Source: Mesorhizobium ventifaucium (lineage in GTDB: Bacteria; Pseudomonadota; Alphaproteobacteria; Rhizobiales; Rhizobiaceae). From it: a stretch of 64,000 nucleotides of DNA. Position 1 is the stretch's first letter. Every line of letters starts with the position of its first letter. The position numbers and the translations under genes were made by a program. Shown one piece after another: positions 1-64,000 of this stretch. Below the pieces are notes generated by a model. That model did not search any database. It was not told the DNA's origin and was given only the letters and a program-made list of their open reading frames with translations. Where the stretch lies: NCBI RefSeq assembly GCF_935822925.1, contig NZ_CAKXZS010000023.1, positions 186,001 through 250,000 on the forward strand. Direction: 5' to 3'.

Positions 1-80
1 CCGCCGATCCGAAGATCGCTTTCGACCCGGCGGGAATCAATATCTATGCCGATTCCTGGCGCGTCGAGATGGGAGGCTGA
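1..80 (+). CDS. glpT: Glycerol ABC transporter ATP-binding protein, C-terminal end only
   Basis: The last 25 codons of a gene cut by the window edge are read in the frame starting at base 3 and end in TGA at 78-80. The peptide (ADPKIAFDPAGINIYADSW and a few more residues) resembles the C-terminal regulatory (TOBE-like) end of UgpC/MalK-type sugar ABC ATPases. It lies five bases before two permease genes and the solute-binding protein of a glycerol transporter. By analogy with the rhizobial glpSTPQUV operon it is probably the second of two ATPases (GlpT). The identification rests mainly on this context. Confidence 0.7.
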   Translation, partial: ADPKIAFDPAGINIYADSWRVEMGG

Positions 81-85
81 ACTCC

Positions 86-952
86 ATGGATAAGACCTGG
101 AACAACAAGGCGTGGTTCATGGTGCTCCCGGTGCTGGTGCTGGTGGCGTTCAACGCAATCATCCCGCTGATGACGGTGGTCAACTATTCAGTTCAGGAGA
201 CGTTCGGAAACAACCTGTTCTTCTTTGAAGGCGTTAAGTGGTTCCAGGAAGTGCTTAATTCGCCGCGCTTCCACGCATCGCTCCTGCGCCAGTTCGCCTT
301 CACCGGGTTAATCCTGCTGATCGAGGTGCCGCTGGGCGTGGCGGTGGCGCTTGCCATGCCGCGTTCCGGCCCATGGGTCGCGGTCTGCCTGGTGTTGATG
401 TCGCTGCCGTTGCTGATCCCATGGAATGTCGTCGGCGCTATGTGGAACATCTTTGCGCTGCCGGACATCGGGCTGCTCGGCTATGTTATCAACGCGATGG
501 GCATCAGCTACAATTTCACCAGCCAGCCGCTGTCGGCGTGGTTCACCGTCGTCCTGATGGACGTATGGCATTGGACCTCGCTGGTGGTGCTGCTTGCCTA
601 TGCAGGCCTCGTCTCGATACCCGACGCCTACTATCAGGCTGCAAAGATTGACGGTGCATCACGTTGGTCGGTGTTCCGCTTTATCCAGCTGCCCAAGATG
701 AAGCGCGTGCTGACCATTGCCATGCTGCTGCGGTTCATGGATTCCTTCATGGTCTACACTGAACCGTTCGTACTGACAGGCGGGGGACCGGGCAATGCCA
801 CGACCTTCCTGTCGATCGATCTTGTCAAGGCAGCGCTCGGCGAATTCAACCTCGGAATCGCGGCGGCCATGAGCATCATCTACTTCCTGATGACGCTGCT
901 GGTGTCGTGGCTCTTCTACACCCTGATGACCCAATCCGAAGCGGAGGGCTGA
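86..952 (+). CDS. glpP: Glycerol ABC transporter permease GlpP
   Basis: A 288-residue inner-membrane permease of the MalF/UgpA type with about six hydrophobic segments. The cytoplasmic EAA loop is visible near residues 180-200 (YYQAAKIDGASRWSVFRF), the contact site for the ATPase. It follows the ATPase end by 5 bases and is followed after 1 base by the second permease, so the genes are surely co-transcribed. In Rhizobium leguminosarum the equivalent operon imports glycerol. The substrate here is inferred from that operon and from the downstream glpK. A GGAGG sequence sits ahead of the ATG. Confidence 0.88.
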   Translation: MDKTWNNKAWFMVLPVLVLVAFNAIIPLMTVVNYSVQETFGNNLFFFEGVKWFQEVLNSPRFHASLLRQFAFTGLILLIEVPLGVAVALAMPRSGPWVAVCLVLMSLPLLIPWNVVGAMWNIFALPDIGLLGYVINAMGISYNFTSQPLSAWFTVVLMDVWHWTSLVVLLAYAGLVSIPDAYYQAAKIDGASRWSVFRFIQLPKMKRVLTIAMLLRFMDSFMVYTEPFVLTGGGPGNATTFLSIDLVKAALGEFNLGIAAAMSIIYFLMTLLVSWLFYTLMTQSEAEG

Positions 953-953
953 G

Positions 954-1883
<930 letters not shown>

Positions 1884-1910
1884 CGGCAGCGCGGGGAAGG
1901 AGTAAAGACG

Positions 1911-2192
1911 ATGGATCTGTCATGGATGGCCTGGACTTGGCAGACCGCCACCTTCTTTGGCGTGATCCTGCTTCTTCTGGTCGGAATGACCGTGTGGGAG
2001 TGGGCCAGTCCTGGCGGAGCGCCGCGCCATGGCGTTCTCGGGCTCGACACTACGCGTGGCGACCGACTGTTCATTTCGCTGCTAGGCAGCGCCTACATCC
2101 ATCTCGCTTGGCTGGGTCTTGTTGGACCCAACCTGTGGTGGGCACTCGCCCTCTCGATCGTCTACGCCATCGGCGTTTTTCGATTCGTCTAG
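1911..2192 (+). CDS. glpU: GlpU, small DUF2160 membrane protein of the glycerol transporter
   Basis: A 93-residue protein with a short N-terminal hydrophobic helix (TATFFGVILLLLVGMTVW) and two more near residues 55-90. It matches the DUF2160 family, which occurs between the permease and binding-protein genes of rhizobial glycerol transporters, where it is called GlpU. An AAGGAG ribosome-binding site sits before the ATG. The molecular role is not established. An accessory membrane subunit is the obvious guess. Confidence 0.8.
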   Translation: MDLSWMAWTWQTATFFGVILLLLVGMTVWEWASPGGAPRHGVLGLDTTRGDRLFISLLGSAYIHLAWLGLVGPNLWWALALSIVYAIGVFRFV

Positions 2193-2264
2193 GGGGAGAA
2201 ACTGTTGGAGCGGCCGCGCAACGACCGCTCCGATCGCACTTGAAACCGAAATGGGAGGAACCTC

Positions 2265-4007
2265 ATGCGACGTCACCTACTAACATCGACAACGGCACTA
2301 GTCCTGCTGCTCGGGGCCAGTCAGGCCTACGCAGGCATGGACGAAGCCAAGACATTCCTTGACACGGAAATCAATGGCCTTTCGACCCTTGATCGCTCGG
2401 CTCAGGAAGCCGAAATGCAATGGTTTGTCGATGCCGCGAAACCGTTCGCCGGCATGGAGGTCAACGTGCTGTCGGAAGGTATCCCGACACACACCTATGA
2501 ATCGACCGTGCTCACCAAGGCGTTCGAGGCGATCACCGGCATCAAGGTCAACCACCAAATCCTCGGCGAGGGCGAAGTCGTCCAGGCCGTGCAGACCCAG
2601 ATGCAGACCAACCGCAACCTTTATGACGCTTATGTCAACGACAGCGACCTGATCGGCACCCATTCGCGGCTGCAGCTTGCCGTGAATCTCACCGATTTCA
2701 TGGCCGGCGAAGGCAAGGATGTCACCCTTCCGACGCTCGATCTCGAAGACTTCATTGGCATCAAGTTCACGACCGGCCCGGACGGCAAGCTCTACCAGCT
2801 CCCGGACCAGCAGTTCGCCAACCTCTACTGGTTCCGCAAGGACTGGTTCGACAAGCCGGAACTCAAGGAAAAGTTCAAGGCCAAGTATGGCTACGATCTC
2901 GGCGTCCCGGTGAACTGGTCCGCCTACGAGGATATCGCCGAATTCTTCTCCAAGGACGTGAAGGAAATCGACGGCGTTCAGGTCTTCGGACACATGGACT
3001 ACGGCAAGCGCGCGCCCGATCTTGGTTGGCGCATGACTGACGCGTGGCTGTCCATGGCCGGTACCGGCAGCCCCGGCGAGCCGAATGGCATCCCGATCGA
3101 CGAATGGGGCATTCGCATGGAGGCGGGCACCTGCAATCCTGTCGGCGCGAGCGTTTCGCGCGGTGGCGAGGCGAATGGTCCGGCGTCGGTCTATGCCATC
3201 GCAAAGTGGGACGAGTGGCTGCGCAACTTTGCGCCTCCCGGAGCAGCGAGCTACGATTTCTACCAGTCGCTGCCCGCGCTGAGCCAAGGCAACGTGGCCC
3301 AGCAGATCTTCTGGTACACGGCTTTCCTCGCCGACATGGTGAAGCCCAAGTCGGAAGGCAACAACACGGTCGATGATCAGGGCAATTTGTTGTGGCGCAT
3401 GGCCCCGTCGCCGCACGGCCCGTACTGGAAGGAAGGGCAGAAGATCGGCTATCAGGACGTGGGCTCTTGGACGATCCTGAAATCGACCCCGGCCGATCGT
3501 GCCAAGGCCGCCTGGCTTTATGCGCAGTTCGTCGTGTCGAAGACCGTGTCTTTGAAGAAGTCCCATGTCGGGCTCACTCTGATCCGCGATTCCGACATCC
3601 GGCATCAGTCGTTTACCGACCGTGCGCCCAAACTCGGCGGCTGGGTGGAGTTCTACCGCTCTCCAGACCGGGTCGCCTGGTCGCCGACCGGCATCAACGT
3701 GCCCGACTACCCGAAGCTCGCCCAGATCTGGTGGCAGCAGATCGGCGACGTGAACTCCGGGGCGTTCACGCCGCAGCAGGCGATGGACCGCCTCGCTGAG
3801 GAAATGGACATCACGATGGCCCGCATGCAGGCCGCCGACGAGTCCGCTAAGGTCTATGGCGGCTGTGGTCCGCGACTCAACGAGCCGAAAGATCCGGCCG
3901 AATGGTTGGGCAAGCCGAACGGTCCTAAGGCCAAACTCGAGAACGAGAAGCCGAAAGGCGAGACCATCGTCTATGAGGAACTGATCAAGCGCTGGACCAC
4001 CCAGTAG
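2265..4007 (+). CDS. glpV: Glycerol ABC transporter substrate-binding protein GlpV
   Basis: A 580-residue periplasmic binding protein, long for the extracellular solute-binding family 1 as is usual for GlpV. A Sec signal peptide (MRRHLLTSTTALVLLLGASQAYAG) covers residues 1-24. A GGGAGG sequence sits 9 bases before the ATG. The body is typical of maltose/glycerol-3-phosphate binding proteins. It follows glpU by 72 bases and precedes glpK, so the operon takes up glycerol and feeds it to the kinase. Confidence 0.87.
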   Translation: MRRHLLTSTTALVLLLGASQAYAGMDEAKTFLDTEINGLSTLDRSAQEAEMQWFVDAAKPFAGMEVNVLSEGIPTHTYESTVLTKAFEAITGIKVNHQILGEGEVVQAVQTQMQTNRNLYDAYVNDSDLIGTHSRLQLAVNLTDFMAGEGKDVTLPTLDLEDFIGIKFTTGPDGKLYQLPDQQFANLYWFRKDWFDKPELKEKFKAKYGYDLGVPVNWSAYEDIAEFFSKDVKEIDGVQVFGHMDYGKRAPDLGWRMTDAWLSMAGTGSPGEPNGIPIDEWGIRMEAGTCNPVGASVSRGGEANGPASVYAIAKWDEWLRNFAPPGAASYDFYQSLPALSQGNVAQQIFWYTAFLADMVKPKSEGNNTVDDQGNLLWRMAPSPHGPYWKEGQKIGYQDVGSWTILKSTPADRAKAAWLYAQFVVSKTVSLKKSHVGLTLIRDSDIRHQSFTDRAPKLGGWVEFYRSPDRVAWSPTGINVPDYPKLAQIWWQQIGDVNSGAFTPQQAMDRLAEEMDITMARMQAADESAKVYGGCGPRLNEPKDPAEWLGKPNGPKAKLENEKPKGETIVYEELIKRWTTQ

Positions 4008-4093
4008 GCTTGCCGAACGCGAAAGCGGAAAAAGAGGCTAACAGGGAGGCGGCGCGAGCCGTCTCCCTTCGTTGTAACTGAGGGGTAGACAGC

Positions 4094-5587
<1,494 letters not shown>

Positions 5588-5599
5588 ATTCGCGCACCG

Positions 5600-5640
5600 A
5601 AAGAAAAAGCCTGCGCCTTCGTCAGCCCAGGCTCTTCTCT
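5600..5640. terminator. Possible bidirectional terminator between convergent glpK and the BA14K gene
   Basis: AGCCTG at 5608-5613 can pair with CAGGCT at 5628-5633. The stem is flanked by an A-rich run (AAGAAAAA) on the left and a pyrimidine/T-rich run on the right, as expected for a terminator working in both directions. The stem is short and the loop is 14 bases, so the call is weak. Confidence 0.35.
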
Positions 5641-5673
5641 TCAACGACTCTTGTTCAGCTCTGCCCCGGCTTA

Positions 5674-6267
5674 TCAATAGGGCGAGATGCACTGCCGGCG
5701 GGGGCCGTAGTAAGGCTGATACGTGTTGTCATAGGCCCGGTAAGATCTGTAGCGGTTGTAGCACCACTCCACGTGGGCATCGCCGCGATAGACGCGGCGG
5801 TACTGGTTGTTGACGATCGCGCCGGTGATCAGCGCCCCAGTGGCGAAGGCAGCCAGCGGGAACCAGTAGTCGTTGTAGCGACGATAGCCAGGGCGATAGT
5901 AGCGATAGCCGCGATAGCCGCGCCAATACCTGTAATCGTCGTTACGGGCGAAACGACGAAAATCGCGGCGGGAAAAATCGCGGCGGGAAAAATCGCGGCG
6001 AGAAAAATCGCGACGGAAATCACGGCGAGAAAAATCGCGACGGAAATCACGGCGAGAAAAATCGCGACGGGAATCACGGCGGAAATCGCGACGCGAGAAA
6101 TCCCGGTTCCTCCACCTCCACCGTTCATCCTGAACGGTCTGGACATCCGACGAGATGTTCTGACCCAGCGGCACGTAGATGGGCTGGGCGTTGACGGGCA
6201 CGATTTGTGCTACAGCGAATGACGCTGACAGCACGGTCGCCAGCAAGCCCGACATGATCCTGTTCAT
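5674..6267 (-). CDS. Secreted BA14K-family protein with Arg/Asp/Phe-rich repeats
   Basis: A 197-residue protein. I start it at 6267 because AGGAGAA lies 4 bases upstream and a signal peptide follows at once ([20 protein letters not shown]). The frame stays open further upstream but without coding character. Residues from about 50 to 105 are a low-complexity repeat of FSRRDFRRD-like units, followed by a Tyr/Arg-rich stretch, a small hydrophobic helix ([14 protein letters not shown]) and a C-terminal BA14K motif ([19 protein letters not shown]). BA14K proteins of Brucella are immunoreactive and lectin-like. The role here is unknown. The basic and acidic repeats could bind a polyanion or the cell wall. 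Confidence 0.75.
5950..6110 (-). repeat. In-frame tandem repeat encoding SRRDFRRDF units
   Basis: About seven degenerate copies of a 12-24 bp unit lie inside the BA14K gene. On the + strand the repeated words are AAAATCGCGGCGGG, AAAATCGCGACGG and AAATCACGGCGAG. All units keep the reading frame and encode alternating SRRDF and RRD. Such a stretch is prone to slippage, so copy number may vary among strains. Confidence 0.8.
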
Positions 6268-6465
6268 GGTCTTCTCCTTGAAAGCGTCGTCCCTTGTGCC
6301 GACAAAAACGGGCAGGTTGCGCAATTGTTCCGCGAAAAACAGCAAGCTGCTGATTTGTAATAGGTCTCGGCTTTCGTGCGAGACAGCCACCCCGATCTTG
6401 TCGAGACGGCTTGCGAGGCGTCAGGAGACCGCAAAAAGTCCGGCTTGCGCGGCCTCTTTTTCCGG

Positions 6466-6494
6466 TTGACCGTTCGAGACACTCTCCCTATGTT
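6466..6494 (+). promoter_or_regulatory. Predicted sigma-70 type promoter of tRNA-Lys
   Basis: TTGACC at 6466-6471 and TATGTT at 6489-6494 are separated by 17 bases and lie 37 bases before the mature tRNA 5' end. Spacing and sequence fit a housekeeping promoter. No other gene start is near. Confidence 0.55.
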
Positions 6495-6530
6495 CCGCGC
6501 AATTTCGAGGGCGGCATCCTGAGCCCGCGG

Positions 6531-6606
6531 GAGCGCGTAGCTCAGCCGGTAGAGCAACTGACTTTTAATCAGTAGGTCCAGGGTTCGAATCCCTGCGCGC
6601 TCACCA
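6531..6606 (+). tRNA. tRNA-Lys, anticodon TTT
   Basis: A 76-base cloverleaf. The acceptor stem GAGCGCG (6531-6537) pairs with CGCGCTC (6596-6602). The anticodon arm ACTGA/TCAGT has loop CTTTTAA, with anticodon TTT at 6564-6566. The T arm CAGGG/CCCTG has loop TTCGAAT. The CCA end is encoded (6604-6606). The gene reads lysine AAA/AAG codons. No second copy of its 3' end is visible nearby. Confidence 0.97.
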
Positions 6607-7076
6607 ATTTTTCACGTGGAACTTCAATCACTTAGCGATTTGGCGTCTGGAACAGAGCCGGAACATGCGAGAAAATGCGAGGCCGTGCGAGAACATTTGC
6701 TCGCACGAGCCATTCGCTGGTTGTTCCCCGCCCAAAGCCACAAGCTTTGTGGCGTGCCGATTCAGGCGGCCAGGCGCAGGATCAGGAGACGTGGCGGCTT
6801 GCCTGAATGGCGGTGCATCGCGCCGGGCAGATAATTCCGGCGACTCGTCGGGGTCACTGCGGTCACTACGGCGGCCATTAGAACGGTGGTGCTTAACGAT
6901 GCCGCCAACCTCACAGTCACCTATGCGATCACCATCGCAGGTGTAACCGGGACGAAGATTATCATGGCACTTGAAGGCAACGCCGCCTTTGTGGACACCG
7001 CCTGTGATGTGAGCGTGGCAGGGGGCGCGGTGGCCCACGCCGCGCATGTCTTCAAGAACATGCCGCCCCTGGCAGC
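6607..7076. other. Stretch after tRNA-Lys without a confident gene
   Basis: About 470 bases between tRNA-Lys and the convergent acyltransferase gene. An open frame with a GTG at 6886 runs to a stop at 7078-7080 and would give a 64-residue hydrophobic, Val/Ala/Thr-rich peptide. It has no clear ribosome-binding site and resembles nothing I recognise. It may be a fragment of an exported repeat protein or chance. A perfect 8-bp inverted repeat lies at 6684-6707. No transposase or integrase remnant is readable. Confidence 0.4.
6684..6707. repeat. Inverted repeat after tRNA-Lys
   Basis: CGTGCGAG (6684-6691) and CTCGCACG (6700-6707) form a perfect 8-bp stem with an 8-base loop. The word TGCGAG also occurs twice just upstream, near 6666 and 6676. 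There is no following T run, so it is not an intrinsic terminator. It could be a protein-binding site or a decayed repeat element. Confidence 0.5.
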
Positions 7077-8084
7077 CTAACCGGGCGCCGCCTGCACTAT
7101 TCGCGAGTCTCGACGCTGTAGGAACTCGCCGATTGGTCGCTCAACTACGAGATGGAAAGTAATCCCGGCTCCAGTCGCCACAGCGATCGCGCAAATGAGC
7201 GCGATCGACGGAGAAAGTTCTGGGTACACGTTTGAGAGCAGCTTGTTGGCTCCGACGAGCGTTGGATAGTGAACCAGGTACAAGGAGTAGGACGCCGCGC
7301 CCAACAGCAGCAATGGCTTTGGCCATGAAGTGGGCGATTTCAGATCCATGCTGCAAAGACCGACAATGATCACCATGCTGGAGACGGCGTAGCACAAATG
7401 GCGGGCGACCTCGCCAAGATGCTGTTCGGCAACGGCACAAGCAGCAAAGAGGCACACTCCAGCCGCCGCGATAGCGACGCCATGGCGAAGGTTTAAGCCC
7501 CTCGATAGGAACGCGGCCGCCATACCCATGGCGAAATGAGCAGGATATGGCGCAAAAATGAAGGAGTTCGCGTCGGGAAAGGCCATGGCGCACAACAGCC
7601 AGCCAGCCATTAAAACGATCCCGGTTATCGGCGCGAATATCAAGATGCCGAACAGGATGTAGAAAACCATCTCGTAGCAAAGTGTCCACGCGACGCCGAG
7701 TATCTGCCCGTCTGGATTGGGAAATAACAAGATCGCGCGGAGCACAGACGGTAACTCCAATTCGCGGCCAGTTCCCGCTTCCGGCATCACAGCAAAAATC
7801 GCAATCACACAGGCCAGAGCCACCCAATAGGTCGGATAGATTCTGCGCGAACGCTTCATCGCATAGTTTGCGAGTCTGGGCTTGTTCCCGATGTCGGGGC
7901 TGTGCACCCACCAAATGATGAAACCTGACAGGACGAAAAAGAAGTCGACCCCTGCCTTGCCAAAGAGCAGCGCGCCATTCGTGATAGGCGCGCCGAAATA
8001 TTTGGTGACAGCGAGTTCCGAATGCAGCAGAACAACCAAAAACGCTGCGGCTCCGCGTCCCACCTGAATGCTGTCAAGTCGCAT
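7077..8084 (-). CDS. Acyltransferase 3 family membrane protein
   Basis: A 335-residue polytopic protein of the acyltransferase-3 (OafA/ExoZ-like) family, which O-acetylates or O-succinylates surface polysaccharides from cytoplasmic donors. The start at 8084 (MRLDSIQVGRGAAAFLVVLLHS) matches the family's conserved beginning. The histidine of the first helix (LLHSE) and the FFFVLSGFII signature near residue 50 are intact. About ten hydrophobic segments follow. An upstream Met at 8162 would add 26 atypical residues. The gene sits alone between tRNA-Lys and dprA. The polysaccharide substrate cannot be told from sequence. Confidence 0.85.
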   Translation of the reverse strand: MRLDSIQVGRGAAAFLVVLLHSELAVTKYFGAPITNGALLFGKAGVDFFFVLSGFIIWWVHSPDIGNKPRLANYAMKRSRRIYPTYWVALACVIAIFAVMPEAGTGRELELPSVLRAILLFPNPDGQILGVAWTLCYEMVFYILFGILIFAPITGIVLMAGWLLCAMAFPDANSFIFAPYPAHFAMGMAAAFLSRGLNLRHGVAIAAAGVCLFAACAVAEQHLGEVARHLCYAVSSMVIIVGLCSMDLKSPTSWPKPLLLLGAASYSLYLVHYPTLVGANKLLSNVYPELSPSIALICAIAVATGAGITFHLVVERPIGEFLQRRDSRIVQAAPG

Positions 8085-8390
8085 TTTCTTGAGCCCCAGA
8101 TGCCCTTTTGGGGGCACGATAAGCGCTGGCAGCGCCGAACAGTCAAACCGCAATTTCCGCATCCTGCCCAATTGACGATTGTGCCCGACGTCTATCCTGC
8201 CGGCAACGATAGGAGGTTTTCGGCATGGCAAAGGGCAAGGCACAAGTCTGTTTCGTTCGAAGGCGGCGACCGGGATTTGCAGGTAAAGACTGATCTGCCG
8301 CGACAAACGCGACCGGCAGTAGCCGGATGGGGCCAGCATCGGGGCAGGTTTCCACAAAAAACGTGCGCTGAGTCATCCGGAAAACCTCGC
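8085..8390. other. Intergenic stretch between the acyltransferase and dprA
   Basis: About 300 bases upstream of the acyltransferase gene and downstream of dprA, both on the minus strand. It must hold the acyltransferase promoter, although I see no convincing -35/-10 pair on that strand. On the + strand it holds a very short open frame with an unusually good ribosome-binding site (8225-8293). topA, which often follows dprA in related genomes, is not here. Confidence 0.5.
8225..8293 (+). CDS. Candidate very small basic peptide (22 aa)
   Basis: ATG at 8225 follows a perfect AGGAGG (8211-8216) with 8-base spacing. It reads MAKGKAQVCFVRRRRPGFAG plus two residues, then TGA at 8291-8293. The peptide is strongly basic. 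I know no family for it. The Shine-Dalgarno match is the only support. It may be a chance motif or the surviving 5' end of a lost gene. Confidence 0.2.
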   Translation: MAKGKAQVCFVRRRRPGFAGKD

Positions 8391-9515
8391 TCACACCAGC
8401 GAAACATTGCCGCCGGCGTGGCGCTCCAGCCGGCCGGCGAGGTCGAGTTCCAGCAGCACCATGAAAACCTGGGCGGGATGCAGGCCGGTGTGGCGGATGA
8501 TTTCGTCGACCGCCACTGGCGTTGGGCCGAGCGCTTCGATGACGCGGGCGCGGTCGCCTTCGCCGGGTGGCGGTGTTGCCGAAAAGTCGGGCGGCTCTTC
8601 GAGCAGCGACGTCCTTGGCGCCAGTGCGCCGACCAGCGGCGCGATCGCACCGGTAATGTCTGATGCCTCGGTGACCAGGGTGGCGCCGTCCTTGAGCAAG
8701 GCGTTGGCGCCGGCGGCGCGCGGATCGAGCGGCGAGCCGGGGACGGCGAAGACCAGCCGGCCCATCTCGCCGGCAAGCCTGGCGCTGATCAGCGAGCCGG
8801 AACGTAGCGCCGCCTCGACCACGACCAGCCCCAATGCCGCACCGGCGACAAGGCGGTTGCGGCGCGGAAAATCCTGGGCGCGCGGCTGCCAGCCGAACGG
8901 CATCTCTGAAATGATGGCGCCGCCGCGCTCGGCAATCTCGTTGCACAATGCGGCATTCTCCGGCGGGTAGGGCAGGTCGAGGCCGCCGGCCAGCACACCG
9001 ATCGTACCTGACGCAAGGCTGCCCTGATGGGCTGCCGTGTCGATGCCGCGCGCCAGGCCGGAGACGATACCGAAGCCGTCGCGGCCGAGTTCGGCGGCGA
9101 GCGTTCGCGCCATCTTGATGCCGGCCAGCGAGGCGTTGCGGGCGCCGACTATGGCGACTGCCGGCAGCCGGAACACCGCGCCTTCGCCCTTGACCGCGAG
9201 CAGCGGCGGCGGATGGTCCATGCTTTTCATCAGCGGCGGATAGTCGGCCTCGCCAATGCCGACGAAGCGGGCGCCGGCCCGCCGGGCTGTCTCCAGTTCC
9301 GCCTCGGCCTCGGCCATCGTCGGGATGCGGACGACCTTTCTGGCGCCGCCCGAAATCATCAGCTCGGGCAGCATCTCAAGCGCCGTCTCGGCCGAGCCAA
9401 AACGGTTGATCAGGTCGCGAAAAGTGGCCGGGCCGACATTCGGCGTGCGGATCAAACGAAGCCAGCTCAACCGCTGCCGGTCGCTGAGCCGCGTCCCGGC
9501 GGCGCGCTGGCTCAC
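8391..9515 (-). CDS. dprA: DNA-processing protein DprA
   Basis: A 374-residue DprA/Smf protein. It binds single-stranded DNA and loads RecA during natural transformation. The Rossmann-fold core is readable: [67 protein letters not shown] winged-helix C-terminal domain ([30 protein letters not shown]) follows. The start is a GTG at 9515 overlapping the plsY stop (GTGA), which indicates translational coupling. comEC, the DNA channel of the same process, is 43 kb away in this window. Confidence 0.94.
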
Positions 9516-10099
9516 TCCTTGGCCCCGATCTTGTTCTCGGTGCCGGCCAGCAGCCGGGTAATGTTGGCCCGGTGTTTTACGATGACGATCAGGCTCATCA
9601 GCGCGAACAGCCCGGCAATCTCGGGCGTGCTGAGGACATAGAGCGCGATCGGCACGACGATTGCTGCCGTCAGCGCCGCCAGCGAGGAATAGCGGAACAG
9701 GAAAGCCATGGCCAGCCAGACGAGGGCGAAGATCAGTGCCACCTGCCAGGCCAATGCAATCAGCACGCCGAGATAGGTGGCGACCCCCTTGCCGCCCTTG
9801 AAACCGAGCCAGACCGGGAAGAGATGGCCGAAAAAGGCGCCGAGGCCGGCCCAGAGCCCGAGTTCCGGGGCAAAGTAACCGGCGATCAGCACCGCCGCCG
9901 TGCCTTTCAGCGCGTCGAGCAGCAGCGTGGCGGCAGCCAGGCCCTTGTTGCCGGTGCGCAGCACATTGGTGGCGCCGATATTGCCGGAGCCGATGTTGCG
10001 GACGTCGCCAAGGCCGGCGGCACGGGTGATCAGGAGGCCGAACGGGATCGAGCCGAGCAGATAGCCGAACACCAGCGCCAAGATGATGCCGTAAGCCAT
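9512..10099 (-). CDS. plsY: Glycerol-3-phosphate acyltransferase PlsY
   Basis: A 195-residue integral membrane enzyme of the YgiH/PlsY family that transfers acyl from acyl phosphate to glycerol 3-phosphate, the first step of phospholipid synthesis. The family motifs [17 protein letters not shown] and FKGGKGVAT are intact, with five or more hydrophobic segments. It lies just downstream of pyrC' and overlaps dprA, so pyrB-pyrC'-plsY-dprA look like one transcription unit. Confidence 0.96.
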
Positions 10100-10118
10100 T
10101 GTTCCCCCAGCTATGCCC

Positions 10119-11405
10119 CTAGGCCGAAAACACTGTGCGGCCCGCCACTATCGTTTGCAAGACCTTGCCCTGCAGCCGCGCGCCTTCGAAACAGGTGTTT
10201 TTCGAGCGCGAACGGATGCCGCTTTCGCTGACGATCCATGGCTCGTCGAGATCGACCAGCGCAAGGTCGGCGACGGCACCCGGCTTCAGCGTGCCGCCGG
10301 GCAGGCCGAACAGTCTTGCCGGGGCGGTGGACAATGTCTCAAGCAACCTGAGCAGCGTCATATCGCCATTGTGGTAGAGCCGCAGCGCCGCGCCAAGCAG
10401 CGTTTCCAGTCCGATGGCACCGGCCGCGGCGTCGGCGAAAGGCAGGCGCTTGGTGTCGACGTCCTGCGGGTCGTGCGAGGATACGATGATGTCGATCGTG
10501 CCGTCCTTGACCGCCTCGATCATCGCCAGCCGGTCTTCCTCGGCGCGCAGCGGCGGCGTCAGCCGGAAGAAGGTGCGGTATTCGCCGACATCGTTCTCGT
10601 TGAGCGACAGATTGTGGATCGAGACGCCTGATGTGGCGTTGGCGCCGTCGGCCTTGGCCCTCGTTACCGCGTTTGCCGCCATGGCGGTCGAGATCTTGGC
10701 CGCGTGATAGGCTCCGCCAGTCAGCCGCGCCAGCGCAAGGTCGCGCTCCAGCGGAATGGACTCGGCCTCGCGCGGAATGCCGGCAAGGCCGAGCCAGCTG
10801 GCATAGAGGCCTTCGTTCATGACGCCTGACGAAGCGAGGTCGGCGTCTTGGGTTTCATGCGCGATCACGCCGCCGAAATCGCGCGCATAGGTCAGCGCGC
10901 GGCGCATCACCAGTGCGCTTGATATGGTGTGCCGCCCGTCAGTGAAGGCGATCGCGCCGGCCTCGCGCAGCAGGCCGAATTCGGTCATCTCGCGGCCTTC
11001 GAGGCCTTTTGTGATCGCCGCCGCCGGAAAGATGTTGACGACGGCCGTGTCCTTGGCGGTGCGCAGCACGAATTCGACCAGCGCGACATTATCGATCACG
11101 GGGTCGGTGTCGGGCATCATGACGATGGAAGTGACGCCGCCGGCAGCCGCCGCCACGCTGGCCGAAGCGATGGTCTCGCGATGTTCACCGCCCGGTTCGC
11201 CGATGAAGACGCGCGCATCGATCAGGCCGGGGATAACAGCCTTGCCGGAGCAGTCGATGACGGTAGCATCTTGCGGAGCGCCCTGGTTCAAGGCCGACTT
11301 GCCGGCAGCGACGATCTTGCGGCCCTCGACAATGACCGTGCCGACCTCATCGATGCCGCGCGACGGATCGACGATGCGGGCCCGGCTGAAGACCGTTGTG
11401 CTCAT
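10119..11405 (-). CDS. pyrC: Dihydroorotase-like protein PyrC', probably non-catalytic partner of PyrB
   Basis: A 428-residue class I dihydroorotase homologue. The overall amidohydrolase pattern is clear ([42 protein letters not shown]). The metal-binding HxH that should follow LIDxHVH is replaced by R65-V66-F67, and the later metal/catalytic Asp motif (normally TDHAPH) reads SSHDPQ. It overlaps pyrB by 4 bases. Pseudomonas and several other proteobacteria carry such a dead PyrC' that assembles with PyrB and is needed for aspartate transcarbamylase structure. An active dihydroorotase must lie outside the window if the pathway is complete. Confidence 0.85.
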
Positions 11406-12382
11406 GCGCCGCGGCCCTCAACTTTGCGGCCCTCATAATTGCGGCGGGGATCGAGCAGCGCTTCCATCACCGCCATGCGCACGGCAACACCCATCTCCAC
11501 CTGTTCCTGGATGACGCTCTGCGGACCGTCGGCAATTTCCGAGGCGATCTCGACGCCGCGATTCATTGGGCCGGGATGCATGACCAAAGCGCCGTCCTTG
11601 GCCGCCTTCAGCTTCTCGGCGTCGAGGCCGAAATAGTGGAAATACTCGCGCACCGAAGGCACGAAGGCGCCTTCCATCCGCTCGCGCTGCAGCCGCAGCA
11701 TCATCACCACATCCGCGTCCTTGAGCCCTTCGGCCATCGAACGGGTGACGGTCACGCCCATTTTCTCGATGCCGGCGGGCAAAAGCGTCGACGGCGCCAC
11801 GACGCGCACCTGCGCGCCGAGCGCATTGAGCAGCATGATGTTGGAGCGCGCCACGCGCGAATGCAGGATGTCGCCGCAGATCGCCACGATCAGCTTCGAC
11901 AGCGGGCCTCTGGCGCGGCGGATGGTCAGCGCGTCGAGCAGCGCCTGCGTCGGGTGCTCATGGGCGCCGTCGCCGGCATTGATCACCGAGCAGCCGACCT
12001 TTTGCGCCAGCAGCGCGGCGGCACCCGCCGACTGGTGGCGGATGATCAGGATGTCGGGATGCATGGCGTTCAGCGTCATCGCTGTGTCGATCAGCGTCTC
12101 GCCCTTCTTCACCGAAGAGCTGGCCACCGACATGTTCATGACGTCGGCGCCGAGCCGTTTTCCGGCCAGTTCGAACGACGATTGCGTACGTGTCGAAGCT
12201 TCGTAGAACAGATTGATCTGAGTGCGGCCACGCAGCGTCGAGGCCTTTTTCTCCGACTGCCGCGAGATCGCGACCGATCGGTCCGCCCTGTCCAGCAAAA
12301 GCTCGATGTCGGCGGGTGAAAGATCGCGGATGCCCAGAAGATGGCGGTGGGGATAGAGTGGCAGGGACGAAGCGTCGGTCAT
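11402..12382 (-). CDS. pyrB: Aspartate carbamoyltransferase catalytic subunit
   Basis: A 326-residue PyrB that condenses carbamoyl phosphate with aspartate in pyrimidine synthesis. The carbamoyl-phosphate motif [19 protein letters not shown] (residues about 55-73) and the [13 protein letters not shown] motif are intact. It is the first gene of the minus-strand set and overlaps pyrC' by 4 bases. No pyrI regulatory subunit is adjacent. That fits the PyrB-PyrC' dodecamer type of enzyme. Confidence 0.96.
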
Positions 12383-12540
12383 CTCAAGGCGCTGCTATAG
12401 GGTGGAGGACCTTTGGCTGCAAGCACCAGCTTTGTATTGCGGCCTTTCTCCCCGGTATTTTCGTCGCGCGCGTTGCGCGGCTTGGGTTATAAACTGCTGA
12501 TGGCTTCGGATTCGTGGCCTTGTGATGGTAAGGACAGTGC

Positions 12541-14169
12541 GTGACCGACGACGTGACGAACCAGCCGCCGCCGCTGGCAGGCGGCAACGCCTGGCGGGGC
12601 GATCCGTTGCTGATCCAGCTTGCCGAGCGTTTTTCCGATCCGGTGCGCAAGGACCTCGATGGGCTTGGCCGTTTCGTGCTGACGCAGGAGGCGCAGGAAC
12701 TGGCCCGCCTCGCCAATGTCGAAACGCCGAAGCTCAGGACCCATGACCGCCAGGGCCGGCGCATCGATCTGGTCGAGTTCCATCCAGCCTATCATGCGCT
12801 GATGCGCCGGTCGGTGGCGAACGGACTGCATTCGTCGGTCTGGGAAAATGGCGATGCCGAGATCGGCCGCCGCCATCAGGCGCGCGCCGCCCGTTTCTAC
12901 CTGACGGCCCAGCTCGAAACCGGGCATCTCTGTCCCATCACCATGACCAGCGCATCGCTGGCAGCGCTGATGGCAAGCCCAAAACTGTTTCGCGAATGGG
13001 CGCCGCGGGTCACGACACGCAAATACGACCAGAGCCAGAAGCCGCCGGTCGAAAAGGCCGGGCTGACGCTCGGCATGGGCATGACCGAGAAGCAGGGCGG
13101 CACCGACGTCCGCGCCAACGTCACCAGGGCCGAGCGCGCCGGCAGCAGCTTCTATCGGCTGACCGGCCACAAATGGTTCATGTCGGCGCCGATGTCGGAT
13201 GCGTTCCTGGTGCTTGGACAGGCGCCGGAAGGACTTTCGTGCTTTCTCGTTCCCCGCATTCTCGGCGATGGTTCGGGCAATGGCTTCCGCTTCCAGCGGC
13301 TGAAGGACAAGCTTGGCAACCGCTCCAACGCCTCCTCCGAAGTCGAGTTCGTCAATGCCATCGGCGAGATGGTCGGCGAGCCCGGGGCAGGCGTCAAAAC
13401 GATCATGGATATGGTGACGCTGACCCGGCTCGACTGCGCGATCGCCTCGTCGGCGATCATGCGAGCCGGGCTGGCCGAAGCCGTCCACCACAGCCGTCAC
13501 CGCCAGGTGTTTGGAACCAATCTGATCGAGCAGCCGCTGATGCAGCGCGTGCTGGCCGACATGGCGCTCGACGTCGCCGCCGCCACCGCGCTGTCATTCC
13601 GACTGGCGCGCTCTTTCGACGAGGCGGCCGGCGACCGCGGCGAGGCGGCGTTTGCTCGCGCCATGACGCCGGTCGTCAAATACTGGGTCTGCAAGATCGC
13701 ACCGCCGCTGCTCTATGAGGCGATGGAATGCCTCGGCGGCAATGGCTATGTCGAGGAGGCGCCGCTCGCCCGCTACTATCGCGAAGCTCCGGTCAACGCG
13801 ATCTGGGAGGGATCCGGCAACGTCATGGCGCTCGATGTGCTGCGCGTGCTGGGGCGTGCACCCGGCCTGTTCGAGGAGGTGCTGGCCGGCATCGATCGCG
13901 ATCTCGGCGCTGGCGGGCGCGGCACCGTCGGTGTGCTCAAGGCGGCAATGCAGGTCGCGGCAACCGATGAGGGCTCGGCCCGTCTGCTCACCGAGCAACT
14001 GGCGCTGTCGGCGGCAGCGGCGGAGCTTCGCAGGCTGGGGGCAGGGCGGATCGCCGACGCCTTCGTCGAGACGCGCCTCGCCGGCCAGTGGCGCAACACT
14101 TATGGCATGCTCGATTCACGCCATGACGCGCGTATGATCATCGACACGCTCTACCCACCGGTCACCTGA
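12541..14169 (+). CDS. AidB-like acyl-CoA dehydrogenase family protein
   Basis: A 542-residue flavoprotein of the acyl-CoA dehydrogenase superfamily, with the AidB/isovaleryl-CoA dehydrogenase-like N-terminal domain (residues 10-150). The FAD-binding stretch includes LGMGMTEKQGGTDVRANVT and the C-terminal helical domain includes QVFGTNLIEQPLMQRVLADM. AidB of E. coli binds DNA and is induced by alkylation. Whether this homologue does so is unknown. The start is GTG at 12541 with GGTAAGGA upstream. It is divergent from pyrB across a 158-base gap. Confidence 0.88.
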   Translation: MTDDVTNQPPPLAGGNAWRGDPLLIQLAERFSDPVRKDLDGLGRFVLTQEAQELARLANVETPKLRTHDRQGRRIDLVEFHPAYHALMRRSVANGLHSSVWENGDAEIGRRHQARAARFYLTAQLETGHLCPITMTSASLAALMASPKLFREWAPRVTTRKYDQSQKPPVEKAGLTLGMGMTEKQGGTDVRANVTRAERAGSSFYRLTGHKWFMSAPMSDAFLVLGQAPEGLSCFLVPRILGDGSGNGFRFQRLKDKLGNRSNASSEVEFVNAIGEMVGEPGAGVKTIMDMVTLTRLDCAIASSAIMRAGLAEAVHHSRHRQVFGTNLIEQPLMQRVLADMALDVAAATALSFRLARSFDEAAGDRGEAAFARAMTPVVKYWVCKIAPPLLYEAMECLGGNGYVEEAPLARYYREAPVNAIWEGSGNVMALDVLRVLGRAPGLFEEVLAGIDRDLGAGGRGTVGVLKAAMQVAATDEGSARLLTEQLALSAAAAELRRLGAGRIADAFVETRLAGQWRNTYGMLDSRHDARMIIDTLYPPVT

Positions 14170-14296
14170 AGCGACTTCGGGAAGGTTTCTCGTCGTCTGT
14201 CGCGCCGCTGTGGATGACCGTTAACCTTAACGAATGGTTTCCATTGCAGCGGCAAGCCGCAAAGCCCACTGTCGTGTTTACGGAAGCAGGAACGCT

Positions 14297-14863
14297 ATGC
14301 GGCACATATTGAGCTCCTTTCTGGCCTTGCACTGGGCGGTCGTTTTCGCCCTGCTGGCGTTCATCTGCATCGATGGGAATCGCGGTCTTGCGGCAGCGCT
14401 CGGCGTGCTCGGCGTCGCCGTTCAGAGTTCCCGCTTTGCCGGCCTCGAAAACCCCGTCGTGGTGGCGCCGCTTGCCGTAGCGCTGCTCGTCGTAGCGGCG
14501 CTGTTCTGCTGGGCCTTTGTCGAGGCTCTGTTCAGCGACCCGACAAATCCGGACGCGACCGATAGCGTCGTGCGGGTCGCCTTCATCTGCGCCTCCGGCG
14601 TGCTGTCGCTGATTGTCGTCGGCGGCGCCGCGCAAGGCATCAACGGACTGCTCATGGTTGTCGCGGTGCAACTGGCGGCACTGCTGGCTTCCTATGTCGC
14701 CATGCTCGCAGAGCGGCGGTCGGCCCTGGCCGCAGCGGTTCCGGGCACGGGTGAAACCAGTGCCGCCGCGCATCTGATGGCGAAGGCGGCGGCGCCGGCG
14801 CTCTCGCGCATTTCCGGCCGGCTGGACACGAACTGGCCGGATACGAACTTGAGGGACCGCTGA
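14297..14863 (+). CDS. Small polytopic membrane protein of unknown function
   Basis: 188 residues with about five hydrophobic helices, ending in an Ala/Ser-rich soluble tail. I start at 14297 because GGAAGCAGGAA lies just upstream. The open frame extends to 14234 without a better start. The stop overlaps the next ATG (TGATG), so it is coupled to the following small membrane protein. I do not recognise a domain. Confidence 0.65.
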   Translation: MRHILSSFLALHWAVVFALLAFICIDGNRGLAAALGVLGVAVQSSRFAGLENPVVVAPLAVALLVVAALFCWAFVEALFSDPTNPDATDSVVRVAFICASGVLSLIVVGGAAQGINGLLMVVAVQLAALLASYVAMLAERRSALAAAVPGTGETSAAAHLMAKAAAPALSRISGRLDTNWPDTNLRDR

Positions 14864-15174
14864 TGCGCACCTTGTTCGCGCTATGGGCGGCGCCGCTCGC
14901 CCTGTTCTGGGGTTGGTTCTTCCTGTCGCTCAACGACATCAATTTCGGCTATGTCATGCTGAGCCGCCAATTGCATGACCTCGTCTTCCAGCTCTACGGG
15001 GAGATGCTTGGCATCGATCCGGCGCTTATTCCCGGCATGGTGGCAAAGGCCTGCATCCTCGACAGCCTGCTGCTCATGGCGTTTTGGGCGTTTCGCCGAC
15101 GCCGGGTGATCGGTAGCTGGATCAGGATAATGCGCGACCGCTATTTCGACCAGGCGTCGACGCCGAGCGCCTGA
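14863..15174 (+). CDS. Small membrane protein, DUF6105-like
   Basis: 103 residues: an N-terminal hydrophobic helix ([18 protein letters not shown]), a middle stretch with [16 protein letters not shown], a second helix near residue 70 and a basic tail ([10 protein letters not shown]). It resembles a small family found in rhizobia, but I cannot assign a function. It is coupled to the gene before it and its last 34 bases overlap the convergent ruvX end. Confidence 0.6.
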
Positions 15175-15653
15175 AGCCGGTCGAGAGCGCCCTGCAGAAT
15201 AAAGGCCGCGGCGGCCGAATCGATCTTGCCGGCGCGTTTGCGGCGCGAAAAGTCCATCTCGATCAGAGTCCGCTCAGCCGCCACCGTCGACAGCCGCTCG
15301 TCCCACAAAACAAAGGGCAGGTCGGTCACACCAGCCATGTTGCGGGCGAAGGCGCGGGATTTCTGGGCGCGTGGGCCTTCCGACCCGTCCATGTTGACCG
15401 GCAGGCCGAGCACCACGGCCCCGACATTCTCTTTCTGCAGCAAGGCGAGCAGCACTGCGGCATCCAGCGAGAATTTCCGGCGCATGATGACGGGACGCGG
15501 GTGGGCGAAGGCAAAGCCCCGGTCGGAAACCGCCACGCCAATCGTCTTGTCGCCGAGATCGAGCCCGGCCAGCGTCTTGCCGCCGCCGAGCCGCGCCGGC
15601 AACTCCTCGATGGTGATGATGCTCAACGGCTTTCCTTGGACTACACGCCGCAA
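15141..15653 (-). CDS. ruvX: Putative pre-16S rRNA nuclease / Holliday junction resolvase-like RuvX (YqgF)
   Basis: 170 residues of the YqgF RNase H-like fold. The first catalytic Asp motif is in [17 protein letters not shown], followed by [35 protein letters not shown] and a final Asp motif ([15 protein letters not shown]). Family members process the 16S rRNA 5' end, and a role in recombination has also been proposed. It converges on the DUF6105-like gene with a short overlap. Confidence 0.93.
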
Positions 15654-15726
15654 ACGACGCGATGAGACTTTAATTTCACTGCCGGCGTTCTATCCTTTGG
15701 CGAAGAAAAAATCGAGGAAGGCATTC

Positions 15727-16434
15727 ATGAAACTGACTTGGTACGGACATTCCGCGTTTCGCGTCGAAACCGCCGAGGCGAAAATCCTCATCGATCCCTA
15801 TCTGATCGGCAATCCATCGTGGACGGGCGGCTGGGAAGAGCCGGCGGCAGGGGTCACGCATGTTCTGTTGACCCACGGCCACAGCGACCACATCAGCGGT
15901 GCGCTCGAAGTGCTCGGGAAAAGCGGCGCCATGCTGGTCGCCAATTTCGAGATCTGCATGTACTTGGTCGGCAAGGGCGTCAGCGACAAGAAGATCAATC
16001 CCGGCAATATCGGCGGCACTGTCGATTGCGGCGGCTTCACCACCACCTTCGTCCAGGCGCTGCATTCCTCGTCGTTCCCGGGCGACAAGGGCCAGAACAC
16101 CTATCTCGGCAATCCCGGCGGCCTCGTCCTGCATTTCCAGGAAGACAAGACGCTCTACCACATGGGCGACACCGACATTTTTTCCGACATGGCGCTGATC
16201 AACGAACTGCATGAGCCGAAGATCGGCATCGTGCCGATCGGCGACCGCTTCACCATGGGTGGCGCGGTGGCAGCCCTTGCCTGCCGGCGCTTCTTTCAGT
16301 TCGAGACGGTCATTCCCAGTCACTTCGGCACGTTTCCGATCATCGACCAGACCGCCGACAAGTTTGTCGCTGGGTTGGAGGGTTCCGGCGTGAAGGTGGC
16401 ATCGCCGGAGATCGGCGGGACAATCTCCTTGTAG
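15727..16434 (+). CDS. UPF0173 metal-dependent hydrolase (metallo-beta-lactamase fold)
   Basis: A 235-residue protein starting [15 protein letters not shown] at 15727, with GAGGAAGG upstream. The zinc-binding HxHxDH motif is [12 protein letters not shown]. Further ligands are in [19 protein letters not shown] and IPSHFGTFP. It belongs to the UPF0173 (YtkL-like) family of cytoplasmic hydrolases. The substrate is unknown. The 3' end, including the TAG stop, lies in a 16-bp tandem repeat. Confidence 0.9.
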
Positions 16435-16474
16435 AGCGTGCACCTTGTAGAGTGTGCACCTTGTAGAGCATGTC
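16427..16474. repeat. Three-copy 16-bp tandem repeat spanning a stop codon
   Basis: The unit CCTTGTAGAGCGTGCA begins at 16427, 16443 (one change, TGTGCA) and 16459 (last bases diverged). The first copy contains the TAG stop of the UPF0173 gene at 16432-16434. The repeat lies between that gene and gatC and does not form a terminator-like hairpin. Confidence 0.9.
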
Positions 16475-16609
16475 AAAGGCGCCAGCTATTCGCTGCGACG
16501 GCGTTGCGCTGCCATCGACCTTCTGGGCCGGTTCTCGGCACGATGCATGTTGCGCGGCACGCGCCGCGCCGCTATAGCGCGGACTGGTTTTCCCGAGGCA
16601 CAAGCAAAT

Positions 16610-16897
16610 ATGTCCGTTGATCTGCAGACTGTGAAGCGCGTCGCGCGTCTCGCCCGCATTGCGGTGAGCGAGGAGGACGCCGAGCGCATGACCGGCGAGT
16701 TGAACGCCATTCTCGGTTTTGTCGAGCAGTTGAACGAGGTCGACGTCTCCGGCGTCGAGCCGATGACGTCGGTCATTCCGATGGAGATGAAGAAGCGCCC
16801 GGACGTCGTCACCGACGGCAGCAAGGCGGCCGACATCGTCGCCAACGCACCGGCCACCGAAGAGAATTTCTTCCTCGTGCCGAAGGTCGTGGAGTAG
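16610..16897 (+). CDS. gatC: Aspartyl/glutamyl-tRNA amidotransferase subunit C
   Basis: A 95-residue GatC starting [17 protein letters not shown]. It has the family's C-terminal tail ending [16 protein letters not shown]. It stabilises GatA in the GatCAB complex, which converts mischarged Glu-tRNA(Gln) and Asp-tRNA(Asn) to the amidated forms. The open frame upstream of 16610 is not GatC-like. gatA lies 464 bases downstream, separated by a small acetyltransferase gene. Confidence 0.93.
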
Positions 16898-16904
16898 CGG
16901 GCCG

Positions 16905-17362
16905 ATGGCAATCGAGATCGCCATCGAAACGCCGCTGCAGGACGAGGTGCGCGGGCTGGTCAAGGAACTCAACGACACGCTGCTGGAATTACGCCGCCGG
17001 AGCACTGCTACCACATGACCGTCGAGCAGATGGCCGACAACGACACGACTGTCTTCATCGCTCGTGACAACGGCCTTGCCGTCGGCTGCGGCGCGCTGAA
17101 GCGTCACGACGGTGCCGTCGGCGAGGTCAAGCGCATGTACACCCGGCCTTCGCATCGCGGGCAGAAGATCGGCGCCGGGATAGTCGAGCGGATCGAGGCG
17201 CTGGCGCGCAATGAAGGACTGAAGCGTCTGGTGCTGGAAACCGGCGACCGCCATCCGGCTGCGTGGACCGTCTATGAACGCGCCGGCTTTTCGCGCTGCG
17301 GCCCGGTGCTGGACTATCCCGATTCCGGGTGGTCGGTGTTTTACGAAAAGAGCCTTGCCTGA
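16905..17362 (+). pseudogene. GNAT acetyltransferase, interrupted by one frameshift
   Basis: The gene starts at 16905 (MAIEIAIETPLQDEVRGLVKE) and the frame runs to an early TGA at about 17017. One missing base near 16989-16990 would restore ELTPPEHCYHMTVEQMADND and the rest of a normal GNAT protein of about 152 residues. The remainder contains the acetyl-CoA loop (RPSHRGQKIGAGIVE) and ends YEKSLA at 17362, overlapping the gatA start. The frameshift may be a real mutation or a sequencing error. Three more lie nearby in the ydcF-like gene. Confidence 0.85.
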
Positions 17363-18927
17363 TGAGCGACCTGACCCACCTGACGATTTCGCAGGCCCGC
17401 GCCAAGCTGCGCGCCAGGGAAATCACCGCAACCGAGATCACCGAAGCCTATCTCCAGGCGATCGAGCGGGCCAATCCGGCGCTCAACGCCTATGTCGTCG
17501 TAACCGATGACAAGGCGCGCGACATGGCCAAGGCCTCGGACGCAAAGCTTGCGAAGGGCGAGGGCGGGTCGCTTGAAGGCATTCCGCTCGGCATCAAGGA
17601 CCTGTTCGGCACCGAAGGCGTCCACACCCAGGCCTGCAGCCATGTGCTGGACGGGTTCAAGCCGCACTATGAATCGACCGTCACCGCCAATCTGTGGGCC
17701 GACGGCGCCGTCATGCTCGGCAAGCTCAATATGGACGAGTTCGCCATGGGCTCGTCAAACGAGACCTCCTACTACGGCCCTGTCGTCAATCCGTGGCGGC
17801 GTTCGCGCCTCGACACGGTCGTGATGCCGACCACGCATCAGGGCGATGGCAGTTTTGTCACGGCCGGCGGCACCAGGACCGCGCGCACGCTCGACAACGC
17901 CCAGCTCGTGCCGGGCGGCTCGTCGGGTGGCTCGGCCTCCGCCGTTTCGGCGCTCCTGTGTGCCGGCGCCACCGCCACCGACACCGGCGGCTCGATCCGC
18001 CAGCCCGCCGCCTTCACCGGCACGGTCGGCATCAAGCCGACCTACGGCCGCTGCTCGCGCTGGGGCATCGTCGCCTTTGCTTCGTCGCTCGACCAGGCCG
18101 GTCCGATCGCCCGCGACGTGCGTGACGCCGCGATTCTCTTGAAATCCATGGCGTCGGTCGATCCGAAGGACACCACCTCGGTCGACCGCCCGGTGCCGGA
18201 TTACGAGGCCGCGATCGGCAAGCCGATCAAGGGCATGAAGGTCGGCATCCCCAGGGAATACCGCGTCGACGGCATGCCCGACGAGATCGAGGCGCTGTGG
18301 CAGAAAGGCATTGCCTGGCTGAAGGATGCCGGCGCCGAGATCGTCGACATTTCGCTTCCGCATACCAAATACGCGCTGCCGGCCTATTACATCGTCGCGC
18401 CCGCCGAAGCTTCGTCGAACCTCGCCCGCTATGACGGCGTCCGCTACGGGTTGCGCGTGCCGGGCAAGGACATCGTCGACATGTACGAGACGACCCGCGC
18501 CGCCGGCTTCGGCCGCGAGGTCAAGCGCCGCATCATGATCGGCACCTATGTGCTCTCCGCCGGCTACTACGATGCCTACTATCTGCAGGCGCAGAAGGTG
18601 CGCAATCTCATCAAGCGGGATTTCGAAAACGCATTCGCCGCAGGCGTCGACGTCATCCTGACGCCGGCGACGCCGTCGGCAGCCTTCGGCATCGCCGACG
18701 AGGACATGGCCGCCGACCCGGTCAAGATGTACCTCAACGACATCTTCACGGTGACCGTGAACATGGCCGGACTGCCGGGCATCGCCGTGCCCGCAGGGCT
18801 GGACGCCAAGGGCCTGCCGCTCGGCCTGCAGCTCATCGGCCGGCCGTTCGACGAGGAAACCTTGTTCCAGACCGCCCATGTCATCGAACAGGCGGCGGGT
18901 ACGTTCCGGCCCGAAAAGTGGTGGTAG
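17362..18927 (+). CDS. gatA: Aspartyl/glutamyl-tRNA amidotransferase subunit A, with an internal insertion
   Basis: 521 residues of the amidase-signature family, the glutaminase and transfer subunit of GatCAB. The Ser-cisSer-Lys triad is visible: K79 in [11 protein letters not shown], the cis-Ser in PGGSSGGS near 187 and the nucleophile in [12 protein letters not shown] near 211. The two serines are displaced by about 33 positions relative to Staphylococcus aureus GatA (K79, S154, S178). The reason is extra sequence from about residue 148 to 179, between VVNPWRR and AQLVPGGSS. The frame is maintained, so the protein may work. The start overlaps the preceding stop. Confidence 0.93.
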
Positions 18928-18955
18928 TGTCGTCTCCCATCTGAAGGGGTGAGGG

Positions 18956-19758
18956 ATGTTCTACTATCTTTCCAAAATATTTTGGCTCCTCGTCCAGTCA
19001 TTGAATCTGGCGATCGTTCTACTGCTGGTTGCTTGCTGCCTTGGTCGGGCGCAGAAAGCCGTTTGTCACCGGCAGCGGGCTGGCGTTTCTCATCCTCGCC
19101 CTCTCGACCTGGACCTCGCTCGGCGCACTGATGCTCAATCCGTTGGAAGAACGCTTTCCGCGCCCGCCGCTGCCGGAAAAGGCCGATGGCATCGTCGTGC
19201 TGGGGGGCGGCATGGAGGGCGCCGTCAATTTCGTGCGTGGCGGCTATGAACTGAGCGCAAGCGGCGATCGGATGGTCGCGGCGGCCGTGCTGGCCCGGCA
19301 TTTTCCGACAGCGAAGGTCGTCATCTCCGGGGGCGCCATCGCAATGATCGGCGATGGCGAGGGCGATGCGGAGACAGCACCGCGTCTGTTCGCCGCGCTC
19401 GGTGTGACGGCCGATCGGCTGATCCTCGAGAAAAATCCCGCAACACCGACGAGAACGCCACCTTCACCCGGGAACTGGTCACCCCGAAACCGGGCGAGAC
19501 CTGGCTGCTGGTGACCTCGGCCTTGCACATGTCGCGCGCCAAGGCGCTGTTCGACAAGGTCGGCTTTGCCACCGTTCCCTGGCGGTCGATTACCGCACCT
19601 CCGGCAAGGAAGGCATCGGCCTGTTTCGCGACGATCCCTTCGGTTCGCTGCAGACCACCAGCGCGGCGGTCCGTGAATGGATCGGGCTCGTCGCCTACCG
19701 GCTGTCGGGCCGCATCGATCGGCTTTTTCCCGGACCAGGCGTCGGCTCGGGCGGCTGA
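18956..19758 (+). pseudogene. YdcF/DUF218 family protein, broken by three frameshifts
   Basis: The reading begins at 18956 (MFYYLSKIFWLLVQSLNLAIVLLL). It changes frame near 19030 (one surplus T gives VLAALVGRRKP), again near 19435 (one A missing in GAGAAAAATCCC; restored reading LILEKKSRNTDENATFTREL) and again near 19583 (one C missing after TGG; restored reading WPVDYRTSGKEG). It ends in TGA at 19756-19758. The restored protein, about 267 residues, has two N-terminal membrane helices and the DUF218 motifs GIVVLGGGMEG and VVISGG. Such proteins are linked to envelope metabolism. The 3' end overlaps the convergent DUF599 gene by 64 bases. Confidence 0.82.
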
Positions 19759-20450
19759 CCGATCACGGCTTGCCGTGCCGCCGAGAAGAACTGGCGACGC
19801 ACCAGAACCGCCAGCAACAGCAGCGTCGACAGCACGAACACTTTTGGGTCGACGAACCAGCCGAGATAGCCGATCGAGAAGAACACGCCGCGCATGCCGG
19901 AATTGAAATGTTTTCCGGCCAGCATGTTCATGCGCGCCGCCCGCCATACCGCCGTCTCGCTGACCGGGTTGCGTGAATCCTCGCCGTGCGGGATCGGCAC
20001 CGCACCGATCAGGATCGAGCAGTAGTTGAACAGCCGGTAGGCCCAGCCGAACTTGAAAAAGGAATAGGCAAGGATCAGAACCAATCCGAACACCTTCATC
20101 TGAAAGGCGGAGCGGGACGACGTCGCGCCGAGCGGCAGGTCGCTCAGCACCGAAACAACCTGATCGGAGGCGCCGAGCAGGGCAAAACAGCCGCCGATCG
20201 CAATCAGCGAACTGGAGGCGAAAAAGGCGGTTCCCTGTTGAAGGCCGGCCATGATGGCGGTGTCGACAATGCGGACCTCGCGTTCGGCCATGTTCCGCAT
20301 CCAGGCTTGACGCTGGACGTTCATCGCCGTCGTCAGCGACATGCGCCTGACCAGCTTTCCGTCGGAGGCGAGCGTATGCAGCACCCACACGAAAAGGAAG
20401 AAACCCAGCGCCACGAGGTCTGCCGTCGACAAATGGAAGGAATCGCCCAT
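19695..20450 (-). CDS. DUF599 family membrane protein
   Basis: 251 residues with about five hydrophobic segments: LVALGFFLFVWVLHTLA, SSSLIAIGGCFALLGA, FGLVLILAYSFFKFGWAYRL and two near the C-terminus. The family is common in alphaproteobacteria and has no established function. The conserved RIVDTAIMAGLQQGTAFFASS and FKFGWAYRLFNYC stretches are present. It is divergent from sdaA. Confidence 0.85.
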   Translation of the reverse strand: MGDSFHLSTADLVALGFFLFVWVLHTLASDGKLVRRMSLTTAMNVQRQAWMRNMAEREVRIVDTAIMAGLQQGTAFFASSSLIAIGGCFALLGASDQVVSVLSDLPLGATSSRSAFQMKVFGLVLILAYSFFKFGWAYRLFNYCSILIGAVPIPHGEDSRNPVSETAVWRAARMNMLAGKHFNSGMRGVFFSIGYLGWFVDPKVFVLSTLLLLAVLVRRQFFSAARQAVIGQPPEPTPGPGKSRSMRPDSR

Positions 20451-20609
20451 GCAACCCTCTTACCACAAGCGGTGGCGGCGCTTCGATGGCGGAACGCAAC
20501 GATGTCGCTGCCGGAGCAAACAAGGTCGGCAGGTGCAGCGCCGCAATCTGCGAAAGAGCGGAAACATCACAGGAATTCCTATATGTAAATTCCAATAGGA
20601 GAGCGGCGC

Positions 20610-22013
20610 GTGTTCCTTTCGGTTTTCGACCTGTTCAAGATCGGCATTGGACCATCGAGTTCGCACACGATGGGGCCGATGACGGCTGCGCGGCGTTTTC
20701 TCGACGAGGTCGCGGGAGATGACTGGCCACGCCCGGCCGGCGCCAAGGTCGACCGCATCGCCGCCAGCCTGCACGGCTCGCTTGCCTATACCGGCATCGG
20801 CCATGGTTCAGATCGCGCCGTCGTGCTCGGGCTTGCCGGCCAGACGCCGCAGACGGTAGACCCCGATCAGGCGGACAGCATCGTCGACCTTATCGCCGCT
20901 GAGGAGCGGATTTCGTCGCCCGGCCATCCGTCCTATCGCTTCGACCCGGCCACGGATCTGGTGCTGGATCGCAAGACGCCGCTTTCCGGCCACGCCAACG
21001 GCATGGCTTTCTCCGCCTATGATGCCGACGACCGCCTGCTGCTCAAGCGCATCTACTATTCGATCGGCGGCGGCTTCGTGGTTTCCGAGGAGGAGCTGCA
21101 GCGGATGAAGGCGAAGGGCTCGGTGACGAGCGAAGGCAAGAAGGTTCCATACCCCTTCAAGAACGCCGTCGAGATGCTGTCGATGGCCGCGAAAAGCGGT
21201 CTTTCCATCGCCGACATGAAGCGCGTCAATGAAGAGACGCAGATGTCGCGTGAAGAGCTCGACGCCGGTCTCGACGGCATCTGGAGCGCCATGAAGAGCT
21301 GCATCGAGCGTGGCCTGTCGCAGGACGGAATCATGCCGGGCGGACTGAAGGTGCGCCGACGCGCGCGACAGTTGCATGACAAGCTGCAGGAGCAGTGGCG
21401 GCAGAACCGGCCCAATCCGCTGCTCGCCAACGACTGGCTGTCGATCTATGCCATGGCGGTGAACGAGGAGAACGCCGCCGGCGGGCGCGTCGTCACCGCG
21501 CCGACCAATGGTGCTGCAGGCACGCTGCCGGCGGTGCTGCGCTACTGGCTGCATTTCCACCCCGAGGCCGACCAGCCAAGCATTCGCGATTTCCTGCTGA
21601 CCGCGGCGGCGATCGGCGGCATCATCAAGACCAACGCTTCGATCTCGGGCGCCGAAGTCGGCTGCCAGGGCGAGGTCGGTTCGGCCTCGGCGATGGCGGC
21701 AGCGGGGCTGTGCGCCGTGATGGGCGGCACGCCCGAGCAGGTCGAGAACGCCGCCGAGATCGCGCTCGAACATCATCTCGGCATGACCTGTGATCCGGTC
21801 GGCGGGCTGGTGCAGGTGCCTTGCATCGAGCGCAACGCGCTCGGCGCCGTCAAGGCGGTGACTGCCGCGTCGCTGGCCATCAAGGGCGACGGCGTTCATT
21901 TCGTGCCGCTGGATGCCGCGATCGAGACCATGCGCCAGACCGGCCTCGACATGAACGAGAAATACAAGGAAACCAGCCTCGGCGGCTTGGCCGTCAATAT
22001 CGTGGAATGCTGA
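20610..22013 (+). CDS. sdaA: L-serine ammonia-lyase (iron-sulfur type)
   Basis: A 467-residue single-chain L-serine dehydratase, serine to pyruvate and ammonia. The N-terminal beta domain starts [23 protein letters not shown]. The three cysteines expected to hold the oxygen-sensitive 4Fe-4S cluster are in [18 protein letters not shown] and VQVPCIERN. Length and order match the E. coli type. It appears to be transcribed alone. Confidence 0.95.
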
Positions 22014-22023
22014 GCCAAACTTT

Positions 22024-22064
22024 GCACTGTGGATTGGCACTGTGGAGAACAGCGGCACTGTGGA
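22024..22064. repeat. Three copies of a 10-bp word just after the sdaA stop
   Basis: GCACTGTGGA occurs at 22024-22033, 22037-22046 and 22055-22064, starting 11 bases after the sdaA TGA. Spacings are 13 and 18 bases. No hairpin forms. It may be a decayed tandem duplication or an array of binding sites ahead of the DUF1489 gene. Confidence 0.85.
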
Positions 22065-22116
22065 GAAAGTCGACCGGGCCGTTGACGCCTTCGCGCGCCG
22101 GACTAAACCTTAATCC

Positions 22117-22554
22117 ATGTCCCTCAATCTCATAAAGCTCTGCGTTGGCTGCGACAGCGTCGAAGATCTCGAAGAGTGGATCGCCTTCCGCCTCGACGAA
22201 CGGCGGCGCGCCGGTGAACCGGTCGAGCACTACCACACCACCCGCATGACGCCGACGCGCGGCGCCGAGGTCACCGATGGCGGTTCCCTCTACTGGGTGA
22301 TCAAGGGCAATGTGCAATGCCGCCAGTTGATCACCGAAATCCGTCCTTTCACCGATGACGAGGGTATCGGCCGCTGTCGCCTGATCCTCGATCCCGCGGT
22401 CGTGCGCACTGAATGGCAGCCGCGCCGCGCCTTTCAAGGCTGGCGTTATTTGAAACCGTCGGACGCACCGGCCGATCTCGGCAAGGGCAAAGCGGGATTG
22501 GTCGAAATGCCGCCGAAACTCAGGCGCGAGCTTGCCGATCTCGGCCTTCTCTAG
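22117..22554 (+). CDS. DUF1489 family protein
   Basis: A 145-residue soluble protein starting MSLNLIKLCVGCDSVEDLEEW and containing the family's GGSLYWVIKGNVQCRQLI and PRRAFQGWRYLKPSDAP stretches. DUF1489 is restricted to alphaproteobacteria and is uncharacterised. It precedes the VWA/J-domain pair in the same direction. Confidence 0.88.
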   Translation: MSLNLIKLCVGCDSVEDLEEWIAFRLDERRRAGEPVEHYHTTRMTPTRGAEVTDGGSLYWVIKGNVQCRQLITEIRPFTDDEGIGRCRLILDPAVVRTEWQPRRAFQGWRYLKPSDAPADLGKGKAGLVEMPPKLRRELADLGLL

Positions 22555-22651
22555 GAAGACCGCAAAATTCAAAGCTGCCGTGATGGCTGGCCCTCCACGT
22601 CGCCTCATGCTGGGCTTGCAAGCTGTGCGACAACGCCACATCTTGAATGTC

Positions 22652-23383
22652 ATGAGCGACAAGAAGCAGCCCGTGCCCGCAAAGGCCAATCCTGCGCCGG
22701 TCGAACCCCAATCGAGCACCGGCGAGATCGACGCGTTTATCCGTCAGGCAAGGACGCTCGCTGCGTCCGCGACCGGTACTGGCAGGCTGATCCTTTCCCT
22801 CGACGCGACTATGAGCCGCCAGCCGACCTGGGATCTCGCCTGTGCGCTGCAGGGCGAGATGTTCGACGCCGTCGGCAAGGCCGGGGCGCTCAAGGTCCAA
22901 CTGGTTTATTTTCGTGGTCTTGGCGAGTGCCGCTCATCCGCATTCGTCACCGATACGGACACGCTGAAGCAGCTGATGACGCGGATCGAATGCCGTAGCG
23001 GCCACACCCAGATCGGCAAGGTGCTGGCCCATGCGTTGAAACAGACGGCGGCGGCCAAGGTCAACGCGCTGGTCTATATCGGCGACGCGATGGAGGAAAA
23101 TATCGACGATCTGGCGGAAAAGGCCGGCAGTCTCGGCCTGCACGGCGTTCCTGTCTTCGTCTTTCAGGAGGGCCATGATGCCGGCGCGGAAAAGGCGTTC
23201 AAGGAAATTGCGCGGCTGTCCAAAGGGGCTTGGTTCCGATTTGATCGGCGGGCCGCCGCAACCTTGGCCAGCCTGCTGTCGGCGGTCGCCGTGTTTGCGA
23301 CGGGCGGGCTGAAGGCTCTGGAGGCCAGGGGCAGGCCGGAAGACCGGCTGATGATCGAGCATCTGCGGAGCGGCAGGAAATGA
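22652..23383 (+). CDS. VWA-like protein of unknown function, coupled to a membrane J-domain protein
   Basis: 243 residues starting MSDKKQPVPAK at 22652. The region from about residue 45 to 215 reads as a von Willebrand A fold: LILSLDATMSRQPTW gives a DxTxS MIDAS (D51, T53, S55), T119 lies in GHTQIG and D145 in VYIGDAME. The N-terminal 40 residues are Pro/Ala-rich and there is no signal peptide. Its stop overlaps the next gene by 4 bases, so the two products probably act together. Partners are unknown. Confidence 0.75.
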   Translation: MSDKKQPVPAKANPAPVEPQSSTGEIDAFIRQARTLAASATGTGRLILSLDATMSRQPTWDLACALQGEMFDAVGKAGALKVQLVYFRGLGECRSSAFVTDTDTLKQLMTRIECRSGHTQIGKVLAHALKQTAAAKVNALVYIGDAMEENIDDLAEKAGSLGLHGVPVFVFQEGHDAGAEKAFKEIARLSKGAWFRFDRRAAATLASLLSAVAVFATGGLKALEARGRPEDRLMIEHLRSGRK

Positions 23384-24081
23384 TGGGCGCGACTATCGCA
23401 TTCGTGGCGTTGCTTTTGGTGCTGCTCGGTGTGGCCACGGTGTTTCTGCGCGCCGACCCCGCGAAACTCGCAAGCGGGATGAGGACAGTTGGGCCCGTCC
23501 TGCTGGCGCTGGTCGGTGTCGCTGCGCTTCTGGTTGGACGCGAAGCCATCGGCGGCCTGATCCTGTCAACGGCGCTCGCCTGGTATGGCTCGATGCGGAT
23601 GAAGCGGCCGACGGCGAAACTGGAGCCGGGCAAGTATTCGACGGTGCGCACCGCGGCGCTCGAAATGGAGCTTGATCACGATACCGGCAGTCTGGAGGGC
23701 CTCGTGCTTGTCGGTCGCCATGAAGGCAAGATGCTAGGCACGATGAGCCTTGCGGAATTGCAGCAGCTTTATCGCGAACTCCCCGGCGACCCGGAGAGCC
23801 GCCAGCTGCTAGAGACGTATCTTGACGGCAGATTTCCCATCTGGCGCAAAGACGCTGAGGCGAATGGTGGCGACGGGCTGGGTGTTTCGCCAGGTTCGGG
23901 CGCCATGACTAAGGAGGAGGCCTACAAGATCCTTGGTCTTGAAGCGGGGGCCGCCGCGGCGGATGTCCGCAAGGCGCACCGCCGCCTGATGCAGCGCCTG
24001 CACCCCGATCTCGGCGGCACTTCTTTTCTGGCGGCGCGGATCAACGAAGCCAAGGACGTCTTGCTCTCCAATCACAACTAG
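23380..24081 (+). CDS. Membrane-anchored J-domain protein (Pam18/TIM14-like architecture)
   Basis: 233 residues: one hydrophobic helix at 5-22, a second region at 38-68 and a soluble middle. The C-terminal J domain spans about 174-233 (MTKEEAYKILGLEAG, then HPD at 208-210 and LGGTSFLAARINEAKDVLL). An HPD followed by GG/S in a C-terminal J domain is typical of mitochondrial Pam18 and its alphaproteobacterial relatives, which stimulate DnaK at the membrane. It overlaps the VWA-like gene by 4 bases. Confidence 0.85.
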   Translation: MMGATIAFVALLLVLLGVATVFLRADPAKLASGMRTVGPVLLALVGVAALLVGREAIGGLILSTALAWYGSMRMKRPTAKLEPGKYSTVRTAALEMELDHDTGSLEGLVLVGRHEGKMLGTMSLAELQQLYRELPGDPESRQLLETYLDGRFPIWRKDAEANGGDGLGVSPGSGAMTKEEAYKILGLEAGAAAADVRKAHRRLMQRLHPDLGGTSFLAARINEAKDVLLSNHN

Positions 24082-24125
24082 TCTCCTTCGACGCATAATT
24101 TTTCCGGGAGATGTTTCGACGCCTC

Positions 24126-25556
24126 CTACTGGTGGACGGCGTAGCACTCGATTTTCTTTTTCTTCAGGGCGTTGCAGGCTTTCCAGGCGGCAGTCTTCGA
24201 GCCAAAACCGAACCGGGCGCGGTAGTAGGTGACGCCGTCCTTTTCGAAGGCGACGGTGAAGCCCACAGCATCGGCCAGGACCGAAGGCGCCTGTTTGCTC
24301 ATCTCGTCCAGAAGAGCCTGGGCTTCGGACTGTTTTGGCGAAGAGGCGACCTGGACTGCCCAGCCGGACGGCACCGATGCCGTGTTGACGGGATCGACCG
24401 TTGCCGGTTCGGCATAGGCTGCTGCGACCCGTGCGGTCGCCACGTCGTCCGCCGTGGCCGCGGCCACTGTCTCGACCTTCCTGGTCTGAGAGACGGGCCT
24501 GGTCTCAACGACGGGGGTGGCTTCTTCAACGACGGGCTCGGTTTCCTCGACAAGGGAGGCAATGGCATCGGCGTCCGGGGCATCGTCGTCCGGGGCATCG
24601 CCGTCCGGCCTGCTGTCCGGCGTCGGCGCGTCGCGCTTGGGCAGGAATACTTTCGCCAGAGCGGTGATCGGGTTGCCACCACTGGCCTTGGCGATCAGCA
24701 TGCCGCTGCCGCGCGACGACGCCTTCGGCAGGTAGGTTTTGATCAATGCGGCCATCTGGTTGTCGCGGCTGCCGCCGGATTTCCCGCCTATGACCACCGC
24801 AACGATGCGGCGATCGCCGTCGTCGACCGAGGAGACGAGATTGTAGCCGGAGGCGCGGGTGTAGCCAGTCTTGATGCCGTCGACGCCCTTGATGCGTCCA
24901 AGCAGGCGGTTGTGGCCGTTGATGCGCCTGCGGCCGTAGAGAAAGGAACGCTGCGAGAAATAGCTGTAATACTGGGGAAAATGCTCCCGCAGCGCGATGC
25001 CGAGCACCGCCATGTCGCGCGCGGTGGTGAATTGACCGGGATTTGGCAAGCCGTGGGCGTTGCGGAAAACGGTCCCCTTCATGCCCAGTGCCCGCGCCTT
25101 GGCTGTCATCATGTGGGCGAAATTGGCTTCATTGCCGCCGAGAAGTTCGCCTAGCGCGGTTGCAGAGTCGTTTGCCGACTTGGTCACCATCGACAGGATC
25201 GCGGTCTCGACCGTGATCGCGCCGCCTCGTCTGACGCCGAGTTTGGTCGGCGGTTCGGCAGCAGCATTGGCCGAGAAGACGACCCGGGAGTTCTTGCTGA
25301 TCTTGCCGTTCGCCATGGCCTCGAAGGCCAGGTAAAGCGTCATCATCTTGGTGAGCGAGGCGGGATAGCGTCGGCCATCGGCATTCGAAGAGTAAAGCAC
25401 CTCGCCGGTCTTGGCGTCGATGACGATGGCCGCCGACCTCGCCGCCATGGACGAAGCAGCGTCGGCAACGACGAATGTCATCGCCAAAGCGAGGATCATG
25501 ATCGTTTTCAAAGAGGACGCGGATTTGGAGAGAATGCCCGACAACGCCTGACGCAC
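24126..25556 (-). CDS. D-alanyl-D-alanine carboxypeptidase with C-terminal SPOR domain
   Basis: 476 residues, a low-molecular-weight penicillin-binding protein (peptidase S11). The active-site motifs are S67-LTK, S127-AN and K229-TG (GIKTGYTRASGYN). A signal sequence covers residues 1-39. A Glu/Thr/Val-rich linker from about 300 to 390 leads to a SPOR domain (WAVQVASSPKQSEAQALL) that binds denuded peptidoglycan and targets the septum. The start is GTG at 25556 with AAAGGAA upstream. The linker includes a short duplicated DAPDDDAPDAD stretch. It trims pentapeptides in the cell wall. Confidence 0.92.
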   Translation of the reverse strand: MRQALSGILSKSASSLKTIMILALAMTFVVADAASSMAARSAAIVIDAKTGEVLYSSNADGRRYPASLTKMMTLYLAFEAMANGKISKNSRVVFSANAAAEPPTKLGVRRGGAITVETAILSMVTKSANDSATALGELLGGNEANFAHMMTAKARALGMKGTVFRNAHGLPNPGQFTTARDMAVLGIALREHFPQYYSYFSQRSFLYGRRRINGHNRLLGRIKGVDGIKTGYTRASGYNLVSSVDDGDRRIVAVVIGGKSGGSRDNQMAALIKTYLPKASSRGSGMLIAKASGGNPITALAKVFLPKRDAPTPDSRPDGDAPDDDAPDADAIASLVEETEPVVEEATPVVETRPVSQTRKVETVAAATADDVATARVAAAYAEPATVDPVNTASVPSGWAVQVASSPKQSEAQALLDEMSKQAPSVLADAVGFTVAFEKDGVTYYRARFGFGSKTAAWKACNALKKKKIECYAVHQ

Positions 25557-25758
25557 CGATGGTTCCTTTGAATTTTTGTTGCGGTGGAGGCGGCAAAGGG
25601 GTCCTGCCTCACTTCAAGCCAAGCTATCGCAGCCAGCGTTACCAATCCGTTTATGGTAACCGCGGCGTTCACCATTTTCTTCGAGCTTGAGCTTTTCTTT
25701 ATTCGAATTTTAGCACTACCCAATGGTTGCGCCGATTTGCTGGCCGGATGGCTGGGGC

Positions 25759-25790
25759 CGCACCCGGTGAAACCCGCACTCGGTGAAACC
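25759..25790. repeat. 16-bp tandem duplication upstream of the phasin promoter
   Basis: CGCACCCGGTGAAACC (25759-25774) is followed at once by CGCACTCGGTGAAACC (25775-25790), with one mismatch. It abuts the -35 box of the phasin promoter. The rest of the gap between the carboxypeptidase start (25556) and here is AT-richer and shows no gene. Confidence 0.9.
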
Positions 25791-25835
25791 TTGACTTTTG
25801 TGCAGTGCACAATATATTACCTGCATTGCACAACG
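25791..25835 (+). promoter_or_regulatory. Phasin promoter with overlapping TGC/GCA-rich palindrome (candidate PhaR operator)
   Basis: TTGACT (25791-25796) and TATATT (25813-25818) are separated by 16 bases, a strong housekeeping promoter. The spacer holds GTGCAGTGCAC (25800-25810), and CTGCATTGCACA follows at 25821-25832. TGC/GCA-rich sites are the known targets of PhaR, the PHB-responsive repressor of phasin genes. PhaR binding here is inferred, not shown. Confidence 0.55.
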
Positions 25836-25892
25836 CGGCCCGGGACAAGGCCGCGCCCACCGCTCAAGGACAACTGTCAAGGGATTGCGTGA

Positions 25893-26222
25893 ATGACCCA
25901 GACCTATGAGGATTTCAGCAAGTACGGCAAGGAGTTTGCCGACACCGGCTTGAAGAGCTTCGCATCCCTTTCCAAGGGTGCGCAGGCTATCGCCACCGAG
26001 GCGGGCGAGTACACCAAGAAAAGCTTCGAGGCCGGCAGCGCAGCAGCCGAGAAACTTTTGTCGGCCAAGTCGCTGGAGAAAGCGATCGAGATCCAGTCCG
26101 ATTTTGCCAGGCAGTCGTACGAAGCCTTCGTCACCGAAGCCACCAAGTTCAGTGATCTCTATGCCGAACTCGCCAAGGAAGCCTACAAGCCATTCGAATC
26201 AATGGTCGCAAAGGCGAAATAA
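25893..26222 (+). CDS. Phasin family protein (PHB granule coat)
   Basis: A 109-residue, almost entirely helical amphipathic protein: YEDFSKYGKEFADTGLKSFAS, KSLEKAIEIQSDFARQSYEAF and FSDLYAELAKEAYKPFESM. This is the phasin 2 pattern. It coats poly-3-hydroxybutyrate granules and sets their number and size. It is a single gene with a strong promoter and a strong terminator, as expected for an abundant protein. Confidence 0.92.
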   Translation: MTQTYEDFSKYGKEFADTGLKSFASLSKGAQAIATEAGEYTKKSFEAGSAAAEKLLSAKSLEKAIEIQSDFARQSYEAFVTEATKFSDLYAELAKEAYKPFESMVAKAK

Positions 26223-26266
26223 TCTCGCTATAAGATGTGAGCACGGCCCTTGGGCCTGCAAGACGG

Positions 26267-26297
26267 ACCCGGTCGCGAACGTGCGGCCGGGTTTTTT
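26267..26297 (+). terminator. Intrinsic terminator of the phasin gene
   Basis: ACCCGGTCGC (26267-26276) pairs with GCGGCCGGGT (26283-26292), ten base pairs with one G-T wobble. The loop is GAACGT and a run of six T follows (26292-26297). It lies 44 bases after the phasin stop. Confidence 0.92.
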
Positions 26298-26622
26298 CAT
26301 GGGAATTTTTCGGCTCCGGCACTAAGCGTCAGATTTTCACCACTAGGTGTGTCCTGCCCTGACAGACTCGCTGGCCCCTAAAGCGCGTCTGAAGGGATCA
26401 TGCGACGCGCTCCAGGTTCGTTGTCATATGCATGTCGTTCGTTAGCTGACGCATTCACGATAAACCGTAAGTGCTCCACGCCTGTCGGATCGTGCCGATG
26501 CCCTCGATTTTGAAATCAGGGGCTCTGCTGCCTTCACGATTTCGAAAAATCGGTCAAGTTTGGCCACCTAGCCATATTGTCAGCTAAACAGAAGGGCTTA
26601 AAATCATTCATCGAACACCTAC
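26298..26622. other. Intergenic stretch between phasin terminator and clpS, with a rhizobial palindromic element
   Basis: No gene is seen in about 325 bases. AGCGCGTC (26382-26389) and GACGCGCT (26404-26411) form a perfect 8-bp stem, followed by the word GCATGTCGTT at about 26430-26439. This combination resembles a palindromic element I recall as frequent between rhizobial genes. The clpS promoter occupies the right end. Confidence 0.6.
26577..26604 (+). promoter_or_regulatory. Predicted promoter of clpS-clpA
   Basis: TTGTCA (26577-26582) and TAAAAT (26599-26604) are separated by 16 bases. Transcription would begin near 26611, only about 12 bases before the first possible clpS ATG. This suggests a nearly leaderless mRNA or use of a later start codon. 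Confidence 0.5.
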
Positions 26623-27027
26623 ATGTCGAACTCGCATGGGGATTCGAAAAGGCAGGGTTACGTGACTACAGGTTTGACTGCCACAACAGATGTGGTGCGG
26701 ATGCAAAACGGCAGCGACGGCAACGAAACCGGTCGCGGCACGGCTGTCATCACGCGCACCAAAACCAAGACCAAGAAGCCTAGCCTTTATCGGGTCCTCA
26801 TTCTCAACGACGACTACACACCCATGGAATTCGTGGTTCACGTGCTGGAGCGTTTTTTCCAGAAGGACCGTGAAGCCGCCACACGCATCATGCTACATGT
26901 TCACAATCATGGAGTGGGCGAGTGCGGGGTCTATACATTCGAGGTGGCCGAGACCAAAGTGTCTCAGGTCATGGATTTCGCCCGACAGAATCAGCATCCG
27001 CTGCAATGCGTGATGGAGAAGAAGTGA
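26623..27027 (+). CDS. clpS: ATP-dependent Clp protease adaptor ClpS
   Basis: 134 residues. The ClpS core (about 50-134) is intact: [25 protein letters not shown], then [21 protein letters not shown]. The NDDYTPM region and the following Met/Val residues form the N-degron pocket. ClpS hands substrates with destabilising N-terminal residues to ClpA. The first 45 residues are extra and poorly conserved. Met at 26701 ([11 protein letters not shown]) is an alternative start. clpA begins 7 bases after the stop. Confidence 0.93.
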
Positions 27028-27033
27028 GGTAAC

Positions 27034-29499
27034 ATGCCGGCTTTCTCCCAAGGCCTGGAAAAGGCGCTTCACCAGGCGCTGACGCTCGCCAATGAGCGGC
27101 ACCACGAATACGCAACCCTTGAACATTTGCTGCTCGCGCTCATCGACGACACCGAGGCGGCCGCGGTCATGCGCGCCTGCAACGTCGATCTTGACGAGTT
27201 GAAGCATACGGTTCTCACCTACATCGACACCGAGCTCGATAATCTCGTTACCGGCTATGACGAGGATTCCAAGCCGACGGCCGGTTTCCAGCGCGTCATC
27301 CAGCGCGCGGTGATCCATGTGCAGTCGTCCGGCCGCGAGGAGGTCTCCGGCGCCAACGTGCTCGTTGCCATCTTCGCCGAGCGCGAGAGCCATGCCGCCT
27401 ATTTTCTGCAAGAACAGCAGATGACCCGCTACGACGCGGTCAACTACATTTCGCATGGCATCGCCAAGCGGCCCGGCGCATCCGAGACGCGGTCGCCGCG
27501 CGGCGCCGATGACGAGCAGGGCCAGAGCGGCGCCGAGCCGCAAGAGGACGGCGGCAAGAAAAAGCAGCAGCAGGACGCGCTGACCGCCTATTGCGTCAAT
27601 CTGAACAACAAGGCCAAGGCCGGCAAGATCGATCCGCTGATCGGGCGCGAGTCCGAGATCAACCGCACCATCCAGGTGCTGTGCCGCCGTTCCAAGAACA
27701 ATCCGCTCTATGTCGGCGACCCCGGCGTCGGCAAGACGGCGATCGCCGAAGGCCTCGCCAAGCGCATCGTCGAGGGCGACGTGCCGGAAGTGCTGCATAA
27801 CGCCACCATCTTCGCGCTCGACATGGGAACATTGCTGGCCGGCACCCGCTATCGCGGCGATTTCGAGGAGCGGCTGAAGCAGGTCGTCAAGGAGCTCGAG
27901 GATTATCCGGGCGCGGTTCTGTTCATCGACGAGATCCATACCGTGATCGGGGCAGGGGCGACGTCTGGCGGCGCCATGGATGCGTCGAACCTGTTGAAGC
28001 CGGCGCTGTCGTCCGGAACGATCCGCTGCATCGGCTCGACCACCTACAAGGAGTTCCGCCAGTTCTTCGAGAAAGACCGCGCCTTGGTGCGGCGCTTCCA
28101 GAAGATCGACGTCAACGAACCTACCATCGAGGACGCCATCGAGATCATGAAGGGTCTCAAGCCGTATTTCGAGGAGTTCCACAAGGTTCGCTACACGTCT
28201 GAGGCGATCAAGGCTTCGGTTGAACTGTCGGCGCGCTACATCAACGACCGCAAGCTGCCGGACAAGGCGATCGACGTGATCGACGAGACCGGCGCCTCGC
28301 AAATGCTGGTGCCGGAGGCCAAGCGCAAGAAGACCATCGGCATCAAGGAGATCGAAGCGACGATCGCCACCATCGCTCGCATTCCGCCGAAGACGGTTTC
28401 CGCCGACGACGAGAAGGTGCTGGCCGGTCTCGATGTCGAGCTGAAGCGCGTCGTTTACGGTCAGGACACCGCGATCACGGCTTTGACCTCGGCGATCAAG
28501 CTGGCGCGGGCCGGCCTGCGCGAACCGGAGAAGCCGATCGGCTCCTACCTGTTCTCGGGGCCGACCGGCGTCGGCAAGACCGAAGTGGCAAAGCAGCTCG
28601 CCGCCTCGCTCGGTGTCGAACTGATCCGCTTCGACATGTCCGAATATATGGAACGCCACACCGTCTCACGGCTGATCGGCGCGCCTCCCGGCTATGTCGG
28701 CTTCGACCAGGGCGGCTTGTTGACCGACGGCGTCGACCAGCATCCGCATTGCGTGCTGTTGCTGGACGAGGTCGAGAAGGCGCATCCGGATCTGTTCAAC
28801 ATCCTGTTGCAGGTCATGGACCATGGCAAGCTGACCGACCACAACGGCAAGCAGATCGACTTCCGCAATGTCATCCTGATCATGACCACGAATGCGGGCG
28901 CCTCGGATGCGCAGCGCGCGGCGATCGGTTTCGGCTCGACCAAGCGCGAAGGCGACGATGTCGAGGCGATCAACCGGCTGTTCACGCCGGAGTTCCGCAA
29001 CCGTCTCGATGCGATCATCCCGTTCGGCTCGCTGCCGGTGCCGGTCATTCACCAGGTGGTGCAGAAGTTCGTCATGCAGCTCGAGGCCCAGCTCTCCGAG
29101 CGTGGCGTCACCTTCGACCTGTCGCAGGAGGCGATCGCTTGGCTGGCCGAGAAGGGCTATGACGAGCGCATGGGAGCACGGCCGCTCGGCCGCGTCATCC
29201 AGGAGCACATCAAGAAGCCGCTGGCCGACGAGGTGCTGTTCGGCAAGCTCAAGAAGGGCGGCACGGTGCGTGTCACCGTCGAGAAGAAAGAGACTGGCGA
29301 AACCGGGCTGAAGCTTGAGTCGCTCGCCGACGAGGCGCCGGTCAGGCCGAAGAAGGAAGAACCGGACGACACGCCAAAACCCAAGAAAGCTGCCGGCAAG
29401 AAGCCCGCCGCGAAAAAGGCGATCGCGCAGAAGCCGGAGCCCAAGGGCAAGGATGGCAGCAAGCGCAGCCTGGTGCCGCAACTGCCCCGCAAGGGATGA
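27034..29499 (+). CDS. clpA: ATP-dependent Clp protease ATP-binding subunit ClpA
   Basis: An 821-residue class I AAA+ unfoldase, partner of ClpP. The N-domain (1-145) with Clp repeats is followed by the first AAA module (Walker A GDPGVGKT, Walker [10 protein letters not shown]), the second ([16 protein letters not shown]) and the C-terminal D2-small domain. The last 50 residues or so are a Lys/Pro/Ala-rich tail ([17 protein letters not shown]) beyond the E. coli length of about 758. It is co-transcribed with clpS, a common arrangement. Confidence 0.97.
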
Positions 29500-29512
29500 T
29501 GGCCTAAAAGCT

Positions 29513-29540
29513 AAAAAAGCCCCGGAAACGGGGCTTTTTT
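29513..29540 (+). terminator. Intrinsic terminator of clpS-clpA
   Basis: AAAAAAGCCCC (29513-29523) and GGGGCTTTTTT (29530-29540) form an 11-bp inverted repeat with loop GGAAAC. It ends in six T. The symmetric A and T runs would allow function in both directions, also ending the convergent HIT gene. Confidence 0.93.
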
Positions 29541-29588
29541 CTGCGGATGAAGAGCTGGTGGGTGGCCGAACGCGCGCGACGCCCGGCG

Positions 29589-30020
29589 TCAGTTTGCCAG
29601 CGCCGTCCGTATCTTGCCGGCGTTCTCAGCCAACACTTCTGGCTTCTCCATCTGCCCGCTATGCGGCTTCAAAGGGATGCCCTCGAAGCGTGGAATGACA
29701 TGGACATGGAGGTGGTAGACGGTCTGGCCCGAAGCGGGCTCGTTGAACTGCAGGATGGTGACGCCATCGGCGCCGAAGGCCTTCTTCACCGCCACCGCTA
29801 CCTTCTGCACGATAGCGAAGAGTGGTCCGAATGTCGCCGGATCCGCGTCAAGCAGGTTGCGCGACGGCGCCTTCGGCACAACCAGCGTATGACCCGGCCC
29901 TTGCGGCATCACATCCATGAAGGCGACAACCGCGTCATCTTCATAGACGCGATGCGACGGGATTTCACCGCGCAGGATTTTCGCGAAGATATTATTGCTG
30001 TCGTAGGTGGTTTCGGCCAT
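29589..30020 (-). CDS. HIT family nucleotide-binding protein
   Basis: A 143-residue histidine-triad protein, Hint branch by length. The triad is H103-L-H105-V-H107-V in VYHLHVHVIPRFEG, preceded by GHTLVVPKAPSRNLLD. HIT proteins hydrolyse adenosine phosphoramidates or related nucleotides. The physiological substrate is unknown. It is the last gene of a minus-strand run that begins at ridA. Confidence 0.92.
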   Translation of the reverse strand: MAETTYDSNNIFAKILRGEIPSHRVYEDDAVVAFMDVMPQGPGHTLVVPKAPSRNLLDADPATFGPLFAIVQKVAVAVKKAFGADGVTILQFNEPASGQTVYHLHVHVIPRFEGIPLKPHSGQMEKPEVLAENAGKIRTALAN

Positions 30021-30050
30021 GGCGTGGGCTCCGGATTGTGCCTTGCTCTA

Positions 30051-30098
30051 CCGCATCCACCCGACAACCGGAATCGATTTTCGGAAAGTACGATGCGG
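30051..30098. repeat. Dispersed palindromic element, copy 1 (minus orientation)
   Basis: CCGCATC (30051-30057) pairs with GATGCGG (30092-30098). Between them lies GAATCGATTTTCGG, the complement of the core word shared with the copies at 45237-45284 and 57905-57950. Total length is 48 bases. It sits between the HIT and FemAB-like genes. Confidence 0.85.
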
Positions 30099-30129
30099 AG
30101 GTTCGAAGTGTAAATGCATGTCGCGCGCT

Positions 30130-31347
30130 CTAATCGTCGGGCAGATCCTTGCGGAACGGGGTGTGCTCTTGGAGATAGCCGGCCATCCGCTCCACCTCGC
30201 GGCGCTCGCGCCTGAGATAGTCGGCGACCGCATTGCGCAAGCCGGGATGCGCGATGTAATGCGCCGAATGCATGGTCACCGGCCTGTAGCCGCGCGCCCG
30301 CTTGTGCTCGCCTTGCGCGCCGGCTTCGACCACCTTCAGCTTACGGTAGATGGCGAAGTCGATCGCCTGGTGATAGCAGACCTCGAAATGCAGGAAGGGG
30401 TGGTCCTCGATGCAGCCCCAGTTGCGCCCATAGAGCGCATCGGAACCGATGAAATTGATAGCGCCGGCAATGTAGCGTCCATTGCGCTTGGCCATCACCA
30501 GCAGGATGTCGTCGGCCATGCGCTCGCCGATCATCGAGAAAAACTCGCGGCTGAGATAGGGCCGGCCCCATTTCCTGCTGCCGGTATCCATGTAGAAGGC
30601 AAAGAAGTCGTCCCAGACCCTTTCGGTCAGGTCCTTGCCGGTCAGCCAGTCGATCGAGATGCCGTGAGCGAGCGCCTCGCGGCGCTCCTTCTTCATCGCC
30701 TTGCGCTTGCGCGATGCCAGAATGGCGAGAAAATCGTCGTAGGTCGAATAACCCTCATTGAAGAAGTGGAACTGCTGGTCGGTGCGGTGCAGGAAGCCCG
30801 CCGCTTCCAGCGCCTCGACATCCCTCAGCTGCGCGAAAGTCACGTGCGCGGAGGATACGCCGAGCTTTTCCGTCACCGCCTTAAGGCCGGCTGCCAAGCC
30901 GGCCTTAACGGCGCGACTGTCCTCGCCCTTGTTGACCAACAGGCGAGGGCCGGTGACCGGCGTGAACGGCACGGCGCATTGCAGTTTTGGATAGTAACGC
31001 CCGCCGGCGCGCTCGAACGCGTCCGACCAGCCGTGATCGAAAACATATTCGCCCTGGCTGTGCGATTTCAGGTAGCAGGGAATGGCACCGAGGAGCTTTC
31101 CCTGTGCTGTCTCGAGCCTGAGATGATGGCCCTGCCAGCCGGTGCGCCGCACGGCGCAGCCGGAATCCTCAAGCGCACTCAAAAAGGCGAAGGAAACGAG
31201 CGGGTTGTAGCCGTTTTCTATATCGCCGCGTGCGGTCCCGCCGAGGCCATCCCATTCAGCGCAGGTGAAGGCGCCGATGCCGGAGGCAACCCGGATCGCA
31301 TACGCTCCATTCGCCGTTTGCCCGTCGCCTTCATCGCCTTGATCCAT
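30130..31347 (-). CDS. FemAB-like GNAT N-acyltransferase (DUF482 / peptidogalycan biosynthesis family)
   Basis: 405 residues of the family often labelled peptidogalycan biosynthesis/recognition protein. Readable conserved parts are NPLVSFAFLSALEDSGC, KSHSQGEYVFDHGWSDAFERAG, YYPKLQCAVPFTPVTGPRLL and the C-terminal FEVCYHQAIDFAI and KVVEAGAQGEHKRARGY. The fold is related to FemAB aminoacyl transferases. The real acceptor is unknown. It follows the GDPD gene by about 40 bases in the same direction. Confidence 0.87.
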   Translation of the reverse strand: MDQGDEGDGQTANGAYAIRVASGIGAFTCAEWDGLGGTARGDIENGYNPLVSFAFLSALEDSGCAVRRTGWQGHHLRLETAQGKLLGAIPCYLKSHSQGEYVFDHGWSDAFERAGGRYYPKLQCAVPFTPVTGPRLLVNKGEDSRAVKAGLAAGLKAVTEKLGVSSAHVTFAQLRDVEALEAAGFLHRTDQQFHFFNEGYSTYDDFLAILASRKRKAMKKERREALAHGISIDWLTGKDLTERVWDDFFAFYMDTGSRKWGRPYLSREFFSMIGERMADDILLVMAKRNGRYIAGAINFIGSDALYGRNWGCIEDHPFLHFEVCYHQAIDFAIYRKLKVVEAGAQGEHKRARGYRPVTMHSAHYIAHPGLRNAVADYLRRERREVERMAGYLQEHTPFRKDLPDD

Positions 31348-31388
31348 GAGGCCTATTTAAGGTCCGTGCCGGTTCATGCAAGCTCGGT

Positions 31389-32117
31389 TCAAGCGACCTG
31401 CATAAGATCCGGCTCAAATCCTTCGAACGTCATCTGGTCGGCATATCTGAAGGTCAGGTCGACCGCCGGTTGGTCGAGCACGGTCCAGGTGATGACCGGC
31501 ATTTTGAGCCTTTTGCGCACAAAACTGACAAACCGGTTCGGCAGGTCGCCTGCGGCGTAGGAGGTGAAGGCGATGTCGTGCGCCAGCATGGCGAAATGCG
31601 CCTCGATCAGCTTGACTTCGTTGCCATAAGCGGTCAGCCCGCCCGGAATGCCGGGCGCGTGTTTCGGGAAATCGCGGATCAGCCAGTGGTCGAACGACAT
31701 GATCGCCGCCTTGCCCTTGTAGTTTTTGAGCATCTTGCCGACGCTTTCCACCAAGTCTTCGTCACGGCCCGGAACCCCTTTCAGCTCGACGACCACCGGC
31801 ACGCGACCATCGACCAGGTCGAGGGCCTGCTGCAGCGTCGGCAGATGATCTGATGTGCCGCCGATCTTGAGGGCCGTCATTTCTGCTGCCGTGCGCTGCC
31901 AGACGAAACCATCCTGGCCGGTCAGCCGCTTCAGATCGCCATCGTGGATGATCACCGGAACGCGGTCTGACGACAGATGCACATCGCATTCGATCGCATA
32001 GCCGCGTTCAGCCGCAGCGGCAAAGGCGGAAAGCGTGTTCTCCCAGCGCGTCTTGTTCATGTCGTGGAGGCCGCGATGGGCAATGGGTCGGGCGGTCAGC
32101 CAGGAAAGGTCGGTCAT
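31389..32117 (-). CDS. Glycerophosphodiester phosphodiesterase family protein
   Basis: 242 residues, cytoplasmic GDPD TIM barrel, starting MTDLSWLTARPIAHRGLHD at 32117. Catalytic elements are visible: AHRGLHD, ENTLSAFAAAAERGYAIECDVHLSSD and IIHDGDLKRLTG. It cleaves glycerophosphodiesters to glycerol 3-phosphate and an alcohol. No signal peptide is seen, unlike periplasmic GlpQ types. The upstream extension of the open frame overlaps ridA and is not used. The gap to ridA is only 7 bases. Confidence 0.9.
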   Translation of the reverse strand: MTDLSWLTARPIAHRGLHDMNKTRWENTLSAFAAAAERGYAIECDVHLSSDRVPVIIHDGDLKRLTGQDGFVWQRTAAEMTALKIGGTSDHLPTLQQALDLVDGRVPVVVELKGVPGRDEDLVESVGKMLKNYKGKAAIMSFDHWLIRDFPKHAPGIPGGLTAYGNEVKLIEAHFAMLAHDIAFTSYAAGDLPNRFVSFVRKRLKMPVITWTVLDQPAVDLTFRYADQMTFEGFEPDLMQVA

Positions 32118-32124
32118 GCTAGGC

Positions 32125-32589
32125 TCATTCGACTTCGAAGATGGCTTCGATTTCCACTGCGGCATTAAGCGGCAGGGAGGCGGCACCGACGGCGGCGCGG
32201 GCATGCTTGCCGGGATCGCCGAGCACTGCAACCAGAAAATCCGAGGCGCCGTTGGCAACCAGGTGCTGTTCGACAAAATCCGGCGCCGAGGCGACGAAGA
32301 CGGTGATCTTCACCACGCGGCAGATTTTCTCGAGATCGCCAAGTGCTGCCTTGGCCTGCGCCAATATGTTGATCGCGCAGTATTTTGCCGCTTCCTTGCC
32401 GGCTGCGGTGTCGACATCACGGCCGAGCAGCCCGCTCGCCTGCAGCTTGCCCTGCTTGAGCGGCAGCTGTCCGGCGATGAACAGCAGATTGCCTGACCTG
32501 CAATAGGGCACGTAATTGGCGGCGGGCGCGGCGGCGACGGGAAGCCTCACGTCGAGATCGCTTAGCCGCTTTTCGATTGTCTCATTCAT
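32125..32589 (-). CDS. RidA family protein (YjgF/YER057c/UK114)
   Basis: 154 residues of the longer RidA subgroup. RidA proteins hydrolyse reactive enamine/imine intermediates of PLP enzymes. The body includes GNLLFIAGQLPLKQGKLQASG and NILAQAKAALGDLEKICRVVKITVFV (read in two pieces) and the C-terminal PLNAAVEIEAIFEVE. The usual catalytic Arg before the final segment (xxxRAAVG) is present in HARAAVGAASLP. It is the first gene of the ridA-GDPD-FemAB-like unit. Confidence 0.9.
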   Translation of the reverse strand: MNETIEKRLSDLDVRLPVAAAPAANYVPYCRSGNLLFIAGQLPLKQGKLQASGLLGRDVDTAAGKEAAKYCAINILAQAKAALGDLEKICRVVKITVFVASAPDFVEQHLVANGASDFLVAVLGDPGKHARAAVGAASLPLNAAVEIEAIFEVE

Positions 32590-32728
32590 GGTATTTCCCT
32601 ATTGCTAGATGAGGCTGCGCAGGCCGGGCCGAAATTGCAATTTTTGCCTCGCTTCCGCCACGACTTTTTTTAAGCTGAACCCTCTTTCCATGCGACCTGC
32701 CAACAGGGCGCGATGATCGGAGCCCCTC

Positions 32729-33556
32729 ATGCGCGCAACACGCCTCGCATTCCACGCTGTCCTGCTGCCAGCAGTGTTCTCGATGGCGCCGGCTTTTGCC
32801 GTACCGGCGCTGCAGGCGCATCGCGCGGTTTATGATCTGACCCTGGACAAGGCCTCTGACCGCTCGGGCATCACCGGCATTTCCGGCCGCATGGTCTATG
32901 AGTTCAATGGCTCGCCTTGCGAAGGCTATACGGTGAAGTTCCGTTTCGTCACCCAGATCGTCACCAACGAGAATACAAGGCTGACCGACCAGCAGACGAC
33001 CACTTTCGAGGACGCCGAAGGCAAGACCTTCTCGTTCGTGACAAAATCCTTCGTCGACCAGACTCTCGACAAGGAGGTCAAGGGCACCGCGACGAAGGAG
33101 ACAAACGGCCTCAAGGTCGATATCGACAAGCCGGAGAAGAGCAGCGTCGAACTGCCGGCCACCCAGTTTCCGACACAGCATCTGGTCGAACTGATCGACA
33201 AGGCCGAAAAGGGCGAAAATTTCTACGAAACCAACCTATTCGACGGTTCGGAAGATGCCAACAAGGTGATGACCACCACCGTCGTCGTCGGCAAGAAATC
33301 CGATGCCGACAAGGCCGATCCGGAAGTGCCGGCACTGGCAAAACTCGCCAGCGACAAATACTGGCCAGTCGACATCGCCTATTTCGACAGCACCGACAAG
33401 TCAGGCGAGGAGGTGCCGGAATACCGGATCAGCTTCAAGTTGCATGAGAACGGCATCACGCGCGACCTCCTCATGGACTACAACGACTTCTCGATGACCG
33501 GCAAGCTGGTCAATCTTTCGCTGTTCGATCAGACGAAACCCTGTCCGTCGAAATAG
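32729..33556 (+). CDS. eipB: Periplasmic cell-envelope integrity protein EipB (DUF1849)
   Basis: 275 residues with a signal peptide (MRATRLAFHAVLLPAVFSMAPAFA). The mature part begins VPALQAHRAVYDLTLDKASD, the DUF1849 signature. Two cysteines, C64 in NGSPCEGY and C272 in TKPCPSK, match the conserved disulfide described for Brucella EipB. That protein is a beta-spiral periplasmic protein needed for envelope integrity and interacting with TPR proteins. It is divergent from ridA. Confidence 0.92.
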   Translation: MRATRLAFHAVLLPAVFSMAPAFAVPALQAHRAVYDLTLDKASDRSGITGISGRMVYEFNGSPCEGYTVKFRFVTQIVTNENTRLTDQQTTTFEDAEGKTFSFVTKSFVDQTLDKEVKGTATKETNGLKVDIDKPEKSSVELPATQFPTQHLVELIDKAEKGENFYETNLFDGSEDANKVMTTTVVVGKKSDADKADPEVPALAKLASDKYWPVDIAYFDSTDKSGEEVPEYRISFKLHENGITRDLLMDYNDFSMTGKLVNLSLFDQTKPCPSK

Positions 33557-33655
33557 AGCGCCAGGTTAGCCACGCCCGCAAGGCGGCGGTGAATGACTTG
33601 AACACGCCGCAATTGCATTTCAACCTCTACGCCGAGCGATCGATCGGGGGGTGGG

Positions 33656-34954
33656 TTGAGCAAAATCGACGTGTTCGTGGCGCCGACGCCCAATCCGGCG
33701 CTGATCAGGATCATGACTGTCGTCAACCGGGTCGTCATGCTGCGTGGCATTCCCGTGTTTCGCGATCTGTTGCCGTTCAACCGCGTGGCCGGATTGCGTG
33801 GTGTCGCCAATGTCCGCCATATCGACTTTCCCGACGACGACCGGCAACGGCTGAAGGCCTGTTGCGGCGCAGGCAAGGCGACGTTCATCACGCCCAACCA
33901 TCCGGAATTCTTTACCGACTGGATGATCGACAAGGAGATCGTCTCACGGGTCAGTCCTCTCGCGGCATCCTGGGCCACGCATGGCGTCGTCAACGGCCTC
34001 GGCCGGATCATGCAGAAATTCTGGCTGGCCAACAATCTGATCGCCCAGATACCCGGCAACAGCGGTGCTGCCAAGGAACACTCGATCGCCTGGGCGCTGA
34101 AAGGGCATGGTGTTCTCTTGCATCCCGAAGGCGGCGTCGGCTGGCATGCCAATGTCGTCGGTCCGCTTCTTCCGGGGGCAGTCGAGATGGGGTTCGAAGC
34201 GCTCAAACGCGGTCGCGCCACAGATCAGGATTTCGAAGTCTGGATCGCGCCGGTTGTCTGGAAGCTCGCCTTCACCAAAAATGTCGAGCCGGCGCTGGCA
34301 CAGGAATGCGCCTATGTCGAGAAAAGCCTGAAGATCGAACGCCGTGCCGCCGATACGCTGCCGGAGCGCGTCCACCATATCTATGCGACGCTGCTGTCGC
34401 GCGATGAGATTGCCTGCGGCATGGCGCCCGACGAGCGGGCTTCGAACGCCGCGCGTCAGAAGCAATTGCTGCTCGAGCTGAGCCGGCGTCTGGGGGAGGG
34501 TGTGTCGGTCGATCCCGGCGCCAGCGAGATCGCCGAGCTTTTGCGCCGGTCGCGCCGCTGGCTGCGGGAAGGCACCGGCGATCCCGAGCGACAAAAACAG
34601 ATCCGCTTGCTGGCGGACACGATCCAGCGTCTCCAACGCGTCGGACCGTGGGCCTCAGCCAATCCGCGCATCACGGAAGAGGAGATCGCAGAGCATCTGA
34701 AGCGCATTCGTAACGACTATTGCCAGGGCACGCTGCGCGACACGGTCAATCGCTTCGTGCCGCAACCGGCCGGGCCGCGCTGCGCGCATATCCGGGTGCC
34801 GGAGCCGTTGGGATTGCACGCCTATCCTGGCTCGGTCGACGATGCGCTCGCCGAACTGCGCAGCCGCATGCAGGCGGCTGTCACCACGACAGTGACGGAA
34901 CTCGAAGCCGCCGGCGGCTTCATTTTCTATCCGAATCCCTTCTATCATCCCTAA
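33656..34954 (+). CDS. PlsC-like lysophospholipid acyltransferase family protein
   Basis: 432 residues. A PlsC-like acyltransferase core lies in the first half: TPNHPEFFTDW at 79-89 resembles motif I but with five rather than four residues between H82 and D88. HPEGGVGWH at 156-164 resembles the PEG motif. The C-terminal half (about 230-432) is helical with many Arg and no recognised domain. The start is TTG at 33656 preceded by GGGGGGTGGG. It could acylate an unusual acceptor or be inactive. No neighbour explains it. Confidence 0.7.
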   Translation: MSKIDVFVAPTPNPALIRIMTVVNRVVMLRGIPVFRDLLPFNRVAGLRGVANVRHIDFPDDDRQRLKACCGAGKATFITPNHPEFFTDWMIDKEIVSRVSPLAASWATHGVVNGLGRIMQKFWLANNLIAQIPGNSGAAKEHSIAWALKGHGVLLHPEGGVGWHANVVGPLLPGAVEMGFEALKRGRATDQDFEVWIAPVVWKLAFTKNVEPALAQECAYVEKSLKIERRAADTLPERVHHIYATLLSRDEIACGMAPDERASNAARQKQLLLELSRRLGEGVSVDPGASEIAELLRRSRRWLREGTGDPERQKQIRLLADTIQRLQRVGPWASANPRITEEEIAEHLKRIRNDYCQGTLRDTVNRFVPQPAGPRCAHIRVPEPLGLHAYPGSVDDALAELRSRMQAAVTTTVTELEAAGGFIFYPNPFYHP

Positions 34955-34996
34955 CATTGGTATCGCTAGCATTGGCATTGCGAGCATTGGATCTCG
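34952..34996. repeat. 15-bp tandem repeat beginning at a stop codon
   Basis: TAACATTGGTATCGC (34952-34966), TAGCATTGGCATTGC (34967-34981) and the diverged GAGCATTGGATCTCG (34982-34996). The first three bases are the TAA stop of the PlsC-like gene. The first two copies match at 12 of 15 positions. Confidence 0.8.
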
Positions 34997-35054
34997 GCTC
35001 CAGGTGAGCTGCGGCTCCGCTGGTCGGCGCAGATGAAGGAGTGCGGCAAGCCTC

Positions 35055-35333
35055 ATGGCGGTCTATGTCGACGCGGCGATCTGGAAATGGGTCGGCCACC
35101 GCTGGTGTCACCTGCTGGCCGACGATACCGATGAGCTGCATCGTTTTGCAGCACAGCTTGGCATCAAGCGCTCATCCTATCAGGGGCCGCCGAAGACATC
35201 GGCGCCGCATTATGACATAACCGGCTTCGAGCGCGACCGTGCGGTGCGGCTGGGCGCCGTCGAATGCAGCCGCGAGGAGATCGTTGCTGTTTTTCGGCGG
35301 GTCCGCGTGCCGAAGGGGAAGATACGACCATGA
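35055..35333 (+). CDS. DUF4031 domain protein
   Basis: 92 residues: MAVYVDAAIWKWVGHRWCHLLADDTDELHRFA, then LGIKRSSYQGPPKTSAPHYDI, the DUF4031 pattern. Small cytoplasmic protein of unknown function. Its stop overlaps the start of the LysE-type exporter (ATGA), so the two are translationally coupled. Confidence 0.88.
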   Translation: MAVYVDAAIWKWVGHRWCHLLADDTDELHRFAAQLGIKRSSYQGPPKTSAPHYDITGFERDRAVRLGAVECSREEIVAVFRRVRVPKGKIRP

Positions 35334-35941
35334 CGTTGACGGCATTTCTGGCTTATTGCGCCGCGATCACATTTGCCGCCGCCACGCCTGGCCCGGCGAT
35401 GTTCACGGTCATCGCCAGTGGCGTCTCGCGCGGGTTCGTTCGCGCTTTCCTGGCTGGGCTCGGCATCGCCGCTGGCGACGCGGTGCTGGTGACTTTGGCG
35501 CTGCTCGGTCTCGTGGCACTGGCACACACCTTCGAATGGGTTTTTCTCATCCTGAAATATGCAGGTGCTGCCTATCTGATGTTTCTTGGCATCAGGATGT
35601 GGCGATCGGCTTCCGCGCGATCAGATGGACTGCAGGCAACGCAGGCAAGACTGTCTCGATCTTTTTTCCTCGGCATCTCCATCGCGCTGGGCAACCCGAA
35701 GGCGATCCTGTTCCACGCCTCCATCATGCCATTGATCCTCGATCTCAACACGATGAGCTTCGCCGAGGGGCTGCTCGTGGTTGCGGTCGTGATCGGCGTC
35801 AACATGATCACCATGGGCGTCTATGCGGCGCTTGCCGGGCAGGCTTCGAGCTGGTTCAAGACGCCAAGGCGGATGCGCTTGATGAACAGGTTTGCCGGCG
35901 GCGCCATGATCGGCACCGGTGCGCTGATCGCCGCACGTTGA
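35330..35941 (+). CDS. LysE/RhtB family amino-acid exporter
   Basis: 203 residues with about six hydrophobic segments. The family signature near the N-terminus is ITFAAATPGPAMFTVIASGVSRGF, with the GxxxAxGxxxGD-like GLGIAAGDAVL and the later GNPKAILFHASIMPL. Members export lysine, homoserine or threonine. The substrate here is not predictable. The start at 35330 overlaps the DUF4031 stop. Confidence 0.9.
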   Translation: MTLTAFLAYCAAITFAAATPGPAMFTVIASGVSRGFVRAFLAGLGIAAGDAVLVTLALLGLVALAHTFEWVFLILKYAGAAYLMFLGIRMWRSASARSDGLQATQARLSRSFFLGISIALGNPKAILFHASIMPLILDLNTMSFAEGLLVVAVVIGVNMITMGVYAALAGQASSWFKTPRRMRLMNRFAGGAMIGTGALIAAR

Positions 35942-36118
35942 GCCGCAGGACACCGCAGCGCTTGCGTTTGCCGCGCAACCCTTCTATATGCGCGCTCATT
36001 CCACACACGGACTTTGGTGTCTGCCCGGGAGAAATCCGGCTGAAACCTCCGGTGGCGTTCGAGGACAAAGTCCAGAAATGCCTGTGTCCGTGGAGGCTAA
36101 CCGGAAAAGGAAATAAGA
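35942..36118 (+). promoter_or_regulatory. Structured 5' leader of rpsB
   Basis: The 177 bases before rpsB hold self-complementary words: GGACTTT near 36009 with AAAGTCC near 36067, CCACACACGG with CCGTGG, and CCTCC with GGAGG. AAAAGGAAATAAG directly precedes the ATG. Ribosomal protein leaders often fold to bind their own product. Autoregulation by S2 here is inference only. Confidence 0.4.
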
Positions 36119-36916
36119 ATGGCTCTGCCTGATTTCAGCATGCGCCAGCTTTTGGAAGCTGGCATTCACTTCGGCCACCAGACCCACCGCTGGAACCCGA
36201 AGATGGCGCCCTATATCTATGGCGCCCGCAACAACATCCACATCATCGACCTCTCGCAGACGGTGCCGCTGCTGAACCAGGCGCTGAAGCAGGTTTCCGA
36301 CACCGTCGCCAAGGGTGGCCGCGTGCTGTTCGTCGGCACCAAGCGCCAGGCGTCCGATATCGTTGCCGACGCCGCACAGCGCTCGGCCCAGTACTATGTC
36401 AACTCCCGCTGGCTCGGCGGCATGATGACCAACTGGAAGACGATCTCGAACTCCATCCAGCGCTTGCGCAAGCTTGACGAGATGCTGGCTGGCGAGGCCC
36501 AGGGGCTCACCAAGAAGGAGCGCCTTAACCTCGACCGCGAGCGCGAGAAGCTCGACAAGGCGCTGGGCGGCATCAAGGACATGGGCTCGACGCCTGACCT
36601 GATGTTCGTGATCGACACCAACAAGGAAGCGATCGCCATCCTCGAGGCCAAGCGTCTCGGCATCCCGGTCGTCGCCATCATCGATTCCAACTGCGACCCG
36701 GACAAGATCGATTTCCCGATTCCGGGCAATGACGACGCGGCCCGCGCCATCCAGCTCTATTGCGATCTGATCGCCAAGGCTGCAATCGACGGCATCGCTC
36801 GCCAGCAGGGCGCGCTTGGCGTCGACGTCGGCGCGTTGGCCGAGGCTCCGATCGAGCCGGCACTCGAGCCGACGCCGACCGCCGAGACACCGGCCGCCCA
36901 GACACCGGAAGCGTAA
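36119..36916 (+). CDS. rpsB: 30S ribosomal protein S2
   Basis: 265 residues: [29 protein letters not shown] (N-terminal S2 signature), [31 protein letters not shown] and [16 protein letters not shown]. The C-terminus has an Ala/Pro/Glu-rich tail of about 20 residues usual in alphaproteobacteria. It is the first gene of the rpsB-tsf-pyrH-frr growth cluster. Confidence 0.98.
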
Positions 36917-36920
36917 CAGC

Positions 36921-36940
36921 GAAGGCCGGTTTCGGCCTTC
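36921..36940 (+). terminator. Hairpin between rpsB and tsf (possible attenuator)
   Basis: GAAGGCCG (36921-36928) pairs perfectly with CGGCCTTC (36933-36940) around a GTTT loop, 5 bases after the rpsB stop. ATCTTTCT follows. The T run is imperfect, so partial termination or mRNA 3' end protection is more likely than a full stop. Confidence 0.6.
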
Positions 36941-37033
36941 ATCTTTCTCATATTTTGGCGCGCAAAGCGCTGGCGCCAGGCGCATCATCGAGGACCGGTG
37001 GTGCGTCGGTGCATTTTAAACAAAGAGGCGACA

Positions 37034-37957
37034 ATGAGCATTTCGGCTGCACAGGTCAAAGAACTCCGCGACTTGACAGGCGCGGGCATGATGGACTGCA
37101 AGATGGCGTTGAACGAGACCAACGGCAACATGGAAGAGGCCGTCGACTGGCTGCGCAAGAAGGGCATCTCCAAGGCAGACAAGAAGGCCGGCCGTACCGC
37201 GGCCGAAGGCCTCATCGGCGTCGATTCCGGCGTGCGTGAGGCGGCGGTCGTCGAGGTCAATTCCGAGACCGACTTCGTTGCCCGCAACGCTGCCTTCCAG
37301 GAGATCGTCGCCAACGTCGCCAAGGTGGCGCTCGCCTATGGCGGCAAGACCGAGGCCGTCGCAGCCGCACCGTACCCGGGTTCCGACAAGTCGGTTGCCG
37401 ACACCATCAAGGACGCTGTCGGCACCATTGGTGAGAATCTTGGCTTCCGCCGTTCGGCCAAGCTCACCGTCGAGCACGGCGCCGTCGCAACCTACGTCCA
37501 CAATGCGGTTGCCGACGGCCTTGGCAAGCTCGGCGTGCTGGTCGCCATCGAGACATCTGGCAACGCGCAGGCCGCCAACGCCTTTGCGCGTCAGGTCGCC
37601 ATGCATGTCGCCGCCACCAACCCGATGGCGCTGACCACGGAAGAACTCGATCCGGCCGCGGTCGAGCGCGAGAAGGCGATCTTCGCCGACCAGGCGCGCC
37701 AGTCCGGCAAGCCGGAAGCGATTATCGAGAAGATGGTCGAGGGCCGCCTGCGCAAGTTCTACGAAGAGGTCGTGCTGCTCAAGCAGGCTTTCGTGCTCAA
37801 CCCCGACATCACCGTCGAGAAGGCGCTGCAGGATGCCGAGAAGGAAATCGGCGCACCGGCCAAGATCACGGCCTATCTGCGCTTCGCGCTCGGCGAGGGC
37901 ATCGAAAAGGACGAGACCGATTTTGCGGCGGACGTCGCGGCGGCGGTCAAGAAGTAA
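37034..37957 (+). CDS. tsf: Elongation factor Ts
   Basis: 307 residues starting [28 protein letters not shown], the EF-Ts UBA domain with [13 protein letters not shown]. It is followed by the core motif [13 protein letters not shown] and the C-terminal dimerisation part. It recycles EF-Tu-GDP. The start at 37034 follows AAAGAGGCGACA. An upstream in-frame extension to 36998 is not used. Confidence 0.98.
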
Positions 37958-37987
37958 AACGCACTCTATCTTTCTGAAAAGACTTTA

Positions 37988-38017
37988 CGGCCGGGTGTCC
38001 GCGTGGATGCCCGGCCG
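37988..38017 (+). terminator. Long hairpin after tsf
   Basis: CGGCCGGGTGTCC (37988-38000) pairs with GGATGCCCGGCCG (38005-38017), 13 pairs with two wobbles, around a GCGT loop. ATTTCTTG follows. It lies 30 bases after tsf and probably ends or attenuates the rpsB-tsf transcript before pyrH. Confidence 0.7.
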
Positions 38018-38069
38018 ATTTCTTGCGCGTATCGATGAAGGCCAGGCTTCGAGGACAGGCCGGCTGGCT

Positions 38070-38117
38070 ATCTGCTCACGCCCGGATCTGCTCATGTCCG
38101 AATCTGCTCGTGCAGTT
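38070..38117. repeat. Three-copy 16-bp tandem repeat between tsf and pyrH
   Basis: Copies begin at 38070 (ATCTGCTCACGCCCGG), 38086 (ATCTGCTCATGTCCGA) and 38102 (ATCTGCTCGTGCAGTT). The first nine or so bases are the best conserved. The 320-base gap between tsf and pyrH has no gene. It holds the tsf hairpin, this repeat and a second hairpin at 38165. Confidence 0.85.
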
Positions 38118-38164
38118 GCATTTGCCGGTGTAAGCCAATGACTGGAAGCGCGTTTACCGGTTCC

Positions 38165-38188
38165 GGCGCCGCGTGACATCGCGGCGCC
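38165..38188. promoter_or_regulatory. Hairpin in the pyrH leader
   Basis: GGCGCCGCG (38165-38173) and CGCGGCGCC (38180-38188) form a perfect 9-bp stem with loop TGACAT, about 90 bases before the pyrH ATG. There is no T run, so it is not a classical terminator. It may shape the leader RNA. Confidence 0.55.
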
Positions 38189-38277
38189 CTTCGTGTATCG
38201 GAACGCCAATGTTTCGGGGCAGCGCCTGCGCGGGGAAGCCGCCCCGGGCGCGTCACACGCATATTGATGAGGACCAG

Positions 38278-39000
38278 ATGACGGTGAAGCCCCTCTACCG
38301 ACGTGTCTTGCTGAAAGCGTCGGGCGAAGCGCTGATGGGTGAGCAGCATTTCGGCATCGACGTATCGGTGGTCGATCGCATCGCCGCCGACATCGCCGAG
38401 GCACGTACCCTTGGCATCGAGGTCGGGGTCGTCATCGGCGGCGGCAACATCTTTCGCGGGGTGGCCGTTGCCTCCAAGGGCGGAGATCGCGTCACCGGCG
38501 ACCACATGGGCATGCTCGCCACCGTCATCAATTCGCTGGCGCTGCGCACCTCGCTGAACAAGATCGGCGTCGACGCGGTGGTGCTGTCTGCAATCGCCAT
38601 GCCTGAGCTTTGCGAAAGCTTTTCGCAGCGCCAGGCGACCGCCTATATGAACCAGGGCAAGGTCGTCATCTTTGCCGGCGGCACCGGCAATCCGTTCTTC
38701 ACCACTGATTCGGCCGCGGCGCTGCGCGCGGCGGAAATCGGCGCCGACGCGCTGTTCAAGGGCACTCAGGTCGACGGCGTCTATTCCGCCGATCCCAAGA
38801 AGGACCCGAATGCGACCCGCTTCGAGCGCATCAGCCATGGCGAAGTCATAAAACGCGGTCTTTCGATCATGGATACGGCCGCGATTGCACTTGCGCGCGA
38901 AAACAACATCCCGATAATCGTCTATTCGATCCACGAGAAGGGTGGTTTCGGTGATATTCTGAGGGGCGGCGGCCGTTGCACGGTCGTCACGGACGATTGA
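38278..39000 (+). CDS. pyrH: UMP kinase
   Basis: 240 residues starting MTVKPLYRRVLLKASGEALMG at 38278, with ATGAGGACC upstream. Amino-acid-kinase fold motifs: VIGGGNIFRG, GDHMGMLATVINSLALR, FAGGTGNPFFTTDSAAALRA and GTQVDGVYSADPKK. It phosphorylates UMP to UDP and is essential. Its place between tsf and frr is the classic bacterial order. Confidence 0.97.
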   Translation: MTVKPLYRRVLLKASGEALMGEQHFGIDVSVVDRIAADIAEARTLGIEVGVVIGGGNIFRGVAVASKGGDRVTGDHMGMLATVINSLALRTSLNKIGVDAVVLSAIAMPELCESFSQRQATAYMNQGKVVIFAGGTGNPFFTTDSAAALRAAEIGADALFKGTQVDGVYSADPKKDPNATRFERISHGEVIKRGLSIMDTAAIALARENNIPIIVYSIHEKGGFGDILRGGGRCTVVTDD

Positions 39001-39010
39001 TCGGGAGCCC

Positions 39011-39064
39011 GATCCCGAACCGAAGGTTTTCCGTAGGCGAAAAACGGGAACCGGTTTTCGGATC
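39011..39064. repeat. Imperfect palindrome between pyrH and frr
   Basis: GATCCCGAACCGAAGG on the left and CCGGTTTTCGGATC on the right are imperfectly complementary around CCGTAGGCGAAAAACGGG. It resembles intergenic palindromes of rhizobia, but its core differs from the three-copy element at 30051, 45237 and 57905. Confidence 0.5.
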
Positions 39065-39119
39065 GAGGCTTGAATACGGGTTACCCTGAAGTGAATCCGG
39101 CTAACGGGTCGAGGAGACG

Positions 39120-39677
39120 ATGATGAGTGGCGAATACGATGATCTCAAACGGCGCATGGACGGGGCGATCGCCGCGTTCAAGCACGATCTAGCTTCGCTG
39201 CGGACCGGCCGCGCTTCGAGCAACCTGCTCGACGCGATCCAGGTGCAGGCCTATGGCACCACGATGCCGATCAACCAGGTGGCAAACGTGTCGGTGCCGG
39301 AGCCGCGCATGATTTCGGTTTCGGTCTGGGACAAGTCGATGGTCGGTGCGGTCGATCGCGCCATCCGCGAATCCAATCTCGGCTTCAATCCGATCGTCGA
39401 CGGTACCAATCTGAGAATTCCGCTGCCCGAGCTCAACGAACAGCGCCGCAAGGAGCTGGTCAAGATCTCGCATGGTTATGCCGAGAATGCGCGCATCGCC
39501 GTGCGCCACGTGCGCCGGGACGGCATGGAGTTTCTCAAAAAGGCGGAAAAGGACGGCGATATCAGCGAGGACGATCATCGCAAGCGGTCCGACCAGGTCC
39601 AAACGCTCACCGACGAGATGATCGGCACCATCGACCATCTGCTTTCCGATAAGGAAGCTGAAATCATGCAGGTTTAG
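39120..39677 (+). CDS. frr: Ribosome recycling factor
   Basis: 185 residues. The L-shaped RRF pattern is clear: [67 protein letters not shown] (read in pieces) and the C-terminal coiled coil with [18 protein letters not shown]. It splits post-termination ribosomes together with EF-G. Either of two adjacent ATGs (39120, 39123) may be used. GAGGAG lies upstream. Confidence 0.97.
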
Positions 39678-39709
39678 GGTCTGGCCACTGCTGGCTCGAA
39701 AGCGAGAAT

Positions 39710-40441
39710 ATGACAAGCCCCGCGCATGTCGCGATCATCATGGACGGAAACGGACGCTGGGCCAAGGCGCGTGGCTTGCCACGGCTTGCTGGGCATCGTG
39801 CCGGCGTCGAGGCGCTGCGCAACACGGTGCGCGCCGCTCCTGGCCTTGGCATCTCGTTCCTGACCGTCTACGCCTTCTCGTCGGAGAACTGGTCGCGGCC
39901 GAAGTCCGAAGTCAGCGACCTGATGGGCCTGTTGAAAATCTTCATCCGCCGCGATCTCGCCGAATTGCACCAGAACGGCGTGCGGGTCAGGATCATCGGC
40001 GACAGGGCAGGGCTGCAGCCTGACATCAGGACCCTGCTTGAAGAGGCCGAAACGCTGACCGTCCGCAACGACGCGCTGACCCTGGTCATCGCTTTCAACT
40101 ATGGCGGACGCGACGAGATCGTGCGCACTGCGCGCAAGCTTGCCGCGGCGGTGGCGCGCGGCGAGCTCGACAGCGAGGCGATCACCGCCGAATCCTTTGC
40201 CGGCTCTCTCGACACCCAGGGTATTCCGGATCCGGAACTGGTCATCCGCACCAGCGGCGAGCTCAGGCTGTCGAATTTCCTTCTGTGGCAAGCGGCTTAC
40301 AGCGAGCTTGTCTTCCTGCCTTGCTACTGGCCCGATTTCAGCCGCGAGCATTTGGCTGACGCGTTGCGCAACTTTGCCGGTCGCGAGCGCCGTTTCGGCG
40401 GGCTTGGCGCTGAAGACGTCGCCGTGACAGCCAAAGGATGA
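39710..40441 (+). CDS. uppS: Isoprenyl transferase / undecaprenyl diphosphate synthase
   Basis: 243 residues of the cis-prenyltransferase family. The catalytic Asp is D12 in [14 protein letters not shown]. Further motifs are [29 protein letters not shown] and [14 protein letters not shown]. It makes the C55 lipid carrier for peptidoglycan and polysaccharides. The final ATGA overlaps cdsA. Confidence 0.96.
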
Positions 40442-41298
40442 GCAACCTCCAGCTTCGCGTTATTTCTGCCGTCGTGCTTGCGGTCGTCACGCTCGGCCTG
40501 ACCTGGCTCGGCGGACTGCCCTTCCGACTGCTTTGCGCCGCCATAACGGTCCTGATCTTCTACGAATGGACGCGAATGTGCCGTCCGGTCGCCGCCACGG
40601 GTCTTGGTCTTCTGCCGGAAGCGCTGCTTCTGATTTTCGTCGGCGCCTTGGTCGCCGGCCTGCCGGCGTCCTGGCTGCTGCTTCTTGTGGCGGTGATGGT
40701 CGTTGTCACCGTGGTCGTGGCTTCGATGCGCCAGACTTCGATGCGCCAGCCTTCGACGGGCCAGCCTTCGATGCATCAAACGGGACAGTGGGACGCGTCC
40801 GGCCTTGCCTATGCCGCCATTTCCGGCCTGTCACTTGCCCTTTTGCGTGACGGCGACCATCCCGGCCTCGTCGCCATTCTCTTCCTGTTCGCGGTGGTTT
40901 GGGCGACCGACATAGCAGCCTATTTCGTCGGCCGCGCTGTCGGCGGTCCGAAGCTGGCGCCGTCGATCTCGCCAGGCAAGACGCAGAGCGGGGCACTCGG
41001 CGGCGCCGTCGGCGGCGTGGTTGCCGGGTTGCTTCTGGCCGCCGCGGCCGGAGCCGGCAATCTCGCAGCACTCGGCGTCGTCGCGCTGGTGCTTTCGCTC
41101 GTGTCCCAGGCTGGCGACCTTTTCGAATCATGGGTGAAGCGGCGCCACAACCGCAAGGATTCGGGCACGCTGATACCGGGCCATGGCGGCGTCATGGACC
41201 GGGTCGACGGGCTTGTCGCGGCGGCGTTCGCCCTGTACGTCATCGGCTGGATTTCGGCGACCGCCGACCATCCGGCACAGGGGCTGTTTCCAGCTTGA
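40438..41298 (+). CDS. cdsA: Phosphatidate cytidylyltransferase
   Basis: A 286-residue integral membrane enzyme forming CDP-diacylglycerol. The C-terminal CDS signature reads [36 protein letters not shown], interrupted by no changes (given in 20-residue view: [20 protein letters not shown]). Between the second and third helices is an extra Met/Arg/Gln/Ser stretch (residues about 96-116) encoded by a 15-bp tandem repeat. It is translationally coupled to uppS. Confidence 0.95.
40726..40785 (+). repeat. In-frame 15-bp tandem repeat inside cdsA
   Basis: Units ATGCGCCAGACTTCG (40726), ATGCGCCAGCCTTCG (40741), ACGGGCCAGCCTTCG (40756) and the decayed ATGCATCAAACGGGA (40771) encode [15 protein letters not shown] and MHQTG. 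The period is five codons, so the frame is kept. It lies in a loop between membrane helices. Confidence 0.9.
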
Positions 41299-41413
41299 TC
41301 GGCATTGATTCCGGGCCTGGTTTCTTGACCTGCGCAGGATGCGCCATGGATTCGCCTGTATTGATGCCACAGTCGCAGTACCACCGTGCTGCGGACGAAT
41401 TTGAGGACATGAG

Positions 41414-42556
41414 TTGAACGAGATTCTTCACGCGGTTTTCAGCACGGAAGGCTTTGTCCTCGGCACGCTGGTGCCTTTCCTGTTCGTGCTGACCGTAGTC
41501 GTGTTCGTCCACGAGATGGGCCATTATCTCGTCGGACGCTGGTGCGGCATCGGCGTGAAAGTCTTTTCGATCGGCTTCGGCCCGGAACTCTTCGGCTTTA
41601 ATGACAGCCATGGCACGCGCTGGAAACTCTGCGCCATACCACTCGGCGGCTACGTCAAATTCGTCGGCGACATGAACGCCACCTCGAGCCAGCCCAGCTC
41701 GGAGGAGATCGAAACGCTGACGGCTGCCGAACGCAAGGTCGCTTTTCACACGCAGCCGGTCTGGAAGCGCGCGGCAACTGTGGTGGCCGGCCCGCTGTTC
41801 AATTTTCTGCTGACGATCGCCGTCTTTGCGGTGCTGTTTGCCGCCTATGGCCGCCCCGTGCTGGAGCCAATGGTGGCTGAAGTCACCGCGGGCAGCCCAG
41901 CGGCCAGGGCCGGCATCCTGCCTGGCGACCGATTCGTCAGCGTCGACGGCAGCAAGGTCCAGACCTTCGCCGACGTCCAGCGCCGGGTCTCGGGCCGCGG
42001 CGGCGACCCCATCACCTTCGTCATGCTGCGCGACGGCAAGGAGATCACCGTTACGGCGACGCCGGAAATGATGGAGCAGCAAGACGGGCTGGGCAACAAG
42101 GTCAAGGTGGCCGTGATCGGCGTCGTCAACAACCAGGAATTCGGCCAGCCCAGGCTGATCACTTACAACCCGGTCGGAGCGGTAGGGGCGGCGGTCGAGG
42201 AGACGGGATACATCATTCAGCGCACCGGTCAGTTCCTGCAGCGTTTTGTTGTCGGTCGCGAAGACAAATGCCAGCTGGGCGGCCCGATCAAGATCGCAAA
42301 AATGTCGGGCCAGGCGGCAAAACTCGGCTTCGACTGGCTTGTGCAACTTGTTGCCCTGTTGTCGGTCGGGATCGGTATTCTGAACCTTTTGCCGATTCCC
42401 CCGCTCGACGGCGGCCATCTTCTGTTCTACGGCGTGGAGGCCGTCATTCGGCGGCCGGTGTCGGAACGGATGATGGAGATGGGCTACAGGGCTGGCCTGC
42501 TTCTCGTCTTGGCCTTTATGGGCTTCGTTTTCTGGAATGACCTGTTTGGATGCTGA
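41414..42556 (+). CDS. rseP: RIP metalloprotease RseP (site-2 protease)
   Basis: 380 residues. The zinc motif HExxH is H33-E34-M-G-H37 in VVFVHEMGHYLVGRW. One PDZ domain spans about 120-205 (AGILPGDRFVSVDGSKV). The C-terminal LDG motif reads NLLPIPPLDGGHLLFYG. It cuts membrane-embedded anti-sigma factors and signal peptides. The start is TTG at 41414. In most alphaproteobacteria dxr lies between cdsA and this gene. Here the gap is only 115 bases. Confidence 0.95.
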   Translation: MNEILHAVFSTEGFVLGTLVPFLFVLTVVVFVHEMGHYLVGRWCGIGVKVFSIGFGPELFGFNDSHGTRWKLCAIPLGGYVKFVGDMNATSSQPSSEEIETLTAAERKVAFHTQPVWKRAATVVAGPLFNFLLTIAVFAVLFAAYGRPVLEPMVAEVTAGSPAARAGILPGDRFVSVDGSKVQTFADVQRRVSGRGGDPITFVMLRDGKEITVTATPEMMEQQDGLGNKVKVAVIGVVNNQEFGQPRLITYNPVGAVGAAVEETGYIIQRTGQFLQRFVVGREDKCQLGGPIKIAKMSGQAAKLGFDWLVQLVALLSVGIGILNLLPIPPLDGGHLLFYGVEAVIRRPVSERMMEMGYRAGLLLVLAFMGFVFWNDLFGC

Positions 42557-42773
42557 AATCATGAAGAAATTTGGCTTCGGCACCGCCAATGTTGAGACGC
42601 CGTTTACCATGCGTGGGGATATGCGTGACGCGAAAGCCACGCACTTGGGTTAAGTAAATACAAATTAACCAGGAGCCTTGCGTGTAGGGGAAATCCGGTT
42701 AATACGGTAGGGGAAATTACCGCACGTCCGGTTTTCTCGCCGTGGGGACTTCGAGAAAAGGTACAAAAGCCCG

Positions 42774-45125
42774 ATGAAGGCAGCATCCAAGTTTTTGAGC
42801 GCCGCGTCCGCGGTGGCACTGTCCGCCGCTCTGGTCGTACCAGGTGCGCTCGCGGTGCAGTTCGTTGCCACATCGGCGGCCGAGGCCGCTGTTGTTTCAA
42901 GAGTTGAAGTCAGCGGCAATCAGCGTGTCGACGCCGACACGATCCGCAACTACGTTACGATCAAGCCCGGCCAGGCCTTTTCCAGCTCCGATATCGACGA
43001 TGCGGTCAAGGCGCTGTTCGGCACAGGGCTGTTCTCTGACGTCCAGATCAACCAGGTGGGTTCGACGTTGGTCATCAAGGTTTCCGAATATCAGGTCGTG
43101 AACCAGGTGCTGTTCCAGGGCAACAAGAAGCTCAAGGACAACGCCCTTGCGGCCGCGGTCCAGTTGAAGCCGCGTGGAACGTTCTCGCAGCAGGCGCTCG
43201 ATGCCGATGTCGAGGCGGTCAAGGCCGCCTACAGGCGTATCGGCCGCGACGACGCCGCCGTGACCACCCAGATCATGGATCTCGGCGACAACCGCGTGAA
43301 CGTGGTGTTCAACATCAATGAAGGCGGCCGCACGCAGATCGCCGCGATCAATTTCGTCGGCAACAGCGCCTATTCGAGCCGTCGCCTGTCCGACGTCATT
43401 TCTACCAAGCGCTCGTCCATCCTTTCGTTCGTGCTGCGCGACGACGTCTATGACGAAGACAAGCTGCGCGCCGACCAGGAGTTGCTGCGCCGCTTCTACT
43501 ACAATCACGGCTATGCCGACTTCCAGGTGATTTCCGCGGTCGGCGAACTCGACGAAACCACCAATAAATATACGGTGACCATCACCGTGCAGGAGGGCGA
43601 CCGCTACACCTTCGGCGATGTCAGCGTCGAGAGCACGATCCCCGAGGTCGACCCCGCATCGCTGCAATCAGTGGTCGAAACCCACAAGGGCGATGTCTAC
43701 AACGCCGAGAACGTCGAAGACACAATCATCGCATTGACCGAGAGGGTCGCCGGTTCCGGCTATCCCTTCGCCCAGGTGACGCCGCGCGGCGACCGCAATT
43801 TCGAGAACCACACCATTTCAGTTGTCTATACGATCGACCAGGGCACCAAGGCCTATGTCGAGCGCATCGAAATTCGCGGCAACGACCGGACACGCGACTA
43901 TGTCATTCGGCGCGAATTCGACGTGAGCGAGGGCGATGCCTTCAACCAGGTTCTCATCCAGCGCGCGAAGAAGCGGCTGGAAGCGCTCGATTATTTTGAA
44001 AAAGTCGAGGTTTCCACCGTGCCCGGCTCGGAGCCAGACCAGGTGGTGCTCGTGGTCGACGTGGTCGAAAAATCGACCGGCGAGTTCTCGATTGGCGCCG
44101 GCTATTCGACCGGCGGCGACACATCAGGCCCATCCATCGAAGGATCGATCACCGAGCGCAACTTCCTCGGACGCGGCCAGTTCATCAAGCTATCGGCGGG
44201 CGGCGGCAAGAATTCACGTGACTACAGCTTCTCCTTCACCGAGCCCTATTTCCTCGGGCGGCGTATCGCTGCCGGTTTCGATGTCTTCAACCGGACTAGG
44301 GAATACGACGACTACCAGAGCGAGACGATAGGCGCGACAGTGCGCTTCGGCCTGCCAATCACCGACGACATCTCGACGCAACTGGCATATAATATCTCGC
44401 AGGAGAAGTATGAGCTCGACGATGGCTGCGATCCCAACGCCGGGTGCGACGTCTCTACGGCTATCCTAAACGGCATTGAGGAAAGCCCGTGGCTCAAGTC
44501 GTCGGTCAGTCTCGGCCTGGTCTACAACACCATCGATGACATGAAGAGCCCGCATGAAGGCATTTTCGCCAATGTCACCACGGAATTCGCCGGCCTCGGC
44601 GGCGATGCCAAATTCGTCAAGGTGACAGCGCGTGGCACCGTTTACCAGACATTGTCTGAGCAGCTTGATCTGGTTGGTTTGATTTCGGGTGGAGCGGGCC
44701 ATATCCAGGGCTACGGCAGCGACGACGACCTGCGCATCTTCGACCATTTCCAGAGCAGCGACCGTATGATCCGCGGCTTCGCCTATGGCGGCATCGGTCC
44801 TGTCGACGACCAGGGCTTTGACGACCATCTCGGTGGCACCACCTATTTCAACGCCTCGGCGGAAGCCCAGTTTCCGATGCCGGTGATTCCGGAGAGCTTC
44901 GGCCTGCGCGGCGCGGTCTTTGCCGATGCGGCGACACTTTATGGCAACGATGTGGCGGGTGTCGATCCATCGACAACCGGGATGGAGTGGCGCGCCTCGG
45001 TCGGTCTCGGCATGATGTGGGCGTCGCCCTTTGGCCCGATCCGCATCGACTATGCGATCCCGGTCCTCAAGGAGGACACTGACGAGGTGCAGGAATTCAA
45101 CTTCGGCATATCGAGCCGCTTCTAA
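42774..45125 (+). CDS. bamA: Outer membrane protein assembly factor BamA
   Basis: 783 residues: signal peptide (about 1-37), five POTRA domains (about 38-430) and a C-terminal 16-strand barrel beginning near GEFSIGAGYSTGGD and ending with the phenylalanine of FNFGISSRF. The surface-loop VRGF-type motif appears as RMIRGFAYGGIGP. It inserts beta-barrel proteins in the outer membrane and is essential. It follows rseP by 217 bases that hold no gene. Confidence 0.97.
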   Translation: MKAASKFLSAASAVALSAALVVPGALAVQFVATSAAEAAVVSRVEVSGNQRVDADTIRNYVTIKPGQAFSSSDIDDAVKALFGTGLFSDVQINQVGSTLVIKVSEYQVVNQVLFQGNKKLKDNALAAAVQLKPRGTFSQQALDADVEAVKAAYRRIGRDDAAVTTQIMDLGDNRVNVVFNINEGGRTQIAAINFVGNSAYSSRRLSDVISTKRSSILSFVLRDDVYDEDKLRADQELLRRFYYNHGYADFQVISAVGELDETTNKYTVTITVQEGDRYTFGDVSVESTIPEVDPASLQSVVETHKGDVYNAENVEDTIIALTERVAGSGYPFAQVTPRGDRNFENHTISVVYTIDQGTKAYVERIEIRGNDRTRDYVIRREFDVSEGDAFNQVLIQRAKKRLEALDYFEKVEVSTVPGSEPDQVVLVVDVVEKSTGEFSIGAGYSTGGDTSGPSIEGSITERNFLGRGQFIKLSAGGGKNSRDYSFSFTEPYFLGRRIAAGFDVFNRTREYDDYQSETIGATVRFGLPITDDISTQLAYNISQEKYELDDGCDPNAGCDVSTAILNGIEESPWLKSSVSLGLVYNTIDDMKSPHEGIFANVTTEFAGLGGDAKFVKVTARGTVYQTLSEQLDLVGLISGGAGHIQGYGSDDDLRIFDHFQSSDRMIRGFAYGGIGPVDDQGFDDHLGGTTYFNASAEAQFPMPVIPESFGLRGAVFADAATLYGNDVAGVDPSTTGMEWRASVGLGMMWASPFGPIRIDYAIPVLKEDTDEVQEFNFGISSRF

Positions 45126-45236
45126 TCGGCGGGCAACGATACTTCCAGGCCGTAGGGGTCTGGAAGAGAGTAATTCGACACTGCGGCGCCGCGCGTCCTC
45201 TTGAACGCGCAAAGGACGCTGTAGGACTTTGATTTT

Positions 45237-45284
45237 GCGCATGATCCTTTCCGAAAATCGATTCTGATTTTCGGGGTCATGCGC
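45237..45284. repeat. Dispersed palindromic element, copy 2
   Basis: GCGCATGA (45237-45244) pairs with TCATGCGC (45277-45284), and GAAAATC (45253-45259) pairs with GATTTTC (45266-45272). Length is 48 bases. The core TCCGAAAATCGATTC is shared with the copies at 30051 and 57905. It sits between bamA and lpxD. Confidence 0.9.
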
Positions 45285-45305
45285 TAGCTGGATATAGCTT
45301 CTGGA

Positions 45306-46364
45306 ATGACCGATCCGGTGTTCTTCGCGCCATCACGCCGGTATACGGCTGGCGAAGTCGCGAATCTGACCGGCTCGGTGCTTGTCGATTCCGGCCTCTC
45401 CGATGTATCGATCGAAGCCTTGGCGCCGGCAAGTGAAGGCGGCGAGCATACACTTGTCTTCGTCGATGGCAGACGCAACTTCGCGCTGATGCAATCGCTG
45501 CGAGCAGCGGCGGTTCTATGCCCCGCTGAATTTGCCGGCAAGGCGCCGGCGGGCATTGCGGTTCTGGTCCATCCGCGCCCGCAACAGGCTTTCGCGATGG
45601 TCGGACGCCTTCTGTTCCCGGCGGCTGCGACACCGGCGCCGATGACCGGCGAAACCGGTATCTCGCCGCATGCCCATATCGATCCATCGGCGCGTGTCGA
45701 GGCCGGCGCGATCGTCGAGGCCGGCGCGATCATCGGCCCCCGCGCCTCTATCGGCAGCGGAACCGTTATTGCTCCTCATGCCGTTATCGGTCCCTCCTGC
45801 CAGTTCGGCCGCGACGGCTATGTCGGCCCAGGCGCCAGCATCCAGTACGCGCTGATCGGCAACCGCGTCATCATCCATGGCGGCGCCCGCATCGGCCAGG
45901 ACGGTTTTGGCTTCGTGGCCGGCGCCAAGGGCCCGGAGCGCGTGCCGCAAATCGGCCGGGTCGTTATCCAGGACGACGTCGAGATCGGCTCGAACACGAC
46001 GGTGGATCGTGGCGCCATGTCCGACACGATTATCGGTCAAGGCACCAAGATCGACAATCTGGTGCAGATCGCTCATAACGTCCGGATCGGCCGCAATTGC
46101 ATAATCGCCGGCCTTTCGGGTATTTCCGGTTCCGTAACGGTGGGCGACAACGTCACCATGGGTGGCGGTGTCGGTCTTGCGGATCACCTGACCGTAGGGA
46201 CAGGGGCCAAGCTTGCTGCAAGAAGCGGGTTCATGAGCAACGTCCCCGCGGGCGAGATTTGGGGAGGGTACCCGGCGCAGCCGATGGCGGAAGCCATGCG
46301 GGAGATCGCGGCTCTGCGAAGACTGGCCAGGGCGCGCAAATCGGGCGACGGAGGGAAGAGCTGA
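45306..46364 (+). CDS. lpxD: UDP-3-O-(3-hydroxyacyl)glucosamine N-acyltransferase
   Basis: 352 residues. The N-terminal LpxD domain (about 1-95) is followed by a left-handed beta helix of hexapeptide repeats (for example [20 protein letters not shown] and [18 protein letters not shown]). The catalytic His region is QIAHNVRIG. It performs the third step of lipid A synthesis. It begins 21 bases after the palindromic element and ends one base before fabZ. Confidence 0.96.
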
Positions 46365-46365
46365 G

Positions 46366-46839
46366 ATGGTTGCGGCGACGCTCGAGGCGGTCGACATATT
46401 GGGGCTGATGAAGCTCCTGCCGCATCGCTATCCGTTCCTGATGATCGACCGCATCATCGATATCGATGGCGACGAGTCCGCTATCGGCATCAAGAACGTG
46501 ACCATAAACGAGCCGCATTTCCAAGGTCATTTCCCGGATCAGCCGGTCATGCCCGGCGTGCTGATCGTCGAGGCGATGGCGCAGACGGCAGGCGCCATCT
46601 GCATCCGCAGCCTCGGTACCGAAAGAAATCCTGGCACCGAAAAACCGTCGCTGGTCTATTTCCTGACCATCGACAATGCGAAATTCCGTAAACCGGTCGT
46701 TCCCGGCGACCAGTTGAAGATCCATGTGAAGAAAATCAAGAAACGCGGCAACCTTCTCAAATTCGCCTGCGAGGCTCTGGTCGACGGCGCCAAGGCCGCG
46801 GAAGCCGAGATCTCGGCGATGATGGTTACGAGCGACTGA
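46366..46839 (+). CDS. fabZ: 3-hydroxyacyl-ACP dehydratase FabZ
   Basis: A 157-residue hot-dog-fold enzyme. The catalytic pair is H55 in [19 protein letters not shown] and E69 in [11 protein letters not shown]. It dehydrates hydroxyacyl-ACP in fatty acid synthesis. It competes with LpxA/LpxD for the same substrate, which may explain its place between them. The gap to lpxD is one base and to lpxA seven bases. Confidence 0.96.
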
Positions 46840-46846
46840 CGATCGA

Positions 46847-47686
46847 ATGCTTATGGAAATCCAGACAGTCATCCATCCATCTTCGGTCATTGAGGCCGGC
46901 GCTAAAATCGGCCAAGGCGTCCGCATCGGGCCGTTCTGCCACATCAGTGCCGACGCGGTGATCGGCGACCGCGTCGAACTGGTCGGCCACGTCTCGGTGA
47001 TCGGCGCGACCACCGTCGGTGCGTCGACCAAAGTGTATCCGATGGCGACACTGGGCGCGCCGCCGCAAAACACCAAGCACAAGGGCGGCCGCACCACGCT
47101 GGTAGTCGGCGAGAACTGCACGATCCGCGAAGGCGTGACCATGCACCTCGGCACCGATTCCAGCCGCGGCGAGACGACGATCGGCGACAACGGCAACTTC
47201 CTTGCCTACGCCCACATCGCGCATGACTGCATCGTCGGCAAGAACGCCACCTTCGCCAATCAGGCGACGCTGGGCGGCCATTGCGAGATCGGTGACAACG
47301 TCTATATCGGTGGCCTTACCGCCGTTCATCAGTTTGTCCGCGTCGGCGACAACGCCTTTCTCGGCGGTTGCTCGGCAATCGTCGGCGATGTCATTCCCTA
47401 CGCCATCGCCGTCGGCAATCGCGCCAGCCTTCGCGGCCTCAACATCATCGGCCTGAAGCGCGCGGGCCTGCCGCGCTCCGAGATCCAGACGCTGCGCAAG
47501 GCCTACAGGACGATCTTCGATCGCTCCCGAACCGTCGGCGAGAACGTCGAGTTCGCCAAGGCGGAATTCGCCTCGTCACCGACCGCCATGAAGATCATCG
47601 ATTTCATCGCCAGTCGCGGTAAGCGGCACTACGCCGTCCCGTCGCTCAAGGCTGGCGGCGGCGACGATGCAGATGACGAAGATTGA
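46847..47686 (+). CDS. lpxA: UDP-N-acetylglucosamine O-acyltransferase
   Basis: 279 residues of hexapeptide beta helix followed by an alpha-helical C-terminal domain. It is the first lipid A enzyme. Typical parts are IHPSSVIEAGAKIGQGVRIG, NGNFLAYAHIAHDCIVG (catalytic His) and GLKRAGLPRSEIQTLRKAY. Two starts are possible, 46847 and 46853. Its end overlaps lpxI by 20 bases. Confidence 0.96.
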   Translation: MLMEIQTVIHPSSVIEAGAKIGQGVRIGPFCHISADAVIGDRVELVGHVSVIGATTVGASTKVYPMATLGAPPQNTKHKGGRTTLVVGENCTIREGVTMHLGTDSSRGETTIGDNGNFLAYAHIAHDCIVGKNATFANQATLGGHCEIGDNVYIGGLTAVHQFVRVGDNAFLGGCSAIVGDVIPYAIAVGNRASLRGLNIIGLKRAGLPRSEIQTLRKAYRTIFDRSRTVGENVEFAKAEFASSPTAMKIIDFIASRGKRHYAVPSLKAGGGDDADDED

Positions 47687-48575
47687 GGCCAGCCGGACGG
47701 GCCTTGATCTCGCGCCAGACGCCAAGGTCGGCATCATCGCCGGCGGTGGCAGCTTGCCGGTCGAAGTTGCGATCAGCCTGGCCGGACAAGGCTATCCGCC
47801 CGTCGTTATCCTGATCGAGGGCGAAGTCGACCGCAAGTCCGACCTCGGCGGCTACGAGCATGAGAATCTCGCTCTGGAAGACATTGGTTCGCTCGCTTCG
47901 TTGCTGAAGCGTCGACGGATCAGCCATCTGGTTCTTGCCGGCGAGATCAGGCGCCGGCCGAGACTGATCGACATGCGCCCGAGCCTTGGCTTGCTTGCCG
48001 TGGTGCCTTCGGTGGTCATGGCGCTTGCCCGCGGCGACGACGGCCTGCTGAAGGTTTTGACGCGGGCCCTGGAGGCGCGTGGCATCAAGGTAGTCGGCGC
48101 CCATGAGATCGTGCCGGAACTGGTCGCCGCCGAAGGCGTGCTGACCACGGCAGCGCCGCGGAAATCCGACTGGCGCGACATCAAAGCGGCCCACGCAGCG
48201 GCAATGGCCATCGGCGCGCTAGATATCGGCCAGGCGGCTGTTGCGATCGGCGGCCGCGCCATCGCGCTGGAAGGCATCGAGGGTACCGACGGATTGCTCG
48301 ATCGAACACGGCAGTTGCGCGGCCATGGCAGGTTGGCCGGCAGAACGCGTGGCGTCCTGGTCAAATGCGCCAAGCCTGGCCAGGAGTTGCGCGCCGATCT
48401 GCCCTCTATCGGCCCGCAGACGATCGAGGCGGCGCATGCCGCCGGACTTGCCGGCATTGCCGTCGAAGCCGGCCGCTCGCTGGTTCTGGAAGGCCCGACA
48501 GTCGTCGCTCGCGCCAACGCGCTCGGCCTGTTCGTGATCGGCCTGCCTGCTGCGGAGCCGGTGCATGGCGACTGA
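47667..48575 (+). CDS. lpxI: UDP-2,3-diacylglucosamine pyrophosphatase LpxI
   Basis: 302 residues of the DUF1009/LpxI family: KVGIIAGGGSLPVEVAISLAG, LVLAGEIRRRPRLIDMRPS, EGIEGTDGLLDRTRQLRG and the C-terminal GLFVIGLPAAEP. LpxI makes lipid X by attacking the alpha phosphate. It replaces LpxH of gammaproteobacteria. It overlaps lpxA and lpxB, indicating tight coupling. The alternative start is ATG at 47673. Confidence 0.95.
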   Translation: MQMTKIEASRTGLDLAPDAKVGIIAGGGSLPVEVAISLAGQGYPPVVILIEGEVDRKSDLGGYEHENLALEDIGSLASLLKRRRISHLVLAGEIRRRPRLIDMRPSLGLLAVVPSVVMALARGDDGLLKVLTRALEARGIKVVGAHEIVPELVAAEGVLTTAAPRKSDWRDIKAAHAAAMAIGALDIGQAAVAIGGRAIALEGIEGTDGLLDRTRQLRGHGRLAGRTRGVLVKCAKPGQELRADLPSIGPQTIEAAHAAGLAGIAVEAGRSLVLEGPTVVARANALGLFVIGLPAAEPVHGD

Positions 48576-49743
48576 GAGACCGCTGAAGATCGCCATCGTC
48601 GCCGGGGAGGAATCCGGCGATCTGCTTGGCGCCGACATCGTAGAGGCGCTCAAGCGCGCGACCGGCCGCGAGGTTCGGCTAGTCGGCATTGGCGGCCGGC
48701 ATTTGCAGGCACTCGGCCTCACGCCGCTGTTCGACGGCGGCGAGATCGCTCTGATGGGATTGAGCGCCATCCTGCGCGATCTGCCGCGCCTGATACGACG
48801 GATCAGCCAAACGGCCGACACGGTCGCCAATGAAAAGCCCGACTGCCTCATCACCATCGACAGCCCGGATTTTTCGCTGCGCGTGGCGAAAAAGGTGCGT
48901 GCCGCCGATCCGGCAATCCCGATCGTCCACTATGTCTGCCCGAGCGTCTGGGCATGGCGGCCGGGCAGGGCGGTGGCGATGAAATCGTATGTCGACCACA
49001 TCCTCTGCATCCTGCCTTTCGAAGTGAGCGAGCTCGCCCGCCTCGGCGGCCCGACCGGCACCTATGTCGGCCATCGCCTTACGCACGATCCGGGCGTGCT
49101 CGGCGCCGCCAAGGCGCAAAGCCTGCCGCGCGACCTGTCCGACGATCGTGTGAAGTCGCTGCTTGTGCTGCCCGGCTCGCGCCGCGGCGAGGTGCGACGG
49201 CTGGCCAGCCCGTTCGGCAAGACGATCTCGATCCTGCGTGCGCGCGGACACCGCTTGCGCCTGCTGTTGCCGACGGTGCCGCATGTCGCCGACCTGGTCA
49301 GGGCTTCGGTCGCATGCTGGGACGAGAAGCCGGAGATCATCCTTGATCCCGAGCGCAAATGGCAGGCCTTCGGCAAGGCCGATGCAGCGCTGATCGCATC
49401 GGGAACGGTGTCGCTGGAACTGGCACTGTCGGGTGTGCCGATGATCTCCTGCTACCGGCTCGATCCGGTCATGCGGATGGCCCAACGCCTTGTCACCGTA
49501 TGGAGCGCCGCCTTGCCCAATCTCATCGCCGACCGCCCGATCGTGCCGGAAAGCTACAACGAATTTGTGCGGCCGCACTATCTGGCGCGGCAGTTGGAGG
49601 CGCTGTTTTCCGACACCCCCTATCGCGCATGGCAGAAGGACGGTTTTGCCGAGGTGGCCAGACGCATGGCCGTCGACAGACCGTCCGGCGACATCGCTGC
49701 CGGGGTTGTGATGGGGTACATCAAGAAAGTGAGTAGGGAGTAG
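48565..49743 (+). CDS. lpxB: Lipid-A-disaccharide synthase
   Basis: A 392-residue GT19 glycosyltransferase: LKIAIVAGEESGDLLGADIV, IDSPDFSLRVAKKVR, VHYVCPSVWAWRPGRA, LLVLPGSRRGEVRRL and the C-terminal PNLIADRPIVPE. It joins lipid X and UDP-diacylglucosamine. It is the last gene of the lpx set. Its stop codon lies inside a GAGTAGG tandem repeat. Confidence 0.96.
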   Translation: MATERPLKIAIVAGEESGDLLGADIVEALKRATGREVRLVGIGGRHLQALGLTPLFDGGEIALMGLSAILRDLPRLIRRISQTADTVANEKPDCLITIDSPDFSLRVAKKVRAADPAIPIVHYVCPSVWAWRPGRAVAMKSYVDHILCILPFEVSELARLGGPTGTYVGHRLTHDPGVLGAAKAQSLPRDLSDDRVKSLLVLPGSRRGEVRRLASPFGKTISILRARGHRLRLLLPTVPHVADLVRASVACWDEKPEIILDPERKWQAFGKADAALIASGTVSLELALSGVPMISCYRLDPVMRMAQRLVTVWSAALPNLIADRPIVPESYNEFVRPHYLARQLEALFSDTPYRAWQKDGFAEVARRMAVDRPSGDIAAGVVMGYIKKVSRE

Positions 49744-49809
49744 GGAGTAGGGAGTAGAAAGCAGTGAGAAGCCAAGCGCCCCCTTTACTACTCACCACTC
49801 ACTACTCAC
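49731..49809. repeat. GAGTAGG tandem repeats at both converging gene ends (lpxB and gltA)
   Basis: GAGTAGG is repeated four times at 49731-49757, covering the lpxB TAG at 49741-49743. On the other side CTACTCAC occurs at 49788-49795 and 49802-49809, immediately before the gltA stop complement. Read on the gltA strand this is again GTGAGTAG repeated. The two halves can pair into a long imperfect hairpin that could end transcription from both sides. Confidence 0.88.
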
Positions 49810-51138
49810 TCATCTCTTGGCAATCGGCACATAATCCCGCTCCGGCGCACCTGTATAGAGCTGGCGCGGGCGGCCGATCTTCTGGTGCGGATCCTCGATC
49901 ATCTCTTTCCACTGCGCGATCCAGCCGACGGTGCGGGCGACCGCGAACAGCACGGTGAACATGGTGGTGGGGAAGCCCAGCGCCTTCAGCGTGATGCCGG
50001 AATAGAAATCGACGTTCGGATATAGCTTCTTCTCGATGAAATAGGAATCGGTCAGAGCGATCCTTTCCAGTTCCATGGCGATGTCGAGCAGCGGATCGTC
50101 CTTGATGCCGAGTTCGCCCAAGACCTCATGTGCGGTCTTCTGCATGATCTTGGCGCGCGGATCGTAGTTTTTGTAGACGCGGTGGCCAAAGCCCATCAAT
50201 CGGAACGGGTCGTTCTTATCCTTGGCGCGGGCGATGAATTCCGGGATGTGGTCGACATGGCCGATCTCGCCCAGCATGTTCAAGGCTGCCTCGTTGGCGC
50301 CGCCATGGGCCGGTCCCCACAGGCAGGCGATGCCGGCGGCGATGCAGGCGAATGGATTGGCGCCCGACGAGCCGGCGAGGCGAACGGTCGAGGTCGAGGC
50401 GTTCTGCTCGTGATCGGCGTGCAGGATGAAGATGCGCTCCATCGCACGCGCCAGCACCGGGTTGATCTTGTATTCCTCGCACGGCACGGCAAAACACATA
50501 TGCAGGAAGTTGGCCGCGAAATTCAGCTCGTTCTTCGGGTAAATGAAGGGCTGGCCGATGTGATATTTGTAAGCCATTGCCGCGATCGTTGGCATCTTGG
50601 CGATCAGCCGCATCGACGCGACCATGCGCTGGTAGGGGTCCGAGATGTCGGTGGAATCGTGATAGAAGGCTGACAGCGCGCCGACCACGCCGCACATCAC
50701 CGCCATCGGGTGGGCGTCGCGGCGAAAGCCGGTGAAGAAGCGCGACATCTGCTCGTGCACCATGGTGTGGCGCGTCACCCGGTAGTCGAAATCGTCCTTC
50801 TGCGCCTTGGTCGGCAGTTCGCCGTAGAGCAAGAGATAGCAGACTTCGAGGAAGTCGCCGTGCTCGGCCAACTGGTCGATCGGATAACCGCGATGCAAAA
50901 GGATGCCGGCATCGCCATCGATGAAGGTGATTTCCGACTCGCAGCTTGCCGTCGAAGTGAAGCCGGGATCGTAGGTGAAGGCCCCGGTGGTGCTGTAAAG
51001 CGAGCCGATATCGATCACATCCGGTCCGACCGAGCCGCTTCGCACCTTGAGTTCGTGCGTTTTGCCGGCGAATTCAAGTTTCGCAGTCGACACGTGGGTT
51101 TTGCCGCCAAATTCCATTTTTGTCGCAGCTTCGGACAT
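49810..51138 (-). CDS. gltA: Citrate synthase
   Basis: A 442-residue type II (hexameric family) citrate synthase. The catalytic stretches [35 protein letters not shown] and [17 protein letters not shown] are intact. It condenses acetyl-CoA and oxaloacetate. It is the last gene of the minus strand side converging on lpxB and lies downstream of gltX after a gap of about 170 bases. Confidence 0.98.
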
Positions 51139-51312
51139 TGCAAACTCCTTTTGGTTTTCTCATGTCGGCAAAGGCAAAATAGCTGCAACGCAACACGTCG
51201 AAAGTATCGCGCGTTTGCGCCCGCAATTGGATTTGCGTGCCAAATTGGGCCAAGACCTAATGTTGCACTGCGAAACCCACCTTTCAATGCCAATCTTCTT
51301 GGGCCAGTTTTG

Positions 51313-52737
51313 CTAATCGATTTGATCCGCGACGCGCGCCAGGCTTTCCTCGCGGCCAAGCACAGCAAGCACGTCGAACACGCCGGGCGAGGTGCTTTTG
51401 CCGGTGAGCGCGGCGCGCAAAGGTTGGGCCACAGCGCCAAGCTTATGGCCGCCGGCGAGCGCATATTCGCGGATCGCCGCTTCCGCCGCTGCGGCCGTCC
51501 AATCCCCTGAAGTCGCCTTCAGCGCCGCATGGGCGCCCCGCAGGATCTCGCGCGCCTCACCGCCGAGCAGCGCCGCCGCCTTCTCGTCGATCGGCAGCGG
51601 CCGCTCGGCAAACAGGAAGGCGGCACCGTCGACCAACTCGACCAGCGTCTTGGCGCGCTCCTTCAAGCCGGGCAGGGCGGCCAGCAACTGCGCCTTGCGT
51701 GCGTCGTCGAGGCGCGCTGCGATCGCCGGGCCGCCTTCGAGATAGGGCAAGGTGTTGATGAAGATATCTAGCAATTCGGCGTCGTTCATGCGGCGCATAT
51801 GCACGCCGTTCAGCGCCTCGAGCTTGGCGAAGTCGAAGCGGGCGGCCCCTTTGTTGACATCGCCGATGTCAAACCACGCAATCATGTCGGCGATCGACAT
51901 GACCTCATCGTCGCCATGGCTCCAGCCGAGCCGCGCCAGGTAGTTGAGCAGTGCCTCGGGCAGATAGCCCATGGCGCGATACGCTTCGACGCCGAGGGCG
52001 CCGTGCCGCTTCGACAGCTTGGCGCCGTCGGCGCCATGGATCAGCGGGATATGCGACATCGACGGCACGTCCCAGCCCATGGCTCGATAGATCACCATCT
52101 GGCGGGCGGCATTGGTCAGATGGTCGTCGCCGCGGATGATGTGGGTGATGCCCATGTCGTGGTCGTCGACGACGACGGCATGCATATAGGTCGGGTTGCC
52201 GTCCGAGCGCAGGACGATGAAATCGTCGAGATCCTTGTTGGGGAAGCGGACTTCGCCCTGCACGCGGTCATGCACCACCGTCTCGCCGTCGGCAGGCGCC
52301 TTGATGCGGATCGCGCCCTTGGCGCCAACCGGCGCCTCTGACGGGTTGCGGTCGCGCCAGCGGCCGTCATAGCGGGGAGGCAAGCCCTTGGCCCGCGCGC
52401 TCTCGCGCATCGCCTCCAACTCAGCCGGCGTCGCATAGCAGTAATAGGCTTTGCCGAGGCGCACCAGCTCCTCGGCAACCGCGCGGTGGCGCGGCGCGCG
52501 CTCGAACTGCGATACCGGCTCGCCGTCCCAGATGAGGCCGAGCCAGGAGAGCCCATCGAGGATGGCAGCGGTTGCCGCATCGGTCGAACGCTCGCGATCG
52601 GTGTCCTCGATGCGCAGCAGCATCTTGCCGCCAGTGTGTCTCGCATACAGCCAGTTGAACAGCGCCGTGCGCGCCCCGCCAATATGAAGGAAACCGGTGG
52701 GCGAAGGGGCAAAACGGGTGACGACCTTGTCGGACAT
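51313..52737 (-). CDS. gltX: Glutamyl-tRNA synthetase
   Basis: 474 residues starting [21 protein letters not shown] at 52737. The class I signatures are HIGG (HIGH) at 18-21 and KLSKRHG (KMSKS). Upstream open sequence to 52809 is not used. It charges tRNA(Glu) and, because gatCA are present, probably also tRNA(Gln). It is divergent from comEC. Confidence 0.97.
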
Positions 52738-52840
52738 GGAACTCCCAGGCAAGCGCAGAAAACGGATGTGGTTGCGCGGACTTTCGCGCGTCGCGCGTTC
52801 ATGTAGCATAGGAGGTCAAGGGCGCAAGGGGGCGAACCCT

Positions 52841-55297
52841 ATGGCTGGACCAGGCCGCGGCGTGGACAAGAGCGAGGGCGCGATCACAAGCGTCAGCGAA
52901 CGATCGCTGTTTGCCGACGTTCCTCACGCTGAGCCGCTACCCGTTTCGCTGCCTGCATCGCATCCGGGCATCCAGCCTCTTTCGCCGGACCGCTCCGCGC
53001 CGATACCGGCTCCAATACCCGGGCCTGTCATTCGTTTTCGCCGACAGCTCAGCCATCTTTCACTATCCGGTGTCCGCAACAGCGTGGCCTCGGCAGCCGG
53101 CCTGGAACTCGACCGCGGCGTCGCCTTCCTGCTGGTACCGGTTTTTCTGGCATGCGGGGTGATCGTCTATTTTTCGCTTGCCGTCGAACCGGACTTTGCG
53201 CAGCCCATCGCCGTCGTGGTCCTCACGGCATTGTGTGCGGCCGTCGTGCGCGCACGACGCAAAACGCATTTGTGCTTCATGGCAGCGTTGCTATGCGCGC
53301 TCGGTGTGCTCGCCGCCAAGGTTGAAACCTGGCGCGCCGGAACGCGGATGCTCGGTGCGGAAATCCAGACCCAGCTGACCGGCCGTGTCGTCAGGCTCGA
53401 CCAGATGGCGAACGGCCGGATCAGGCTGACCATCGACGTGATGTCGACCGCCCGGCCGACACTGCGTTATGCACCCGAACGTGTCAGGGTATCGGCACGC
53501 AAGATTCCCGCTGAGATGACCGCAGGCTCGGTGGCAACCGGCTATGTGAGGCTTCTGCCTCCGACTGGCCCGGTCAGACCGGACAGCTATGACTTCTCCT
53601 TTGACAGCTATTTTGCCGGTATCGGTGCCAGTGGCTTTTTCCTCGGCAGTCCAAAGATCGTCGTTTCTGAAAATGCACCGTTAACCGCACGCCTTTCTTC
53701 GTCGATCGAGAAGGCGCGCGAAACCATCGCCGACCACATCAGGGACAGCATCGGCGGTGCCGAGGGGGAGATTGCCGCTGCGCTGATCGTCGGTGTGCGT
53801 GCCGGCATTCCCGAAGAGATAAACGAATCGATGCGGCGCACCGGCATCTACCACATCATCTCCATTTCCGGCCTGCACATGGCGCTTGTCGCCGGCACCG
53901 TCATGGGATTGCTGCGCGGCGGCTTTGCACTGTTTCCCGACTTTTCGTCGCGCCGGCCGGTCAAAAAATATGCGGCTGCCGCCGCACTTTTTTCCATTGC
54001 TGCCTATCTGATTTTTTCCGGTATCGTGGTCGCGGCTGAACGCAGCTTCATCATGCTGGCGGTAATGCTTGTCGCCGTGCTGTTCGACCGGGCGGCACTC
54101 ACCATGCGCAACCTGGCGATTTCGGCGATCGCCGTCATCGTCGTGTCGCCGCACGAGGTGGTCGGCGCAAGCTTCCAGATGTCCTTCGCTGCGACTGCGG
54201 CTCTCGTGGGTGCCTATGCCGGTTGGTCCGACTATCGTGCCGACAAGGCCACGGCGCCGCCACAGCGACGGTCGCCTGTCGCTTTCGTCACGCAAAAACT
54301 CGTCGCTGGGGCAGGCACCATCGCAATGACCTCCATCATTGCCGGCAGCGCCACCGCGCTCTTCGCCATCTGGCACTTCCAGCGCGTCTCGCCGCTCAGC
54401 CTGTTCGCCAATCTGGCTGTCATGCCGATCGTCACGATCGTCATGTTCCTGGCCGTCCTCAGCGCCTTGGCAATGCCTTTCGGCCTCGACGGCCCTTTCC
54501 TCTACATGATGGGCAAGGGACTGACGGCCATGATCGCAATTTCGGGATGGATTTCCGAGCGTTCGCCGATCGATGCAGTCGGACTAATTTCGTTGCAGTC
54601 GGTTCTGCTGGTGACGGTCGCCCTAGTCATCGCCACGATGGCGACGACATGGCTGCGGCTTGCGTCGCTTCCCTTTGCGCTCGCCGGCCTGCTGACGATT
54701 TCCGGGACGCGCACCCCCGACGTGCTGATCTCGGAAGATGCGCATCTGGTGGCGCTGCCGATCGGCGGCGGCGAACTTGCGGTCAACCGGGTGCGTTCGA
54801 ACGAATTCACCACCGACAACTGGAAACATGCGCTGGTTTCAACGACAATCGTCGAGCCGGAGACATTCGAAAAAGGAGATGTCCGGTTCGACATCGCCGA
54901 TCCGGCCGATCTGCCGCCGGGAGCGCCCTTCTCCTGCACTGCCGGCCTGTGCCTCGCCCGGCATCCGTCCGGCGCAATCATCGCGTTCGCCGACGACCGC
55001 AAAACCGCACGACGAGCCTGTGCTTTTTCGGATCTGATCGTCATCGACGATGCCACAGCCTATTACAAACCCTGCCGCAATCCGCTGGTTCTCGTCGTCA
55101 CTAAACGGCAGCTCGCTCGCATGGGCAGTGCCGCCGTCTTTTTCGATCCGTTATCGGCGACGACGCGCGCAGAAATCCGCTTTGCCGTCAGACAGCCATA
55201 CAGGCCCTGGCATGAGCAGCGGAGATTTTCGCGCGAGGCGAGGGGCCTGCCGCCATACCGGAGGGCCGAGAAACCCAAGAAGCCTGCCGCTCAGTAA
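52841..55297 (+). CDS. comEC: ComEC/Rec2 family competence membrane protein
   Basis: 818 residues from ATG 52841. An N-terminal hydrophilic part (1-80) is followed by a DUF4131 region (about 90-290), then the polytopic Competence domain beginning [20 protein letters not shown], with about eight helices. The C-terminal part aligns by position with the metallo-beta-lactamase-like domain but shows no HxHxDH. ComEC forms the inner-membrane channel for single-stranded DNA uptake. Its last bases overlap the convergent lexA end. Confidence 0.92.
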
Positions 55298-56028
55298 CGC
55301 CGAATCAATCCGACGAGCTTGCCCTGCACCTTGACCCGGTCCGGCCCGAAGATGCGCGTCTCGTAGGCCGGATTGGCGGCTTCAAGGGCGATCGAGGCGC
55401 CCTTGCGGCGGAACCGCTTCAGCGTCGCCTCCTCCTCGTCGACCAGAGCGACAATGATCTCGCCAGGCTGGGCGGTGTCGGCGTTGCGGATGATGACCGT
55501 ATCGCCGTCGAAAATGCCGGCCTCGATCATCGAATCACCCTTGACCTCCAGCGCGTAATGCGTGCCGCCGGTGATCATGTCCGGTGGCACCGAGATCGAA
55601 TGCGTCTGGTGCTGGATGGCGTCGATCGGCACACCGGCAGCGATGCGGCCCATCACCGGTATGGAGACGGTGGCAACGACGTCGTCGTCATTGCCGGCCG
55701 CACGCATACGTGAAGGCGCCGGCTTGATCTGCCGCCCGATGCCGCCCTGCCCAAGGCTGCCTTGAATGACGCTCGGCGAGAATTTGCGCGCCGCATTGAG
55801 GCCCGGCGCGATCGAATCGGGTAGGCGCAGCACCTCCAGCGCGCGGGCGCGGTTGGGCAGGCGACGAATGAAACCGCGTTCCTCCAGCGCCGTGATCAGC
55901 CGATGGATCCCTGATTTGGAGGCGAGGTCGAGCGCTTCCTTCATCTCGTCGAACGAGGGCGGAATGCCGCTTTCCTTCAGCCGCTCGTGGATGAACATCA
56001 GCAGTTCATGTTGTTTGCGTGTCAGCAT
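55291..56028 (-). CDS. lexA: SOS repressor LexA
   Basis: 245 residues starting [21 protein letters not shown] at 56028. The N-terminal winged helix (1-70) has the alphaproteobacterial [20 protein letters not shown] long linker leads to the cleavage bond A131-G132 (GRIAAGVP), then catalytic S166 ([10 protein letters not shown]) and K204 (ATLKRF). It represses DNA-damage genes and itself. An SOS box lies 50 bases upstream. Confidence 0.97.
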
Positions 56029-56077
56029 CGCGACCCCCAACAGAATCAGAAAAACAAACCCAGAACAAACACTATCT

Positions 56078-56092
56078 GTTCCAGTTGTGTTC
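56078..56092 (-). promoter_or_regulatory. SOS box (LexA operator) of lexA
   Basis: GTTCCAGTTGTGTTC fits the alphaproteobacterial SOS box GTTC-N7-GTTC exactly. It lies in the lexA promoter region, 50 bases upstream of the start, so it should mediate autorepression. The divergent arrangement with moeA (both minus) leaves lexA as its only evident target. Confidence 0.9.
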
Positions 56093-56132
56093 CGCAACCA
56101 TTTAAAGTTTAATGAATGCGTTGACGTTTTGT

Positions 56133-57338
56133 TCAGCGTAGCATCAGCACGCTGCAGGCGGCGCCGGCTGTGGCTGCGGCTGCGAATGGCTCGCGCACGA
56201 TCAGTCCGTTGGCGTCGGCCAGAATTCTGAGCATCGAGGAATCCTGGATACTGAACGGCGTTGCCTCAAGCGTGCCAGCTTCTTCCTTCACCACCGCGCG
56301 TACATAGTCTTGCCTGAGATCGTTGGCCGGCATGGCGGCGCCGAGCCGCGCCTGACGCAGGTTCTGGCGGAAGGCGCGGCCGCCGAGCCGCGCCAGCAGC
56401 GGCTTCAGAAAGAGCTGCGTGCAGACCAGGCTCGCCACCGGATTGCCGGGCAGGCCGAGGCAGCGGATGCCGCCCAGCCGCCCGAACATCAGTGGCTTGC
56501 CGGGCCGCATGGCGATTTTCCAGAAATCGAGCGCCATGCCCTCGCCGGTCAGCTCGTCATGGACGAGGTCGTGGTCGCCGACCGAGGCGCCGCCCAGCGT
56601 GACGATGACGTCAGCGCCTGCGTCGACCGCTTTTTTCACCAGCGCGGCGATCGCCTCCTTGCGGTCGGGGGCGATGCCGAGATCGAGTGCGCTGGCGCCG
56701 ACCGAGCGGGCCGCGGCGGCGATGCCATAGGCATTGGAGGAGATGATCTGGTCGGGGCCAAGGTCGCTGCCCGGCGGCAGCAACTCGTCGCCGGTGGCGA
56801 TGATGGCGACCAGCGGCCGTTTCACTACGCTGACCTGCTGATGGTTGGCCGACGCCGCCAGCGACAATGCCGCCGGATCAAGCAGGCGGCCTTTCTCCAG
56901 CAGCACGTCGCCCTGCGAGAAATCGAGCCCGAGGCGGCGGATGTTGCGGCCTTCGACCGTCGACACGGTCACTTCGACCATGCCGCCGCCGAGGTCGCGG
57001 ACATTCTCCTGGATGACGACGGTGTCGGCGCCTGCGGGGAGCGGCGCGCCGGTGAAGATGCGCACGGCCTGCGCCGGGCCGACTGTTCCGGCAAAGCCGC
57101 GTCCGGCCGCCGCCATGCCAATCACCGAAAGTCTCGCGGGCACGGGCGCGACATCATCGGCCCGCACGGCATAGCCGTCCATGGCTGACGCGTTGAATGG
57201 CGGCTGGGTGCGGAGCGCCATGAGCGGCTCCGACAACACGCGGTCGGCGGCGTCCATCAGGCTGACGCTTTCAGCCTGCAAGGGCGCAGCATCCTCAAGC
57301 AGGCGCTCGAGCGCCTCGGCGACCGGAAGCAGCGCCAT
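56133..57338 (-). CDS. moeA: Molybdopterin molybdotransferase
   Basis: 401 residues. MoeA inserts molybdate into adenylated molybdopterin. Readable parts are the N-terminal [72 protein letters not shown] and [26 protein letters not shown] (seen in parts). It overlaps the moaC stop by one base. lexA lies downstream on the same strand. Confidence 0.95.
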
Positions 57339-57835
57339 TATTGGCCTGGCCCCTGGGCATCCGCCTTGTAGTCGCCGGATTTGCCGCCGGTCTTTTCCAC
57401 CAGCCTGATGCCGGAGATCGCCATGCCGCGATCGACCGCCTTGGCCATATCATAGATGGTCAGGCAGGCGACCGAGACGGCGGTCAGCGCTTCCATTTCG
57501 ACGCCGGTCTTGCCGGTGACGCGGGCCAGCGCCGTGACCTTCAGGCCGGGCAGCGTCGCTTCAGGTTCGATGTCTACCGATATCCTGGTCAACAGCAGCG
57601 GATGGCAGAGCGGGATCAGCTCATGCGTCCTCTTGGCCGCCATGATGCCGGCGATGCGCGCCGTGCCCAGCACGTCGCCTTTCTTGGCATCGCCGTCGAG
57701 AATCATTTTCAGCGTTTCGGGTCGCATCGCGACAAGACCTTCGGCGATTGCCGTGCGGGTCGTCTCCGCCTTGTCGCCGACATCGACCATATTGGCTTCG
57801 CCTTCCGCGCCAAGATGGGTGAGGGCGGCCGACAT
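57338..57835 (-). CDS. moaC: Cyclic pyranopterin monophosphate synthase
   Basis: 165 residues starting [19 protein letters not shown] at 57835, with AAGGTGACC upstream. The family motifs [31 protein letters not shown] and [20 protein letters not shown] are intact. With MoaA it makes cPMP from GTP. The moaC-moeA pair lies directly after trpC in the same direction. Confidence 0.96.
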
Positions 57836-57901
57836 CGTCAGGTCACCTTGGAGCGACGTGCGTCCGTTTGGACGCACCAAGTACGCTCTAACGCTTTGTT
57901 T

Positions 57902-58753
57902 CTATGCATCATGCTCTCCGAAAATCGATTCCGATTGTAGGGCAGATGCATTGGCGGGCGCCTTGCCCGTCAAAAGCAGGTGCGTCGCAGTGGCCACGTC
58001 CTGTTGCCGCATCAGGCTCTCGCCGACGAGGAAAGTGCCAATGTCGCTCCGTTCCAGCCTGCGGCAGTCTTCATGCGAGAAGATACCGCTCTCGCTGACC
58101 AGCAGCCGGTCGGCCGGCACCATCGCCGCGAGCCGCTCCGATGTCTCGATGCTGGTTTCGAACGTCCGGAGATTGCGGTTGTTGATGCCGATCAGCCGCG
58201 ACGACAGTTTCAGCGCGCGTTCCGTCTCGGCCTCGTCATGCACCTCGACCAGGGCATCCATGCCGAGCTCGAAAGCCGTCGTTTCGAGTTCCCTGGCCAC
58301 GGCGTCATCGACGCTCGCCATGATGATCAGGATGGCGTCCGCGCCCCACGCACGGGCCTCGAACACCTGATAAGGATCGAACAGAAAATCCTTGCGCAAA
58401 GCCGGCAATGTCACGGCGCTGCGCGCATCGGTGAGGAATTCAGGCGCCCCCTGGAAAGACGGCGCATCGGTCAGCACCGAGAGGCAGGCAGCCCCACCTT
58501 TGGCATAGGCCCTGGCCAGCGCCGGCGGATCGAAATCGGCGCGGATCAGGCCCTTGGACGGGCTCGCCTTCTTGATCTCGGCGATCAGCGCGAAACTGCC
58601 GGATTTGCGTTTGGCTTCAAGGGCCGAGAGAAAGCCGCGTGGTGCGTCGGTAGCCTTTGCCCGTGCCGCGATTTCGGCAAGCGGCACCCGCGCCTTCGCC
58701 GCCGCGATCTCGTCGCGCTTGTAGGCTTCGATCTTGCGCAGGATATCAGACAC
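57902..58753 (-). CDS. trpC: Indole-3-glycerol phosphate synthase
   Basis: A 283-residue TIM barrel: [53 protein letters not shown] and [17 protein letters not shown]. The start is GTG at 58753, four bases after the trpD stop, giving [16 protein letters not shown]. The last 12 or so residues ([12 protein letters not shown]) are encoded by a palindromic repeat element and are not part of the enzyme family. Confidence 0.95.
57905..57950. repeat. Dispersed palindromic element, copy 3, inside the trpC 3' end
   Basis: TGCATC (57905-57910) pairs with GATGCA (57945-57950), and the core TCCGAAAATCGATTC lies between. Length is 46 bases. It begins at the trpC stop codon and provides the final codons and stop of trpC on the minus strand. 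Confidence 0.88.
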
Positions 58754-58757
58754 GGCG

Positions 58758-59768
58758 CTATCCGTTCGAAATCTCGACCAGCCGGTCAAGCACTTTCAGC
58801 GCCCGGCCGCTGTCGATGGCTTGCGCCGCCGTCGCCATGCCATCGGCAAGCGTCGTCGCCTTTCCCGCCACCACCAGTCCGGCGCCGGCGTTCATCAGCA
58901 CCGTATCGCGAAAGGCGCCGGCAGCGCCGCCCAGCATGTCGCGCAGCGCCTGGGCGTTGTAGGCGGCATCGCCGCCGCGCAATTCGTCCTTGGTATGCCG
59001 CTTCAGCCCGACCGCTTCCGGGGTCAGCGTAAAGCTGCGGATCTCGCCGCCGACCAGTTCGGCGACTTGGGTTTCGCCGGTGGTGGTGATCTCGTCATAG
59101 CCGTCGCCATGGGCGACCCAGGCGTGGTCGGCGCCCAGTGCCTTCAACGTCTCGGCCACCGGCATGATCCATTCCGGCAAGAAGACGCCAACCATCTGCC
59201 TGACGACACCAGCCGGATTGGAGAGCGGGCCAAGCAGGTTGAAGATTGTGCGGGTGCCGAGCTCGACGCGGATCGGGCCGACATGCTTCATCGCCGGATG
59301 ATGCGCCGGCGCGAACATGAAGCCGACGCCTGCGTCGTGGATGCAGCGGCCGATCGTTTCCGGCGGGATGTCGAGCTTGACGCCGAGCGCGGTCAGCACG
59401 TCGGCGGCGCCGGTCTGCGAGGATAGTCCGCGATTGCCGTGCTTGGCCACCGGGACGCCGCAGGCGGCGATGACGAAGGCGGATGCGGTCGAGATGTTGA
59501 CGCTGTGCGAATTGTCGCCGCCGGTGCCGACGATGTCGATGGCGCCAGCCGGCGCGTCGACGCGCAGCATCTTGGCGCGCATGGTGGCGACGGCGCCGGA
59601 AATCTCGCTCACCGTCTCGCCGCGCACGCGCAGCGCCATCAGGAAGCCGCCGATCTGGCCGGGCGTGGCGTCGCCCGACATGATGATGTCGAAGGCATCG
59701 CGCGCTTCCTCGAAGGAAAGCGAGCTGCCGGCGGCGACCTTGGCGATATGGGTCTTGAGCGCGCTCAT
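58758..59768 (-). CDS. trpD: Anthranilate phosphoribosyltransferase
   Basis: 336 residues. PRPP-binding motifs [19 protein letters not shown] and [21 protein letters not shown] are intact, followed by [24 protein letters not shown] (seen in parts). Second step of tryptophan synthesis. It overlaps the ppiD stop by 4 bases and leads into trpC. trpE/G are not in the window. Confidence 0.97.
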
Positions 59769-61657
59769 CTGGTCAGGGCTTGGGCAACGGCGGTCTGGTC
59801 TATGCGAACGTCATATTGCGTCTGCAGCTGCGCCACCAGCTGGTCGAGCAGGTCGTCGGACATGCCGGCGGTGAACGATTTCTGCGCGTCGTCCGGCACC
59901 GAGCTGGCGTCGGCTCCGGCAGGCTCGAAGACTTCGGCGATCTTGAACAGGATCTGTCCGTCGCCGGTGGGCGAGGGGATCAATCCGGTCCCGCCTTTGC
60001 CTTCAGCGAACATCGCCGCGGCTCCTTCCTTGCCGAAATCGGCGTCGTCCGCGCCGCGCTTGACGCCGCGCTTGGTCTGCTTCTCAAGCTTGAGCTCGCT
60101 CGCGATCACGTCGAGCGTGGTGCCGGCCTCGAGACGCTTTTCGAGCTCCTGCGCTTTTGCGGTGAGCCGCTTGGTCGTTTCCGCCGCCGTCCAGTCGGCC
60201 ACCACCTTCTGGCGGACTTCGTCCAGCGTGCGGTCGCGGGCCGGCGTGATCGACTCCACCTCGTAGAACACGAAGCCGTTGTTGGCGGTGGTGAGGTCGG
60301 GATTCTCGGTGCCGGGTTCGGCATCGAACACCGCCTTGATGAGATCCGGTGATTCCGGCAGATCCTTGACGATGGTGCCGTCCGGCATCAGGCCGGTGCG
60401 ATCGATCGCGTCGATGGTGACGACCTTCAGCTTCAGTTTTTCGGCCGCTTCCTTGAGCGTGCTGCCCGAAGCGCGGCTATCTTCGTAGCTGTCATGCACG
60501 TCGAGCAGAATGCGGCTTGCCTCGCCGAGCGCCAGGTCCTTGCGGATGTCGGCGGCCACTTCGGCCAGCGGCTTCACCGCTTCGGGCTTGATCTCGGTGA
60601 CGCGCAGCAGCACCGGACCGAAGGCGCCCTGTACGACCGGGCTGACTTCGTTGACGTTGAGCGCAAACGCCGCATCCGCCACCGCTTTGTCGGCGATCTT
60701 GTCCTTGGACAGCGTGCCGAGCAGGGTGTCGGCCTGCGTCTTGCCCTCGGCGGCGACGAGTTTGTCGAAGGTCGCGCCGGTCTTGAGTGAATCGAGCGCG
60801 GCCTTCGCGGCATCGGGCGTTTTGAACACGAGCTGTTCGATGGTGCGCGTTTCCGGCGTGGTGTAGCGCCCCTTGTTCTTGTTGTAGTCGTCGCTGACCT
60901 GTTGGTCGGTCACGGAACTCACATCCATGATGTCTTCCGGCTCGAGCCTGACATAGGAGAATTTGCGGTATTCGGGCGCCGCATAGGTCTTCTTGTTTTC
61001 CTCAAAATAGGCCGAAAGCGTAGTGTCGGATGGCGCTTCGATCGGCTCGACCAGCGATTTCGGCAAGGTCACGTAGTCGATGGTGCGGTCTTCGCCGCGA
61101 TAGAGCGCGACCGCCTTCAAGAACGTATTCGGAGCCTTGAGACCGTCCGAAACCGCCTCGACAATCTGCTGGCGCACAGCCACCTGGGCGCGATTCCTGA
61201 GATAGTCTTCCGGCCGCATGCCGACCTGTTGCAGTATGTATTCGAAGGTCCTTCTGTCGAAGGTGCCGCCGGGACCCTTGAAGGCCGGGTCTTCATGCGT
61301 GAGTTGGGCCAGCCGGTCCTTGGACAGCCCAAGCCCGAGCTTGCGGGCCTGCTCATCGAGGACTGCCCCCGACACGAGTTGCGCCAGCACCTGGTTGTCG
61401 AGGCCGAGCGCCGTCGCCTGCTCGCGGCTGATGCGCTGGCCGAATTGCTGCGACATCACGCTGATCTGCCGGTCATAGGCCAGCCGATACTCGTTGATCG
61501 ACACTTTGGTGCCTCCGGCCGTGACAACGGCATCGTGGCCGGCAAAACCACCGACCATCTGTCCGGAAATGCCCCAGACGGCGAAGCTCAACACCAACAA
61601 TATCAGCAGCGCTTTCGCGATCCAGGTCCCCGCCGCGCTTCTTAAGATACCAAGCAT
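59765..61657 (-). CDS. ppiD: PpiD-like periplasmic peptidyl-prolyl isomerase
   Basis: 630 residues starting [21 protein letters not shown] at 61657. A single N-terminal membrane anchor (about 12-35) is followed by a SurA_N-like chaperone domain (about 40-200) and a parvulin domain near 255-370. A long C-terminal helical region follows. It folds exported proteins at the Sec exit. It is the first gene of ppiD-trpD-trpC-moaC-moeA and divergent from tpiA. The open frame extends 47 codons upstream but lacks the family start. Confidence 0.9.
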
Positions 61658-61803
61658 GGTCACTTCCGATTTTTTCGCGCATTTTCGCATGCGCCGAGTC
61701 TGAAACAAGCGCAATAGCGTCCTTCCGGCCCACTGTCGATTGCTTTGTGGGCTGAGTTTGGTAGTGAGGACGCAGCCGAATATTGCCCGGAGAAGCAAAT
61801 CCC

Positions 61804-62571
61804 ATGACGCCTGGAATCCGCCCGCTGGTCGCCGGCAACTGGAAAATGAACGGCACCAGCGCCTCGCTCAACGAACTCAGGATGATCGGCAACGGCTTCA
61901 TGAGCGGGCTCGATGCGGAGACCGAAGCGCTGGTCTGCGTTCCGGCGACGCTGCTTGCGCATGCCGCGGAGATCTTGTCGCGCACGCCGGTCCGGGCCGG
62001 GGGCGAGGATTGCCACACCAAGGAGAGCGGCGCCCATACCGGCTGTATTTCGGCCGAGATGCTGAAAGATGCGGGCGCCAGTCACGTCATCGTCGGCCAT
62101 TCCGAACGCCGCGCCGATCACAATGAGGACGACGCCATTGTCCAGGCAAAGGCGTCCGCGGCGTGGCGCGCCGGGCTGGTTGCCATCATCTGCATCGGCG
62201 AGACAAGAGCCGAGCGCGAGGCGGGCGCTACGCTCGACGTGCTGTCGCGCCAGGTCGCCGGCTCGGTGCCGCCGAACGCCACGGCATCGAATACCGCCAT
62301 CGCCTACGAGCCGGTATGGGCGATCGGCACGGGACTGACGCCGACCGCCGCCGACGTTGCTGAGGCGCATGCGCATATTCGCGAAAAACTGTCGGAAAAG
62401 CTTGGCAGCGTGGCGGCGAAGATGCGCATCCTCTATGGCGGCTCGGTCAAGCCGTCGAACGCGGTCGAACTGCTCGGCGTGAAAAATGTCGACGGCGCGC
62501 TGGTCGGCGGCGCCAGCCTGAAGGCGGCGGACTTTCTCGGCATTGCCGAAGCCTATCGAAATATCTCCTAG
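61804..62571 (+). CDS. tpiA: Triosephosphate isomerase
   Basis: 255 residues starting [18 protein letters not shown] at 61804. Active-site residues are N12 and K14, H99 in VIVGHSERR and E169 in [11 protein letters not shown]. The phosphate loop GGSVKPSNA is present. It interconverts dihydroxyacetone phosphate and glyceraldehyde 3-phosphate. CGGAGAAG lies upstream. It is divergent from ppiD. Confidence 0.98.
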
Positions 62572-62747
62572 CATCGAAAGGCTGTCGGGGCACTTCGGAT
62601 ACTGTGCTGCAGCAGAAAACGTTGCAACGGCCGCATTGCTTCCCATATTCCGGCCACGGGCTTGGAAATGCCGTCAAAGCATTGTATGAGCCGCCTCCAA
62701 ATCACCGGTCGTATCCGCGGCCGCGCAAGGCTTTGCCAGGATAAATT

Positions 62748-63206
62748 ATGGAAACCGTACTGATCGTCGTCCACCTCATGGTCGTGCTCGCTCTTGTCGG
62801 CGTGGTGCTGCTGCAGCGCTCCGAAGGCGGCGGCCTCGGCATCGGCGGCGGATCGGGCTTCATGACCGCGCGCGGCGCCGCCAACGCGCTGACGCGGGCG
62901 ACGGCGATCCTGGCGGCGGCGTTCTTCGCCACCTCCCTGACCTTGTCGATCGTCGCCCGTTACGGCGAGAAGCCGATCGATATTCTCGATCGCGTGCCTG
63001 TGACGAACGGCGGGGGCGGCGTGCTCAACCAGTTGCCTGGCACCACGACGCCGACACCGCCGTCCGGCAGTACAACGCCAACGCCGCCTTCCGGCAATGA
63101 TGCCGCAGCCCCGGCTCCCGCTGCACCGCCAGCGGCGGATTCGACCACGCCGCCGGCCACAAACGGCGCCACCCTGCCAGTAACGCCGCAGGTTCCAAAC
63201 CAGTAA
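62748..63206 (+). CDS. secG: Preprotein translocase subunit SecG
   Basis: 152 residues. The two SecG helices are at 2-20 (VLIVVHLMVVLALVGVVLLQ) and about 50-70, joined by RSEGGGLGIGGGSGFMTARG. The C-terminal half is a Pro/Thr/Ala-rich tail with TTPTPPSGS and TTPTPPSGN repeated, as often in alphaproteobacteria. It assists SecYE. The tpiA-secG order is common, with pyrG usually next. Confidence 0.95.
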   Translation: METVLIVVHLMVVLALVGVVLLQRSEGGGLGIGGGSGFMTARGAANALTRATAILAAAFFATSLTLSIVARYGEKPIDILDRVPVTNGGGGVLNQLPGTTTPTPPSGSTTPTPPSGNDAAAPAPAAPPAADSTTPPATNGATLPVTPQVPNQ

Positions 63207-63417
63207 TCAGCAGACGTCCGGCGCCGCGATCTGTTGTTGTTTGAACACAGTCGCGGCAAATGCCGCACGATCACGAGGATTCGACCGGGCGCGGTACGCC
63301 AGGGCGCTTGAGGCGTCTCCGATTAATCGATTATAGATTGCGCGCGGCACTTTCGGGGTCCTTGGGGGACGCCGGGCGACGCCGTGGCAACAAGCATTGA
63401 ACGATCGGATCTTCGCC

Positions 63418-64000
63418 ATGCAGCTTCGCAGCTTCATTTTAGCCGGCCTTTGGGCCGTGCTCAGCCTTGGTGCGCCCGCTTATGCGGCCATGCCGGCGGG
63501 TAATTCGGCCCCTAAATCCGCAGTCACAACTGACGTCGTCAACGTCGCCGCCAAAAGCCATACGGCGCAACTAAAGCTCCTCAAGAAGAAAAAAGACCCG
63601 AGCGCGGCCGATCTTGCCCAGATCAGGAAGATCGAGGCCAAGATCGCGGCTGACAAGCAGGCTGCTCGAATCAAGGCGATCGAGGCAAGGAAGCTGGCGA
63701 TGCGCGAGGCGGCCAAAGCCAGGTCCGACGCGGAACGGCAGGCGTTTTTTGCCAAGAAGGGCCTCGCCAGGAAGGATAAGTCCGCTGGCCAGGCCAGGCT
63801 GGCCGATGCCAGGCCGGTCAAGATCATCGAACCGATGCAACCGATCGCACCAATCCAGTCGGCCAAGGCAATTCCCGCCGAGGCTATGAACGTCGCGCTG
63901 ACCGGCAACAACGGCGAATTGCGCAGCGAGCCGGTCGGACAGAAGCCGCAGAGCGTCGGGCTGTTCGCCGGCCTGTTCGGCGGCACGTCCTCGTCGATGT
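63418..64000 (+). CDS. Exported Lys/Ala-rich coiled-coil protein, 3' end outside the window
   Basis: ATG at 63418 opens a frame still open at base 64000 (194 codons seen). A signal peptide (MQLRSFILAGLWAVLSLGAPAYA) is followed by a charged helical region at about 50-120 (KLLKKKKDPSAADLAQIRKI, AARIKAIEARKLAMREAAKA) and then a Pro/Ile-rich linker with IEPMQPIAPIQ. The catalytic part, if any, lies beyond the edge. An L,D-transpeptidase or other envelope enzyme is possible, but nothing visible proves it. pyrG, usual after secG, is not directly next. Confidence 0.7.
   Translation, partial: MQLRSFILAGLWAVLSLGAPAYAAMPAGNSAPKSAVTTDVVNVAAKSHTAQLKLLKKKKDPSAADLAQIRKIEAKIAADKQAARIKAIEARKLAMREAAKARSDAERQAFFAKKGLARKDKSAGQARLADARPVKIIEPMQPIAPIQSAKAIPAEAMNVALTGNNGELRSEPVGQKPQSVGLFAGLFGGTSSSM

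Follow-up and report, generated by a model that had tools for sequence, protein, structure and literature searches.

On the minus strand of the window, the 64,000-nucleotide stretch of Mesorhizobium ventifaucium DNA analyzed here, a small open reading frame (ORF) lies opposite the end of a gene for a membrane J-domain protein, with its codons in exact register with J codons 232 to 144. On the comparative evidence presented below, we regard this antisense ORF as a real gene, one that looks born by overprinting the older J gene and that then appears to have outlived its parent. In our judgement, it is a more surprising result than the gene pair flagged by the initial annotation, namely the J gene and the gene for a VWA-domain protein that precedes it. 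By genome comparison, this pair was confirmed as a widely common, functionally linked module of the Alphaproteobacteria. The explanation that we consider likely joins the two results, with a VWA-J module that would use DnaK and an antisense gene that would have arisen on J and persisted after J was lost. The antisense gene and a middle part of the J protein are new relative to the first reading of the sequence. Our comparisons covered a same-genus sample of 146 genomes (referred to below as Mesorhizobium or the genus), a family sample of 161 genomes and a class sample of 289 genomes.

The locus and its two plus-strand proteins

The gene order in the window is sdaA, DUF1489, VWA and J on the plus strand, a convergent dac on the minus strand, and then phasin-like, clpS and clpA on the plus strand (Table 1). 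The names phasin, clpS and clpA are our presumptive assignments from the sequences themselves. The four-base overlap of the two genes, already noticed in the initial annotation, is correct, as the VWA and J ORFs share ATGA (23380-23383), suggesting that they are probably translationally coupled. The nearest named relatives were Mesorhizobium, with a VWA identity of up to 99%. Synteny of the neighbors was followed by tblastn with ten proteins of the window, and all-against-all ORF clustering was dropped because it mixed real genes and shadow ORFs. Downstream of the pair (24126-29499), dac was found in 67, the phasin-like gene in 51, clpS in 50 and clpA in 49 of the best 80 named loci, some of which were too short.

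Table 1. Features of the locus, in positions of the window.
Feature	Position	Strand	Details
DUF1489 gene	22117..22554	+	upstream neighbor, conserved: 58/80 named loci
VWA-domain protein gene	22652..23383	+	243 aa; ATG 22652, TGA 23381-23383
Membrane J-domain protein gene	23380..24081	+	233 aa; ATG 23380, TAG 24079-24081
N-terminal helical, membrane-inserting part of the J protein	23380..23601	+	residues 1-74
Middle part of the J protein	23635..23865	+	residues about 86-162; strands then helices
J domain	23911..24075	+	residues 178-232
HPD codons CAC CCC GAT	24001..24009	+	J residues 208-210
Antisense gene	23809..24075	-	GTG 24075-24073, TAG 23811-23809; 88 aa; pI 11.6
AAGGAG ribosome-binding-like site	24083..24088	-	7 nt before the antisense start
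dac (D-Ala-D-Ala carboxypeptidase with SPOR domain)	24126..25556	-	adjoins the antisense gene upstream, same strand; 50 bp gap

The sequence signal of the VWA protein is weak. Pfam VWA_3 was matched with an E-value of 0.0045, under the Pfam cutoff, no Pfam or NCBIfam model matched at its cutoff, and no sequence match was found in the PDB. The predicted structure (mean pLDDT of 74, with residues 1-41 of low confidence) had as its top structural match 8ebu_E, a chain of the TFIIH repair complex (Z 18.9, rmsd 2.4, 172 aligned; VIA), followed by Rpn10 (8jtk_B, Z 17.6) and BatB (3ibs_A, Z 17.3), and its best Foldseek E-value was 9e-8, which we took as assigning the protein to the VWA fold. The MIDAS residues D51-x-T53-x-S55, T119 and D145 were complete in all 108 VWA sequences of the class sample, a set collected without use of the MIDAS motif. 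The VWA-like protein with a MIDAS-like site that had been read from the letters is thus borne out by the model and by these five residues, and the loss of the residues in homologues, which had been named as counting against it, was not seen. In 56 named VWA sequences all five positions were invariant save for one Ser at 119, which is no fair test since this set was fished with peptides that include the MIDAS residues. Cys93 (22928-22930) and Cys114 (22991-22993) are Cys in 54 and 55 of the 56, respectively; among the 108 class sequences, Cys114 is present in 103, and position 93 is mostly occupied by Phe (56) or Cys (44). The protein shares the VWA fold with BatB, Rpn10 and the TFIIH subunits and has a complete MIDAS but, unlike them, its partner gene encodes a membrane J protein.

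The J domain scored above the Pfam cutoff (PF00226, 30.4 vs. 27.8 bits), and the best PDB sequence match of the J protein was yeast Tim14 (E-value of 7.5e-8). In the model, helices 2-24, 27-51 and 55-74 are followed by a separate strand-and-helix part and then by the J domain. By hydrophobicity, the protein has one strong membrane segment (1-28) and one weaker (30-63). The Pam18-like build proposed earlier therefore stands for the membrane-anchored N-terminus and for the C-terminal J domain with HPD, both of which resemble Pam18/Tim14. It does not stand for the rest since, unlike in Pam18/Tim14, where one membrane helix directly precedes a C-terminal J domain, the protein has two or three N-terminal helices (three are predicted), a middle part of ~80 residues and a VWA neighbor. 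TimB is a bacterial Tim14-like protein with a membrane anchor and a J domain. In their lack of HPD, the HPD-less J descendants described below are comparable to Pam16. A fold search of the whole J model (Foldseek) returned matches of weight for the J domain alone, the other rows being at chance level. The middle part, covered here as a piece of the whole model, is not claimed as a new fold. The start and end of this middle part are among the better conserved stretches in VWA-bearing sequences. These ends are also a candidate docking site for the VWA protein.

Pairing of the VWA and J genes and retention of HPD

In the class sample, 107 genomes carried VWA (109 copies), 116 carried a long J among the matches listed, and 106 carried both; the J genomes were chosen among the matches listed, as far down as an E-value of 1.5e-28, by a match that extends past the J domain itself. 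In 102 of the 109 copies, VWA is immediately followed by J on the same strand. Five of the seven other copies lie apart from J, one (G224) ends at a contig end with its neighbor unseen, and the last (G144) comes from a genome with 10% contamination in which no long J was matched and the VWA match contains a stop. Of the best 80 named loci, 79 have J next after VWA, and the contig of the 80th ends there. The family sample contained 70 genomes with both genes, none with VWA only, 6 with J only and 85 with neither. In the genus sample, 53 intact VWA genes and one remnant were found along with 142 full-length J genes, leaving 89 J genes without VWA. Hence, J occurred without VWA in 10/116 class genomes (among the matches listed, one J match being cut by a contig end), 6/76 family genomes and 89/142 genus genomes, while VWA occurred without J in 1/107 (among the matches listed), 0/70 and 0/53, respectively. 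Frequent separation of the two genes had been named beforehand as evidence against the pair; J is indeed often found without VWA, but the converse is hardly ever seen. Co-occurrence across the alphaproteobacteria, which had been suggested as a check, amounts to 106 of 107 VWA genomes in the class (among the matches listed) and 70 of 70 in the family, supporting a functional pairing of the VWA-fold and membrane J proteins.

J stayed between DUF1489 and dac in 18/18 VWA-less loci mapped, and L043-L049 and L404 still contain, upstream of J, a fragment of VWA from its 3' part (faintest in L048), indicating that VWA was deleted in place. The VWA gene was also found on large replicons of Azospirillum, Microvirga and Methylobacterium, and in the Microvirga record NZ_CP069359.1 it is annotated together with a DnaJ domain-containing protein. 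In the literature collection searched, the entries listed for a VWA-J pair and for bacterial Tim14-like proteins included nothing on this locus.

VWA proteins frequently partner AAA+ ATPases, and clpS and clpA are a few genes off in 50 and 49 of the best 80 named loci (some loci end earlier), from which it could be argued that VWA belongs to a MoxR or Clp machine and that J is merely a neighbor. We consider this improbable, as VWA is more closely tied to J (adjacent in 79 of 80 loci, the last contig ending there) and as dac and phasin separate the pair from the Clp genes. No AAA+ ATPase gene was found in the same operon, the immediate neighbors in the window being DUF1489, J and the convergent dac.

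Where a VWA partner was present, the HPD motif of J was read in 40/40 Mesorhizobium proteins and 178/183 others; of the five first unreadable at this site, four proved to have HPD and one (L024) is cut by a contig end. J genes without VWA kept HPD in 41/89 cases in Mesorhizobium and in 10/14 others. Counting distinct J proteins, HPD was present in 214/214 with VWA vs. 49/100 without VWA. For these counts, 323 J sequences were reduced to 314 by removing identical ones, repeats of genomes already counted being excluded (L031-L042, L061, L091-L100), and L024 and L269 (cut by contig ends) as well as L268 (match of only 147 aa) were left out before the tree. A protein tree was built using FastTree with the HPD columns omitted, and losses were mapped by Dollo parsimony, which gave 15 VWA losses and 8 HPD losses. 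All eight HPD losses fell on VWA-less branches, which represent 13.6% of the tree length (naive chance of 1e-7), several of them being close together in Mesorhizobium. An independent-pairs test of VWA loss vs. HPD loss was not significant, with 5 usable pairs and HPD differing in 1 or 2 of them. Since six of the eight HPD losses map to the same branch as a VWA loss, the order of loss is not shown for these; the order of VWA before HPD comes from the two other events and from the many VWA-less genomes that still have HPD.

We also compared the selection acting on J outside the region overlapped by the antisense gene. In the main HPD-less clade (41 genes), dN/dS was 0.227 over codons 4-75 and 0.103 over codons 84-142, vs. 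0.234 and 0.066 for J with VWA and 0.395 and 0.140 for a mixed VWA-less set that bears HPD. Only these two codon ranges were used, as J-domain dN/dS by group looked like strong constraint and is unreadable in a dual-coded region. Outside the overlap, J thus remains under constraint in the main HPD-less clade, suggesting that this clade retains the protein but not its DnaK contact.

The finding of HPD loss only in VWA-less lineages, among those examined, favors DnaK recruitment as the shared job of the pair, and in the simplest reading VWA and DnaK recruitment would belong to one job. In the mechanism that we propose, the J protein would be anchored in the inner membrane, its J domain facing the cytosol, and would call DnaK, while the VWA protein would bind the J protein or its client through MIDAS and decide what DnaK acts on. 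With VWA gone, DnaK recruitment would no longer be needed and HPD could erode, the membrane and middle parts staying under purifying selection. From these comparisons, VWA probably works through the DnaK contact of the J protein, and the DnaK role of the pair is plausible but unproven.

HPD loss without VWA could instead reflect the general decay of a dispensable J protein, with no link between VWA and DnaK. The raised dN/dS of the VWA-less HPD-bearing set over both codon ranges, compared with J with VWA, fits such decay, as does the small number of independent HPD-loss events, but the main HPD-less clade is about as constrained as J with VWA (0.227 vs. 0.234, and 0.103 vs. 0.066 in the middle part), and we find decay possible but rather unlikely. 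The VWA protein could also be a client assembled or inserted by J and DnaK, and not their adaptor. The one-sided dependence, with VWA hardly ever without J and J often without VWA, fits a client equally well. Against it, the complete MIDAS in 108/108 sequences suggests that VWA itself binds a partner, which is not decisive, and a client role for VWA appears doubtful to us. The reading that we retain is that of VWA and DnaK recruitment acting together through J.

The antisense frame opposite the J domain

Synonymous divergence of J collapses in the last third of the gene. When VWA-plus and HPD-less Mesorhizobium were compared at identical residues, the same codon was used in 39 to 61% of cases per ten-codon block up to codon 143; beyond J codon 143, this share was 88%, 62% and then 87-100% over codons 164-213. 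The median per-codon synonymous identity in VWA-plus Mesorhizobium was 1.00 inside vs. 0.66 outside the antisense region (p = 2e-16). By the same measure, the HPD-less clade had 1.00 in this region vs. 0.69 outside, and the other genera of the family 0.64 vs. 0.44 (p = 9e-9). No constrained block was found in Hyphomicrobiales J genes without the antisense ORF (0.381 for codons 176-206 vs. 0.411 for codons 84-140) or in J of the class sample (0.392 vs. 0.386).

This constraint has a codon phase. In the linker (J codons 163-175) of Mesorhizobium, the mean pairwise difference was 0.204, 0.011 and 0.047 at positions 1, 2 and 3, respectively; over J codons 84-142 it was 0.143, 0.104 and 0.449. A free position 1 with positions 2 and 3 frozen points to a second reading frame for which J position 1 is the wobble base. 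The same wobble position would be expected of a plus-strand frame shifted by one, and no plus-strand ORF of at least 80 aa besides J covers the region.

The limits of the frame are conserved as well. An antisense ORF of 88-91 aa, starting at most six codons from the J stop, was present in 122/122 Mesorhizobium and 29/29 other family J genes, with its start conserved as GTG/ATG. Its stop corresponds to CTA/TTA at J codon 141, 143 or 144 in 151/151 family J genes. These two codons represent 1.3% (41/3,052) of the Leu codons within J codons 4-140 in Mesorhizobium and 2.7% (20/754) in other genera, and they are absent from J codons 145-231. A motif like AAGGAG was found opposite J in 121/123 Mesorhizobium rows and 17/29 other family rows. 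An inverted repeat TCTCC...GGGAGA (24082-24115) surrounds the antisense ribosome-binding-like site in many Mesorhizobium rows and could hide this site in a hairpin of a dac-antisense transcript. Searches of Pfam and NCBIfam revealed no family above chance for the antisense protein, and in the literature collection searched, the entries listed for an antisense gene opposite a J gene included nothing on this locus. Recombination or an integration site was also considered as the origin of the frozen stretch; neither would account for the codon phase, the raised identity between genera or the free copies described below.

Free copies of the antisense gene and its origin

A profile of the antisense product matched in 152/161 family genomes, which correspond to 76/76 genomes with J and 76/85 without J; these 85 genomes also lack VWA. 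In 20/20 J-less loci that were fetched, an antisense-family gene was behind dac on the same strand. The recognized dac end was within about 250 bp of the free gene in 19/20 loci (in L369, a partial dac match ended 744 bp short), and DUF1489 was recognizable on its other side in 17/20. Among the 25 closest pairs of free genes, those that are unsaturated had dN/dS of 0.05-0.57, and pN was below pS in 190/190 pairs, indicating purifying selection on the antisense-family gene. The frame opposite the free genes carries stops in 14/20 loci. Three complete genomes of the genus without full-length J (G013, G516, G531) also keep the antisense gene behind dac. One more genome of the genus, G597 (79% complete), lacks both J and the antisense gene and was counted as uninformative.

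A relative of the antisense protein is already annotated in Sinorhizobium meliloti Ak57 as a hypothetical protein (UIJ96376.1, LZK74_23845), with 51% identity over residues 21-88. Like the antisense gene, its gene comes directly after the carboxypeptidase gene; unlike it, only a faint J match and no full-length J gene is found opposite. No VWA was found in the 12-kb stretch around this free gene. An ISRm16 transposase is located between it and DUF1489. The record, CP090106.1, is titled plasmid pSymB (3.72 Mb) and carries dac, DUF1489 and a serine ammonia-lyase gene, and it may be a mislabelled chromosome. In the main-text passages searched of an S. meliloti small-protein paper (PMC10117765), neither "carboxypeptidase" nor "DUF1489" was found.

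In the class sample, the antisense profile (HMM A6) matched in 85/289 genomes in all, mostly far more weakly than in the family. Its matches there include weak mirror images of ordinary J domains on the opposite strand, which are often interrupted, some of them by stops. A profile match opposite a J domain is therefore no evidence by itself, and in our assessment the case for the antisense gene is built on the codon phase, on the start and stop, and on the J-less genomes.

The third positions of J could instead be frozen by a structured RNA or DNA element, as synonymous constraint alone does not specify a protein and the inverted repeat flanks the start region in many rows. We hold this to be very unlikely, given that the constraint is phased and bounded by a conserved stop and a conserved GTG/ATG, that free copies without full-length J opposite have dN/dS of 0.05-0.57 (unsaturated close pairs), and that Rfam revealed no family over the region (two chance-level matches were found elsewhere). 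A non-coding frame left open by chance in a GC-rich genome would be more improbable still. Antisense frames in this register are often open, with far longer ones in the class, but here the start and stop are the same in 151/151 genes, the stop falls on rare Leu codons, and the gene is found free in 76/85 J-less family genomes and behind dac in 20/20 fetched loci.

In favor of the antisense gene, the J-less genomes also answer a more general objection. Antisense-strand conservation can follow from the mother gene, according to a review (PMC7457138), and genomes that lack J and keep the antisense gene meet this point here. Published accounts describe four antisense overlapping genes of Escherichia coli O157:H7 (ano, asa, laoB and pop), of which laoB was explained by overprinting, and ano and asa were based on RNA-seq and ribosome profiling. 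As with these four, the gene studied here is a protein gene opposite a known gene; unlike ano and asa, it is known through a family-wide evolutionary signature and free copies without the mother gene.

Of 163 J genes from beyond the family set, 20 carried an antisense ORF of suitable size and 143 did not. The named records among these 20, all Hyphomicrobiales-type, include Pseudolabrys, Rhodoplanes, Stappia and Bauldia. Nine of the 20, grouped as Xanthobacteraceae-like, had a constrained block (0.717 for codons 176-206 vs. 0.579 outside). Taken together, 19 outside J genes (L274 was left out of the synonymous comparison) were weakly constrained, with 0.572 vs. 0.548, and 0.706 for codons 145-162. 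From this mixed signal, we place the origin of the antisense gene within Hyphomicrobiales with moderate confidence. J domains are generally regarded as universal, and the present J gene occurs throughout the class (116/289, among the matches listed), which makes J the older frame. On the far strand, several free genes have kept some likeness to a J domain, with E-values of 2e-8 to 7e-5 in L361, L365, L369 and L377 and, by tblastn, of 3e-10 to 7e-6 in L401 and L405-L407, though no full-length J gene. Such a faint J is predicted if the mother gene was lost after overprinting.

The antisense frame over J codons 144-232 would thus have overprinted J in a Hyphomicrobiales ancestor and then outlived it in many family members, giving a basic protein of 88-91 aa that is probably read from the dac transcript. 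We would guess that this small protein works together with dac at the envelope. We regard as highly probable the joint reading in which this overprinting took place on the end of an older J domain in Hyphomicrobiales, the region has been dual-coded since, the second frame limits J mutation after VWA loss, and the antisense gene has persisted across the family, including Sinorhizobium, in a free form linked to dac after its mother gene was lost.

The two frames may also influence each other. The commonest HPD replacement, AAC GCC GAT (NAD), leaves the antisense Ile-Gly-Val unchanged, and I/V-G-V is kept on the antisense strand in 39/50 HPD-less family J genes, most of which represent one clade. 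Counted by event, four of the seven family HPD losses keep I/V-G-V (the NAD clade, NPD, YPD and DSD/DTD) and three do not (GSD/GSE, HPG and QPD), which weakens the claim, so that a channelling of HPD loss by the antisense frame is suggestive only. Mutual regulation is possible as well, through the 267-nt complementarity of the J mRNA and the putative antisense transcript.

Bacterial antisense overlapping genes are disputed, and annotation programs exclude them. This locus comes with a natural control, as related genomes without the mother gene retain the antisense gene at the same place and under purifying selection. It would thereby become possible, at one locus of easily grown rhizobia, to test overprinting as the mode of birth, dual coding and the escape of a gene from its parent, and the tie between VWA and HPD may serve as a natural experiment on why a membrane J protein needs DnaK.
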